Assembly (NCBI GenBank): GCA_035515795.1
Contig: DATJAY010000029.1
Span: 1 to 47,845, forward strand
Source of the DNA: Candidatus Acidiferrales bacterium
GTDB lineage: Bacteria; Bacteroidota; Ignavibacteria; Kryptoniales; JAKASW01
Length of the DNA: 47,845 nt
Reading direction: 5' to 3'
Within the stretch, counting starts at the first letter, position 1, and each line of letters begins with the position of its first letter. Position numbers and translations under genes: made by a program. The notes under the pieces were generated by a model. The model was not told the DNA's origin and searched no databases. It worked only from the letters and a program-made list of their open reading frames with translations. Below, piece by piece: positions 1 through 47,845 of the stretch.

Positions 1-413
<413 letters not shown>

Positions 414-548
414 ATCTTTTATTGAGATTAGAGAGACGCCAGATACAAATGAGAAATGCTTTTAGTTCTCCTGCATGGTGTACCATCATGTAGGACTTCC
501 CGATTGTCACAAGTTTGCGAAGCAAATCCCGCGCTTCGCGGAGATTTT
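414..548 (+). other. 23S-5S internal transcribed spacer
   Basis: This 135-base spacer lies between the two rRNA genes and holds no tRNA. It contains a hairpin with a perfect 7-bp stem, GCGAAGC at 517-523 and GCTTCGC at 533-539, just before the 5S gene. Such stems are plausible processing sites in an rRNA precursor. A short open frame from 475 runs through the spacer into the 5S gene and is not a real gene. Confidence 0.7.
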
Positions 549-666
549 TTCCGGTAACTATATCGAGGGGGAAACACCCGTTCCCATTCCGAACACGGCA
601 GTTAAGCCCCTCAGAGCCGATGGTACTCGATGGGTAACTGTCCGGGAGAGTAGGTCGTTGCCGGGA
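549..666 (+). rRNA. rrf: 5S ribosomal RNA
   Basis: This is a complete 118-base 5S rRNA. The two ends pair as the terminal stem: TTCCGGTAAC at 549-558 with GTTGCCGGGA at 657-666 gives ten pairs including G-U. Inside are the conserved CCCATTCCGAACACGG of loop B/C, GAGCCGATGGTACT of loop E, and GGGAGAGTAGG before the closing strand. It follows the 23S gene in the same orientation, as in a normal rRNA operon, and is followed at once by a terminator. Confidence 0.96.
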
Positions 667-673
667 GTATTTT

Positions 674-710
674 AGAAACCCCGTTCAAATGAACGGGGTT
701 TCTTGTTTTT
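674..710 (+). terminator. rho-independent terminator of the rRNA operon
   Basis: A perfect 13-bp stem (AGAAACCCCGTTC at 674-686, GAACGGGGTTTCT at 691-703) closes a four-base AAAT loop and is followed by TGTTTTTG. It lies 8 bases after the 5S gene. On the other strand there is no T-run after the stem, so it should act mainly on the plus strand. Confidence 0.93.
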
Positions 711-736
711 GTTCAGAACGAAAATGTAATAGACTT

Positions 737-2743
737 TTATGAGGGAAAACTTATCCTTTCAATCTCTTCCGTCAATTTTCCCCACCGGAAATATTTGTCT
801 TCCAGCTTTACTTCAAGCTCTTTGTACTCAACGGAAATCTTCTTTGCTTCATCACCATGTTTGTAAAACTCTGGATCTGCCATCATTGTCTCGATTTCTT
901 TTCTTCGATTCTCCATCCGTGATATTTCCTCTTCGACCACTTTCAATTCTTCTTTCAGAGGCTGCAACCTTTTCGATAGCTCATTTCTTCTCTTCGCTTC
1001 AGTTCGGCGCCGTTCCTTACTAGACAACTCGGCATTTTGATCGCTACCGTTTCCCGTTTCGCCTTCTTCAACTCTTCTTGCTTCTGACTTCTCTGCCTCT
1101 TGTCCCGTCCAAAAATTTGTATGTCGAGATCCCGCTTCGCGTGATTTCCTTTTATGGAGATAGTCGCTCACATTTCCAGGGAAGACTCTTACTTTCCCAT
1201 GACTGAACTCTGCGACTTTATTAACGATTGGATCCAGGAAAGCCCGGTCGTGAGACACAATAATGTAAGTCCCTTCGAATTCTTTCAGGGCATCCTGCAG
1301 TACTTTCTTCGATTTCATATCGAGATGATTCGTGGGCTCGTCCATGATTAGAAAGTTCGCGGGCTGCAAAAGCATCTTTGCGAGTGCAAGTCTGCTCTTT
1401 TCTCCGCCGGATAAAACTGAAACTTTCTTGAAAACGTCGTCGCCATGAAATAGAAAAGCGCCGAGTATAGTCCGCAACTTCGTCCGTATTTCTCCGGTCG
1501 CTACACTGTCAACAACTCCCAATGCATCGCTTGAAAGATCCAATTCTTCAGCCTGATGTTGCCCGAAGTACGAGGTGATGACATTATATCCGGCTTTGAT
1601 TTCACCGGAATCAAATGGCTCAACTCCAGCCAGCATTCTCACGAAAGTAGATTTACCTGCCCCGTTCACTCCGACGACCGCAATTCGGTCACCACGTTCA
1701 ATTGTAAAGCTCAGCCCGTTGAAAACTTTTTTCTCGCCGTAGTTTTTGTGGACATCTTTGACCTCGATGACAACGCTTCCGCTCTGCCGAGCTGGAGGAA
1801 AATGGAAGTGTATTTCCTCTTCAGTGTCTTCGATTTCGATGAGATCGATCTTCTCTAATTGCTTTAACCGGCTCTGCACTTGGCGCGCTTTCGTCGCCTT
1901 GTATCTGAATCGCTCAATGAATTGCTGTGTCTGCTTTATCTGCTGCTGCTGGTTCTTGTACGCATTCAACTTCTGTTCTCGGCGGATTTCCTTTTCTTTT
2001 TCGTAGAATGAATAATTGCCGGAGTATTCTTCCAGTCTCCCGAGACTTAGTGCCCACGTCCGTTTTGTGAGATTATCTAAAAAAGCCCTGTCATGCGACA
2101 CAAGGACAACTGCGCCGTTGTATGAGGTGAGCTTTTCTTCGAGCCACTGAAGTGTCTCAATGTCCAAATGATTAGTCGGCTCGTCGAGGAGGAGTACCGA
2201 CGGCTCCTTAAGAAGAAGCTTTGCCATCTCTATTCGCATTTGCCAGCCGCCGCTGAACTCATCCGTCTGACGTTGAAAATCTTCCGACGAGAAACCCAGC
2301 CCGACCAATACCTGTTCAATCTTCGATTTCATTCGAAACGCGTCAAGGTCTTCAAACTTATGCTGGAGTTCACCGAGCACCTCAAGGGTATCAAAATATT
2401 CTTCAGAGGCAGGGTCTAGTTCACTAAGTCGGGCCTGTGCTTCCTCCAGCTCTTGTCGAACCAATAACACATCCTCGAAGGCAGTCTCCGCTTCCGCGTA
2501 AAGAGTTTTGCCAGATGATGCGATGCCTTCTTGGGGCAGGTAACCGACGTTCACATAGTGGGCTTTATTGATAGAACCAGTGTCAGGTTCGGAAATCGAA
2601 GCGATAATCTTCAAAAGTGTAGACTTCCCGGCTCCATTTGGTCCGACTAATCCGATCCGGTCATGTGCGCCGATAGTGAACGACACATCGCGAAAGAGGT
2701 ACCGATCTCCGAACTGTATGGTTATGTTACTAGCGTTTAACAA
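737..2743 (-). CDS. ABC-F family ATP-binding protein
   Basis: This 668-residue protein has two ABC ATPase domains and no membrane segment, as in ABC-F translation factors (EttA/Uup/YdiF group), which bind the ribosomal E site. Domain 1 shows Walker A GPNGAGKST at residues 34-42, signature FSGGW at 163-167 and Walker B LLLDEP at 184-189. Domain 2 repeats these with GVNGAGKST, LSGGEKSR and LIMDEPTNHLD. The basic, Gln-rich stretch between the domains is the P-site tRNA-interaction motif region. The C-terminal ~100 residues are a charged coiled coil, as in Uup/YdiF. The start is TTG at 2743; an upstream ATG (2748-2750) is out of frame. Assignment to one ABC-F subfamily, or to antibiotic resistance, is not possible from sequence alone. 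Confidence 0.93.
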   Translation of the reverse strand: MLNASNITIQFGDRYLFRDVSFTIGAHDRIGLVGPNGAGKSTLLKIIASISEPDTGSINKAHYVNVGYLPQEGIASSGKTLYAEAETAFEDVLLVRQELEEAQARLSELDPASEEYFDTLEVLGELQHKFEDLDAFRMKSKIEQVLVGLGFSSEDFQRQTDEFSGGWQMRIEMAKLLLKEPSVLLLDEPTNHLDIETLQWLEEKLTSYNGAVVLVSHDRAFLDNLTKRTWALSLGRLEEYSGNYSFYEKEKEIRREQKLNAYKNQQQQIKQTQQFIERFRYKATKARQVQSRLKQLEKIDLIEIEDTEEEIHFHFPPARQSGSVVIEVKDVHKNYGEKKVFNGLSFTIERGDRIAVVGVNGAGKSTFVRMLAGVEPFDSGEIKAGYNVITSYFGQHQAEELDLSSDALGVVDSVATGEIRTKLRTILGAFLFHGDDVFKKVSVLSGGEKSRLALAKMLLQPANFLIMDEPTNHLDMKSKKVLQDALKEFEGTYIIVSHDRAFLDPIVNKVAEFSHGKVRVFPGNVSDYLHKRKSREAGSRHTNFWTGQEAEKSEARRVEEGETGNGSDQNAELSSKERRRTEAKRRNELSKRLQPLKEELKVVEEEISRMENRRKEIETMMADPEFYKHGDEAKKISVEYKELEVKLEDKYFRWGKLTEEIERISFPS

Positions 2744-2946
2744 ATCTCATTTGGTTTTGAGAAATAAAATATAATCATTAAGTCCTCAAGATAGGAAGGC
2801 GAATTCATCTTAGCGCCGATCTTCGCTATTTGGATCCGGCGCCCTGGTTTGCACTAAGATGTCCAGTGGCTATCTTTTGATAGACAAACCTATATCGTAG
2901 ATGATGTTGTATTGTTATTGCCACAAAAGGGAAAGGAGAGGACAGG

Positions 2947-3462
2947 ATGATTCGAGTTGCCAGGGCAAAGGATGCGGAATCTATTGCAGGTCTCTGCGCT
3001 CAGTTAGGGTATAAAACGTCAAGTGAAGAAGTGGAATTGCGGTTGAACGAAGCTTTGAAGGACGGTCATAGTGCGGTCTACTCGGCTGATTTTGACGGCA
3101 AAATTCTCGGATGGCTCCAGGCGGCAAGCAGTCAAACGATTGAGTCCGGCAGGTGTGCCGAGATCACCGGGCTTGTGGTTGACAAAGCTGCTCGAGGTAA
3201 GGGCATCGGACGGAGTCTTGTCCAACAGGCTGAGGAATGGGGAAGAATGATGGAGCAGAAAAATATCAGGGTTCGAACGAACATTAAGAGAAAAGATGCG
3301 CCTCTATTTTATCGAGCCCTCGGATTTAATGAAGTCAAAAAACAATTCGTCTTTGATAAATCCGTTGTAAGCCTGCAGCAGTTTAATCCTCCGGTTGGCC
3401 TGAATGAGTCACTCGCTTGTTTCCCTTGCGATCCGGTCCTCGATCAGAGTTGCATTTTTTAG
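2947..3462 (+). CDS. GNAT family N-acetyltransferase
   Basis: This 171-residue GNAT-fold enzyme should transfer an acyl group from acyl-CoA to an unknown amine. The acetyl-CoA motif A is clear: ITGLVVDKAARGKGIGRSLV around residues 79-98, with the R-x-x-G-x-G core RGKGIG. Motif B follows as FYRALGFNEV near 121-130. The start is supported by AGGAG seven to ten bases upstream in GGAAAGGAGAGGACAGGATG. The fold should be complete by about residue 145; the last ~25 residues lie antisense to the end of the M28 peptidase gene, with a 54-bp convergent overlap. The substrate cannot be predicted; a RimI-like protein acetylase or small-molecule acetylase are both possible. Confidence 0.88.
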   Translation: MIRVARAKDAESIAGLCAQLGYKTSSEEVELRLNEALKDGHSAVYSADFDGKILGWLQAASSQTIESGRCAEITGLVVDKAARGKGIGRSLVQQAEEWGRMMEQKNIRVRTNIKRKDAPLFYRALGFNEVKKQFVFDKSVVSLQQFNPPVGLNESLACFPCDPVLDQSCIF

Positions 3463-5499
3463 TACGTCATCGAGAATGCTCAATTCTTCTTTTAGTTTTT
3501 CCGCGTCTTTTTTCTCAATAGCACGTGAGACCCCCGGCAACGGCTGACTCGCGTAACCCGTGTAAGACCCCGGTGCATAGATCTGATGCTTGAACCACGG
3601 ACTCTGTGGCAAACCTTCTTTGTCTGTAAAGGTGCGCTCCACCTCCATCATGGATGAATTTATTTTCGAGTAGTTGTTCAACTTTCGGATGGCGAGAAGG
3701 GAGTCTGCGTTGTCCGCAGCCTTCTCAAATTCGAGAGCCGCATCTATAGTCGCTTTGAAATCCACAGACTTAAGATTCTCTTCTTCATCAGCCTTCTTAC
3801 TAAGCTCATGAACATACTTTTGAATCTGTTTTGCATAATCGGAGTAGCTGAACGGCAACAGAGAGTCGTCGGCGAGTCGGATGGCAGCAACGCCTAGAAG
3901 CTTTGCTACGGTCGCATGGTATTGAAACGTCGGGTCTCCCCAGTGTTCCATCCAATAGAAATTGTCGAGTGCTGAATGATAGACACCGTAGGGACCTCCG
4001 AAGCCAAAATCGAATGATGGGACCCCGATATGATCCAGGAAAACCGTAAAGTCCGACCCGCTGCCGAGCCTACCAAGTGTCGTCATCGCTGTGTCAGGGA
4101 CGGCATCATGCTTTTCGAAATACGATTTGTTCTGACTGATGTACCAGGCATCAAACACACTCTTTTGCGTCTTTGGGTCACTAACACTTTTTGTGATGTC
4201 CATGATAAATCGGTCAAGCGATGGGACTGCGTTCGCGCCGAAATTAATCCCGCTGACAGGTGCGTCAATGTTTATGTACACCACCGCGTCTTTTGCGAGT
4301 TCATCTTCGTTTTGCTCTCCCCACTCGGTGGAGCCGATTAGTCCGTATTCCTCACCGTCCCATGAGCATAGCGTTATTGATCTCTCCGGTTTCCAGCCTT
4401 CCTTCAGAAGTTGTCCAAACCCGCGTGCAGTTTCAAGCATCGACGCCGTTCCGCTGTTCGGGTCGACTGCTCCGAACACCCAAGCGTCGCGGTGATTTCC
4501 GATGATTACTTTCTCATCGGGATATTTCTGCCCCTCGATCGTTCCAATCACGTCCCATATCGGTCTGATCGCGTAGTCCATCTCAATTTTCATCTTGACT
4601 TCTGCCGGGCCTGGTCCGATATGATAAGCGAATGGTAAGCCACCTTGCCAATCGTGTGGCACGACGGATCCCGCAAGATTGCTGAGAATTTTATCGGCAT
4701 TGCCGTATGAAATCGGAAGACATGGAATGTGCGGAAGGTCGGTGACATCGGCAAGGGGAATTCTCCTGGCATCCTTTGTGGATGCATAGCCGGGGGTGAG
4801 CGGATCTCCAGGGTAGACCGTCAGGTCCTGTATGCTGCCCCGCTGTACTGCATCCCATGGACGCATCGGCCCGCGCGGATATATGTCCCCTAGATCGTAG
4901 CCATCGTCTTGCGGGTCGGAATATATGATTACTCCAGCCGCGCCGTGCTCCTCCGCCACTTTTACTTTTATCCCACGAAAACTTTTTCCGTACCTCACGA
5001 GCATTATTTTGCCCTTAAAAGATATTCCCAATTTTTCCAGATAATCGTAATCCTCCGGCAAACCGTAATTGGCGTAAATAATTTGTCCTGAGAGATCTCC
5101 ATTCGGTGAGTATGCATTGAAAGGAAGCACCGCATTCGAATTATAGCTGTCTTTGTCCCATGACCATCCTTTTTCCTCTAAATCGAATTTGAACTCTTCC
5201 GGTGCGGTCATCTCAAGCTCCTGGGACTTCGGATAAGGGAGATAGACATAATAAGTGAGAATCCGGGAGTTGATCCCATATTCTTTGAAGCGATTGTTTA
5301 CAAATACCGCAAGCTCGCTGTCGTCCGGACTCCCGGCGATGTGAGGCTGCTGAGTGAGAATAAAAAGATTTTTCCTGCAGCTGTCGGGATTTGGGATACC
5401 CAAAAACTGGGTCTCGATGTTTCTACTTGTTTGTCCGTAAGCGAGCATCGCGGGAAAGATCAGACCTGTCACGATTAAAAGGGAATTGTATTTGAACAT
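3409..5499 (-). CDS. M28 family metallo-carboxypeptidase, glutamate carboxypeptidase II-like, exported
   Basis: This 696-residue exported dizinc exopeptidase resembles glutamate carboxypeptidase II/NAALADase. A signal peptide occupies residues 1-22, ending in AYGQ. A protease-associated (PA) domain spans about 130-280. The M28 catalytic domain follows with zinc ligands H336 (GNHRD), D346 (AVDPNSG), E384 next to the catalytic base E383 (WDGEEYG), D412 (NIDAP) and H508 (YHSALDN), matching the order in human GCPII. The C-terminal ~130 residues fit a transferrin-receptor-like dimerisation helix bundle. It probably trims peptides, perhaps terminal acidic residues, in the periplasm or outside. ATAGGAG lies nine bases before the ATG. 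It has no T9SS tail. Confidence 0.93.
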   Translation of the reverse strand: MFKYNSLLIVTGLIFPAMLAYGQTSRNIETQFLGIPNPDSCRKNLFILTQQPHIAGSPDDSELAVFVNNRFKEYGINSRILTYYVYLPYPKSQELEMTAPEEFKFDLEEKGWSWDKDSYNSNAVLPFNAYSPNGDLSGQIIYANYGLPEDYDYLEKLGISFKGKIMLVRYGKSFRGIKVKVAEEHGAAGVIIYSDPQDDGYDLGDIYPRGPMRPWDAVQRGSIQDLTVYPGDPLTPGYASTKDARRIPLADVTDLPHIPCLPISYGNADKILSNLAGSVVPHDWQGGLPFAYHIGPGPAEVKMKIEMDYAIRPIWDVIGTIEGQKYPDEKVIIGNHRDAWVFGAVDPNSGTASMLETARGFGQLLKEGWKPERSITLCSWDGEEYGLIGSTEWGEQNEDELAKDAVVYINIDAPVSGINFGANAVPSLDRFIMDITKSVSDPKTQKSVFDAWYISQNKSYFEKHDAVPDTAMTTLGRLGSGSDFTVFLDHIGVPSFDFGFGGPYGVYHSALDNFYWMEHWGDPTFQYHATVAKLLGVAAIRLADDSLLPFSYSDYAKQIQKYVHELSKKADEEENLKSVDFKATIDAALEFEKAADNADSLLAIRKLNNYSKINSSMMEVERTFTDKEGLPQSPWFKHQIYAPGSYTGYASQPLPGVSRAIEKKDAEKLKEELSILDDVLKNATLIEDRIARETSE

Positions 5500-5529
5500 C
5501 TGGGCTGGCTCCTATTTGAATAATTAGAA

Positions 5530-5560
5530 CAAAATTATTGACACGAATGAACAAATCCAA
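5530..5560 (-). promoter_or_regulatory. possible Bacteroidota-type promoter for the M28 peptidase
   Basis: Read on the minus strand there is TAATTTTG (5537-5530), matching the Bacteroidota -7 box TAnnTTTG. A TTGG (5560-5557) lies 19 bases upstream as a -33 element. The inferred start would give a leader of about 25 bases carrying the AGGAG site. Whether this lineage uses the Bacteroidota-type sigma consensus is not known from the window. Confidence 0.3.
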
Positions 5561-5635
5561 CCCTTTCGAAACTTTACCGTTCCATTTAACGTAGTTACAC
5601 TTGATTTACTCGAATCTAGTCGATTATCTTAGGTG

Positions 5636-5657
5636 TATAAACTGACTATCAGTCAGT
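5636..5657 (+). promoter_or_regulatory. TetR-type operator overlapping a -10-like box
   Basis: A 17-bp palindrome, ACTGACT-ATC-AGTCAGT at 5641-5657, has perfect 7-bp arms. It overlaps the end of a -10-like TATAAA (5636-5641) and lies about 30 bases before the TetR start. This is the usual position for an autorepressor site controlling a tetR-pump operon. The -35 element is not clear. Confidence 0.7.
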
Positions 5658-5688
5658 AGTCGTGAATTACTTCAAGTCTGGAGAATTT

Positions 5689-6426
5689 ATGGGAATACAC
5701 GAGCGCAAAGAGCGCGAGAAGCAAATGCGGAGAGACCTTATCTTGAAAGCTTCGGAGGAGGTGTTCTTCGAAAAGGGTCTTAGAGCGACTACGCTTGATG
5801 AAATCGCCGAAAGAGCGGAAGTAAGTAAAGGAACAATATATTTATACTTCGCGAGCAAGGAGGACCTTTACTTTTCTTTGATGACTAAAGGCCTTTCCAT
5901 GCTGCTGAAAGTCTTTGAGGATACGGATCCTGATGAATCGGATCCTCAAAGTGCCCTTGTCCATTTTGGTGTTGCCTATCAGAAGTTCAGCGATGAACAA
6001 TCTTATCTTTTCAAGATGCTGGCTGTGGTAGAGAACCCCGCAGTAAATGAGCAAGTGTCGCCAGGTGTGCTGTCCGAGCTCGAGAGGATGAGCGATAAGG
6101 TGTTGAGTTATGTTTCGAAGTTCGTGCAAAAGGGAATCGATGCTGGTACATTTCGAACTGATCTGACTCCTTATGAAGCTGTGATTCTTTTTTGGGTTTC
6201 TCTAAGCGGCATTCTCAATTTGAAAATGCGTGCAGCAGCTATGCACGATATCGAGCACATCAATAAGGATTCTGTGTTGCACGGGGTTGACTATGATTTG
6301 CTATATAAAAAAGGAATGGACTTCTTAATGAATTTTCTCGTGGGCCATGATTCCCGAAATGTCGTGCTTAACAGAGTCTCTAAAAAGACTAGAAGAACTT
6401 TAAATCCTGTAAAGGGGGATAAGTGA
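5689..6426 (+). CDS. TetR/AcrR family transcriptional regulator
   Basis: This 245-residue TetR-family repressor starts the RND efflux operon. The N-terminal helix-turn-helix is typical, with ATTLDEIAERAEVSKGTIYL at about residues 36-55 followed by YFASKEDLY. The rest is an alpha-helical ligand and dimer domain with a basic tail (KKTRRTLNP). I chose ATG 5689, which has GGAGA five to nine bases upstream. A GTG at 5662 would add nine residues, including TGA-free codons close to the operator, but lacks a ribosome site. The palindrome at 5641-5657 is the likely operator, so the protein probably represses itself and the downstream pump genes until a toxic ligand binds. The stop overlaps the first candidate start of the adaptor gene. 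Confidence 0.92.
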   Translation: MGIHERKEREKQMRRDLILKASEEVFFEKGLRATTLDEIAERAEVSKGTIYLYFASKEDLYFSLMTKGLSMLLKVFEDTDPDESDPQSALVHFGVAYQKFSDEQSYLFKMLAVVENPAVNEQVSPGVLSELERMSDKVLSYVSKFVQKGIDAGTFRTDLTPYEAVILFWVSLSGILNLKMRAAAMHDIEHINKDSVLHGVDYDLLYKKGMDFLMNFLVGHDSRNVVLNRVSKKTRRTLNPVKGDK

Positions 6427-6428
6427 AA

Positions 6429-7493
6429 ATGAAATCGCGAAGATCAATTCTGGTTGTCGTGATATCGGTGCTTCTTATTGGAACAATAATTGTGCTCAGG
6501 CTTCGCTCGCACGCGATGGTGGATGGAGACGCCGGGTCTTCAACAATTGCTGTGACCGTCTCAAAAGCGGAACCCGGCTCTGTTACAAACAAAATTAACG
6601 TCACGGGAGCTCTTGAAGGTGTCCATGAGACTGATATTATTTCAGAGACAAGTGGTAAGATTACAAAGATCAATGCCGAGATCGAAGCATATGTCTCTGT
6701 AAATTCCAGTGTCGCTGAAGTAGAAAACGATCTGCAGGAAATTGCAGTGGAGGCGGCACATATAAACAGTGACAAGGCAGCAGCAGACTTAAAACGCGTA
6801 AGAAATTTGTTCACTCAGAACGCGGTTTCGGAAACGCAGTTTGAGAATGCGGAGGTTGGAGCAAAAGCTGCATTGGCGCAGTTGAAGCTCGCACAGAAAA
6901 ATTATGATAATACATTCTTGAGGACCCCGATTGCCGGCAGACTCGCGCAAAAATTCGTGGTGGTCGGCCAGATGATAACGCCGGGTACTAAAGTAGCCAC
7001 CGTTGTCGATGATAGCCGCATGAAGTTAAAAGTAGGCATCCCGGAAAATTACGTATCTTTTGTGAAACCTGGCAGTGATGTACAGGTAACTTCGGATGCA
7101 GTTCCAAATCTAATTTTTTCAGGAACGATAAAGACGATTGCCCTTAAAGCCGATCCTCAGACGAGAACTTTTCAGGCCGAAATCGAACTGCTGAACGACC
7201 GCAACAGGTCACTGAAAAGCGGAATGTTTGCCAAGGCTGAGATCGCGACATCTGATGGAGGCGTAGCATCGCTTGTCATCCCGGCCGTTGCAATAATTGA
7301 GTCGAACGGGAATTCTCCGGCGGTATTTGCCGTGAAAGATTCTGTTGCTTCATTGAAACACGTTACCCTGGGACGGCGAAATGATTCCGTTGTCGAAGTT
7401 TTATCCGGGTTGACTTGTGAGGATCTGGTCGTGAGTTTTGGCCAACAGAATCTGAAGGATGGCACAAAGGTTAAGTACAATGTGGAGAACTGA
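6429..7493 (+). CDS. efflux RND transporter periplasmic adaptor subunit (HlyD/AcrA-like)
   Basis: This ~354-residue membrane fusion protein links an inner-membrane RND pump to an outer-membrane channel. It has an N-terminal membrane anchor (SILVVVISVLLIGTIIVL, about residues 4-21). Next come the first lipoyl half (TGALEGVHETDIISE), a short alpha-hairpin with the LFTQNAVSETQFENA stretch, the second lipoyl half (TFLRTPIAGRLAQKFV), and beta-barrel and membrane-proximal domains ending in VVSFGQQNLKDGTKV. AAGGGGGA lies upstream; GTG 6423, overlapping the TetR stop as GTGA, is an alternative start two codons earlier. The short hairpin is common in MexA/AcrA relatives of Bacteroidota. Gene order tetR-adaptor-RND supports the role. 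Confidence 0.92.
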   Translation: MKSRRSILVVVISVLLIGTIIVLRLRSHAMVDGDAGSSTIAVTVSKAEPGSVTNKINVTGALEGVHETDIISETSGKITKINAEIEAYVSVNSSVAEVENDLQEIAVEAAHINSDKAAADLKRVRNLFTQNAVSETQFENAEVGAKAALAQLKLAQKNYDNTFLRTPIAGRLAQKFVVVGQMITPGTKVATVVDDSRMKLKVGIPENYVSFVKPGSDVQVTSDAVPNLIFSGTIKTIALKADPQTRTFQAEIELLNDRNRSLKSGMFAKAEIATSDGGVASLVIPAVAIIESNGNSPAVFAVKDSVASLKHVTLGRRNDSVVEVLSGLTCEDLVVSFGQQNLKDGTKVKYNVEN

Positions 7494-7529
7494 AAGATTT
7501 TCACACTGCAGCTAGGGAGTTGAGTCACA

Positions 7530-10500
7530 ATGAGACTTACGGAAATTGCAATAAAAAGACCCGCTTTCATTACAATGGTGTTCGTTGCGTTGGCGGTGCT
7601 CGGAATATATTCTTACAATCAGATGGGTGTAGACCTCCTGCCGAAAACCGACTGGCCCATTGTCACCGTGGTAACCGTTTATCCGGGAGCAGGTCCAAAG
7701 GAAGTGGAGAACGATATCTCCAAACCTCTCGAAGATGGATTAAGTTCACTCAATAACATAGACAATATTCGCTCTTATTCGAGAGAGAATGTTTCAATTG
7801 TTGTCGTGCAGTTTGGATTCAGCACGGATCTGAATACCGCTGTGAACGATGTACAGAGAAATGTGGACATGATCCGGGCGACACTGCCAAAAGAAGCGGA
7901 AGCTCCAAAGATTCAAAAAGCTGATCTCAACTCATTCCCGATAGTGAGAGTTTCCGCCGAGGCATCCATGGAACCAACGGTGCTGTATCAATTCATAAAG
8001 GACCGCGTACAGCCTGCACTTGAACAGGTACCTGGGGTAGCGACAATTAATTTGGTCGGCGGAAAACAGCGTGAAATCAGGGTAGAGGTCGAGAACTCTC
8101 GACTCAGAGCGTATAATATTTCACTGATGCAGGTAGCCCAGGCGTTGGGAGCCGACAATCTGGATTTTCCTGCCGGAACTATCACTGACGATAACCGCGA
8201 GTTTACGGTCAGGCTCTCTGGAAAATTTCAAACCCTCGACCAACTACGAAACATGGTGATCGCATCGACTTCTCAGGGTGTAGTTCATTTGAGCGACATT
8301 GCAGATGTGAAAGACACCTATAAAAAAACTGATCAGACGTTCAGCAGAATTGCTGGCATGTCCGCTATCGGCTTGATTATCCAGAAAACGTCTGATGCAA
8401 ATTCTGTTCAGACTAGCGATGGTGTGCAAAAGGAGCTGAAGAATCTTGAGAAGGTATACTCGGACCGAAGTCTGAAATTCACAGTTGCACAGGATATCAC
8501 CTCGTTCACAAGGAACTCGATAAGCGAGGTGAAGAGAGATCTCGGCCTGGCGATACTGATGGTCGCGATTACGCTTTTCCTCTTTCTGCATTCGGTGCGC
8601 AATTCTCTGATTGTCCTGCTGTCGATACCGACGTCTCTCGTCAGCACATTTGTATTCATGTACGCAATGGGGTTCACGATCAATCTTGTTTCCACTATGG
8701 GTTTGGCGCTTGTGATTGGAATTCTTGTCGATGATTCCATAGTCGTTCTCGAGAATATTCACAGGCACATGGAGAAGGGCGAGAACAAGAAGACTGCTGC
8801 GATAAATGGACGGAGCGAGATTGGATTTGCGGCAATTGCCATTACTCTTGTCGACGTTGTTGTGTTTCTTCCGATTGCAATGGTTGGCGGACTCGTTGGA
8901 AAAATTTTCAGAGAGTTCGGGTTGACCATCGTCGTTTCAACTTTAATCTCGTTGTTCGTATCATTTACATTGACTCCGATGCTTGCCTCGAAATGGTCGA
9001 AACTCACTAATTATGACCAGATTACTTTTGTCGGCAGGTTCATAATTTGGTTTGAGAACTTCCAGAAACGTCTTGATGCTGGATATAGAAAGCTTCTCGA
9101 CTGGGCGCTGGGAAAGAGAAAAACCGTGCTGGCGATCAGCGGGGCTGCCTTGCTTATCAGTCTGCTCCCGCTTCCACTCCACCTGATTGGTTCCGAATTC
9201 ATGACGCAAGCGGACAGAGGAGAGTTTGCGCTGATCATCGAGATGCCGGTTGGAACTCCAATTGAGAAGACCGACGCCACTATCGCTGCGATCGAAAATC
9301 AGTTGAAGAAGGATCCTAACATAGAGCAATACTTCAGCACGGTCGGTATGTCGGAACAAATGTTTTCCAAGTCCACGACCCCGAACTTAGGACAAATTCA
9401 AATTAGACTTGTACCTTCGTGGAAACGCAAAGTCAGCACCGGGCAAGAGATGGCTTTCGTCAAAAGCATTGCGGACAATTATCCGGGAGTAGCAGGAAGG
9501 GCAAGCGTAATTGGAATGTGGGGCACCGCCAATTACTCGCCTCTGGAAGTGGAAATTCAGGGTGCTGACCTTTCGGAAGTAGTGGCAGCCTCCCAACAGA
9601 TATCGGATGTCATGGCGAAGACGGATGGAGTTACCGACGTCAAAAGCACATGGGAAAACGCGCGACCGGAATTACAGGTGGTTGTGGACCGCGAAAAGGC
9701 GGCTTCATTTGGACTGACACTTGGCGACGTGGCAGCGGTACTCCAGACTGCTGTTCAGGGAAATGTTATTACGAAATATAGCGACAACGGAACGGACTAT
9801 GATGTAAGATTGCAGCTCGCCGAACGGGACAGAAATCAAGCCTCAGATCTGGGAACTCTCACCCTGATGACAAGAACCGGGAGACAGATTTATCTCAATC
9901 AAATTGCAGATGTAATCAGTGGAAATGGCCCTGTCGAGATTGACAGAAAAGATCGAGAACGATTGGTCACAATTCTTGGCAACCTGACGGGTTCCAGAAG
10001 TTTGGGCGATGCGACGCGCGACATACAGGCCGGCATCGCTTCGTTGAACCTTCCACCGCGAATCAGGGTGTTCTTCGGCGGTGATAACGAAAACATGTCG
10101 GACATGTTCCGGGACATGATGCTTGCTTTGGGAATGGCGGTTCTCTTTGTCTATATGATCATGGTCTCGTTGTTTGAATCTTATGCGCATCCGTTCACAA
10201 TAATGTTTTCACTACCCGTCGCGCTGGTCGGCGGGTTCGTGGCACTTTTCCTGACAGGACAGACCCTGAACACTTTTTCGATGATAGGATTGATCATGTC
10301 GATGGGACTCGTGACGAAAAATGCGATCTTATTAGTGGATTATACGAACACACTTCGTTCGCGCGGTTACAGAATGATCGATGCGATCCTGGAAGCTGGA
10401 CCGACGAGGTTGCGTCCGATTATTATGACGACTGCGACTATGGTTCTTGGAATGCTGCCGCTTGCGCTTGGACTGGGTGCGGGTTCGGACCTTCGACAGA

Positions 10501-10697
10501 GTATGGCGATAATTGTTATCGGCGCTTTGATCAGCTCAACATTGTTGACTTTGATACTTGTGCCTGTGATGTATACTTACGTTGATGGCTTGAAGATGAA
10601 ATTCCCGGCGCTCTTCAGGGAAGTGAAGTGGCTCTCTATGCTTAAAGGCAAACCGCGCCCGCAATACGCCGAGTCATTAGTGAGCGCAGGAAAATGA
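7530..10697 (+). CDS. efflux RND transporter permease subunit (AcrB/HAE1-like)
   Basis: This 1055-residue protein is a full-length RND pump, close to the usual 1030-1060. The start MRLTEIAIKRPAFITMVFVA is the cytoplasmic lead and TM1. The proton-relay acids in TM4 are present as D401-D402 in GILVDDSIVVLENI. The N-terminal half porter domain lies around residues 40-330, TM2-6 around 338-470, TM7 near 532-550, the second porter domain around 560-855, and TM8-12 to the end, with MSMGLVTKNAILLVDYTN in TM10 and GPTRLRPIIMT after it. It should be a proton-driven exporter of hydrophobic drugs, bile-salt-like molecules or similar. No outer-membrane channel (TolC/OprM type) gene follows, so the partner must be encoded elsewhere. 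Confidence 0.95.
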   Translation: MRLTEIAIKRPAFITMVFVALAVLGIYSYNQMGVDLLPKTDWPIVTVVTVYPGAGPKEVENDISKPLEDGLSSLNNIDNIRSYSRENVSIVVVQFGFSTDLNTAVNDVQRNVDMIRATLPKEAEAPKIQKADLNSFPIVRVSAEASMEPTVLYQFIKDRVQPALEQVPGVATINLVGGKQREIRVEVENSRLRAYNISLMQVAQALGADNLDFPAGTITDDNREFTVRLSGKFQTLDQLRNMVIASTSQGVVHLSDIADVKDTYKKTDQTFSRIAGMSAIGLIIQKTSDANSVQTSDGVQKELKNLEKVYSDRSLKFTVAQDITSFTRNSISEVKRDLGLAILMVAITLFLFLHSVRNSLIVLLSIPTSLVSTFVFMYAMGFTINLVSTMGLALVIGILVDDSIVVLENIHRHMEKGENKKTAAINGRSEIGFAAIAITLVDVVVFLPIAMVGGLVGKIFREFGLTIVVSTLISLFVSFTLTPMLASKWSKLTNYDQITFVGRFIIWFENFQKRLDAGYRKLLDWALGKRKTVLAISGAALLISLLPLPLHLIGSEFMTQADRGEFALIIEMPVGTPIEKTDATIAAIENQLKKDPNIEQYFSTVGMSEQMFSKSTTPNLGQIQIRLVPSWKRKVSTGQEMAFVKSIADNYPGVAGRASVIGMWGTANYSPLEVEIQGADLSEVVAASQQISDVMAKTDGVTDVKSTWENARPELQVVVDREKAASFGLTLGDVAAVLQTAVQGNVITKYSDNGTDYDVRLQLAERDRNQASDLGTLTLMTRTGRQIYLNQIADVISGNGPVEIDRKDRERLVTILGNLTGSRSLGDATRDIQAGIASLNLPPRIRVFFGGDNENMSDMFRDMMLALGMAVLFVYMIMVSLFESYAHPFTIMFSLPVALVGGFVALFLTGQTLNTFSMIGLIMSMGLVTKNAILLVDYTNTLRSRGYRMIDAILEAGPTRLRPIIMTTATMVLGMLPLALGLGAGSDLRQSMAIIVIGALISSTLLTLILVPVMYTYVDGLKMKFPALFREVKWLSMLKGKPRPQYAESLVSAGK

Positions 10698-10735
10698 TTG
10701 CAGTTTTGATCAGAGGTTAGTCGGAAGGACTACTA

Positions 10736-10882
10736 TTATCCGTAAATATTTTGTTCGTCGTATTCTTTTATGAAAAAATTCCTGCCGGATTTGCCCGAAC
10801 CACCATTAACAAGAGCAAAAACGAAAACGAGAGCAGCAATCGGCAGAAAAATCAAACCGATGATTTTCAGAAACTTGCCCAT
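10736..10882 (-). CDS. small single-pass membrane peptide, 48 residues, function unknown
   Basis: An ATG at 10882 (minus strand) opens a 48-codon frame ending in TAA at 10736-10738. It begins MGKFLKIIGLIFLPIAALVF, giving a hydrophobic membrane segment over about residues 4-25. A flexible GGSGKSGRN turn and a polar, acidic tail ending EQNIYG follow. GTGGAA lies directly upstream of the ATG as a weak ribosome site. It is convergent with the RND pump gene, 38 bases away. The clean N-in hydrophobic helix plus charged tail and the absence of any other gene here favour a real small protein. I recognise no family. Confidence 0.55.
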   Translation of the reverse strand: MGKFLKIIGLIFLPIAALVFVFALVNGGSGKSGRNFFIKEYDEQNIYG

Positions 10883-11166
10883 TTCCACTTCAACCTTTTA
10901 TTTCGATTGTTTGCATTCAGAATGTGAACTCCGTCTAATAGAAGACTAAACAAGCAATTAGAGTTCTCAACTTTTTATTTGATCAAATTTAAAGCCAAAT
11001 ATTCAATCAATCAAGGTTTCATTCGTTTTGTCGCCGGTATTTCCACCCACTATGTGCTTTTTATCACAACTTTTTAATTCAAAACGACGATATCATTATT
11101 CCTCTGCCAAATCCGGTTCGTTGCATCTTTGACCCCGCAGGGCTATTTTGAAAGAAAGATCGCAAA
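10883..11166. other. AT-rich intergenic region
   Basis: This 284-base AT-rich stretch separates the 48-residue peptide gene from the divergent GT2 gene and presumably holds promoters for both. I see no convincing -35/-10 pair, RNA gene or repeat. GAAAGA at the right end is the likely ribosome site of the GT2. Confidence 0.5.
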
Positions 11167-12177
11167 ATGAGTGACAGCTACCAAAAAACAAATGAATTCA
11201 AAGTCCGTCAACACGGAAATATGCCTGAGCGGGACAGGCCGCCGAGAAGGATCGATATTTCAATCGTAGTTCCCCTATATAACGAGGAACAATCGTTGAT
11301 GCCGCTTTCACTATCAATCAGAGATGCACTTGACCGGATGAACTATACTTATGAGGTGATTTTTGTCGATGACGGCTCGACGGACAATTCCTTAAGAGTT
11401 TTGAAAGACATACACCGGAAAAACCGCCGGTACAAGTTCATAAGTTTTCGTAAAAATTATGGCAAGTCCGCCGCGCTGTCGGTAGGATTTCAACACTCTC
11501 TCGGCCGAATTATTGTTACGATGGATGCGGATCTCCAGGATGATCCGAATGAGATACCGCATCTCGTAGAAAAATTAGAAAGCGGATATGATCTTGTAAA
11601 TGGTTGGAAAAGAAAGCGGCATGATCCCATTTCAAAAACGATTCCATCCAGGTTTTTTAATTTTACGACATCGCTTCTTACCGGCATAAGACTTCGTGAC
11701 TTCAACTCCGGGCTGAAAGCTTACAAACGCGAAGTAGTGCAGGATATAAAGGTCTATGGTGAGATGCACAGATTCTTGCCGGTCATGGCTCAATGGGCAG
11801 GGTATAGAATCGCAGAAATTCCGGTGATCCATCATCCGCGCAAATATGGCAAAACTAAATTTGGACTGAACAGGTTTTGGCACGGGCTTCTCGATCTGAT
11901 TACGGTTCTCTTCACCACTCGATACAGCAAACGTCCCCTTCATTTTTTTGGAGTGATGGGTTTGCTGACCTCTCTTTTGGGATTTGCAATTGATCTCGAG
12001 TTGACGATAGAGTGGCTGATGGGGAAGACCGCGATCAGCAACCGTCCGCTGTTCACTGTCGGAATTGTCCTGATTATCGTGGGGATTCAGTTCGTGTCTA
12101 TCGGGCTGCTCGGTGAGATGGTTACGCGAACCAATGTTAGCGAAGAATACTCGATCAAAGAAAAAGTATTCAACTGA
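11167..12177 (+). CDS. GT2 glycosyltransferase, polyprenyl-phosphate sugar transferase type (DPM1/GtrB/ArnC-like)
   Basis: This 336-residue enzyme should transfer a sugar from a nucleotide donor to a lipid phosphate at the inner membrane. The GT-A start is ISIVVPLYNEEQSL at about residues 32-45. FVDDGSTDNS (near 65-74) and the metal-binding MDADLQDDP (about 119-127) are intact. RFFNFTTSLLTG and the FNSGLKAYKREVV region match GtrB/DPM-like enzymes. Two C-terminal membrane helices (about 260-280 and 292-318) anchor it. The ~30-residue hydrophilic N-terminus is basic and probably disordered. It begins a plus-strand set with a GT9 and a GT4. The exact sugar (glucose, mannose, aminoarabinose) cannot be read from the sequence. 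Confidence 0.92.
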   Translation: MSDSYQKTNEFKVRQHGNMPERDRPPRRIDISIVVPLYNEEQSLMPLSLSIRDALDRMNYTYEVIFVDDGSTDNSLRVLKDIHRKNRRYKFISFRKNYGKSAALSVGFQHSLGRIIVTMDADLQDDPNEIPHLVEKLESGYDLVNGWKRKRHDPISKTIPSRFFNFTTSLLTGIRLRDFNSGLKAYKREVVQDIKVYGEMHRFLPVMAQWAGYRIAEIPVIHHPRKYGKTKFGLNRFWHGLLDLITVLFTTRYSKRPLHFFGVMGLLTSLLGFAIDLELTIEWLMGKTAISNRPLFTVGIVLIIVGIQFVSIGLLGEMVTRTNVSEEYSIKEKVFN

Positions 12178-12303
12178 AAATTATCAATTCTGGACGTTAG
12201 ATCCCGAGTTACGCGAGTTTCTGACGCATGATAACCGTGCATAATTTCCGCAATTAATTGAGCAGCAAATTTAGGATTCAAAATCTTCCATTCATTTGGA
12301 ACA

Positions 12304-13392
12304 ATGTCTCCAGTAGAAAAGTTATTCGTAAATACTGACTGCCGTCATTATCGCGGCCACATTCCTTGCAAGCCTCACAAACTATACGGGGTTCATTGTG
12401 CCGGCTGCGATTACTACGATCCGGTGCGCGAGCGGTTATTGATCATAAAATTAGGGGCTCTCGGAGACGTAATTCGTACTACTCCTCTGCTAAGAAAAAT
12501 AAAATCACTTCATCCTCAGGCCGAAATATGGTGGATAACGCACGCGCCTGAATTTCTTCCCGATGAAGTGGACCGCAAGTTGAAGTTCGAAGCGTCCTCT
12601 CTGCTTCAAATCGAAGAGACGGAATTTGATTTTCTCTTCAGCCTGGATAAAGATTACGAAGCCGCGGCTCTTGCAAATCGAGTGAAAGCAAGAGTGAAAC
12701 GAGGTTTCGTTCTCCATGACGGAAAGACTTATCCTGCCGATGATTTCTCTTACCCGAAATATTTGACCGGTCTCTTCGATGATGTCAATAAGGCAAACAC
12801 AAAAACCTACCTTGAAGAGATATTCGAACTTTGCGGGCTCACTTTTGGAGGGGAGAAGTATCTACTCTCTAATTTCAATACCGAAGGCTACAAATGGGAT
12901 CTGAGTTTGCCGCGTCCGGTAATCGGTTTGAACACAGGGTGCGGCGGAAGATGGACGAGTCGTTTGTGGAGTGAAGACAATTGGTCACGAGTGGCGAAGA
13001 CACTGAAGTCAAAAGGATATGGCGTTTTACTCCTCGGCGGTGAGCAGGAAGATGCGCGAAACAAAAGCATAGCGGCGAAAAGCGGTGCGAAATATTTCGG
13101 GTACCATCCGTTAAGGCGGTTCATAAATCTTGTCGACCAGGTCGATCTAGTCGTTACGGGCGTCACCATGGGAATGCACATAGCTATAGGACTTAGCAAA
13201 AAAATTGTCTTGATAAACAATATATTCAACAAGCACGAATTTGAATTATATGGACTCGGAAAAATCGTGGAGCCGGACAGAGAGTGCAAGTGTTTCTTTC
13301 AGCCAACGTGCGTTAACAAAGACTATTTTTGCCTCGACCATTTGCCTTGCGAGAAAGTCATAGATGCTGTCGCCGAGGTGCTGAAATTGTGA
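12304..13392 (+). CDS. GT9 glycosyltransferase (heptosyltransferase family) with N-terminal Cys/His motif
   Basis: This 362-residue GT-B enzyme belongs to the ADP-heptose:LPS heptosyltransferase family. RLLIIKLGALGDVIRTTPLL (about residues 44-63) is the family N-terminal strand and loop, and the donor half contains IGLNTGCGGRW and VTGVTMGMHIAIGLSKKIVL. It carries an unusual first 40 residues rich in Cys and His (C13, H15, C22, H25, H31, C32, C35). A second Cys cluster near the C-terminus (ECKCFFQPTC, then C-x-x-x-x-x-C) could form a metal site with it. The usual heptosyltransferase lacks these. The natural acceptor and sugar are unknown; lipid-A core or another surface glycan is likely from the neighbourhood. 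Confidence 0.87.
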   Translation: MSPVEKLFVNTDCRHYRGHIPCKPHKLYGVHCAGCDYYDPVRERLLIIKLGALGDVIRTTPLLRKIKSLHPQAEIWWITHAPEFLPDEVDRKLKFEASSLLQIEETEFDFLFSLDKDYEAAALANRVKARVKRGFVLHDGKTYPADDFSYPKYLTGLFDDVNKANTKTYLEEIFELCGLTFGGEKYLLSNFNTEGYKWDLSLPRPVIGLNTGCGGRWTSRLWSEDNWSRVAKTLKSKGYGVLLLGGEQEDARNKSIAAKSGAKYFGYHPLRRFINLVDQVDLVVTGVTMGMHIAIGLSKKIVLINNIFNKHEFELYGLGKIVEPDRECKCFFQPTCVNKDYFCLDHLPCEKVIDAVAEVLKL

Positions 13393-13448
13393 TAGCGTAT
13401 CTGCCGCAAAGCAACATCAAGTATCTGTGGTGATTCGTTCGCGATAAT

Positions 13449-14585
13449 ATGAAAATCGTAATCATTGGCACTGCGTATCCTCTCCGTGGTGGAATCGCGC
13501 ACTATGTTTCTCTCTTATGCCGGTATCTATCCAAACATCACGAAGTCTCGGTCGTCACATTTAAAAGGCAATATCCGAAATTTTTGTTCCCCGGGAAATC
13601 GCAGGTAGAGGATCCGGTCCGTGGGAAAGTGACCGATAGCGCTGCGGTGCCGGGCATTCAGGTTATCGATACGCTGAATCCATTAACATGGTACAGAGCG
13701 GGCAAAATTGTGGCAAAGTCAAAGCCAGATTTGATAATTTTCAAATACTGGATGCCTTTTTTTGCACCTGCATTCGGCGTCATTGCGAAAGTGGCTAAGA
13801 GAAAGTCGGGATGCAAGGTGCTATTCATTTGTGATAATGTAATTCCTCATGAACGTATGCCGCTTGATAAAGCACTCACTTCGTGGCTTTTCAAGAAGGG
13901 GGACTCTTTTGTAGTGCAGTCGAAGTCGGTGGAACGGGATTTACTTTCGTTGGTTACATCCCCCAAATATAAATTTGTTCCGCATCCCGTGTATGAAATA
14001 TTCGGCAAGCCGATTGAGAAAGCGGAAGCGAGACGCAAAATGGGGATCCGCGAGAATGAGAATGTGGCACTTTTCTTCGGATATATCCGGAAATACAAGG
14101 GGCTTAATGTTTTACTGGACGCAATGAAGAAAGTTCTGGGGAGAATAAACGTGAAACTTCTGGTGGTCGGTGAATTTTACGACGACAAAAGAAATTATAT
14201 CCGCCAGATTGTGGAGCTCGGCTTAAAAGATAATGTGGTGGTGATCGGCGATTATGTTCCGAACGACGAAGTAGCGAAATATTTTTCGGCTTCGGACGTC
14301 GTGGTCCTGCCATATGTCGACGCAACACAGAGCGGAATCGTACAGATAGCGTACAATTTCAATAGGCCCGCGATAACGACGAACGTCGGCGGACTAGCGG
14401 AGGTCGTTTTGAATGGGAAGACGGGTATCGTGGTACGGCCGAATTCTGCGGACGAATTATCGGATGCGATAGCAAAATTTTTTCAGGAGAATCTGGGTTT
14501 GAAATTTTCCGAGGCCGTCGCGGAGCAGAAGAAATATTACTCTTGGGACAATCTCGTAAGTGCAATCGAGGAATTAGCAAAGTGA
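13449..14585 (+). CDS. GT4 family glycosyltransferase
   Basis: This 378-residue GT-B retaining glycosyltransferase starts with MKIVIIGTAYPLRGGIAHYV, containing the Gly-rich acceptor loop of GT4 enzymes. The donor half shows VALFFGYIRKYKGLNVLLDA at about 198-217, then VVVIGDYVPNDEVAKYFSAS. Next is the nucleotide-sugar region VVLPYVDATQSGIVQIAYNF, with the T-Q-S-G variant in place of the commoner E-x7-E pattern, followed by TNVGGLAEVV. It lies 56 bases after the GT9 gene in the same direction and probably works on the same glycan. Donor and acceptor cannot be told from sequence. Confidence 0.9.
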   Translation: MKIVIIGTAYPLRGGIAHYVSLLCRYLSKHHEVSVVTFKRQYPKFLFPGKSQVEDPVRGKVTDSAAVPGIQVIDTLNPLTWYRAGKIVAKSKPDLIIFKYWMPFFAPAFGVIAKVAKRKSGCKVLFICDNVIPHERMPLDKALTSWLFKKGDSFVVQSKSVERDLLSLVTSPKYKFVPHPVYEIFGKPIEKAEARRKMGIRENENVALFFGYIRKYKGLNVLLDAMKKVLGRINVKLLVVGEFYDDKRNYIRQIVELGLKDNVVVIGDYVPNDEVAKYFSASDVVVLPYVDATQSGIVQIAYNFNRPAITTNVGGLAEVVLNGKTGIVVRPNSADELSDAIAKFFQENLGLKFSEAVAEQKKYYSWDNLVSAIEELAK

Positions 14586-14723
14586 TGCAGGGAAACCGAA
14601 ATGTAGTAATCGGCTCCCAGCGGCTGTCTCTAAAAGATCATGGAGACGTCAGGCGGTGATCCCTTTTTTAATAGCCTGCCGCGGCGATCTCGTGTCTGTG
14701 ATCTAACCTGCCTAATCGTTCGT

Positions 14724-17219
14724 CTATCGGGCCTCTGCCGGGGTCTTCTTCCTCTTCCTTAATAGAAGCGTGAAACCGGTCCCCACCAATCCGAGAACCA
14801 ATACAATATTTGTCACGAGGCTTACACTGCGTCCGGCGTAATAAATTGTCGGATGGAAAACCAGACTCACCGTGTGATTCCCCCTCGGGATCAATATTCC
14901 TCTCAAGAAATAATCGCTCTGATAAATTTCCGCCGGCTCGCCATCAATCGTGGCTTCCCACCCTTTCGGATAGTAAATTTCGCTCAACACAAGGAAATTG
15001 TTTCCGGTGGCATTTACCTGCATTGCCATGGACTGCAATTCATAATCTGAAAATCTTACTCTCGCATCCGTGCCGGGCGCATCAATTTGAATATGCGGGT
15101 CAGTTTGGAGGTAAACCGTTTTTGACGGATCGAATGTCCCGTCACGCAGCGACTGGAGGGTCGTGAGTGCGGAGGCGACTTTGCAGTTATTGACAAAGAA
15201 CGCCCGCGGTAATGCATTGTCATTTTGCAGAACAAATTGCGAACCATGAAATACGATTCGTCCTAATAAACTGTCCGGTTTGTCGGAGATGACGTATTTT
15301 ACCCCGAGCAAGCGCAGGACATTCGGATTTGTTATTCCCGCCACGTCCATCATGTCCTGGTAATTCCTTAGCTTTGCTCCGGTATATCCATAGGCATTCT
15401 GCAGCTGGAAGTAGGCCAGCGTGTTTGAATACTCCGGTTGAAAGTTATGGAATTGAATGACCCTGTACAGCGTAGTGTCGCGCTGGATAAATGACACAAA
15501 ATCGGGTTTTGTAAACTGCTGTTCCAATCCGGCCTTGTCGCTGTACTCCATCGGTTTTGCATCCACTCGCCAGAGATCGACAAGCAGGACGAGGGTCAGT
15601 GCCCCCAAGGCAGTCACCGTTTTCAGCTTTCCCGTTAAGTACAAATAGATTATGCCGCACGTGGCAGTGCAGATCAGCAGCGAAACATAAAGGTCACTCA
15701 CCATGTTATCGAACAGAATTGGATACGCCTGCTGCGATACCTTGCGGCTGGAATCGATTATGCCGTAATAAAAGTCTTTGATGCTGCCGTTCAATGTGAG
15801 GCTCAAGAGTAAAAGTCCGGCGAAGACGCTTCCCGAAATAAAAATTCTCCTTGCAAACTGTTTGTCCGCATTCTCTCTTGCTTTGATCATCGAATCGATT
15901 CCGTAAGCCGCAAGGATCGGGATAAATATCTGCACCAGTACCAGTATCATGCTTGGAGATCGGAAGCGGTTGAAATAAGGGAAGTGATAAAACATCAAGT
16001 CGAAAAGGACCGAAAATGTATTTCCAAAAGAAAGAAGCAAAGTCACAATTATGGTGAAGAGTGAAAACTGGACGAACCTGTTCTTCCTGTTCGCCACAAA
16101 CCCGATTATCGCGAGAATTATCGTGATCACTCCCATGTATTCAGGGGCAACCGTAAATGGCATCTGCCCGAAATACGTGTTGACTCTCACATCCTGGTTG
16201 CTGGAAAGTGGACCATTATAAGTGTAGTCGCCGAACCCGTAAAACGAAGGCACGAAGAATGTTGTCAACTCTCCCGGACTGAACGACCAGCTGGTAGCGT
16301 AATCATAGCTGAGCCCGGCTCCACTTTGAGCGGCTTCGTTCGAGGTCTGAACAATCGGCTGGGAGCCGCGGATGGAATATTTACTGTACTCGAGTATCGA
16401 CATGTACTTATCCGAAGACATTGCAAACGCGATAACTCCTGCCGCAATAAGGATGGCGGCATTTCTCGTGAGACTCCGCAGATTTTCTTTTTTGAAGAGA
16501 GACACCACAAAATTATATAGGTAATACAAGCCTAAAGTCAAAAGTGTATAGTATATCATCTGGACATGCGAGCCTTCGAGCATCAGGTGAATTGCGATGA
16601 TGAGAGCGATAAAGTAAGACCATCTGAATTTTTTCGAAAGTTCAATGATGAAGATAAAGATGTACGGAAAGAACGAGATGGTTATTATTTTCGTGCCATG
16701 TCCCACCATGATCCAAATTATGATGTTCATAGTGAAAACTGTTGCGGTGGCGGCAAAGAAAGCCGCGAACTTTCCGATTCCCAATCGCCTCAGTAAAACA
16801 AAAACTCCGGTACCAAAGAAGAAATAGAAGAGCACCGCCCATGCAACATCAATATTGCCGGTCGCGATGGAGAGTGTCCTTATTATCTCGCCGAAAAGAT
16901 AGTTCGTGAGGTCGTATGCGCGCGTTCCCGCTATCATGAGGCTCGCGAACGAAGGCATTCCGCTGAAAACATAAGGTATCCAGAGCGGGAAGATGTGCTC
17001 ATTGCTTGCCTCCTGCAGGTAGGTCTGGAAGCTCATTGGTGAAATGACGTCCGGGCTGACGAACACCTTCCCTTCGAAGAAAGCCTTATTGAAAAACACG
17101 ACGAGCAGAACGAGAATCAGAATTATGAAAAATGGTGTTTCGTATCTTTCAGGGAGCAGTGATTTTTCCTGAGCAATAGATGCCTTGTTGAGTCTTTGCC
17201 TTTTGTCTTTTTGTGCCAT
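14724..17219 (-). CDS. YfhO family multispanning membrane protein, probable GT-C-like glycosyltransferase
   Basis: This 831-residue membrane protein has an N-terminal hydrophobic helix at about residues 28-47. An extracytoplasmic loop with SPMSFQTYLQEASN and FPLWIPYVFSGMPSFAS (about 80-110) follows, a pattern seen at the GT-C fold loop. About eleven further membrane helices run to residue ~555. A soluble extracytoplasmic domain then holds FVSFIQRDTTLYRVI and LSEIYYPKGWEATIDGE, typical of the YfhO family, and one last helix near 800-820 precedes a basic tail. In Gram-positives YfhO is linked to glycosylation of lipoteichoic acid. Here it may transfer sugar from a lipid phosphate to a surface glycan. 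It is convergent with the GT4 gene. Confidence 0.88.
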   Translation of the reverse strand: MAQKDKRQRLNKASIAQEKSLLPERYETPFFIILILVLLVVFFNKAFFEGKVFVSPDVISPMSFQTYLQEASNEHIFPLWIPYVFSGMPSFASLMIAGTRAYDLTNYLFGEIIRTLSIATGNIDVAWAVLFYFFFGTGVFVLLRRLGIGKFAAFFAATATVFTMNIIIWIMVGHGTKIITISFFPYIFIFIIELSKKFRWSYFIALIIAIHLMLEGSHVQMIYYTLLTLGLYYLYNFVVSLFKKENLRSLTRNAAILIAAGVIAFAMSSDKYMSILEYSKYSIRGSQPIVQTSNEAAQSGAGLSYDYATSWSFSPGELTTFFVPSFYGFGDYTYNGPLSSNQDVRVNTYFGQMPFTVAPEYMGVITIILAIIGFVANRKNRFVQFSLFTIIVTLLLSFGNTFSVLFDLMFYHFPYFNRFRSPSMILVLVQIFIPILAAYGIDSMIKARENADKQFARRIFISGSVFAGLLLLSLTLNGSIKDFYYGIIDSSRKVSQQAYPILFDNMVSDLYVSLLICTATCGIIYLYLTGKLKTVTALGALTLVLLVDLWRVDAKPMEYSDKAGLEQQFTKPDFVSFIQRDTTLYRVIQFHNFQPEYSNTLAYFQLQNAYGYTGAKLRNYQDMMDVAGITNPNVLRLLGVKYVISDKPDSLLGRIVFHGSQFVLQNDNALPRAFFVNNCKVASALTTLQSLRDGTFDPSKTVYLQTDPHIQIDAPGTDARVRFSDYELQSMAMQVNATGNNFLVLSEIYYPKGWEATIDGEPAEIYQSDYFLRGILIPRGNHTVSLVFHPTIYYAGRSVSLVTNIVLVLGLVGTGFTLLLRKRKKTPAEAR

Positions 17220-17299
17220 TTTGCTTTTTCTCCGATGGAAGGGGTGGTGTCACCTCATTTTAATCATTGATATCGCTATCGACAGAGTGCGCTGGCTAC

Positions 17300-18148
17300 T
17301 CAAACTTTTATCTTTTCACCTTCGTGTGCTTTGCACGCCACAACCAATAAGCCGCCGCCGCCTTTTGGGGGAAGGAAATAGTCGAGCGCCATGAAAAGGA
17401 GCGAGACAGGAAATGTGATAATGTAATAAAACGGAAGAAGAAGAAAATAAACGCTCGATTTGTTCAGAAGGGTTATAGGTGCCTTCATTACGAGCTTCCA
17501 GTAAATATTCCCTCCGAATCCGTAAGTAAAAATGATTCTTTCAACCTTGAGATTAGCGGCCTTGAGTTTTTCCGAGATATCCTGCGGCGAATATCCGTCC
17601 CTGAAATGTTCATCGATAAAACTCTCAGACTCCAAGTTTGTGGAATGTTCCTCTCCGTGGTTTGTGCCGGCCGACGGAGTAGAAATTATCACTTTGCCTC
17701 CTTCGCGCAAGACCGAGGAGAAATTCTTGAAAACCGCCGCATCGTCTTTGATATGTTCCATTACATCGACGGAAACTATCAAGTCGAATTTATAATCGAA
17801 CATTCCCGGTAAGGCGTTTGATGACAGGTCGGCGACGACAAATTTTGCATTTGACAATTTCTGATCTTGAGCAAAACGATTGCACCTGTCAACCTCGGAT
17901 TGAATGATATCGACACCCGTGACCTTGGCACTAAATTTTTTTGCAAGATAGTATGAATATTCTCCGGGTCCGCACCCGGCGTCGAGGACGTCCGTGAAGC
18001 CATCTGTTTTAAATATTCTCCTGATCTCTCTTTTGACGTGCCATGATCGCAACAGCATAATACCGAGCCCAAAATAGTATAATTTCCTCATCGTGTGATT
18101 GGTGCCTATCGCCGATCCTATCTTTTCTTTAATTGGCTCGTATCTCAT
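17300..18148 (-). CDS. class I SAM-dependent methyltransferase
   Basis: This ~282-residue methyltransferase has a Rossmann fold with motif I VLDAGCGPGEYS near residue 55 and an acidic loop VTGVDI. Motif II/III is VSVDVMEHIKDDA and motif IV is VLREGGKVIISTP. It ends with hydrophobic C-terminal segments (VYFLLLPFYYIITFPVSLLF) that could contact the membrane. The substrate is unknown; ubiquinone-type small molecules or glycan groups are possible, and the glycan neighbourhood favours the latter. Two starts compete: GTG 18163 (with GGAAGA upstream) and ATG 18148 (with GGAAAG upstream). I chose the ATG. It precedes the YfhO gene in the same direction, 80 bases away, so the two may be co-transcribed. 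Confidence 0.88.
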   Translation of the reverse strand: MRYEPIKEKIGSAIGTNHTMRKLYYFGLGIMLLRSWHVKREIRRIFKTDGFTDVLDAGCGPGEYSYYLAKKFSAKVTGVDIIQSEVDRCNRFAQDQKLSNAKFVVADLSSNALPGMFDYKFDLIVSVDVMEHIKDDAAVFKNFSSVLREGGKVIISTPSAGTNHGEEHSTNLESESFIDEHFRDGYSPQDISEKLKAANLKVERIIFTYGFGGNIYWKLVMKAPITLLNKSSVYFLLLPFYYIITFPVSLLFMALDYFLPPKGGGGLLVVACKAHEGEKIKV

Positions 18149-18163
18149 CTTTTCTTTCCACAC

Positions 18164-18734
18164 AGAGTTCTTCCGAATGGGTTCTTTAGGAAGGCTATGG
18201 TTTTCATCGGGCGCCTTTGACTTTCGATAAGCTTATGCTATGCGAATGGCTTTCTCTCGAACTCAGTTCTTTTGCTCCCGAAGTCAAGGCACCTCAAGCA
18301 TGATGTAGTCATAAGATCGATATAAAGGTTGTCATGGCCGCGGTTCGACCGTGTATCTTCAATGTTCCATGCGTCGGATTGTCTCTCACCATCTGCTTTC
18401 AAGTGTCCACAATTTAATAATTATTGACAAAACATTTAAATTGCTGATCACTTTGAGGGGTCATGGTGCATCCCAAATAATTTTCCAACATTGAACGAAC
18501 GCAGAAATATGCGGCGTATTGAGATTTTGCGAGGTGAAAGAGTTGCTTTTTTATTTGGTCTAAAGTACATTAATCGCGTCTAGGGAATTTCTATTGTGAC
18601 ACCGACATTCAGTACTACTGGTTTGTACCCAGCAATAATGAGAAATGTTTTTTGGACAAATTTCTCACGATTGCTTCCGTTAGTGCTGGGATGAAGTTTT
18701 TCCAATCAAAATTAGGAGAAAGGGAGCGGTTACA
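18164..18734. other. long intergenic region between divergent genes
   Basis: About 570 bases separate the methyltransferase from the propeller gene. I see no RNA gene or repeat. A TTGACA at 18425-18430 has no matching -10 at 16-18 bases. AGGAGAAAGGGAG just before 18735 is a strong ribosome site. The length is unusual for this dense window and may mark an insertion or decayed gene. Confidence 0.5.
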
Positions 18735-20036
18735 ATGAAAAAAGTCAATTGTGCTGTTGCCGTGAGCTTCGCGCTTCTTAGCTTTTTTGTTATGATGTCT
18801 GATTGTGCCTTTTCGCAGACAACGCAATGGGTGGATTTCTATGCTACGAATTCAGGATTACCAAACAACTGGCTTGAGGGAATTTGTGTGGACAGTTCTG
18901 CGGTTGGATGGCTTGGTACTTATGGAGGAGGATTGGCGAGGTATGACGGCGCGAGTTGGACGATATACAACTCAAGTAACTGCGGTCTTTTGAGCAATGT
19001 AGTAGATGGGGTTATTAAGGATGCACAAGGGGATGTGTGGATAAGTACGTTGGGAGGAGGAATTGGCAAGTTTGATGGGACGCATTGGACGTTTTATGAT
19101 AGGAGTAATTCGGGATTATCGGAAGATACTACGAGCAGTTTAGGAATAGATAGTGGGAATGTGTGGATAAGCACATATGGAGGAGGAGTCTGCAAATTTG
19201 ATGGGACGCACTGGACTGTGTATAACAAGAGCAATTCAGGGCTACCGAGTGACTCTGTGATTGGCCTAGTAGCAGACGGAAATGGGAATATGTGGATGGG
19301 AACGAGCGGAGCGGGACTGGTTGAGTTTGATGGCACACACTGGACGACGTATAATACAATTAATTCCGGAATACCGGACAATGTTGTATATCATGTAGTG
19401 ATAGACAGTGCTGGCAATAAGTGGATCGGAACTGAATACGGAGGCGCAGCTAAGTTCGATGGGACAAACTGGACAGTGTATAACACGAGTAATTCAGGAT
19501 TGCCGACGAACAATGTCAATTGGATAACGATAGACAGTCACGGTAATAAATGGATAAGCGATTGGTATGGAGGCCTTGTAAAATATAATGACACTACCTG
19601 GACGGTGTACAACACGAGTAATTCGGGTCTGCCAACCGTACAACTGGGTACCACAAGCATTGATAAATATAACAACAAGTGGATTTGTACCACCTATGGT
19701 ATGGCTATCTTTAATGAAAATGGAATAACCAGGATCGGGCTAACAGACGTCAAAAGGACTGATGAGATCCCGACATCGTTTTCCCTATCGCAAAACTATC
19801 CGAATCCGTTTAATCCATCGACGACAATCGATTTCGCCTTGCCGAAAAGCGCGCATGTTCTGCTAAGGGTCTATGATATTCTCGGAAGAGTAGTCGAAAC
19901 ACTGATGGATACGACAAAGCCCGCCGGGTACTATTCGGTAAGGTTCGATGGTTCGGGATTATCTAGCGGTGTCTACTTTTACAGCCTGGCGACGCAGGGT
20001 TTCAATCAGGTCAAGAAGATGATACTTGTGAAATAA
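18735..20036 (+). CDS. exported seven-repeat propeller protein with T9SS sorting domain
   Basis: This 433-residue secreted protein has a signal peptide over residues 1-28 (MKKVNCAVAVSFALL, cleaved near AFSQ). Seven tandem repeats of ~43 residues, from about 31 to 333, follow the pattern W-T-x-Y-N-x-S-N-S-G-L-P ... D-x-x-G-N-x-W-I-x-T-x-G-G-x-x-K-F-D-G-T. This is the pattern of two-component-regulator-type (reg_prop) beta-propeller blades; seven repeats fit one closed propeller. The last ~85 residues are a type A T9SS sorting domain (LSQNYPNPFNPSTTI, then RVYDILGRVV and final KKMILVK). It should pass the outer membrane by T9SS and be cell-attached or released. The role is unknown; it may bind a ligand or glycan. 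Strong ribosome site AGGAGAAAGGGAG. Confidence 0.9.
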   Translation: MKKVNCAVAVSFALLSFFVMMSDCAFSQTTQWVDFYATNSGLPNNWLEGICVDSSAVGWLGTYGGGLARYDGASWTIYNSSNCGLLSNVVDGVIKDAQGDVWISTLGGGIGKFDGTHWTFYDRSNSGLSEDTTSSLGIDSGNVWISTYGGGVCKFDGTHWTVYNKSNSGLPSDSVIGLVADGNGNMWMGTSGAGLVEFDGTHWTTYNTINSGIPDNVVYHVVIDSAGNKWIGTEYGGAAKFDGTNWTVYNTSNSGLPTNNVNWITIDSHGNKWISDWYGGLVKYNDTTWTVYNTSNSGLPTVQLGTTSIDKYNNKWICTTYGMAIFNENGITRIGLTDVKRTDEIPTSFSLSQNYPNPFNPSTTIDFALPKSAHVLLRVYDILGRVVETLMDTTKPAGYYSVRFDGSGLSSGVYFYSLATQGFNQVKKMILVK

Positions 20037-20058
20037 CCGGATGACAATAGGTGACTTC

Positions 20059-20165
20059 GTCCCGGCAAGATCGGGACTCCGAGAGCGTCCGAGAAATCGA
20101 TGAATAATAGGGGCCGGAAGATGTGTTCGTTCATCATGTAACCCCGCCTTTGACAGCGGGGTTAC
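20059..20165. other. two intergenic hairpins after the propeller gene
   Basis: GTCCCG at 20059-20064 pairs with CGGGAC at 20072-20077 (6 bp). GTAACCCCGC at 20138-20147 pairs perfectly with GCGGGGTTAC at 20156-20165 (10 bp, 8-base loop). Neither is followed by a T-run on either strand. They may be weak terminators or protect mRNA 3' ends between convergent genes, or be small dispersed palindromes. Confidence 0.5.
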
Positions 20166-20224
20166 CTTCATAATAATATCTATAAAATTCATAACGAGAA
20201 GATTTCCAAAGTGGATCGCAAAAC

Positions 20225-20340
20225 TCACTTCACCAGAACAAGTTTCTTTGTTTGCACGGACGTCCCAGCTTCGATTCTATAAAAATACGTCCCGCTGCAT
20301 ATTGTCTGCGCCTGGACCAATGTTGCTGATGCAGGCAGAA
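20225..20340 (-). pseudogene. decayed T9SS sorting-domain fragment
   Basis: The minus strand reads, in one open frame ending with TGA at 20225-20227, SGTYFYRIEAGTSVQTKKL then VLVK. This is the classic C-terminal end of a T9SS type A sorting domain (compare SGVYFYSL...KKMILVK and SGIYFYRI...RKMLLVK elsewhere in the window). Upstream the frame continues as ASATLVQAQTIC, which no longer matches the domain, and no QNYPNPFNP motif or start exists before the neighbouring GT9 stop at 20435. It is therefore the tail of a lost exported-protein gene. It fixes ancestral gene content here and explains part of the 398-base gap. Confidence 0.72.
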
Positions 20341-20434
20341 GCGGATTCTATCCCCGGTTATCCCGCTTATGAAATTGCTAAATTTATCATCCGCAAATCT
20401 GGTGTAGGGCCAACACGTTCATATTATTATGTCG

Positions 20435-21562
20435 TTACGGTATATTTTGGTCCAAACGATTCTTTTTTTGTAATTCAAGTAGATAATCCAGCTTCTTCAA
20501 GACATCGCTTACTTCGATTGATTTCATAAGCGTCGAATCTTTGGGATCGACTTTCAGTTGACTTTCTGTCCTTTCGCTGCCTGTCCAGACATATTGGAAT
20601 ATCGGAATATTCATGGGGTATGTGACGATGGGAGGAGTCACGCCCATCAGAGCGATGGTTGGTGTACGTTGTGAAATGGCAATCTGCATCGGGCCGGTGT
20701 TGACCGAAATGAAGACATCCATCCGCTGAAACAATGCGGCCAGTTCCAGTAAAGTGGTTTTGCCAACTAGACTTATGACTTCATTTTGCGGTTTCACTTT
20801 TTCCATGATGGCGTTAACATAGTCAATGTCATTCTTAGAACCTGTGAAAACAACCTTGGCTTTGTAGTGATTGACTAGTTCGTTTGCTAGCGCGGCAAAC
20901 TTTGTTTGTTCCCATCTCCGCTCCTTCCACGTTTCGCGGCAGTTTGATTGAATACCGACCAAAAGATCTGAGGCAGATACATTGCACTTGTGCAGCAATT
21001 CTGATACTCTCTCTTTGTATTCGGCCGTAACGGGGAAGATCATCTCACGCTCAATTATTTTCCACCCAAACGCTTGCTCGAAAAGCTCTACGCATTCATC
21101 AATTCGATAACGCGTTTGGGCTGTCCGCGTCGGTATTGACACACGAATATTGTTGAAGCAGCCCCTGTTGCGATAGTCATAACCGAGTCGATACCTGCCG
21201 CCGATAATCCACATAAGGAAATTTGTTCTAAGCGATGTGTTGAGTTGAAGCACCAAGTCGAACTTCTCGGCTCGGAGTCGAAAGAGTGTGCTCAGTTGTC
21301 GCAGCAAATATGTTTTGGGTATACTGTGAATACGGTCGACATAAGGATTAGTAGAAAGTATTTCTGCAGTAAATGGATATACGAGAGCATCTACCGTCAC
21401 ATTTGGAAGATTGTCTTTCAATGCCTTATAAACCGGTGACGAGAAGAGCATGTCACCTATGTAGTTAAGGTCAACCACAAGAATTCTGCGAACGCGATCG
21501 AGTTTCGTCGGCAGAGCATATTTGCCGATAACTTTTCCCAATATTTTTAGAAAGTATCTCAT
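20435..21562 (-). CDS. GT9 glycosyltransferase (ADP-heptose:LPS heptosyltransferase-like)
   Basis: This 375-residue GT-B enzyme is of the heptosyltransferase family. The N-terminal strand and loop read RRILVVDLNYIGDMLFSSPV at about 25-44, with D-x-x-x-I-G-D as in RfaF/WaaF relatives. The C-terminal donor half has VGIQSNCRETWKERRW near 203, VVFTGSKNDIDYV, SLVGKTTLLELAALFQRMD, and the nucleotide-sugar loop VFISVNTGPMQIAISQRTP. The last gene of the long minus-strand glycan operon, it starts with ATG only six bases after the 42-residue peptide. The sugar may not be heptose; the family also adds other sugars to surface glycans. Confidence 0.9.
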   Translation of the reverse strand: MRYFLKILGKVIGKYALPTKLDRVRRILVVDLNYIGDMLFSSPVYKALKDNLPNVTVDALVYPFTAEILSTNPYVDRIHSIPKTYLLRQLSTLFRLRAEKFDLVLQLNTSLRTNFLMWIIGGRYRLGYDYRNRGCFNNIRVSIPTRTAQTRYRIDECVELFEQAFGWKIIEREMIFPVTAEYKERVSELLHKCNVSASDLLVGIQSNCRETWKERRWEQTKFAALANELVNHYKAKVVFTGSKNDIDYVNAIMEKVKPQNEVISLVGKTTLLELAALFQRMDVFISVNTGPMQIAISQRTPTIALMGVTPPIVTYPMNIPIFQYVWTGSERTESQLKVDPKDSTLMKSIEVSDVLKKLDYLLELQKKNRLDQNIP

Positions 21563-21568
21563 GTGAGT

Positions 21569-21697
21569 TTAGACGGCGCTAGTCAATGTATCACCCATAT
21601 CGTCGCACAGTTCAGAAAGAATCTTCGTCTGGAAGGTGCATATTGAGTCATCCATCATCTTTTCAATGTAGCCTTGATTAACATGAGAACCGTTCAT
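21569..21697 (-). CDS. 42-residue acidic peptide coupled between two GT9 genes
   Basis: ATG at 21695-21697 overlaps the TGA of the upstream GT9 gene as ATGA, a translational-coupling arrangement. The frame runs 42 codons to TAA at 21569-21571, and the next GT9 starts six bases later. The peptide begins MNGSHVNQGYIEKMMDDSIC and continues TFQTKILSELCDDM. It is acidic (seven Asp/Glu against two Lys), has Cys at 20 and 31, and the middle is compatible with an amphipathic helix. There is no signal peptide. The packing on both sides argues strongly that it is translated. I recognise no family; a remnant of a larger gene is the main alternative. Confidence 0.6.
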   Translation of the reverse strand: MNGSHVNQGYIEKMMDDSICTFQTKILSELCDDMGDTLTSAV

Positions 21698-22890
21698 TTA
21701 TTTCGCGTCACTTGCAACAGTTCGTCCACAACTTCAATTACATTTTGCGGCTCTATTCGGTTGATATCCAATTTAGACCATTCGGAGGAGGGCAAAAAAG
21801 GTTTTCGTGACCTTTCAATCTTTCGTAGGAGGGAAGGATGGAAAACAAACCGGGCTGGCACTCCCCACGTTTCAGGGTACGGCACGAACCGCAAGTAACT
21901 ATTCCCGTTTGACACGCATACTACAGGACATCCAACGGCCACCGCGATATGCAGTGCCCCGGTATCGTTAACGAGGGCGAGTGATGCACTCGAGAGGAGG
22001 CACGCCAGCTCAACTAAGGATAGTTTGCCGGTGTAGTCCAGTACTTGAAAATCTTTTAGTCTTGACGCGACTTCGTTTGTATACGGGCGGTCCGCCCCCG
22101 AGCCGGCCAACGCAACCCCGAAATTGTATTTTTCACAACCATGACGGGCAACTAAGGCAAAATTCTCCGGGGACCACCTTCTCCATTTTCTCCCAGCTCC
22201 AGGAAAGACCACCATGTAATTGGTCGGGGGAAGCGTAACCTTCATCGGCCCGCTCGTTAACTGAATGCTGGTGTGCTCAACGTTAATCGTTTCATCCAAA
22301 AGACTTTCAATAAAGCTTTTGTTCCTCATAAACTCAAACGTGGTGCGGGGAAGAGAAGGAATCAGTTTATGATAAAATCTATCGGAAATGAACTTGGCTA
22401 TAAACGAAGAAGCGACAGTGTCCCCGGTTGCTCCAATTTTCTCCCGCGCCCTGGCAAGTCTGACGACCGGGTCGCCATACAAGAATTCTCGCGACATGAC
22501 TGGCTGCACCACTACATCATAGTCTTTTGCCCGAATTGCTGACAAGATGGACCATCGATAGGAAAGAGAACTTTTAAACTCCCTGCGGTTTATCCAGATG
22601 AAATCATCAACTGAACCCGAGTCTAGATCCAGGGCCAAGTCTTTCCATACTTCATTTCCGCATAAGGTTATTCTATGGCCACTGAACCTATTGCTGTGTC
22701 TTATGGAATTCAGGAAATTTCTGAAGAGGACATAGTCTCCGATGGCATCCAGTCTCACAATGAGCATCTCCGGCCGCTTTTCGGGATTGCCAGTTCCGCT
22801 TTTTTTCTCGGAAACTTTTCTCCACAACAGGAAGGCGAAGTCATAGGTGAAGTAGAACAGAACCCTGATATAGTATCTCGGACCATACAT
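21694..22890 (-). CDS. GT9 glycosyltransferase (heptosyltransferase-like)
   Basis: This 398-residue GT-B enzyme starts with an N-terminal hydrophobic/basic lead (IRVLFYFTYDFAFLLWRKV), perhaps membrane-associated. The family strand is EMLIVRLDAIGDYVLFRNFL at about 41-60. The donor half has YMVVFPGAGRKWRRWSPENF, VALAGSGADRPYTNEVA, DYTGKLSLVELACLLSSASL and ALVNDTGALHIAVAVGCPVV, the sugar-nucleotide loop of GT9. AGGAG lies about ten bases before ATG 22890. It sits between a GT2 and the coupled small peptide in the minus-strand operon, so it likely adds a later sugar of the same glycan. Confidence 0.9.
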   Translation of the reverse strand: MYGPRYYIRVLFYFTYDFAFLLWRKVSEKKSGTGNPEKRPEMLIVRLDAIGDYVLFRNFLNSIRHSNRFSGHRITLCGNEVWKDLALDLDSGSVDDFIWINRREFKSSLSYRWSILSAIRAKDYDVVVQPVMSREFLYGDPVVRLARAREKIGATGDTVASSFIAKFISDRFYHKLIPSLPRTTFEFMRNKSFIESLLDETINVEHTSIQLTSGPMKVTLPPTNYMVVFPGAGRKWRRWSPENFALVARHGCEKYNFGVALAGSGADRPYTNEVASRLKDFQVLDYTGKLSLVELACLLSSASLALVNDTGALHIAVAVGCPVVCVSNGNSYLRFVPYPETWGVPARFVFHPSLLRKIERSRKPFLPSSEWSKLDINRIEPQNVIEVVDELLQVTRNK

Positions 22891-22947
22891 ATGAAGAAAA
22901 TCTCCTAGTCTGGGCCGTTGGTTTTTTCACAGGGTTTCATATTACTC

Positions 22948-23868
22948 CTAGAGTTTGTAAAGACTCCCTTCGCCATTACTTCCGGTATAATTAATTAGCC
23001 CGTCTCTTAGCCCGAGAAATGCAGCGCGTGCTGCCCTGTAGTTTTTATGTTTGAGAATTAGTCTGACAAATTGTCTGCCGTAGAAATAAATGAAATATTG
23101 CAGATTGAACAACCATTTTCTCGGATTTCCGTTCTTTCTAAGAAACAAGATCTTGTTTCTCAGGTTGAAATAAACGTAAGTTGGACTGTCCCACCGAATC
23201 GAGCTTGAAACCCTGTGATACAACACAGCGGCCGGTTGGTAAAGAACAGAGTAACCTGCCCGTTTTGCCCTTACCGAATAATCAGCATCTTCAAGGTAAA
23301 GAAAGTAGCTGTGGTCTAGCTTGCCGATCTTTTCTATGACCTCGCGTTTGATCAGCATACAGCAGCCTGTAACAAAGTCGGTCTCAACGCAATGTTGTTG
23401 CAATCCATCGTCCTCTTTGCCGATTCCGATGTGAGTTCCTAGCCCCCTGTCAATATCCAGCCTGCCGCCCGCGTACCATAATGTATTTGGTTTGTCATAG
23501 TAATGAATTTTTGCTCCAATGATTCCAGCCTCAGGTTCTTGTTTAGCGGTCTCCACTAATTTTTCGATCGTGTCTTCTTTCACTATTGTGTCGTTGTTTA
23601 GAAGCAGGATAAGGTCTGCCCCATTTTGGAGTGCGTAATCAATTCCCATGTTGTTTGCACCGCCGAATCCAAGATTTTGTTCCGTGGATAACACAACCAC
23701 GCCATGGCACGCCTGCTGAAGGATTTTTCGAGAGTCTGATGTGCCCCCATTGTCTATTATTATTACATTGAAATCCGTGAGCGAGCTTTTGCGCAGGGAT
23801 TTCACACAATCAATAGTCTGATCCGCTTCTCCGAAGTTTACGAGAATTATGAACAGAGAATTAATCAT
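22948..23868 (-). CDS. GT2 glycosyltransferase (rhamnosyltransferase-like)
   Basis: This 306-residue GT-A inverting enzyme starts with NSLFIILVNFGEADQTIDCV. It shows IIDNGGTSDSRK, the N-terminal Gly-rich EQNLGFGGANNMGIDYAL, and the metal-binding D-x-D-type LILLLNNDTIV. DFVTGCCMLIKREVIEKIGK, LYLEDADYSVRAKRAGY and YHRVSSSIRW follow, typical of WbbL/RfbF rhamnosyltransferase relatives. The open frame extends upstream to 23991, but the added 41 residues are unlike the family; ATG 23868 places the first beta strand at residue 3. It is paralogous to the GT2 at 28537-29448, with nearly the same motif order, pointing to duplication inside the operon. Confidence 0.91.
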   Translation of the reverse strand: MINSLFIILVNFGEADQTIDCVKSLRKSSLTDFNVIIIDNGGTSDSRKILQQACHGVVVLSTEQNLGFGGANNMGIDYALQNGADLILLLNNDTIVKEDTIEKLVETAKQEPEAGIIGAKIHYYDKPNTLWYAGGRLDIDRGLGTHIGIGKEDDGLQQHCVETDFVTGCCMLIKREVIEKIGKLDHSYFLYLEDADYSVRAKRAGYSVLYQPAAVLYHRVSSSIRWDSPTYVYFNLRNKILFLRKNGNPRKWLFNLQYFIYFYGRQFVRLILKHKNYRAARAAFLGLRDGLINYTGSNGEGSLYKL

Positions 23869-24082
23869 TTTCTTCGAAACAGTCCAACCTAGGTTCGGAG
23901 GAAAAGCCTGCCATAAGATATCATCGCACGAATGTGGCCACGCATAAAAAATATTTGTGGTTGGAATCAGAAATCCAAGCCAGGAAATCAAGTGCCATGA
24001 TGTGCCGGCCGGGCAATAACTGCAATCAAGCTGTCAGTTGTTGTTTGCGAAATCTCGACATCCTCACGGCCGGACACAGCGA

Positions 24083-24688
24083 TTAAGCAGGCTTTCGCTT
24101 GCCAATGATGTGAAAGCTCCAGTATGCGTCTCTACCAGAATTATAATTGATAACTTCGATGTGATTGCTCTTCAAGAATGGTAACAGGACTTCGATACTC
24201 GGTTTCCACTTGTGCATGGAAGAGACCCATGGTCCGCGAGGATTCCATAGCCTCATCGATTTGTGAGGAAGATATAGAAAGAGAATACCACCTAGCTTAA
24301 GTTTCCGAATCCACAGACGAAGAGCATCTTGCCAATTCTCGAGATGCTCAAGGCAATGAGAACTGAAAACATAATCGAGTGATCCGTCGTCGAGAAAATC
24401 GAGTTTGTATGCGTTTTGTTTGGGATCATTCTGGATCGGAATCGCGCCCGGCAGGGGCCACTCGTCAGCTCCAACGTCTATGCCTTTTCCCACACACCAT
24501 TTCAATGCAAGGTCGGTAATTGACGATCTAGCATTTCCATGATTCAAGTAATCCGGATACAATTCACCACGGTACTTATGATAAATTTCTCCATTGAGAG
24601 TGACTCTGGTGAGGAAAAGGCAATTGATTCTCCAGGCAAGGTAAGAGATCACCTTTGAAGGGTGAAGAATTATGTTCTGAATTTTCAT
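24083..24688 (-). CDS. SAM-dependent methyltransferase, type 11-like
   Basis: This 201-residue protein has the core of a class I methyltransferase. Motif I is altered to GKGIDVGADEWPLPGA (about 67-82) where the family normally has D-x-G-x-G-x-G. LDYVFSSHCLEHLENWQDAL and LKLGGILFLYLPH represent motifs II-IV. The G-V-G-A-D-x-W-P-x-x-G-A form is known in putative methyltransferases of polysaccharide clusters that act on sugars. The N-terminal LHPSKVISYLAWRINCLFL is amphipathic. Its position between a GT4 and a GT2 suggests methylation or capping of the glycan. Whether it still binds SAM is open. Confidence 0.82.
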   Translation of the reverse strand: MKIQNIILHPSKVISYLAWRINCLFLTRVTLNGEIYHKYRGELYPDYLNHGNARSSITDLALKWCVGKGIDVGADEWPLPGAIPIQNDPKQNAYKLDFLDDGSLDYVFSSHCLEHLENWQDALRLWIRKLKLGGILFLYLPHKSMRLWNPRGPWVSSMHKWKPSIEVLLPFLKSNHIEVINYNSGRDAYWSFHIIGKRKPA

Positions 24689-24950
24689 GATAATGAAAAC
24701 CTGTCCAGCAATCGTCTATGTCTTTTCAACTTAAACATGTTTTCACCGTTTGCTTCTCCGTGAATCGCCGCAATTGTGTTCCCCTGCCTGATATGCGAAC
24801 ATGTTATCCTAAACAACAGGCGCCAGAAAATCAAGTGCAATAAAGGGTTTTCCCTTCAAGGAATGTTGTTCCAGGTACAAATCAGCCATCAAGTAAATCT
24901 CTCTGGAAGTTTTTCAATCAAGAATCCGTTGTCGTCCCGGAAGCAACTTG

Positions 24951-25088
24951 ATGAGGTCACTCCAAGGATTGCAGGAGATTGTATTCATGAGATTCTCACG
25001 GCTAAATCCGGATTTGTGGGTGGAAGAGGCGGAAGCAGACAGCCCACAAATCAACTTTGACGATGTGAGAATCATGGTGGAGAATTAG
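24951..25088 (+). CDS. possible 45-residue peptide, antisense to the glycan operon
   Basis: An ATG at 24951 opens a 45-codon frame ending TAG at 25086-25088, containing MRFSRLNPDLWVEEAEADSP and INFDDVRIMVEN. The composition reads like protein and the frame is free of rare-looking stretches, but there is no ribosome site and the frame lies opposite the operon direction. The same bases form the two-part inverted repeat described separately, so the coding look may be accidental. It could also be the tail of a decayed gene. Confidence 0.2.
   Translation: MRSLQGLQEIVFMRFSRLNPDLWVEEAEADSPQINFDDVRIMVEN
24986..25077. repeat. nested inverted repeat (two stems) after the GT4 gene
   Basis: GATTCTCAC at 24991-24999 pairs with GTGAGAATC at 25065-25073. 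Inside it GATTTGTGGG at 25011-25020 pairs with CCCACAAATC at 25043-25052. Flanking CATGA/TCATG extends the outer arms with a small bulge. The arms are perfect and separated by internal loops of 11 and 12 bases and a 22-base apical loop. It lies within 10-100 bases downstream of the GT4 stop on the minus strand. It could be an mRNA structure limiting read-through or a transposon-end remnant. Confidence 0.55.
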
Positions 25089-26275
25089 TTTTTTCGTCTC
25101 CCGAGGCATCCCAGCAGGCCTCTCCGCAAGTTCTCACTGATCGCGGCAGGACTAAAAAGGCGCTCTGCTCGATCACGTGCTTTCAATCCAAGCGACATAC
25201 GTAATTTCCTGTCCAGTATTATCGATTTTAGGCCTTCGTATAATGCCACATGATCATTTGGCTGAACAAGAATGCCTGCGTCTCCTACAACTTCAGGAAT
25301 CGAACCTGAGAGAGTGGACACTATGGGTTTGCCGCATGCCATTGCCTCGAGAAAGACTGCCCCGAGTTGTTCCTGCCAATATTTGCGGGGTGTGCTTGGT
25401 AAACAGAATATGTCCGCCATGTTGTGGACGAGATCTATTTCCGAGCGCGGAATAAAGCCAGTTCTTATGACGTTCCTATCGAGACCGAGCATTTGAATCC
25501 GTTTGTCGACCTCTTGTTCTGCGGGACCTTTTCCAGCTATGACAATTTTCAACTTCGTTCGATCTATCATCGGATCATTTAAAAGTCTCTTTGCGGCGTA
25601 AATCAGCTCGAAGGCTCCCTTTGATGCCCGCACTCTGCCAACGAAGAGTATAACCATGTCGTCCGGCTTGATTCCATACCGCTCACGCCATCGCAGCCTG
25701 CTGCTCTCGTTCGGTTTGAACTTTTCCGTGTCGGTTCCGTTTCTCGTGACGAATATTTTTGATTCGTCAATTCCCTCCAACAGTAACGCAGCTTTCGCTC
25801 GCTCGCTCATTGCAAAGAATCCATCGACCTGATCATAAACCCGATATTTGAAGAATTTTGCAATCGGTTTCCTGTCAAGTGCGAACGGAATATTCTGCCA
25901 ATGGACTGTTGCGAGTTTGAAATCAAGATGCCTCTTCAAACGTGCGACCTGATAAGTCAGCAAATAGTTGTAATCATTAGTATAGGCTACGTCAAATCCG
26001 CGAAGTTTATCTCCAAGACCAAATACGAATTCTGAATCGACACCGGTAAGGTTGTTTATGAGGCCGTAAATTTTTCCGTATGCGCCGAAAGATAAGGAGT
26101 TCAATCTGCTGTCAAGGCAAGGAAGTTCCACTATTGGAAGACCGACGTTTGTATCCTGATGGCTACCCGGGCTTATGAACAGTGTAATGTCAAATTCGTC
26201 TTCCAGCGGTTTGAACAAAAGTGCCTCTTCCCTGGAATAAAAGTGCCCTCTTATTATTGCAAGTCTCGGTCTCAT
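25085..26275 (-). CDS. GT4 family glycosyltransferase
   Basis: This 396-residue retaining GT-B enzyme has a clear GT4 donor half. It shows VTRNGTDTEKFKPNESSRLR, the strand MVILFVGRVRASKGAFELIY, IVIAGKGPAEQEV, RTGFIPRSEIDLVHNMADIF and then EQLGAVFLEAMACGKPIVST. The last segment holds the E-x7-E pair that binds the nucleotide sugar. The N-terminal acceptor half is less conserved, with LAIIRGHFYSREEALLFKPL at the start. It begins three bases after the flippase stop, so both are probably translated from one mRNA. Downstream lies a structured 396-base gap before the next operon gene. Confidence 0.92.
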   Translation of the reverse strand: MRPRLAIIRGHFYSREEALLFKPLEDEFDITLFISPGSHQDTNVGLPIVELPCLDSRLNSLSFGAYGKIYGLINNLTGVDSEFVFGLGDKLRGFDVAYTNDYNYLLTYQVARLKRHLDFKLATVHWQNIPFALDRKPIAKFFKYRVYDQVDGFFAMSERAKAALLLEGIDESKIFVTRNGTDTEKFKPNESSRLRWRERYGIKPDDMVILFVGRVRASKGAFELIYAAKRLLNDPMIDRTKLKIVIAGKGPAEQEVDKRIQMLGLDRNVIRTGFIPRSEIDLVHNMADIFCLPSTPRKYWQEQLGAVFLEAMACGKPIVSTLSGSIPEVVGDAGILVQPNDHVALYEGLKSIILDRKLRMSLGLKARDRAERLFSPAAISENLRRGLLGCLGRRKN

Positions 26276-26277
26276 TT

Positions 26278-27735
26278 CTACCTCACGTTAACTATTATTT
26301 CTTTCAGTGGTGACGGTAGAACTTTTGTGAGAATGGGTTTGTCCTCTTCCGTTATTCCTTTCATCAGATAGAATGTTGTGGCATAAACTGCTACAGCGAT
26401 CGGTATCTGAAGTAACACAGACGTACCCATTGTGAAATATAAGACTATTGCCATCGGTATGCATGACAAGGCTGGTTTCAGAAAGACCTTCGATAAATAG
26501 AGTGTATAGTGGAGTCTTCTCAGGTAAAGAAAAGAAGCGGAAAACAGCAAAGCTTCCACCATGACCAATGACAGGGCTGGCACAAACAGTCCAAACTTGG
26601 GAATCAAAAGATAATTCGTCATGGCAACGGCAATTCCTGTCGGGATGGTGACGTGCATCGCAAATCGCTGCTTGTTTATTGCAGGGAAAAAAGTGAATAG
26701 TATATAGTTGCCATAGCTGATCATGGTCGATATGATAAGCATCTGTAATGCAGGGATAGTTGGGAGAAACGCCACCGTATATATCGCCACGATCAATTTC
26801 TTTGCCGTCAGGATCGTCCCAACTGCCAAGGGGATTGAGACTATGAACATATATCTAACGGAAATATTCAGCACCGATTCAAGTTTTTCTTTGTCTGAAT
26901 TGTGCAGTTCGGCAAAGAATGGGTAAATCACCTGGGTAAAACTCATGGGGATCACGGTTAATATCATTATTAACTTGAGGGCTGCGTTGTAATACCCTGC
27001 AACAGCATTTCCACCCATATATTTTAACAGCGCAGTGGTCACATAAAAATACAGTACGATCCCTAATGAACCTATTGCAACCGGATATCCTTCCCGCAAC
27101 AAATATCTCCATAATTTCCGTGAAGGGCCAAGGATGACCGCGTTAAGGTACTTTTTCGAGAGGTATACGGTGAGCGCGAGTATCAAGAAAGTGACGAGTG
27201 CGCTGCCAACCATCAGTCCGAACAATCCATAACCCAAAATCAATAGCAGAATTACCGCGACCGACGTAGAAAAATCTGTCGCAATCGTGACCACCGAAAT
27301 GAGTTTCATCATCCTGTGCGCCTGAAATGCCCCGGTGAAGACGGTGATCAGCGACGTTGCTCCGGTGATGAAAATGCTGAAAATTACTGCCCAGTTTGTG
27401 AGTCGATCGAAGTGCGAAAAGTATGTTGCACCAGCGATTATTATCGAGGTGCCCCCGAATAACAGAAGTTTCAAATGGAGCGCGCCCGAAACGTACTCGG
27501 ATGTCTTACTCTTATCTGCTGCAATGTCTCGTGTCAATATCTGTCCTAATCCCATGTCGAAGAAAATCGAGAACATCGCGACAAAATAAGTGGCAAACGT
27601 ATAAATTCCGAAGGTCTCTACTCCCAAATAAATTGCGATGTACTTCAGTCGAATGAGCCCAAGGATCAGGCTGATTACCTTTGCAGCGAAAATAGCCGCC
27701 GTATCGAACGTTATTTTTTTTGCTTGTGATGGCAC
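26278..27735 (-). CDS. oligosaccharide flippase / polysaccharide biosynthesis protein (Wzx-like, MOP superfamily)
   Basis: This 485-residue integral membrane protein has about 14 helices and belongs to the MOP exporter superfamily. It begins with ITFDTAAIFAAKVISLILGL and RLKYIAIYLGVETFGIYTFA, the TM1-TM2 pattern of Wzx flippases. It then has FFDMGLGQILTRDIAADKSK, a basic loop with the R-D pattern common in Wzx. It should flip lipid-linked glycan units across the inner membrane. The neighbouring GTs would assemble that unit. Its position in the middle of the cluster agrees with a Wzx-dependent pathway, although no Wzy polymerase or O-antigen ligase is visible here. Confidence 0.9.
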   Translation of the reverse strand: MPSQAKKITFDTAAIFAAKVISLILGLIRLKYIAIYLGVETFGIYTFATYFVAMFSIFFDMGLGQILTRDIAADKSKTSEYVSGALHLKLLLFGGTSIIIAGATYFSHFDRLTNWAVIFSIFITGATSLITVFTGAFQAHRMMKLISVVTIATDFSTSVAVILLLILGYGLFGLMVGSALVTFLILALTVYLSKKYLNAVILGPSRKLWRYLLREGYPVAIGSLGIVLYFYVTTALLKYMGGNAVAGYYNAALKLIMILTVIPMSFTQVIYPFFAELHNSDKEKLESVLNISVRYMFIVSIPLAVGTILTAKKLIVAIYTVAFLPTIPALQMLIISTMISYGNYILFTFFPAINKQRFAMHVTIPTGIAVAMTNYLLIPKFGLFVPALSLVMVEALLFSASFLYLRRLHYTLYLSKVFLKPALSCIPMAIVLYFTMGTSVLLQIPIAVAVYATTFYLMKGITEEDKPILTKVLPSPLKEIIVNVR

Positions 27736-27772
27736 AGTAGTTTTGGTAATTAAATTGCTTTTTCTGTTGTTG

Positions 27773-28537
27773 CTATTTTACTGCATCAACATAGAGGCTC
27801 TCGTGTTTTCGCTCCGGCGAATCGATGCAAATGTCCGGAAGAATTGATCCGCCAAATTTCTGTTCCTGTACACTTGAGAAGCCATGTTTCTTCAAGATGA
27901 ATGAGAGCGTCTCGAAGTCGTAGGCAAACTTGTGTTGACCCCATTGACGAAAGACGAAGTTAATTAATTCCATACGGGTATTATACGCGAATCCCATTCC
28001 GGCTTCGGAATGGTTTTCGCCTAACACTCTCATCTTTTGAAGCTCATCCCAGTCACCCCGACAATATGCCCGCAAGTACGCGCCCGCGTCAGGAACGATA
28101 ATTCGTATTACTCCTCCTGGTTGTAGCACCCTGCGACATTCGGCAAGGAAATGAGGGACTTCGTCCTGATAGTCCAGGTGCTCAAAAAAATGTTCAGCGA
28201 ATATTCCTCTCGCTGAACCATCCTGAAATGGAAGGCTTTTTCGGCAGTCGTAAACACAGTTGACATTCGCGCCGGGAACAGCATCCACGTTGATCCACCC
28301 AGGTCTTCCTTGTGGCCCGCAACCCAAATTGACAAGCAGATCCTTTGAGTTAGCGAAACGCTTCCTGACATTCTTCTTTGATATTTTCAGCCATGTCAGA
28401 CGCAGTTCGAATGGTACGTTTCGAAGAATATGCCGAGGGATGACGGAATAGAAAAGCTTCTTTATTTTTCCCCGAGGGTTTTCTATAGCGTTGTCGTAAG
28501 ATCTGATAAGTGTATCTTGGGTCGCATCGCCTTTCAT
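27773..28537 (-). CDS. SAM-dependent methyltransferase, glycan cluster
   Basis: This 254-residue class I methyltransferase shows LLVNLGCGPQGRPGWINVDA as motif I and loop (about 67-86). AEHFFEHLDYQDEVPHFLAE and RVLQPGGVIRIIVPDAGAYL follow as motifs for the post-Rossmann strands. L-G-C-G-x-x-x-x-x-G-W-x-N-V-D is the form typical of methyltransferases in polysaccharide operons. The C-terminal part has FSSVQEQKFGGS and an R-K-H-E-S-L-Y-V-D-A ending. The ATG overlaps the upstream GT2 stop by one base (TAATG), so the two are translationally coupled. Methylation of a sugar or terminal group is the likely role. Confidence 0.87.
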   Translation of the reverse strand: MKGDATQDTLIRSYDNAIENPRGKIKKLFYSVIPRHILRNVPFELRLTWLKISKKNVRKRFANSKDLLVNLGCGPQGRPGWINVDAVPGANVNCVYDCRKSLPFQDGSARGIFAEHFFEHLDYQDEVPHFLAECRRVLQPGGVIRIIVPDAGAYLRAYCRGDWDELQKMRVLGENHSEAGMGFAYNTRMELINFVFRQWGQHKFAYDFETLSFILKKHGFSSVQEQKFGGSILPDICIDSPERKHESLYVDAVK

Positions 28538-29448
28538 TATTGTGCCTCTGAAGTTTCTTGATTGTTGAATAGCTTCCGGAAGCTCCCGCCGCGTTCAGCT
28601 GCGATCAGGATGTTCTTTGTTATGTATATCGTCATTAAGAACGGTATTGTCAGCCAATGATACCACTTCGCATATCTTGCCATAAGCCTAAGTTGACTCT
28701 TTAGCTTGTTCCAATTCTTGAACCATGACAGGTTGCCGCCGGAACTTGCGGAGACTTTGTGCCAGATCATCGAAGTTGGAATGTAAGCCAGTCTGTATCC
28801 CGCTCTCGATGCCCTCAGACACCAGTCGACGTCTTCACCATAGATGAAAAAGGTTTCATCAAGTCTCCCGATTTCCTCGATAACCTCCCGCTTAACGAGC
28901 ACACAACAACCTGTAAGATAATCGACGTACTTTGTCGCATCATACTGCCCGATGTCGATCTCCCTGATTCCGATATGTGAAACCCACCCCTTCCAAAATT
29001 CGATCCTTCCCCCGGCGAACCAAATCATTTTTCGAGTAGCCCGGCGGGAGTCGTCTTTGCCATAGTAAAATATTTTTGGTCCGGCCATGCCTATATTTTC
29101 GCCGGTCTCAGTCGCATTAATGAGCTCCGATAAAAAATCAGGATCCACTTCGGTATCGTTGTTCAATAGGAGGACGTAATCCGCTTTATGCTTCATGGCG
29201 TAATCTATGCCCGCATTATTGCCTCCGGCAAATCGGAGATTCTCAGAGTTTGTTATGATCTTGACCCATGGGAAATTTTCCCTGACAGATTCTACGGTCC
29301 CGTCGGAGGACGCATTGTCCACCAGAGTCACAGAAAAGTTCGGATACTTTACCGACTCCACGGATTTAAGACATGCGATGGTGTCTTCTTTGCCGTTCCA
29401 GTTTAAAATTATGATGTGGACCAGCGGATGGGACGAGTTACGCTTGAT
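28537..29448 (-). CDS. GT2 glycosyltransferase with probable non-AUG (ATC) start
   Basis: This GT2 rhamnosyltransferase-like enzyme has TLVDNASSDGT, NLRFAGGNNAGIDYAMKHKA, the metal motif VLLLNNDTEVD, YLTGCCVLVKREVIEEIGRL, FFIYGEDVDWCLRASRAGY and WHKVSASSGG. From the first standard start (GTG 29361) the protein would lack the first beta strand. The same frame upstream encodes it without a stop: LVHIIILNWNGKEDTIACLK, reaching TGA at 29461-29463. No ATG, GTG or TTG occurs in that stretch. A perfect AGGAGG (29461-29456) lies seven bases before ATC 29448 (four before ATA 29451). I therefore extend it to about 303 residues from ATC. A one-base indel in the AAAA run after ATG 29464 is the alternative. 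Confidence 0.8.
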   Translation of the reverse strand: MKRNSSHPLVHIIILNWNGKEDTIACLKSVESVKYPNFSVTLVDNASSDGTVESVRENFPWVKIITNSENLRFAGGNNAGIDYAMKHKADYVLLLNNDTEVDPDFLSELINATETGENIGMAGPKIFYYGKDDSRRATRKMIWFAGGRIEFWKGWVSHIGIREIDIGQYDATKYVDYLTGCCVLVKREVIEEIGRLDETFFIYGEDVDWCLRASRAGYRLAYIPTSMIWHKVSASSGGNLSWFKNWNKLKSQLRLMARYAKWYHWLTIPFLMTIYITKNILIAAERGGSFRKLFNNQETSEAQ

Positions 29449-29455
29449 TATTTTG

Positions 29456-29461
29456 CCTCCT
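29456..29461 (-). promoter_or_regulatory. perfect Shine-Dalgarno AGGAGG deciding the GT2 start
   Basis: AGGAGG on the minus strand at 29461-29456 lies seven bases before the ATC at 29448-29446 and four before ATA 29451-29449. No standard start codon occurs at a suitable distance in the GT2 frame. The ATG at 29464-29462 overlaps the site and reads MRRQNNQA then stop in another frame. Confidence 0.7.
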
Positions 29462-29504
29462 CATAAAAGAATTTAATAAAATCTCCCGGACTTTTCATGA
29501 GAAA

Positions 29505-30374
29505 TTGATTAACGTGCACCAGTTTCTTAATTTTGACGTAATGGAAACCCAGGTCAAGGACCTAAGAATAAATTCAAAGCTGGTCAAGGAGTTGCTGGTA
29601 CGTTTCATAAAAGACGAGACCGAAAAAGTAGGGTTTAAGAAGTTGGTCGTCGGACTCTCCGGAGGCGTCGATTCCGCACTCTCTGCAGCGCTTGCCTCAG
29701 AGGCGATCGGAAAAGAAAATCTGCTCTGCGTAATTCTTCCGCATAAATCTTCATCCAGAGAAAGCGTTGAGGATGCAAAGCTCCTCGCAGATGAATTTTG
29801 CCTGCGGACGGAAATTGTTGACATCACATCTTCCGCCGATGCTTTGATCAGACGCGAACCCGGGATGGCTAATGTTCGTCTCGGAAATATTCTTGCGCGA
29901 ATCCGGATGATCGTTCTGTACGACATTTCTGCGCGCGATAATGCGCTGGTACTCGGCACCAGCAACAAAACGGAATTGCTTCTAGGCTACGGCACGCTCT
30001 TCGGCGACATGGCACACGCCATAAATCCCATAGGTGATTTGTACAAGACACAGGTGTGGCAGCTGGCGAAATATGTCGGCGTGCCGGAGAAGATTGTCAA
30101 AAAGAAACCGACGGCAGACCTGTGGGCCGGCCAGACTGATGAAGGAGAATTAGGATACACGTACCAGGATATTGACAAAGTCCTCTATCTTCTTGTGGAT
30201 CAAAAAATGAGAGCTGACGAGGTGATTGAAGCGGGCCACCCTCCAAAGATGGTGACAGATTTGCAGAAAAGGATAATGCTAAGCCAGTTCAAACGGCGCC
30301 CGCCAATTATCGCAAAGGTCGGTCACAGAACCATAAATGTCGATTTCAGATATCTCAGGGACTGGGGAGCGTAG
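29505..30374 (+). CDS. nadE: ammonia-dependent NAD+ synthetase
   Basis: This enzyme makes NAD+ from deamido-NAD+, ATP and ammonia in the cytoplasm. The PP-loop SGGVDS is at residues 52-57 of the 289-residue frame. VILPHKSSSRESVEDAKLLA, NVRLGNILARIRMIVLYD, VLGTSNKTELLLGYGTLFGD and INPIGDLYKTQVWQLA are family motifs, and the KKKPTADLWAGQTDEGELGY substrate loop is intact. There is no N-terminal glutaminase domain, so it uses free ammonia. The start is uncertain: TTG 29505 gives the longest frame, and ATG 29541 gives METQVKDLRI, closer to usual NadE. It is divergent from the GT2 gene across about 55 bases. Confidence 0.94.
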   Translation: MINVHQFLNFDVMETQVKDLRINSKLVKELLVRFIKDETEKVGFKKLVVGLSGGVDSALSAALASEAIGKENLLCVILPHKSSSRESVEDAKLLADEFCLRTEIVDITSSADALIRREPGMANVRLGNILARIRMIVLYDISARDNALVLGTSNKTELLLGYGTLFGDMAHAINPIGDLYKTQVWQLAKYVGVPEKIVKKKPTADLWAGQTDEGELGYTYQDIDKVLYLLVDQKMRADEVIEAGHPPKMVTDLQKRIMLSQFKRRPPIIAKVGHRTINVDFRYLRDWGA

Positions 30375-30411
30375 TGGCCGTTCCGAAGCTGGAAATGAAA
30401 AATGAACAGTG

Positions 30412-31131
30412 ATGAGTGAAGGGAGACGGGGTATCACAGTGTCCGATCGAACGAGTGCGACCGGCAAACTTTTTGTCGTTGCTACACCCATCGGGAATCT
30501 TTCTGACATAACCGTCCGCGCGATTGAAACACTGAAATTGGTCGATTTAATTGCGGCTGAAGATACTCGGACAAGTTCCGTACTTCTGAAACACTATGGA
30601 ATCTCGCGACCGATGGTGAGTTTTCATAGCCACAGCGGCTCCGGTCGCAGCGGTGAGATCGTAAGGAAAATATTAAGCGGAGCAAACGTAGCTCTGATTA
30701 CCGATGCCGGTACGCCAGGAATTTCAGATCCGGGACACGCGTTAGTGCGCGACGCGATCGAATCCGGAGTGGAAGTTGTGCCGGTACCAGGTGCTTCCGC
30801 ATTTATGACGGCACTGTCGGCGAGCGGATTGAGGACGGACCGTTTTGTCTTCGAAGGTTTTCTTCCGTCTAAGAAAGGGAGACAGACAAAATTGCGTTCG
30901 CTGTCCGCGGAGAGTCGCACGATTATTTTCTACGAGTCTCCGCACAGAATTGAAAAGACAGTCAACGAATTACAGACGTTCCTCGGCGATAGAAAATGTG
31001 TTGTTGGAAGAGAGCTCACAAAAATTCACGAGAGTTTCTATCGCGGCACACTTTCTCAGATCTTGAAATTGATCGGCGAATCCGAGAGGAGAGGCGAGTT
31101 TGTAGTCATCGTGGAAGGCGCCGGGAATTGA
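30412..31131 (+). CDS. rsmI: 16S rRNA (cytidine(1402)-2'-O)-methyltransferase
   Basis: This ~239-residue SAM enzyme is of the tetrapyrrole methylase fold and 2'-O-methylates C1402 in the 16S rRNA decoding centre. Family motifs are GKLFVVATPIGNLSDITVRA, LIAAEDTRTSSVLLKHYGI, ALITDAGTPGISDPGHALVR, VVPVPGASAFMTALSASGL, FVFEGFLPSKKGRQTKL, and IFYESPHRIEKTV near the end with VGRELTKIHESFYRGTL. The protein ends near FVVIVEGAGN, so it lacks the short C-terminal tail of the E. coli enzyme. The start is ATG 30412 or GTG 30409 one codon earlier. The stop overlaps the TTG start of the next gene as TTGA. Confidence 0.95.
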   Translation: MSEGRRGITVSDRTSATGKLFVVATPIGNLSDITVRAIETLKLVDLIAAEDTRTSSVLLKHYGISRPMVSFHSHSGSGRSGEIVRKILSGANVALITDAGTPGISDPGHALVRDAIESGVEVVPVPGASAFMTALSASGLRTDRFVFEGFLPSKKGRQTKLRSLSAESRTIIFYESPHRIEKTVNELQTFLGDRKCVVGRELTKIHESFYRGTLSQILKLIGESERRGEFVVIVEGAGN

Positions 31132-31805
31132 AAAGCCTCATACCGGCAAGAGTCGAAAGCTCATTCAAACAACTCCTTGAACCGCTTGCGAAATGGCTCG
31201 GTGATAAAAACACAAACCCGAACTGGCTTACTACGCTCGGTTTTATCCTCAGCATTTTTGCCGCTTTCGAGATTGCAAACGGAAGACTGGTCACCGGCGG
31301 TGTGCTGGTTTTACTCGATGGCCTGTTCGACATCATAGATGGAGCGGTGGCGCGAAAAACCGGACGCGTCACGAGATTCGGGGCTGTTTATGATTCGACT
31401 ATCGACAGGTATTCCGAAGTCGCGGTATTTTTTGGACTCGGCTTCTTTTTGATCGGACATCATTTTTATTTTACGTCAGTTGCTGCCGTGTTCGCTATCG
31501 GCGGCTCCATCATGGTAAGTTATATTCGGGCCCGGGCCGAGACCCTCGGTTTCAAGGCAAACGTCGGACTGGCGCGTCGCCAGGAACGAGTCGTCATTTT
31601 GGGATTCGGCCTTCTCCTCAATATTTTTGACGACTGGTTTGATAAAATCTTTTCTCCTCTAATTGCCGATCTTTTTGGAAGCAGTTTTGTTCACCCGCCC
31701 TTTGCGGTTGCGGCGGCAACCGTTCTGCTGGCAGTTCTGACGAACGTCACCGCAATCGAAAGACTATATTATGTCTACAAGCAATTCAAAGAAGAAAATC
31801 GTTAA
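31128..31805 (+). CDS. CDP-alcohol phosphatidyltransferase, candidate phosphatidylinositol-phosphate synthase
   Basis: This 225-residue integral membrane enzyme joins a CDP-lipid to an alcohol. The signature D-x2-D-G-x2-A-R-x8-G-x3-D-x3-D is perfect: D68, D71, G72, A75, R76, G85, D89 and D93 (DIIDGAVARKTGRVTRFG then AVYDSTID). Six hydrophobic helices are visible. I chose TTG 31128 because it overlaps the rsmI stop (TTGA) and has GGAAGG upstream; the frame is open further back to 30996 but this would overlap rsmI. The inositol-3-phosphate synthase gene begins 34 bases before its stop, so the acceptor is probably inositol phosphate (phosphatidylinositol phosphate synthase) rather than glycerol phosphate or serine. 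Acceptor identity is inference. Confidence 0.85.
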   Translation: MKSLIPARVESSFKQLLEPLAKWLGDKNTNPNWLTTLGFILSIFAAFEIANGRLVTGGVLVLLDGLFDIIDGAVARKTGRVTRFGAVYDSTIDRYSEVAVFFGLGFFLIGHHFYFTSVAAVFAIGGSIMVSYIRARAETLGFKANVGLARRQERVVILGFGLLLNIFDDWFDKIFSPLIADLFGSSFVHPPFAVAAATVLLAVLTNVTAIERLYYVYKQFKEENR

Positions 31806-33114
31806 GCCGGCCGGCCGGCTCACCGTCTTCTTGCCGGGCGTCGGTGCCGTGGCAACTACTTTCATGGCGGGTGTAGAATTGATCAGAAAAGGCTTGAACC
31901 AGCCGATCGGCTCGCTCGCACAAATGGGCACGATTCGTCTCGGGAAAAGGACAGAAGGTCGGAGCCCGCTGATAAAAGATTTCGTTTCGCTCGCCGGTTT
32001 GAAAGATTTGAAGTTTGCCGGCTGGGACATATCTGGTGGTACGGCATTCGATGCGGCGAAAAAAGCGGGAGTACTTACAGAGGAAGACGTCGGCCGGACA
32101 AAAGATTTCCTGCAGAAGATTGATTTAATGCCGGCCGTTTTTGAGAAGAACTATGTCAAGCGTCTCCATCCTAAAATTGTGAAAGAAGCGAAATCTAAGA
32201 TGGACCTTGCAGAGATGCTGAGAGAAGACATACGAAAGACGATGAGACGACACGGCTCCACGAGAGGAGTGATGGTCTGGTGCGGAAGCACGGAAATTTT
32301 CATAGAAGAGGGGAAGGTGCATCAGACGATATCGGCTTTTGAGAAAGGTTTGGCGAAGAATGATCCAGAAATTGCACCGAGTATGATTTACGCGTACGCA
32401 GCGTTGAAGGAAGGAATCCCTTTTGCGAACGGTGCTCCCAATCTGACGGTCGACATGCCGGCCATGGTCGAGCTTGCTAAGATTCAAAATGTGCCGATTG
32501 CGGGAAAGGACTTCAAGACCGGTCAAACATTGTTGAAGACCGTTCTTGCTCCGATGTTGAAGGCCCGAGCACTCGGCCTGAACGGATGGTTCTCCACTAA
32601 TATTTTGGGAAATCAGGACGGCGAAGTTCTCGACGAGCCCGGCTCATTCAAGACGAAAGAGGTGAGCAAGCTTTCCGCACTCGAATACATTCTGCAGCCC
32701 CGTCTTTATCCGCAGCTTTACTCTGATTTTTATCATAAGGTCAGGATAAATTTCTATCCGCCGCGCGGCGATAACAAAGAGAGCTGGGACAACATCGATA
32801 TTTTCGGATGGCTTGGATACCCGATGCAGATCAAGGTTAATTTTCTTTGCCGTGATTCGATCCTCGCCGCGCCAATTTTGCTCGACCTTGTTCTTTTCAT
32901 GGACCTTGCGCAGCGGGCAGAGCTTTCCGGTATTCAAGAATGGCTGTCGTTTTATTTCAAGAGCCCGATGTGCGCGCCGGAGATTTATCCCGAGCATGAT
33001 TTGTTTATCCAGTTAACGAAGCTCAAAAATTTTCTTCGGTATTTGATGGGAGAGGAATTGATAACACATCTCGGCGTGGAGTATTACGAGGAGAGCAGGG
33101 GCCGCAAGAAGTAG
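31771..33114 (+). CDS. inositol-3-phosphate synthase
   Basis: This 447-residue enzyme of the INO1 family converts glucose-6-phosphate to inositol-3-phosphate with NAD+ as redox cofactor. The Rossmann loop is TVFLPGVGAVATTFMAGVEL at about 18-37, and FAGWDISGGTAFDAAKKAGV follows. Later motifs include PSMIYAYAALKEGIPFANGA, the catalytic region AGKDFKTGQTLLKTVLAPML and GWFSTNILGNQDGEVLDEPG, all intact with Lys and Asp positions of the family. It overlaps the phosphatidyltransferase by 35 bases and is followed five bases later by a sigma factor gene. In Bacteroides, a similar synthase supplies inositol phosphate for inositol lipids; the same role is likely here. Confidence 0.95.
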   Translation: MSTSNSKKKIVKPAGRLTVFLPGVGAVATTFMAGVELIRKGLNQPIGSLAQMGTIRLGKRTEGRSPLIKDFVSLAGLKDLKFAGWDISGGTAFDAAKKAGVLTEEDVGRTKDFLQKIDLMPAVFEKNYVKRLHPKIVKEAKSKMDLAEMLREDIRKTMRRHGSTRGVMVWCGSTEIFIEEGKVHQTISAFEKGLAKNDPEIAPSMIYAYAALKEGIPFANGAPNLTVDMPAMVELAKIQNVPIAGKDFKTGQTLLKTVLAPMLKARALGLNGWFSTNILGNQDGEVLDEPGSFKTKEVSKLSALEYILQPRLYPQLYSDFYHKVRINFYPPRGDNKESWDNIDIFGWLGYPMQIKVNFLCRDSILAAPILLDLVLFMDLAQRAELSGIQEWLSFYFKSPMCAPEIYPEHDLFIQLTKLKNFLRYLMGEELITHLGVEYYEESRGRKK

Positions 33115-33119
33115 GTCAG

Positions 33120-33719
33120 ATGAAGGAAGAAGAACGTCATCGGAGGGCTGAAGAAGACGCCGCTCTCGTGAAACGCGCCATCGGAGGCGATCAAACCGCG
33201 ATAAAGCACCTTATGAGAAGGTACAGAAATCCGGTTGCACAGATCGTCTATAAACTGGTCAGGGACCGCAGCCAGCTCGAAGATCTCACGCAGGAAGTTT
33301 TCATCAAAGCGTTTCAGCATCTCGGCGACTTCGATTATCAGCATCAGTTCGCATCATGGCTGTTTAAGATAACAAACAACCACTGCATCGATTACATCAG
33401 GAGAAAAAAGTTAAGCGTTTATTCCATCGACGACCACGTCAAGACCGAAGACGGCGAGATCGGATATGAAATCCCCGATTCCACCTATGAACCCGACCTG
33501 AATCTGCTGCGAGAGCAGAAGTCCAGGCTCATCCACCAGGCGATAGATTCGCTTCCCCGAAAATACCGAGAGGTGATTGTTTTGAGACATCAGGAGGAGT
33601 TGAGCTACGAAGAAATCGCAAAAAGGACAGGACTCCCCGTAAATACGATAAAAGTTCAGCTATTTCGCGCTCGAGAGATGATGTATAAGTCTCTAAGGGA
33701 CAAAATCAAGCATTATTGA
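33120..33719 (+). CDS. ECF RNA polymerase sigma factor
   Basis: This 199-residue sigma-70 family ECF factor has region 2 with IVYKLVRDRSQLEDLTQEVF and IKAFQHLGDF, then FASWLFKITNNHCIDYIRRK for the -10 recognition helix. A linker precedes region 4, SLPRKYREVIVLRHQEELSY with EEIAKRTGLPVNTIKVQLFR as the -35 helix-turn-helix. Its N-terminus is basic and charged. The gene starts five bases after the inositol synthase stop, so both are likely on one mRNA. No anti-sigma gene lies next to it. The following gene encodes an exported toastrack-like protein and may be a target or sensor. The genes it controls are unknown. Confidence 0.9.
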   Translation: MKEEERHRRAEEDAALVKRAIGGDQTAIKHLMRRYRNPVAQIVYKLVRDRSQLEDLTQEVFIKAFQHLGDFDYQHQFASWLFKITNNHCIDYIRRKKLSVYSIDDHVKTEDGEIGYEIPDSTYEPDLNLLREQKSRLIHQAIDSLPRKYREVIVLRHQEELSYEEIAKRTGLPVNTIKVQLFRAREMMYKSLRDKIKHY

Positions 33720-33754
33720 AACTAATTTTCTTACGTTTCGTAATTGAAAGTGCG

Positions 33755-34579
33755 ATGAAAACTATTCTGGCGACGCTGCTTCTGTTCTCTACTGCATTCT
33801 GTCAAAAGTCATTGAACACGGGAGAGAACCTGGACGGCGTCAAATCTCTGAAAGCGACAATCAGCGCGGGAACCGTCCAGCTGACTCTGAAGAAAGTTGA
33901 CGATCCGTCGAAAGCATTTCGCATATACTGCAGCTACTCCGAAGACGAAAAAGTGCCGACGTTGGACTATGAAGTGGAGGGAACCCAAGGCACGCTTTAT
34001 TTTGCGAACGAGAAGGAGAGTGTTCACTTCCCATGGTTCCACGGTGACAAAGACACTGCGATCGTTGAGCTTGCGAACTCAGTTCCGGTTTCATTGGCAA
34101 TGAATTTCGGCGTGTGCGATGCACACGTTGATCTGGGCGGTATGGAGATTGCTAACGCGACGTTTTCGACGGGCGTGTGCGATTTCAAACTTGATTTTTC
34201 TACGCCGAATCGGATTGAATGTGAAGACCTTCGTATCAAGACCGGAGTCTCGAGCGTCACGGTCAAGAATCTTGCGAATGCTCACGCCAGAAATGTCGAG
34301 TTCAACGGAGGGCTGGGGTCATTGAAAATTGATTTCAGCGGCAAGCTTGAAGACGACTGCTCGGTTCACGTGAAGACCGGACTGGGTTCGGTAGAAATTT
34401 TCATCCCGTCCAAAATCAATACGGTTATCACTGCGCCGGGAAGTTTTCTTAATAGCGTCGACGTATCGGGATTCTATTCGCAGGGGGACGGCGAATATCG
34501 CTCGAACATGGACAAAGGGCCGCAGTTAAGGTTGGATGTGGATTCTGGGCTGGGTTCGGTTACGATAAAAAGTTACTGA
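33755..34579 (+). CDS. exported protein with toastrack/LiaF-like beta repeats
   Basis: This 274-residue protein has a signal peptide over about residues 1-17 (MKTILATLLLFSTAFC, cleaved before QKS). There is no standard lipobox because Phe precedes the Cys. The rest is a run of short beta strands with a recurring G-x-G-S-V/L-x-I pattern: GGLGSLKIDFSG, VKTGLGSVEIFIPSK and SGLGSVTIKSY at the end. This resembles the toastrack domain (LiaF C-terminal/DUF4097 type). Related domains occur in stress-regulated envelope proteins. It follows the ECF sigma factor gene by 35 bases. ATG 33755 gives the signal peptide; TTG 33716 would hide it. It overlaps the convergent GH57 gene by 7 bases. Confidence 0.72.
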   Translation: MKTILATLLLFSTAFCQKSLNTGENLDGVKSLKATISAGTVQLTLKKVDDPSKAFRIYCSYSEDEKVPTLDYEVEGTQGTLYFANEKESVHFPWFHGDKDTAIVELANSVPVSLAMNFGVCDAHVDLGGMEIANATFSTGVCDFKLDFSTPNRIECEDLRIKTGVSSVTVKNLANAHARNVEFNGGLGSLKIDFSGKLEDDCSVHVKTGLGSVEIFIPSKINTVITAPGSFLNSVDVSGFYSQGDGEYRSNMDKGPQLRLDVDSGLGSVTIKSY

Positions 34580-36669
34580 ACAATTCCGAATCTGGCTGTA
34601 CCATCATGGGGGAATGAGTCTATGAGCACGTCATTGTTGTAGAGTGCGATCGTCAAATTAAGGTCATCGAATTTTATCTTTCCTAAATTTAGCGCAACCT
34701 GGATTGTGTCGTCTATGCGACATTGCCCGCTGAACTCGAAATCGTTTGCCGGGCATTCTGTCCGGAATGAAAAAACTCTACCGAGTTCGACATATACTTG
34801 CGGGTCAGAAAGAAAACGGATAACGATTTTCTCGCTGGAAATTTTTTTCGTCGTGTCGATCCGGAGATAGATATTTGTCAGATCGTTTCCCCAATAGACG
34901 CGCTTGATGAGGGTTCCCTCCTTCTGCATCGCGCCGCTCGCCTGTTCCACGATGCCCGCATTTTTCCATTCTTTATCAAGGTCTCGCTTTTCGAATCTGG
35001 GAGAAATTTTTGACGAAGGTTGCCGTAACAGCTGTGCGGTTTTCTTCTTGATCGGTTCTTCAAGCTCAGCCGGTGCTTCCATCCCCAGAGATTTATGGAC
35101 TTGTTTCAAATGATATCTGAACAACTCATCGAACTGGCCTGCCTGAGGGGACTTGTGTTCGTCACCGTACCACCAGCACCAGTCCGAGCCTTCAGCGATC
35201 ATGAGTTCTTTGTGCGAGCTTTTTATTTCGACTGATTGTTTCCCTTTGGATAACTTCTCGAAAGCGTCACGCGCATGAAATAAGAAATCCCAGGCTTTGT
35301 TGTCTTCGGGATGGCCGATCCATATTTTGAAATCGCCGTTTATCCAAGAACCTGGAGAGATATGTTTCAAAATGTTGCCTCGTCGCACCTCGATATCCGA
35401 CGGAAGGGCTGTTTCTATCCTTGTCTCGTTGGAGAGTCTGTAGTAAAGGGTCCTGAGAAAATCCTTCCCGTCGCTTTGATAAAATTCCCACGCATTCTCA
35501 CCGTCGAGGATTATAGGAACGACGGCATAATCTAATGCGTTCTCACCAAATCGTTTTCGAACTAAATCCCGGATCCCCAGCAGACGTCCCACGAAATCGC
35601 TTGCAGCGTCGTCCGGGCTCCATCGCGAATATACGAATCCGATCAAATCGGAAAGGTCATGGTCTCTGAAGAAAATCTTAATGCGGTTCTTCCCGCTGCC
35701 GAAATAATAGGCGAAATACTTTTCCAGGAATTCGGCGCCGGTTTTCTTCCTCGATTTCAAAAGAGTTTTCTTGAGAATTAACTCGTCCGTCGCAGTCCAT
35801 GCGATTTTATTCTTTACCATTATGTTCAAAGCAGCGTCGCTGACGGACCCTTCGCTCGGCCACATTCCTTTCGGACGGACGCCGAAAATCGTTTCGGCAT
35901 ATTTCAATCCTGATTTAACCTGTTCATCTGCGTCTTCCGGATGCCTGAAACGGTTGGCCGGCAATCTCGTTTCAGGATTCGCTTCTCTGCCTGAGTTGCT
36001 GTCGCAAAGGAGCGGAAGGATAGGATGATAGAATGGAGAAGCGCTGATTTCTATTTGTCCGCGGTTTGCAGCTTCGATATGGTGCGGCACGATGCGGCGA
36101 AGGATATCGAGCTGCGATCTCAGCAGATGAAGCTTCTCTTCTTCGGTGAAATTTCTCTCCTTGTCCAGGTAATATCTGAACGGCGGGTCAAACCGGGAAT
36201 ATTCACCGACCCAGGATAAGTTCCACCATACCTGTAAATCCCGAAAGTCCTGCGATGAAAAACTTTGCACCGCCGAGCTATCGTCACGACCCTTCTTCAT
36301 CCATTTGTCCAGAAGTTCCGAGTACCTGCGATAACGCCTGATCATTCTCTCCGTGTTTGCGAGAAAGAATACTTTCAGCGCCCTGATTTTGTCTTCCATC
36401 GTAAATGAGTCGGGATTTCTTAACGATAAGTCGTACGCGGCATCAGTCGTTTCATGATCCAGATACTCTTGAAGTTGTTCGAGGAGAGACGGCGTGAAGT
36501 TGAAGGTCTGCCTTATATTTTGATAGTCGTCTAAAATCCGCACCATATCCCAGTAGTCTTTGATGCCGTGCATTCTGACCCACGGCAGCAGAAACTTTCC
36601 GTCAGCTTTGTAGTAAGGCTGGTGGTGGTGCCAGACGAAGAGAATTTTTAGCGGCTTAGCGTCGTTCAC
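34573..36669 (-). CDS. GH57 glycoside hydrolase, alpha-glucan-active
   Basis: This 698-residue GH57-family enzyme is close to amylopullulanases. Five GH57 motifs are seen: HHHQPYY at 14-20, GQIEISASPFYHPILPLL near 204-221, KGMWPSEGS with nucleophile-candidate E273, SDLIGFVYS with acid/base-candidate D341, and LDGENAWEFY. The C-terminal ~200 residues contain beta-rich segments (KRVYWGNDLTNIYLRIDTT) like the carbohydrate-binding domains appended to such enzymes. There is no signal peptide, so it probably acts on cytoplasmic glycogen-like alpha-glucan, as hydrolase or transferase. GTG 36669 overlaps the GWxTD stop (GTGA), hence translational coupling. The substrate and linkage are not settled. 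Confidence 0.9.
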   Translation of the reverse strand: MNDAKPLKILFVWHHHQPYYKADGKFLLPWVRMHGIKDYWDMVRILDDYQNIRQTFNFTPSLLEQLQEYLDHETTDAAYDLSLRNPDSFTMEDKIRALKVFFLANTERMIRRYRRYSELLDKWMKKGRDDSSAVQSFSSQDFRDLQVWWNLSWVGEYSRFDPPFRYYLDKERNFTEEEKLHLLRSQLDILRRIVPHHIEAANRGQIEISASPFYHPILPLLCDSNSGREANPETRLPANRFRHPEDADEQVKSGLKYAETIFGVRPKGMWPSEGSVSDAALNIMVKNKIAWTATDELILKKTLLKSRKKTGAEFLEKYFAYYFGSGKNRIKIFFRDHDLSDLIGFVYSRWSPDDAASDFVGRLLGIRDLVRKRFGENALDYAVVPIILDGENAWEFYQSDGKDFLRTLYYRLSNETRIETALPSDIEVRRGNILKHISPGSWINGDFKIWIGHPEDNKAWDFLFHARDAFEKLSKGKQSVEIKSSHKELMIAEGSDWCWWYGDEHKSPQAGQFDELFRYHLKQVHKSLGMEAPAELEEPIKKKTAQLLRQPSSKISPRFEKRDLDKEWKNAGIVEQASGAMQKEGTLIKRVYWGNDLTNIYLRIDTTKKISSEKIVIRFLSDPQVYVELGRVFSFRTECPANDFEFSGQCRIDDTIQVALNLGKIKFDDLNLTIALYNNDVLIDSFPHDGTARFGIVQ

Positions 36670-37964
36670 TTGCCGAGATAGTCGGGCCCGTATGGAGGCG
36701 AATAGACGTCAGATAACGGAGTAACAAGCCTGTAGTCGCCGAAACCGGTTTCGTCCACGAAAACAATTTGTCGGTTTCGATAATAGTAATCCCAGACTTC
36801 GTAGGGCTTGCTGTCTACTTCAAACGGATGGCGATCCACGCTGCTCGGCGGCCCGAATATTATGTAGATCATTCCCATGTCGGTCTTCCATCCCTGAAAA
36901 TAATGAGTGAAGTGTTCGTTCGCGTAAGCGACGCGGTTGAAGTATTCATCCATTACCCGGAGATCTTTCGAAGATTTGTTGGGATTGTATTTCTGCCAGA
37001 AGTCTAAGAAGCGTTTTTCCTTTATGAACATGTCCGGCGCCGATTTGATGCTGTCGATGGTGCTGCCGTTTGCGATGTACATCATTTCATCCGCAGCCTT
37101 GTCGAGGTCGGTAATCGTCAGAGGCAAGTCGGGAAAATGAATGGTGAAAAAACGGGAAGCGGTCGCCACCACGGGAGATTCTTTCTCCGCAGACGCAAAC
37201 AGTGTGACGCTCAACTTGTAAAGTCCCATCGGGATAGAATCTTTGGGAATTTCTGCGACGACGCGCTCCACTCTGTTTTTCCCCGTGATCCATCTTGAAA
37301 CGGAATAAATCGTCCCGTTTTTCTTGTCGGAAATTTCAGTGGTGGCAAATGCGGAATCCTCCGGCTTTGGGAAATAAACTTCGTAAAAGATCGGGAACGA
37401 ATCGCTCTGCGAGATGACATTTTCGTCTACGTTTGGAATGATAGTCCGCTTGCCATTGAAGAATGTGGAGCTCTTTAAGAGCATGATGTCCGACAAAGAT
37501 TGTAACGAATCCGCGTAGTTCCTAGCCCTGAAGCCGCGTTGTGCCGCGTAGGATTTTTGCGTCTCGGAGTCGGTCACGGTAATTTTCAAAGTATATGCGC
37601 CGGGTCGCACGATGAATTGTTTTTCCGCAGAGGAGTAGATCGTGTGGCTCGTCGTCTCATCGAAACTCTGGCAGACCGGCCTTTCGCTCCACGTCTCTTC
37701 CAGGGCACGATTCCCGTCATCATCTATCAGTTGCAGCGATATTTCGTAAGAGGCCAGGAATTCATTTCCGGCTTTGACAAACTGTATGTCGTCATAAGGC
37801 ATCTGGAAATAAAAATCCATTCTGCTCTTGCCGTCGTCAGACTTGAAATTCAACGCATCAAAGTAAAAATGCGGGGCCACATAAGTAAAAGATTGCTGCA
37901 TCTCTACCTGGGCGAACGCTGCCCCCGACAAGAGCAACCATATTGCCCAAATTCTTCTTCCCAT
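36666..37964 (-). CDS. GWxTD domain-containing exported protein
   Basis: This 432-residue exported protein has a short signal peptide (RIWAIWLLLSGAAFAQ at about 4-19). A beta-rich body contains YFQMPYDDIQFVKAGNEFLA and strands that alternate sign. A helical linker near 305-345 (ADEMMYIANGSTIDSIKSAP) leads to the C-terminal GWxTD domain, HYFQGWKTDMGMIYIIFGPP then YEVWDYYYRNRQIVFVDETG. The domain is known from Ignavibacteriota, Acidobacteriota and relatives and has no established function. The gene lies between rimO (11 bases upstream) and the GH57 gene, to which it is coupled by a four-base overlap. Secretion past the inner membrane is likely; no T9SS tail is present. Confidence 0.88.
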   Translation of the reverse strand: MGRRIWAIWLLLSGAAFAQVEMQQSFTYVAPHFYFDALNFKSDDGKSRMDFYFQMPYDDIQFVKAGNEFLASYEISLQLIDDDGNRALEETWSERPVCQSFDETTSHTIYSSAEKQFIVRPGAYTLKITVTDSETQKSYAAQRGFRARNYADSLQSLSDIMLLKSSTFFNGKRTIIPNVDENVISQSDSFPIFYEVYFPKPEDSAFATTEISDKKNGTIYSVSRWITGKNRVERVVAEIPKDSIPMGLYKLSVTLFASAEKESPVVATASRFFTIHFPDLPLTITDLDKAADEMMYIANGSTIDSIKSAPDMFIKEKRFLDFWQKYNPNKSSKDLRVMDEYFNRVAYANEHFTHYFQGWKTDMGMIYIIFGPPSSVDRHPFEVDSKPYEVWDYYYRNRQIVFVDETGFGDYRLVTPLSDVYSPPYGPDYLGK

Positions 37965-37975
37965 TTTTAACCTCC

Positions 37976-39250
37976 TTAAACACCGTACAGATCATGTTCG
38001 TGTGCATCGTGGATCTTTATATTTACGAATTCGCCCGGCAAACTTTTTGAGTTGAAAATGACTTCGGTATCGATCTCCGGAGCATCATGGCTCGTTCTGC
38101 CGACGCAGTTATCCCCCTCGTTCTTATCGACGAGCACTTTCAGCGTTTTCCCGATTTTCCTGCCATTCAGTTCTTCGATTATCTGTCTCTGAGCTTCCAT
38201 TATGGCTGCGTGGCGTCTTTCCTTCTCGTCCTGCGGAACTGGATCTCCGAGAATGGACGCCGTCGTTCCGTCCTCCGGCGAATATGTGAATGCGCCCAGC
38301 CTGTCGAACTTGAATTCTTCGACGAATTTAATAAGTTCTTCAAATTCCCGTTCCCCTTCGGCGGGATAACCAACGATCAAAGTGGTTCTTATTGCCACTC
38401 CGGGGATGCTTTCGCGGATTTTATAAAGAAGCTCTTCGAGTTTTCTCCTCGTTATGCCGCGCCGCATCGATCTGAGAACATCATCCGATACATGCTGGAT
38501 CGGAATATCGATGTATTTGCAGATTTTTTCGCCGTCTCGAATTACGTCTAATAATTCTTCTGGAAACTTTGCCGGATAGGCATACATCAATCGTATCCAT
38601 TCGATCCCGTCCAACTTGTTCAGCCTTGTCATGAGTTCCGGGAGTTCTCGCTTGCCGTAAATGTCCAGGCCGTAATATGTCGTATCCTGTCCGATGACTA
38701 TCAGCTCCTTGACGCCTTTTTGAGCAAGGAGCTCGGCTTCATGGACGACTTGTTCGAGCGGCTTCGAGACATGTTTGCCGCGCATGAGCGGAATAGCGCA
38801 GAACGAACATGGGTTGTCACATCCCTCGGAAATTTTCAGATACGCATAATGGCCCGGGGAAGACAGAAGACGCTCCCCGAGCATCTCATATTTATACTCT
38901 GCGCCGAATTCTTTGAGAACATTCCCGATTTCATTCGTGCCGTAGAATGCATCGACCTCATGCAAGCCCTCGCGAAGCTCCTTCTTGTACCTTTCCACCA
39001 GACAACCGGTGACGATAACCTTCTTCAAACCGTTTGATTTCTTGCGCTCAGCTACACGAAGAATCGTTTCGATGGATTCTTGTTTCGCGGCATCGATGAA
39101 ACCGCATGTATTGATGACCGCAACCTCTGCCGATTCGAGAGAGCTGGTGATGGAGTAACCGTTTGCCTTTAGCTGCGCCGAAAGCTCTTCGCTGTCCACC
39201 TGGTTCTTGGGGCATCCGACAGTTATTATGTGAATCTTTTTCTCGCTCAC
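37976..39250 (-). CDS. rimO: ribosomal protein S12 methylthiotransferase
   Basis: This 424-residue radical-SAM enzyme adds a methylthio group to a conserved Asp of ribosomal protein S12. UPF0004 cluster cysteines are C13 (VGCPKNQVDSE), C49 (INTCGF) and C83 (TGCLVERYKKEL). The radical-SAM motif is C144-x3-C148-x2-C151 (SEGCDNPCSFCAIPLMRGKH). A TRAM domain closes the protein. The P-K-N-Q-V-D-S-E form and VIGQDTTYYGLDIYGKRELP support RimO over MiaB. The start is GTG at 39250; no better start is near. It leads the minus-strand set with the GWxTD and GH57 genes. Confidence 0.95.
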   Translation of the reverse strand: MSEKKIHIITVGCPKNQVDSEELSAQLKANGYSITSSLESAEVAVINTCGFIDAAKQESIETILRVAERKKSNGLKKVIVTGCLVERYKKELREGLHEVDAFYGTNEIGNVLKEFGAEYKYEMLGERLLSSPGHYAYLKISEGCDNPCSFCAIPLMRGKHVSKPLEQVVHEAELLAQKGVKELIVIGQDTTYYGLDIYGKRELPELMTRLNKLDGIEWIRLMYAYPAKFPEELLDVIRDGEKICKYIDIPIQHVSDDVLRSMRRGITRRKLEELLYKIRESIPGVAIRTTLIVGYPAEGEREFEELIKFVEEFKFDRLGAFTYSPEDGTTASILGDPVPQDEKERRHAAIMEAQRQIIEELNGRKIGKTLKVLVDKNEGDNCVGRTSHDAPEIDTEVIFNSKSLPGEFVNIKIHDAHEHDLYGV

Positions 39251-39342
39251 AATTCAATTTACCCTTGTCTCAAGTTGTTTTCAATGTTTAAGTCCCGGAA
39301 AAAGCGGATTTAGTCGAACTCCAGGATGCTTTGCGGAATATT

Positions 39343-39372
39343 TTGTCCTCATTAGTTGACTCTTGCTATAAT
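39343..39372 (+). promoter_or_regulatory. extended -10 promoter for the GH116-like gene
   Basis: TGCTATAAT at 39364-39372 is a perfect extended -10 (TGnTATAAT). TTGTCC at 39343-39348 serves as -35 with an 18-base spacer. Transcription would start near 39379, giving a leader of about 50 bases before GTG 39431. Confidence 0.5.
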
Positions 39373-39430
39373 GTGCCGGTTTTGTTATCCTATTTAGTTC
39401 CAACATTTCATCATAGAAAGGTGAGGCACC

Positions 39431-42058
39431 GTGGGATACCGGGTGTGCGCGAGTAGTATTGCGATTATTGTTTCATCGCTCTTGATTTTTCCGTCTCTCC
39501 TCGATGCGAGAGTAAACCAAAGAAACATCTGGCCCGTCCCTGCATGTGCATGGTCGAGGTCTCTTGGGAACCATCCTAACGGAGCGACGACATGGAACAA
39601 GCGCGGAGTGCCGCTCGGAGGTTTCGGTGCGGGAAATTTCATGTACAATTACTGCGGAACGTTCGGTCCTTGGGAATTCCAGACCGGCAATCATGAAGAG
39701 AAGTTTCTCTCTCAGGCGGCCTTTCATGTATTCGAACAAGTTTCTGGAGTGCCCGACGTCGTGAAAACACTTGCGACTGAGGATGTACTGCCGGCATGGA
39801 ATAGACTTCCGCAGGACTCGGGAACATATTATGCTCTTTATCCGAAGGCATGGTTTGTCTACTCCGGAACTACGGCGGATGTTTCACTTAAACAATTTAC
39901 TCCTATCATCCCTAACAACTATCGGGAGACGAGCTACCCGGTAAGTGTATTTCAATTTCAATTGTCCAATCCGACGTCCGATACTCTGAAGATAGCTGTC
40001 ATGTTCACGTTCCCCAATGCGCCGTACGGAAGTGATACTCGAACGGGCCTTGTGAATCAAGCGGTGCAGCAAGATGATATAACCGGCGTGGTCATGAAAG
40101 CGAGCAGCTCAGAAAATCCTGCTACGACTCAAAACACGGAGTGGTGCATCGCGACGCAAGCGGTCTCCGGTGCGACAGTTTCGTTCTGCACATCATGGAA
40201 CGGCAATGGAAACGGCCAGGATATATACGACCGATTCGGCGCAAACGGCGTATTGCCGGACAGTGCAATTGACACCTCTTCGACTGCATCCGCCATCGCG
40301 GTGGAAATATCGCTTGCTCCCGGGAGCACGGCAGTTGTGCCGTTCGTGCTCTCCTGGGATTTTCCGAGAGTCCGTTTCGGATGGGGCACGGAATGGTACA
40401 GGCGATATACGGAGTATTTCGGATTCACGGGAGATCATTCGTTCGACATAGCTAAAGAAGCTCTTATGAGTTCAGAAGAATGGGAGAGTGAAATCGACCG
40501 ATGGCAGAATCTCATCATCAATGAACCATTATACCCGGACTGGCTGAAGCAGGGAGCGCTGAACGAATTGTATTTCGATACGTTTGGCGGAGTGTTTTGG
40601 GAAAACGGATGCATCACAAAACCTGCCGAGTCTTCGTACGGAACTTTGCCCGCCGACGATCACAAATATTTCTGCACGGAGTGCCCCGACTATTTGTTTC
40701 TCGAGAGTTTCGATGTCCGGCAGTATGGAGCACGCCACTATCTCGAGCTTTGGCCCGATATCGACCGGGACGTCTTAAAGTGGAACGCGGACTACGTTGC
40801 AAACGATCCGACCGGTGATGTGCCGCACGATGCCGGACGCGCGGGGGAAGATCCATTTTTCCATTACAGTGTAGCTTGCGGCTGCCAGGGCTGGCAGGAT
40901 ATGCCCAACAGATTCATTCAGCAGGTTTACGCATACTATCAAAAAACCCGCGATGAATCTTTCCTGGACTTTGTGTGGCCGGCATGTCTGAAGGCTTACA
41001 ACCGAGCAAAATCGTTCGACACAAACCATAATGGGATTCCCGACAATGGCAATACGACATATGACACCTTCCCATTCACCGGCGATAATCTGTTTACCGG
41101 CGGACTGTTCGTAGCGGCAACCGAAGCGATGGAGCGGATGGCGCTGGCGAAAAATGATACGGCATTTTCAAGGGAGCTGCACCAGGATTACTTGTCTCTG
41201 AAATCGACGCTGGATACTCTGTTCTGGAAACCGGACCAGCAATACTACAAGATCGATGCGGGTTCGGCCGGCATAATGGCAGATGGATTGAACGGACAAC
41301 GCTATTGCGAGACGACAGGATTGGATCCGATACTCCCGCCCGACCGTATTGCATCCCATCTCAACAAGGTTTATGAAATGTGCGTCGCACCACTGCGCGA
41401 CTACGACGGCGACGGCGAAGGCGACGAGGGAATGGTTAACGGGAGGAATTCAGACGGAAGTCCTATCACCTATGGTCAGCAGCCGGCAGAAGTGTGGAGC
41501 GGGACAACGTACTTTGTCGCGGCCATGATGTATCACTGGGGAAGACTCACGAACGACGCACGACTCGAGGAGCGTGCCTTGAAAGCGGCGCACGGGGCTT
41601 ACTTCCAGACATGGGTGAACGACAGCACTGCGTACTTCTTCGATACGCCCGAGGCATGGTACGCCGACAATCCGCGACAGTTTCGCGCACAGCAGTATCA
41701 ACGGCCCCGCGCCATCTGGGAGCTATTGCTCGAAATAAAAGATCCATTCGATACTTTGACCTCGATTCATCCACCTGCTTTCGATCATGCACCGGCAAAG
41801 TTTGCTCTCTATCAGAATTATCCGAATCCGTTCAACCCAGGTACCGCAATATCATTCAGCATTCCTTCAAGATCATTTGTCAATTTGAAAATATACGATG
41901 TCCTCGGAAGGGAGGTCACATCGGTTGTTTCGGAAGAATTATCGGCAGGAAATTACACGCGGCAATTGAATTGCTCTTCATGGCCAAGCGGCGTTTATTT
42001 CTGCCGGCTTCAGAGTGCAAACTTCATATCGACGAAGAAATTACTTTTGCTCAAATAG
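39431..42058 (+). CDS. GH116-like glucosylceramidase/beta-glycosidase with T9SS tail
   Basis: This 875-residue exported glycosidase of the GH116/DUF608 type has a signal peptide over about 1-26 (SIAIIVSSLLIFPSLLDA). The N-terminal beta-sandwich contains the family loop GVPLGGFGAGNFMYNYCGTF near 59-78. The (alpha/alpha)6 catalytic domain follows with LFLESFDVRQYGARHYLEL and LWPDIDRDVLKWNADYV. VPHDAGRAGEDPFFHYS and GIPDNGNTTYDTFPFTGDN then carry the likely catalytic Glu/Asp pair. The C-terminal ~85 residues are a type A T9SS domain (QNYPNPFNPGTAISFS, KIYDVLGREV, final KKLLLLK). A GTG start with AAGGTGAGG upstream fits. It probably removes glucose or related sugars from glycolipids or oligosaccharides outside the cell. 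Substrate is inferred. Confidence 0.88.
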   Translation: MGYRVCASSIAIIVSSLLIFPSLLDARVNQRNIWPVPACAWSRSLGNHPNGATTWNKRGVPLGGFGAGNFMYNYCGTFGPWEFQTGNHEEKFLSQAAFHVFEQVSGVPDVVKTLATEDVLPAWNRLPQDSGTYYALYPKAWFVYSGTTADVSLKQFTPIIPNNYRETSYPVSVFQFQLSNPTSDTLKIAVMFTFPNAPYGSDTRTGLVNQAVQQDDITGVVMKASSSENPATTQNTEWCIATQAVSGATVSFCTSWNGNGNGQDIYDRFGANGVLPDSAIDTSSTASAIAVEISLAPGSTAVVPFVLSWDFPRVRFGWGTEWYRRYTEYFGFTGDHSFDIAKEALMSSEEWESEIDRWQNLIINEPLYPDWLKQGALNELYFDTFGGVFWENGCITKPAESSYGTLPADDHKYFCTECPDYLFLESFDVRQYGARHYLELWPDIDRDVLKWNADYVANDPTGDVPHDAGRAGEDPFFHYSVACGCQGWQDMPNRFIQQVYAYYQKTRDESFLDFVWPACLKAYNRAKSFDTNHNGIPDNGNTTYDTFPFTGDNLFTGGLFVAATEAMERMALAKNDTAFSRELHQDYLSLKSTLDTLFWKPDQQYYKIDAGSAGIMADGLNGQRYCETTGLDPILPPDRIASHLNKVYEMCVAPLRDYDGDGEGDEGMVNGRNSDGSPITYGQQPAEVWSGTTYFVAAMMYHWGRLTNDARLEERALKAAHGAYFQTWVNDSTAYFFDTPEAWYADNPRQFRAQQYQRPRAIWELLLEIKDPFDTLTSIHPPAFDHAPAKFALYQNYPNPFNPGTAISFSIPSRSFVNLKIYDVLGREVTSVVSEELSAGNYTRQLNCSSWPSGVYFCRLQSANFISTKKLLLLK

Positions 42059-42102
42059 CATCGGATGAGAATATGTTCAGTTTCAATAAAGGAAAGGCGC
42101 TC

Positions 42103-43413
42103 ATGAAAGCGTGCTTTTTATTCTCCATTATCTCATTGCTCATGACTCCGGCTGTCGTGTTCCCGCAATGGCAGCAGCTTAATTGCTCCAATCAAAGCGA
42201 CGTACAATGTTTCGCCGTCGATTCCTCTTCAGCGGGCCCAGACTCAACTGTGATTTTCGCCGGAACATGGGGAGATGGAGTCTTTCGCTCATTAGACCAG
42301 GGAGAAACCTGGACTCAAATCAACGCGGGACTTGCCGATTTATACATCAATACGCTTGCTGTCATTCGAAGCAGAACGAATCAATCCGAACTCTTTGCAG
42401 GCACCAACTTTGGCCTCTTCATTTCCACGAACGACGGAGCAAACTGGATCGAAGCAGACTCAGGTCTCACGAACATGACCCTTTGTTCCGTTGCTTCAGT
42501 AGATACAGTTCTGGTCGCGGGTACCTGGGGCGACGGAATTTTCCGATCAACAGACAATGGAAAAAGCTGGAGTCAGCAGAGCTCCATGCTTGCGGGCAAA
42601 TTCATCACTTCAATCATTACATGCCCCACGCGGGATGGATCCGGCAGATCCGGTCTCTTTGCCGCGACCGACAACAGCGGCGTGTTTCTCTCGAGCGATA
42701 AAGGCGTAACCTGGACTTTTGTGAGCGGAGGGATTTACGGATACATACATTCTCTCGCCATCAGCGTCACGCCGGCAGACACAACGCTTTTTGTGGCGAG
42801 GGACGGAATCGGAGTATATTGCACCGCAAACTACGGTAAGAAATGGACGCTCAAGAGAACGGGACTGACAAACTGGAGCACGATGTCATTCGCGATGGAT
42901 AGAACCCCGACCGACACAACTCTCATCCTGGCAACGTGGGGCAGCGGAGTTTTTCTTTCTCACGACAACGCAGCAAACTGGACTGCAGTAGATACAGGTT
43001 TATCTGATCCATATGTCTGGAGTATTTGTGTCGGACCGTCTTCAGGTGCCGGAAGGTACCTTTTTGCAGGGACTAACGACCATGGTATATGGAGGCGGCC
43101 GATGTCGGAACTTGCCGCCGAAGTCAGGGCCACCGTGGGTGAGAATTCCAAATTGTTTTCGCTTAATCAGAATTATCCCAACCCGTTCAACCCATCGACG
43201 GTGATCAGTTACCAGTTGCCGGTGAACAGTCAGGTCACTTTGAAGGTGTACGACGTGCTGGGAAGGGAAGTAGCTACTCTCGTGAACGCTCGCCAGACTC
43301 CCGGCGAGCATTCCGTAACTTTTGATGCACGCAATCTCCCGAGTGGAATTTACTTTTACCGCATATCAGCCGGGGGGTACACTGCGACGAGAAAAATGTT
43401 GTTGGTGAAGTAG
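42103..43413 (+). CDS. exported BNR/YCF48-like propeller protein with T9SS tail
   Basis: This 436-residue protein has a signal peptide over 1-22 (MKACFLFSIISLLMTPAVVF). About seven blade-like repeats follow with the sialidase/BNR-type cores FRSLDQGETWTQI, FISTNDGANWIEA, FRSTDNGKSWSQQ, FLSSDKGVTWTFV, YCTANYGKKWTLK and FLSHDNAANWTAV, about 50-55 residues apart. This predicts a single propeller. It ends in a T9SS sorting domain (LNQNYPNPFNPSTVI, VYDVLGREVATL, RKMLLVK). The frame is open back to 41494, antisense to nothing but overlapping the GH116 gene; ATG 42103 has AAAGGAAAGG seven bases upstream and gives the signal peptide. It probably binds or acts outside the cell next to the GH116 enzyme. 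Confidence 0.9.
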   Translation: MKACFLFSIISLLMTPAVVFPQWQQLNCSNQSDVQCFAVDSSSAGPDSTVIFAGTWGDGVFRSLDQGETWTQINAGLADLYINTLAVIRSRTNQSELFAGTNFGLFISTNDGANWIEADSGLTNMTLCSVASVDTVLVAGTWGDGIFRSTDNGKSWSQQSSMLAGKFITSIITCPTRDGSGRSGLFAATDNSGVFLSSDKGVTWTFVSGGIYGYIHSLAISVTPADTTLFVARDGIGVYCTANYGKKWTLKRTGLTNWSTMSFAMDRTPTDTTLILATWGSGVFLSHDNAANWTAVDTGLSDPYVWSICVGPSSGAGRYLFAGTNDHGIWRRPMSELAAEVRATVGENSKLFSLNQNYPNPFNPSTVISYQLPVNSQVTLKVYDVLGREVATLVNARQTPGEHSVTFDARNLPSGIYFYRISAGGYTATRKMLLVK

Positions 43414-43526
43414 TTCAAAAGGCTTTACCATTTCTTCGCACAGGAAGAAGACCGGAGTCCAAGCAAAACGGATTCCCGGCTTCTCGTTACACCAAGGTGA
43501 AATCAGGGCAGTAATTTTTCTCCTAT

Positions 43527-43535
43527 TGCTATTAT
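43527..43535 (+). promoter_or_regulatory. possible extended -10 for the subtilisin gene
   Basis: TGCTATTAT at 43527-43535 is an extended -10-like box in the 168-base gap. No good -35 is seen at 17 bases. The implied leader of ~40 bases carries GGAGAGG before ATG 43582. Confidence 0.3.
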
Positions 43536-43581
43536 TACGTATCCTCTGCAACTTAGAAACCAAGATGCGGAGAGGATTGCG

Positions 43582-46500
43582 ATGTTCATTTCACTTTGTC
43601 ATTTCATTTCAGCGTGTCATCCACTACGAGTTGCCAACCGCCCTTTGTTGCCCGCAATTGAACGAAAATCTTGCGTGGCAGGGACATTCTTTTTCATTGT
43701 TGTTATAATCTGTCCGAAGGTCTACTCCCAGACGATGGCGAATGGGAATCGTTCTCCTGTCCACAGCGACTTTCATAAGACCATACTTGATTCTAAACCT
43801 GGTCAGGAAACCACCATTCTTATTTCCCGCAACGGCTCCTCAAGGGTAAATCAAGTCGATCTGACACAACAAGTAAATCTTATCGTCGAGTTTAAAGATG
43901 AACCATTATTTCTCCAGCAACTCCACTCTCCTTCTCGAATGTTTAAATCTCCAAGCCCTCAGCCTCGCTTCTCGCAGTTTGGGTCTGACCTAGCATCCTT
44001 GCACCAGTCTGCAATCAAGGGGCTCAAAATACAATTGTCGGTTCCAGCAATCAGGAGGGTGTTCTATAAAGTGTTTTATGGTGCCGCGGTCACTGTCCCG
44101 CGTGCCATGATGCCCCAGATCGCACAGCTCAGTTACGTGAAGAAAGTCTACATCGATGAGCCAATGAAAGCTACATTGGAACAGAGTGTCCATCAAATTC
44201 GTGCAGATTCTGTCTGGACTAAATTCGGGACAAAGGGAGACAGCGTTCTAGTTGGGATCATCGATACGGGAATCGATTATACCGACTCGGCTCTTGGAGG
44301 TGGAATCGGTCCGGGATTCAAAGTCGTTGGTGGTTATAATTTCATAAACGACACGCCGGACCCTATGGACGACAACGGCCATGGAACGCACGTAGCGGGA
44401 ATAATAGCTGCTGATGGCGGTGGCCTCGAAGGCGTCGCTCCGCATGCGAAGCTTATGGCGCTCAAGGTTTTGGATCAATATGGCGGCGGCACCGAATCCA
44501 CTGTCATCGCAGGCATAGAGCGTGCTGTGGATCCTGACAACGACGGAAACGATAGCGATAAAGTCGATGTCGTGAATATGAGCCTTGGCGGGCCGGGTAA
44601 TCCGGATGATCCATTGTCCATAGCCGTCGATAACGCTGTCAAGTTAGCGATTACATTTTGCATCGCGGCTGGAAATTCAGGAAGCTTCTTTGGCATCGGA
44701 AGTCCGGGTGCTGCACGACTTGCAATTACGGTTGGTGCTGTGGACAGCCTGGACGAATTGGCGATGTTCAGCTCGAAGGGTCCCGATTCGACAATCTATT
44801 CAATCAAGCCGGATGTGCTCGCTCCCGGAGTCAATATTTTGTCCACATTCACTCGCAATACCGTCTTCACTTTGAGTGGTACTTCGATGGCAACACCTTT
44901 CGTCACAGGAGTTTGCACTTTATTGAAATCACTCCATAGAAACTGGCCACCTGCAACAATTAAATCAGCGATAACGACAACTGCGGTCGACATTGATCAG
45001 GATGTTATGGTACAAGGGGCTGGCCGGATAGATGCTTTAAGCGCGGCAGAAGTTTCCTCATTTGTATATCCGTCTGAACTTAGTTTCGGTTTCGACAGCA
45101 GCTCATTTTCAATTTGGACTATCGTCGACACGATGTGGGTTTCGAACGTTTACTCACAAAGTCAATCTTTCACGATGTCTTTCAATAATCTTCTATCCGG
45201 CGTTTCGATAACTGCAAACCCTTCGACCTTTTCTTTGGCAAGCAACGATTCGCAAATGGTCATGATTTCGCTCCAAGTGAACAACCCAATAGTACCTTAT
45301 CCATCGCGAGCCTCATCTGCGTATAGCGGCGAAGCGTTTCTGTATGGAAGCAAAGATACGCTGCATATTCCATGGGCATTTGTCAAGATGCCGAGGATTT
45401 TGTTCACGTTTGACCTACCGGGTCCGACCTTCGTGCTGACAGATTCTGATTACGGATTTACAGACGCCAATGCCACTTGGAACGATCAATATAATGCGCA
45501 ATTGCAGATGCCGAACGGGAATTATGATCTGGCGGCTCTCTTCAACGGGACAACTGCCGATCATCTGGTTGTAGAAGAGCATATACCCATCGCAAACGTG
45601 TCTCATATTTACGTGAGCTCTGCAGGTGCAACAAACTCAATTCTGTTTCACGCACTCGACATAAACGGGCAACCGCTTAATACATATCCTTCTACGACGA
45701 AAATGCTTGCTCTCAATTTCCCTGATTTAATGTATTACAACGTTTTCGGCTTCTGCGCACCTTTGTCAGATACTGTTTATTGCTCGAATTATTCCGATAA
45801 TATCTGGTTATCTGGTGCGGAGTTCGCTAACGACGCAAACAGTCTTTACTCTGTTCAGTTTGACTCAGTTTCCAGATTAGAAAAGAACATTACTCTCAGT
45901 AATGTGCCATCTGATTTCTACGCTCAAAGCGTTCATGTTGATTTTCCGCCTTATTCTGAAGGCGCGTCTAAGGAAATGGACTGCTGGAACTTGTCCCTAT
46001 TTACGAACCCCCTCACCGGCCAGGTGGAGTTCTACGGCGGGTCAATGTCGAAAATTACCAGTGGATTTAAAGGTGATTGGAGCGGAGACCTTTACTTGAC
46101 AAAAGACAGAAGCGAAAGGTTTGCCTTTCCGCTGCAACTAATGGCGCTTGACAGCACGCAAGCGGATTCAGCCACGTATCCCGAGTGGTTGCAAACACCT
46201 TTGGTGAAAGTTATCGACGATAGTATAGAATACTTTGGCACGGGCGAACCATTTCCCCGCATCTTGTCACCGAGTGGTGGATACTCAGACATTGGACACA
46301 CGCCTTTTTTCATCAGGGATTGGTTTATGAACGAGAATTTCACTCAACCGGCTATCATTGAATCCGGTGGCTACTTCGGCGAATTTGATGAGAGCCTTGT
46401 TTCCACAGGTGACAGCGCGTTCTATTCCATTTATAATGACCAAGGAAGCGCGATTGCTTCGGGCGTTGGGTTAGGCACACCTGGCAATGGAATAACCGTT

Positions 46501-47313
46501 CCTCCCGGCGCTTATACGTTTCAACAGACCACTCACAATTATTTCCTCAGGGGTGTGCAGGGAGCGGCGGCGTTGACAGCCAAATTTGATTTCCGGAGAT
46601 CCGATCCGAACCCTCCGATGTTCACATCGATTCGTTTGTTGAACAGCAAGGACATTGCTGTCGACTCTCTCTCAAAGAATGAGAAAGGGACCTTGATGTT
46701 TTCAGCGCTCGACATGGGGCCGGTTGTACGGCAGTTTGGCAATCTTACCTATATCAAGTTTGCTGTAGTAAACAGCGATTCTACCAAGCTGTTCTACAAA
46801 GTAAACGGCACTTCGAATTGGGTGCTCATACCGGTCACAAAAGTGTACCAGGATACTTTAGACAATATTATGTATAGTGCAGATATCACTCCGACTTCCG
46901 ATTTCGATTCAGCGGGAATAGATTTAAAGATAGACGTGCAGGATCAATCGGGAAACACTTCCGAATGGCTAATGGAGCCCGGATACTGCATCGGCAGGTA
47001 CGGTGCTTTGCCTAGAGTCAAAGGAAATCCCGAAGAGAACTCAACACCAACGGTTTTTGCCTTGTACCAAAATTATCCCAATCCTTTTAACCCGACAACA
47101 ATCATCAATTATCAATTAGCAATGAACAGTTTCGTTACTATGAAAGTATATGACGTTCTTGGGAGAGAAGTAAAGACGCTGGTGAGTGAGCGGCAGACTG
47201 CCGGCAATCACGCAGCGAGATTCGACGCGCGCAGTCTCCCGAGCGGAGTGTATTTCTGCCGGCTGGAAGCCGGAAGCTTTAGCGATACGAAGAAGCTGCT
47301 GCTGTTGAAGTGA
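43582..47313 (+). CDS. subtilisin-like S8 serine protease with T9SS tail
   Basis: This 1243-residue secreted protease starts with GGAGAGG before ATG 43582. The N-terminal ~32 residues are polar and odd for a signal peptide; the hydrophobic core AGTFFFIVVIICPKVYSQ follows at about 33-50. An I9-type propeptide spans roughly 95-195. The S8 domain has the triad D228 (GIIDTGID), H267 (NGHGTHVAG) and S435 (LSGTSMATPF), and oxyanion Asn365 (AAGNSG). A large beta-rich region from about 500 to 1150 lacks recognisable motifs and may be Fn3- or jelly-roll-like. The end is a T9SS domain (QNYPNPFNPTTIINYQLA, KVYDVLGREVKTL, KKLLLLK). It would digest extracellular protein. Whether an N-terminal ATG closer to the signal exists is uncertain. 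Confidence 0.92.
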   Translation: MFISLCHFISACHPLRVANRPLLPAIERKSCVAGTFFFIVVIICPKVYSQTMANGNRSPVHSDFHKTILDSKPGQETTILISRNGSSRVNQVDLTQQVNLIVEFKDEPLFLQQLHSPSRMFKSPSPQPRFSQFGSDLASLHQSAIKGLKIQLSVPAIRRVFYKVFYGAAVTVPRAMMPQIAQLSYVKKVYIDEPMKATLEQSVHQIRADSVWTKFGTKGDSVLVGIIDTGIDYTDSALGGGIGPGFKVVGGYNFINDTPDPMDDNGHGTHVAGIIAADGGGLEGVAPHAKLMALKVLDQYGGGTESTVIAGIERAVDPDNDGNDSDKVDVVNMSLGGPGNPDDPLSIAVDNAVKLAITFCIAAGNSGSFFGIGSPGAARLAITVGAVDSLDELAMFSSKGPDSTIYSIKPDVLAPGVNILSTFTRNTVFTLSGTSMATPFVTGVCTLLKSLHRNWPPATIKSAITTTAVDIDQDVMVQGAGRIDALSAAEVSSFVYPSELSFGFDSSSFSIWTIVDTMWVSNVYSQSQSFTMSFNNLLSGVSITANPSTFSLASNDSQMVMISLQVNNPIVPYPSRASSAYSGEAFLYGSKDTLHIPWAFVKMPRILFTFDLPGPTFVLTDSDYGFTDANATWNDQYNAQLQMPNGNYDLAALFNGTTADHLVVEEHIPIANVSHIYVSSAGATNSILFHALDINGQPLNTYPSTTKMLALNFPDLMYYNVFGFCAPLSDTVYCSNYSDNIWLSGAEFANDANSLYSVQFDSVSRLEKNITLSNVPSDFYAQSVHVDFPPYSEGASKEMDCWNLSLFTNPLTGQVEFYGGSMSKITSGFKGDWSGDLYLTKDRSERFAFPLQLMALDSTQADSATYPEWLQTPLVKVIDDSIEYFGTGEPFPRILSPSGGYSDIGHTPFFIRDWFMNENFTQPAIIESGGYFGEFDESLVSTGDSAFYSIYNDQGSAIASGVGLGTPGNGITVPPGAYTFQQTTHNYFLRGVQGAAALTAKFDFRRSDPNPPMFTSIRLLNSKDIAVDSLSKNEKGTLMFSALDMGPVVRQFGNLTYIKFAVVNSDSTKLFYKVNGTSNWVLIPVTKVYQDTLDNIMYSADITPTSDFDSAGIDLKIDVQDQSGNTSEWLMEPGYCIGRYGALPRVKGNPEENSTPTVFALYQNYPNPFNPTTIINYQLAMNSFVTMKVYDVLGREVKTLVSERQTAGNHAARFDARSLPSGVYFCRLEAGSFSDTKKLLLLK

Positions 47314-47396
47314 ACGGGTATGATTGAACGATTTGCCGGCAATTCTGCGGAGAAAACAGAAGCGATATTTGTGTTTTGTGATTTGGAGAATTCATA

Positions 47397-47416
47397 GCGC
47401 CCACGCGGGTGGGCGC
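47397..47416. terminator. GC-rich hairpin between convergent genes
   Basis: GCGCCCAC at 47397-47404 and GTGGGCGC at 47409-47416 form a perfect 8-bp stem with a GCGG loop. It lies between the stops of the subtilisin gene and the opposing T9SS cargo gene. No T-run follows on either strand, so termination is possible but not proven. Confidence 0.45.
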
Positions 47417-47435
47417 CATGAAAACGGATTTAATT

Positions 47436-47845
47436 CTACTTCAGAAGTAAGAGCTTTTTTCCTGCAGTGAATCTCTCCCCGTCATTTCCGGTTATGTCGA
47501 TCCTGTAAAGGTATACTCCGCTGGATAACCCCTCCATGTTGACGGACTTCTCATAACTTCCTGCACTCATTTTGCCGCATGTCTCTTCTACCACTTTCTG
47601 TCCAAGCACATCATAAATACTAAGGGCAACGACAGAAGGCTCCTTGAGGTCGAATCGGATCGTGGTCGAAGGATTAAACGGGTTAGGATAGTTCTGGTAA
47701 AGTGCAAACTGTTTCGGGATCCCGCCAGGGTTGTCAACGGCATCTATCCCTACTCCGGTCGTGAACAGCGTTGCAGCAGAGTAGGCGCTCGTTCCTGCGG
47801 TACCGGTCGCACTGATGTGCCAGTAGTATACAGTAGTAGCCGTAA
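47436..47845 (-). CDS. C-terminal end of a T9SS-exported protein (partial)
   Basis: The minus strand reads without a stop from the window edge to TAG at 47436-47438, about 136 codons. It begins with TTVYYWHISATGTAGTSAYS, the last strand of an Fn3-like domain. A linker (VGIDAVDNPGGIPKQFALY) leads to a T9SS sorting domain: QNYPNPFNPSTTIRFDLKEP, YDVLGQKVVEETCGKMSAG, SSGVYLYRIDITGNDGERF, then KKLLLLK. The start lies outside the window, so size and main function are unknown. It is convergent with the subtilisin gene, making a cluster of four T9SS cargo genes at this end. Confidence 0.9.
   Translation of the reverse strand, partial: TATTVYYWHISATGTAGTSAYSAATLFTTGVGIDAVDNPGGIPKQFALYQNYPNPFNPSTTIRFDLKEPSVVALSIYDVLGQKVVEETCGKMSAGSYEKSVNMEGLSSGVYLYRIDITGNDGERFTAGKKLLLLK

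Follow-up and report, generated by a model that had tools for sequence, protein, structure and literature searches.

What is the role, if any, of a 42-codon open reading frame (ORF) packed exactly between two glycosyltransferase genes of a bacterial polysaccharide cluster? In the window, that is the whole stretch of 47,845 nucleotides analyzed here from a Candidatus Acidiferrales bacterium (contig DATJAY010000029.1, assembly GCA_035515795.1), this orphan ORF runs on the minus strand from 21697 to 21569 and encodes the peptide MNGSHVNQGYIEKMMDDSICTFQTKILSELCDDMGDTLTSAV*. Its ATG lies over the TGA of the upstream GT9 glycosyltransferase gene in an ATGA stop/start overlap (21694-21697, minus strand), and its TAA is followed, after a 6-nt gap without Shine-Dalgarno sequence (ACTCAC, 21563-21568, minus strand), by the ATG of a second GT9 gene, giving the junction TAA-ACTCAC-ATG. 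The ORF fills the 131-nt gap from the upstream GT9 stop to the downstream GT9 start. These coordinates and the stop/start sequence agree with those of a previous sequence-only reading of the locus; that reading did not mention that the ORF shares its frame with the downstream GT9. The peptide has seven aspartate or glutamate residues, two lysines, no arginine and two cysteines, and AlphaFold2, run on the single sequence, predicted one helix (residues 3-41, mean pLDDT 85, pTM 0.46), in keeping with the earlier description of an acidic peptide with two cysteines and a helix-compatible middle.

Both neighbours of the ORF proved to be GT9 genes, as had been proposed, and both are complete without it. 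The upstream gene (21694-22890, minus strand; 398 aa, complete) matched Pfam PF01075 (Glyco_transf_9) with an E value of 2.2e-14, and the heptosyltransferase-III/RfaQ-like downstream gene (20435-21562, minus strand; 375 aa) matched the same family with an E value of 2e-30. The downstream protein also matched TIGR02201 (E 1.5e-40), below the TIGR02201 cutoff, and neither flanking protein reaches the NCBIfam equivalog cutoffs. Read along the minus strand, a GT2 gene (22948-23868, from its likely ATG) is followed by the first GT9, the 42-codon ORF and the second GT9, within a polysaccharide cluster with a flippase, methyltransferases and GT1 genes. The two GT9s of the window are alignable over 93 residues only, with 30% identity, and this limited similarity indicates that they are not the product of a recent duplication.

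A conserved small-protein gene would be recognized by homologues that keep its frame, and we observed none. The peptide had no homologue in its own genome, its genus, 395 genomes of the phylum, plasmids, PDB, Pfam, NCBIfam or PHROGs. Beside the relatives of the GT9s, too, no homologue was found. At the DNA level, the interval had no match in the 12 other genomes searched from the genus, and the collections searched contained no homologous interval for a Ka/Ks comparison. Matches of the peptide to RAG1 and PHROG entries (E 0.035-0.14) were judged spurious; further weak matches (including those in genomes G204 and G040) fell outside GT9 pairs, and the two that were inspected sit in unrelated regions, e.g., a cytochrome oxidase operon. 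Judged from these sequence comparisons, the 42-codon ORF would not be a conserved protein gene.

For the upstream GT9, 19 relatives were found in other genera, with about 30-41% identity. Most of them end near the same place, and on this ground we rejected the ORF as a C-terminal extension of the upstream GT9. Neither a GT9 nor an ATGA mini-ORF followed in any of the 18 relatives with readable downstream sequence (the 19th runs off its contig); the genes on their 3' side are presumably, from a reading of the sequences, a GT2, an NAD kinase, a methyltransferase, an ABC ATPase or others. No viral contig carrying the upstream GT9 was found. The downstream GT9 had one close relative only (locus L066 of genome G524), 54% identical over its length, and since this relative begins at the same methionine, the start of the downstream GT9 is confirmed. 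In L066, a GT2 gene ends 2 nt before the GT9, which leaves no room for the peptide, and none is present. Both flanking genes are thus members of the GT9/heptosyltransferase family (PF01075, TIGR02201, RfaQ), but no relative found here has a 42-aa partner. An 830-aa membrane protein, which from its sequence we take to be YfhO-like, is also encoded near the downstream GT9 in the window (14724-17219, minus strand) and in L066 (7303-9819, plus strand), with 30% identity, so the two loci have more in common than the GT9.

Because the relatives lack both the peptide and the GT9-GT9 arrangement, and because the window GT9s are not recent duplicates, the pair appears to have been joined in this lineage. 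In the simplest view, recombination would have brought the two genes together, and the 131 nt would be the junction sequence. We consider it probable that the ORF is a lineage-specific junction sequence joining two distantly related GT9s in a variable polysaccharide cluster, a reading that takes together a translated version, acting as a bridge in cis, and an untranslated one. In the translated version, ribosomes ending the upstream GT9 would reinitiate at the ATGA overlap, read the 42 codons and then reach the downstream GT9 start 6 nt further on. ATGA and TGATG overlaps operate by termination-reinitiation, the overlap ATG being an efficient reinitiation site in the tested organisms (Huber 2019, PMC6728339), and reinitiation works at -4, falls steeply beyond about 10-20 nt and fails over gaps of ~20-38 nt (Huber 2023, PMC10666635). 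The window ORF starts at -4 and ends at +6, both working distances (PMC6728339, PMC10666635), and has the geometry of a coupled ORF, in which start and upstream stop overlap by 4 or 1 nt (here the ATGA) and no more than about 10-14 nt separate the ORF stop from the following start (here 6 nt). The -4 step, a translated spacer and the +6 step together would restore coupling over a 131-nt gap that could not otherwise be crossed. However, the known overlaps join two real genes, whereas the ORF in the middle here is an orphan of 42 codons. Short ORFs whose sole role is ribosome delivery have been described in a 2025 review (PMC12548453), and such a sequence-free role would suit a short unconserved ORF, whereas the window ORF differs in lying inside an operon between two enzymes, with putative translation. 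In this translated version, any function of the ORF would most likely be exerted in cis, the peptide sequence being of no importance. Neither the ORF start (Shine-Dalgarno energy -1.1) nor the downstream GT9 start (+1.2, in the weakest 5% of genes) has a Shine-Dalgarno sequence; since Bacteroidetes hardly use one (PMC6728339), its absence here says little. The earlier claim of translational coupling stands in so far as the ATGA overlap and the +6 gap fit the needs of termination-reinitiation, but the coupling itself is plausible and unproven, and we give even chances to the ORF being translated at all. Translation would make it an elegant example from nature of a short ORF carrying ribosomes across a distance that reinitiation cannot span.

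The strictly untranslated version of the junction reading, with a chance ORF of no function and each GT9 initiating independently, is possible; the confidence placed in it overlaps with that in the junction reading as a whole, which includes it. We regard the untranslated spacer and the translated cis bridge as about as likely. The packing of the ORF had been described as not expected by chance, which is only partly right. For a single 131-nt gap, a second-order Markov model puts the chance of such an ORF at 0.8% if an ATG in an ATGA is required, and at 1.5% if any start may overlap the stop. The description was nevertheless overstated: an 847-kb sample of this genome has 221 comparable same-strand gaps (60-350 nt), and in 14 of them an ORF overlaps the stop upstream and closes between -15 and +20 nt of the next start (own-genome samples were of 847 kb and later 1.22 Mb). 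The whole genome should therefore have a few tens of such ORFs, and it is no surprise that a scan meets one. A short ORF packed exactly between operon genes seems designed, yet about 6% of comparable gaps here have one. Among the 14, one is an evident real gene and most others are non-coding by codon score. The real gene (G000 C39:138504-138753, minus strand, within L115) encodes 79-80 aa, is coupled to its upstream neighbour and, from its CxxC motif, is presumably thioredoxin/glutaredoxin-like. The cluster of the window also has other spacers, of 57-396 nt, in line with an untranslated stretch between the GT9s.

Two features speak against an untranslated spacer, namely the ATGA overlap, at which the organisms tested reinitiate efficiently (PMC6728339), and the codon score, which also counts against the junction reading in general. 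The 42-codon ORF is the best-scoring of the six frames, with 0.10 per codon, and ranks second among the 14 packed ORFs, behind only the real gene. Its score corresponds to the 40th percentile of real genes and exceeds that of 89% of intergenic frames, i.e., it lies in about their upper tenth, with a likelihood ratio of about 3.4. The score is gene-like, yet falls short of deciding: 11% of the intergenic frames score at least as high, as do 30% of best-of-six control frames. Overall, packing by itself is weak evidence for a gene and the codon signal is modest. A structured RNA, a promoter and a terminator were each looked for in the gap and none was found; the gap had no RNA fold signal (z -0.36) and no Rfam match.

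Rather unlikely is the explanation by a remnant, according to which the upstream GT9 would formerly have been coupled to another gene; the body of this gene would have been deleted when the downstream GT9 moved in, leaving its start codon and perhaps some further codons behind. The sequence-only reading had considered such a residue of a larger gene, and the junction at locus L100 (genome G492) lends the idea weak circumstantial support: the orthologous GT9 ends there in the same 12 nt (GAAATAAATGAA) as in the window, and a real gene of 364 aa begins at the ATGA. At L091 and L108, the GT9 stop is followed after 1-2 nt by the start of the next gene. From these three loci, a tight junction after the upstream-type GT9 recurs whatever gene comes next, and a coupled gene, since lost, may have left its start behind in the window ATGA. 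However, no sequence remnant was found: no alignment to an intact gene, by which a pseudogene remnant is recognized, was observed, and the peptide aligned to the neighbour genes no better than shuffled sequences (best 41; shuffled maxima 36-43). Codons 6-15 do resemble a gene leader, as a 26-nt stretch (21655-21680, minus strand) is 92% (24/26 nt) identical to G000 C25:21922-21947 (plus strand), the spacer immediately preceding the start codon of a Wzy-like gene, which belongs to a different polysaccharide cluster of this genome. The ATG within the match is codon 14 in the window ORF and the gene start at C25, where the stretch is untranslated. Matches as strong are reached by about 5% of gaps, which tells against the remnant; if meaningful, the match would hint at leader sequence rather than protein. 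As a shared leader motif, TCAAGGCTACNTTGAAAAGATG was rejected, being exact at two places of its own genome only and not recurrent in 60 related genomes, as was a second match, of 22 nt, inside a dxs-like gene. The remnant explanation is about origin, and could be compatible with either a translated or an untranslated spacer.

A genuine small protein of ~42 aa, folded as a single acidic helix and binding or regulating either or both of the GT9s, with coupling setting the stoichiometry, is still less likely, and its more specific form, a young lineage-specific protein that would regulate the GT9 pair at a fixed ratio via double termination-reinitiation, is more doubtful again. The gene-like codon score, the enrichment of ATGA overlaps among complex subunits (PMC10666635) and the single helix predicted from one sequence argue for such a protein, and the absence of homologues, taken here in favour of a junction sequence, equally fits a genuine young gene. 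On the other side, no search returned a homologue, the GT9 relatives have no such peptide nearby, and a single-helix prediction for a short acidic sequence is weak evidence. The proposal of a small subunit or regulator of the two glycosyltransferases thus finds no support; among the three main readings, that of a functional peptide has the lowest probability, and an incidental or merely read-through spacer is more likely than a new enzyme subunit. That the ORF was once an N-terminal extension of the downstream GT9, separated from it by a nonsense mutation, is highly improbable and close to refuted, as the shared frame that suggests it is expected by chance one time in three, and the 54% relative has the same start methionine with an in-frame stop just upstream.

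Just 3' of the second GT9, the minus strand carries a fragment of a type IX secretion C-terminal sorting domain (20225-20344, SGTYFYRIEAGTSVQTKKLVLVK*), the rest of the gene being missing. This fragment is a pseudogene remnant, and gene loss does happen in the surrounding stretch.
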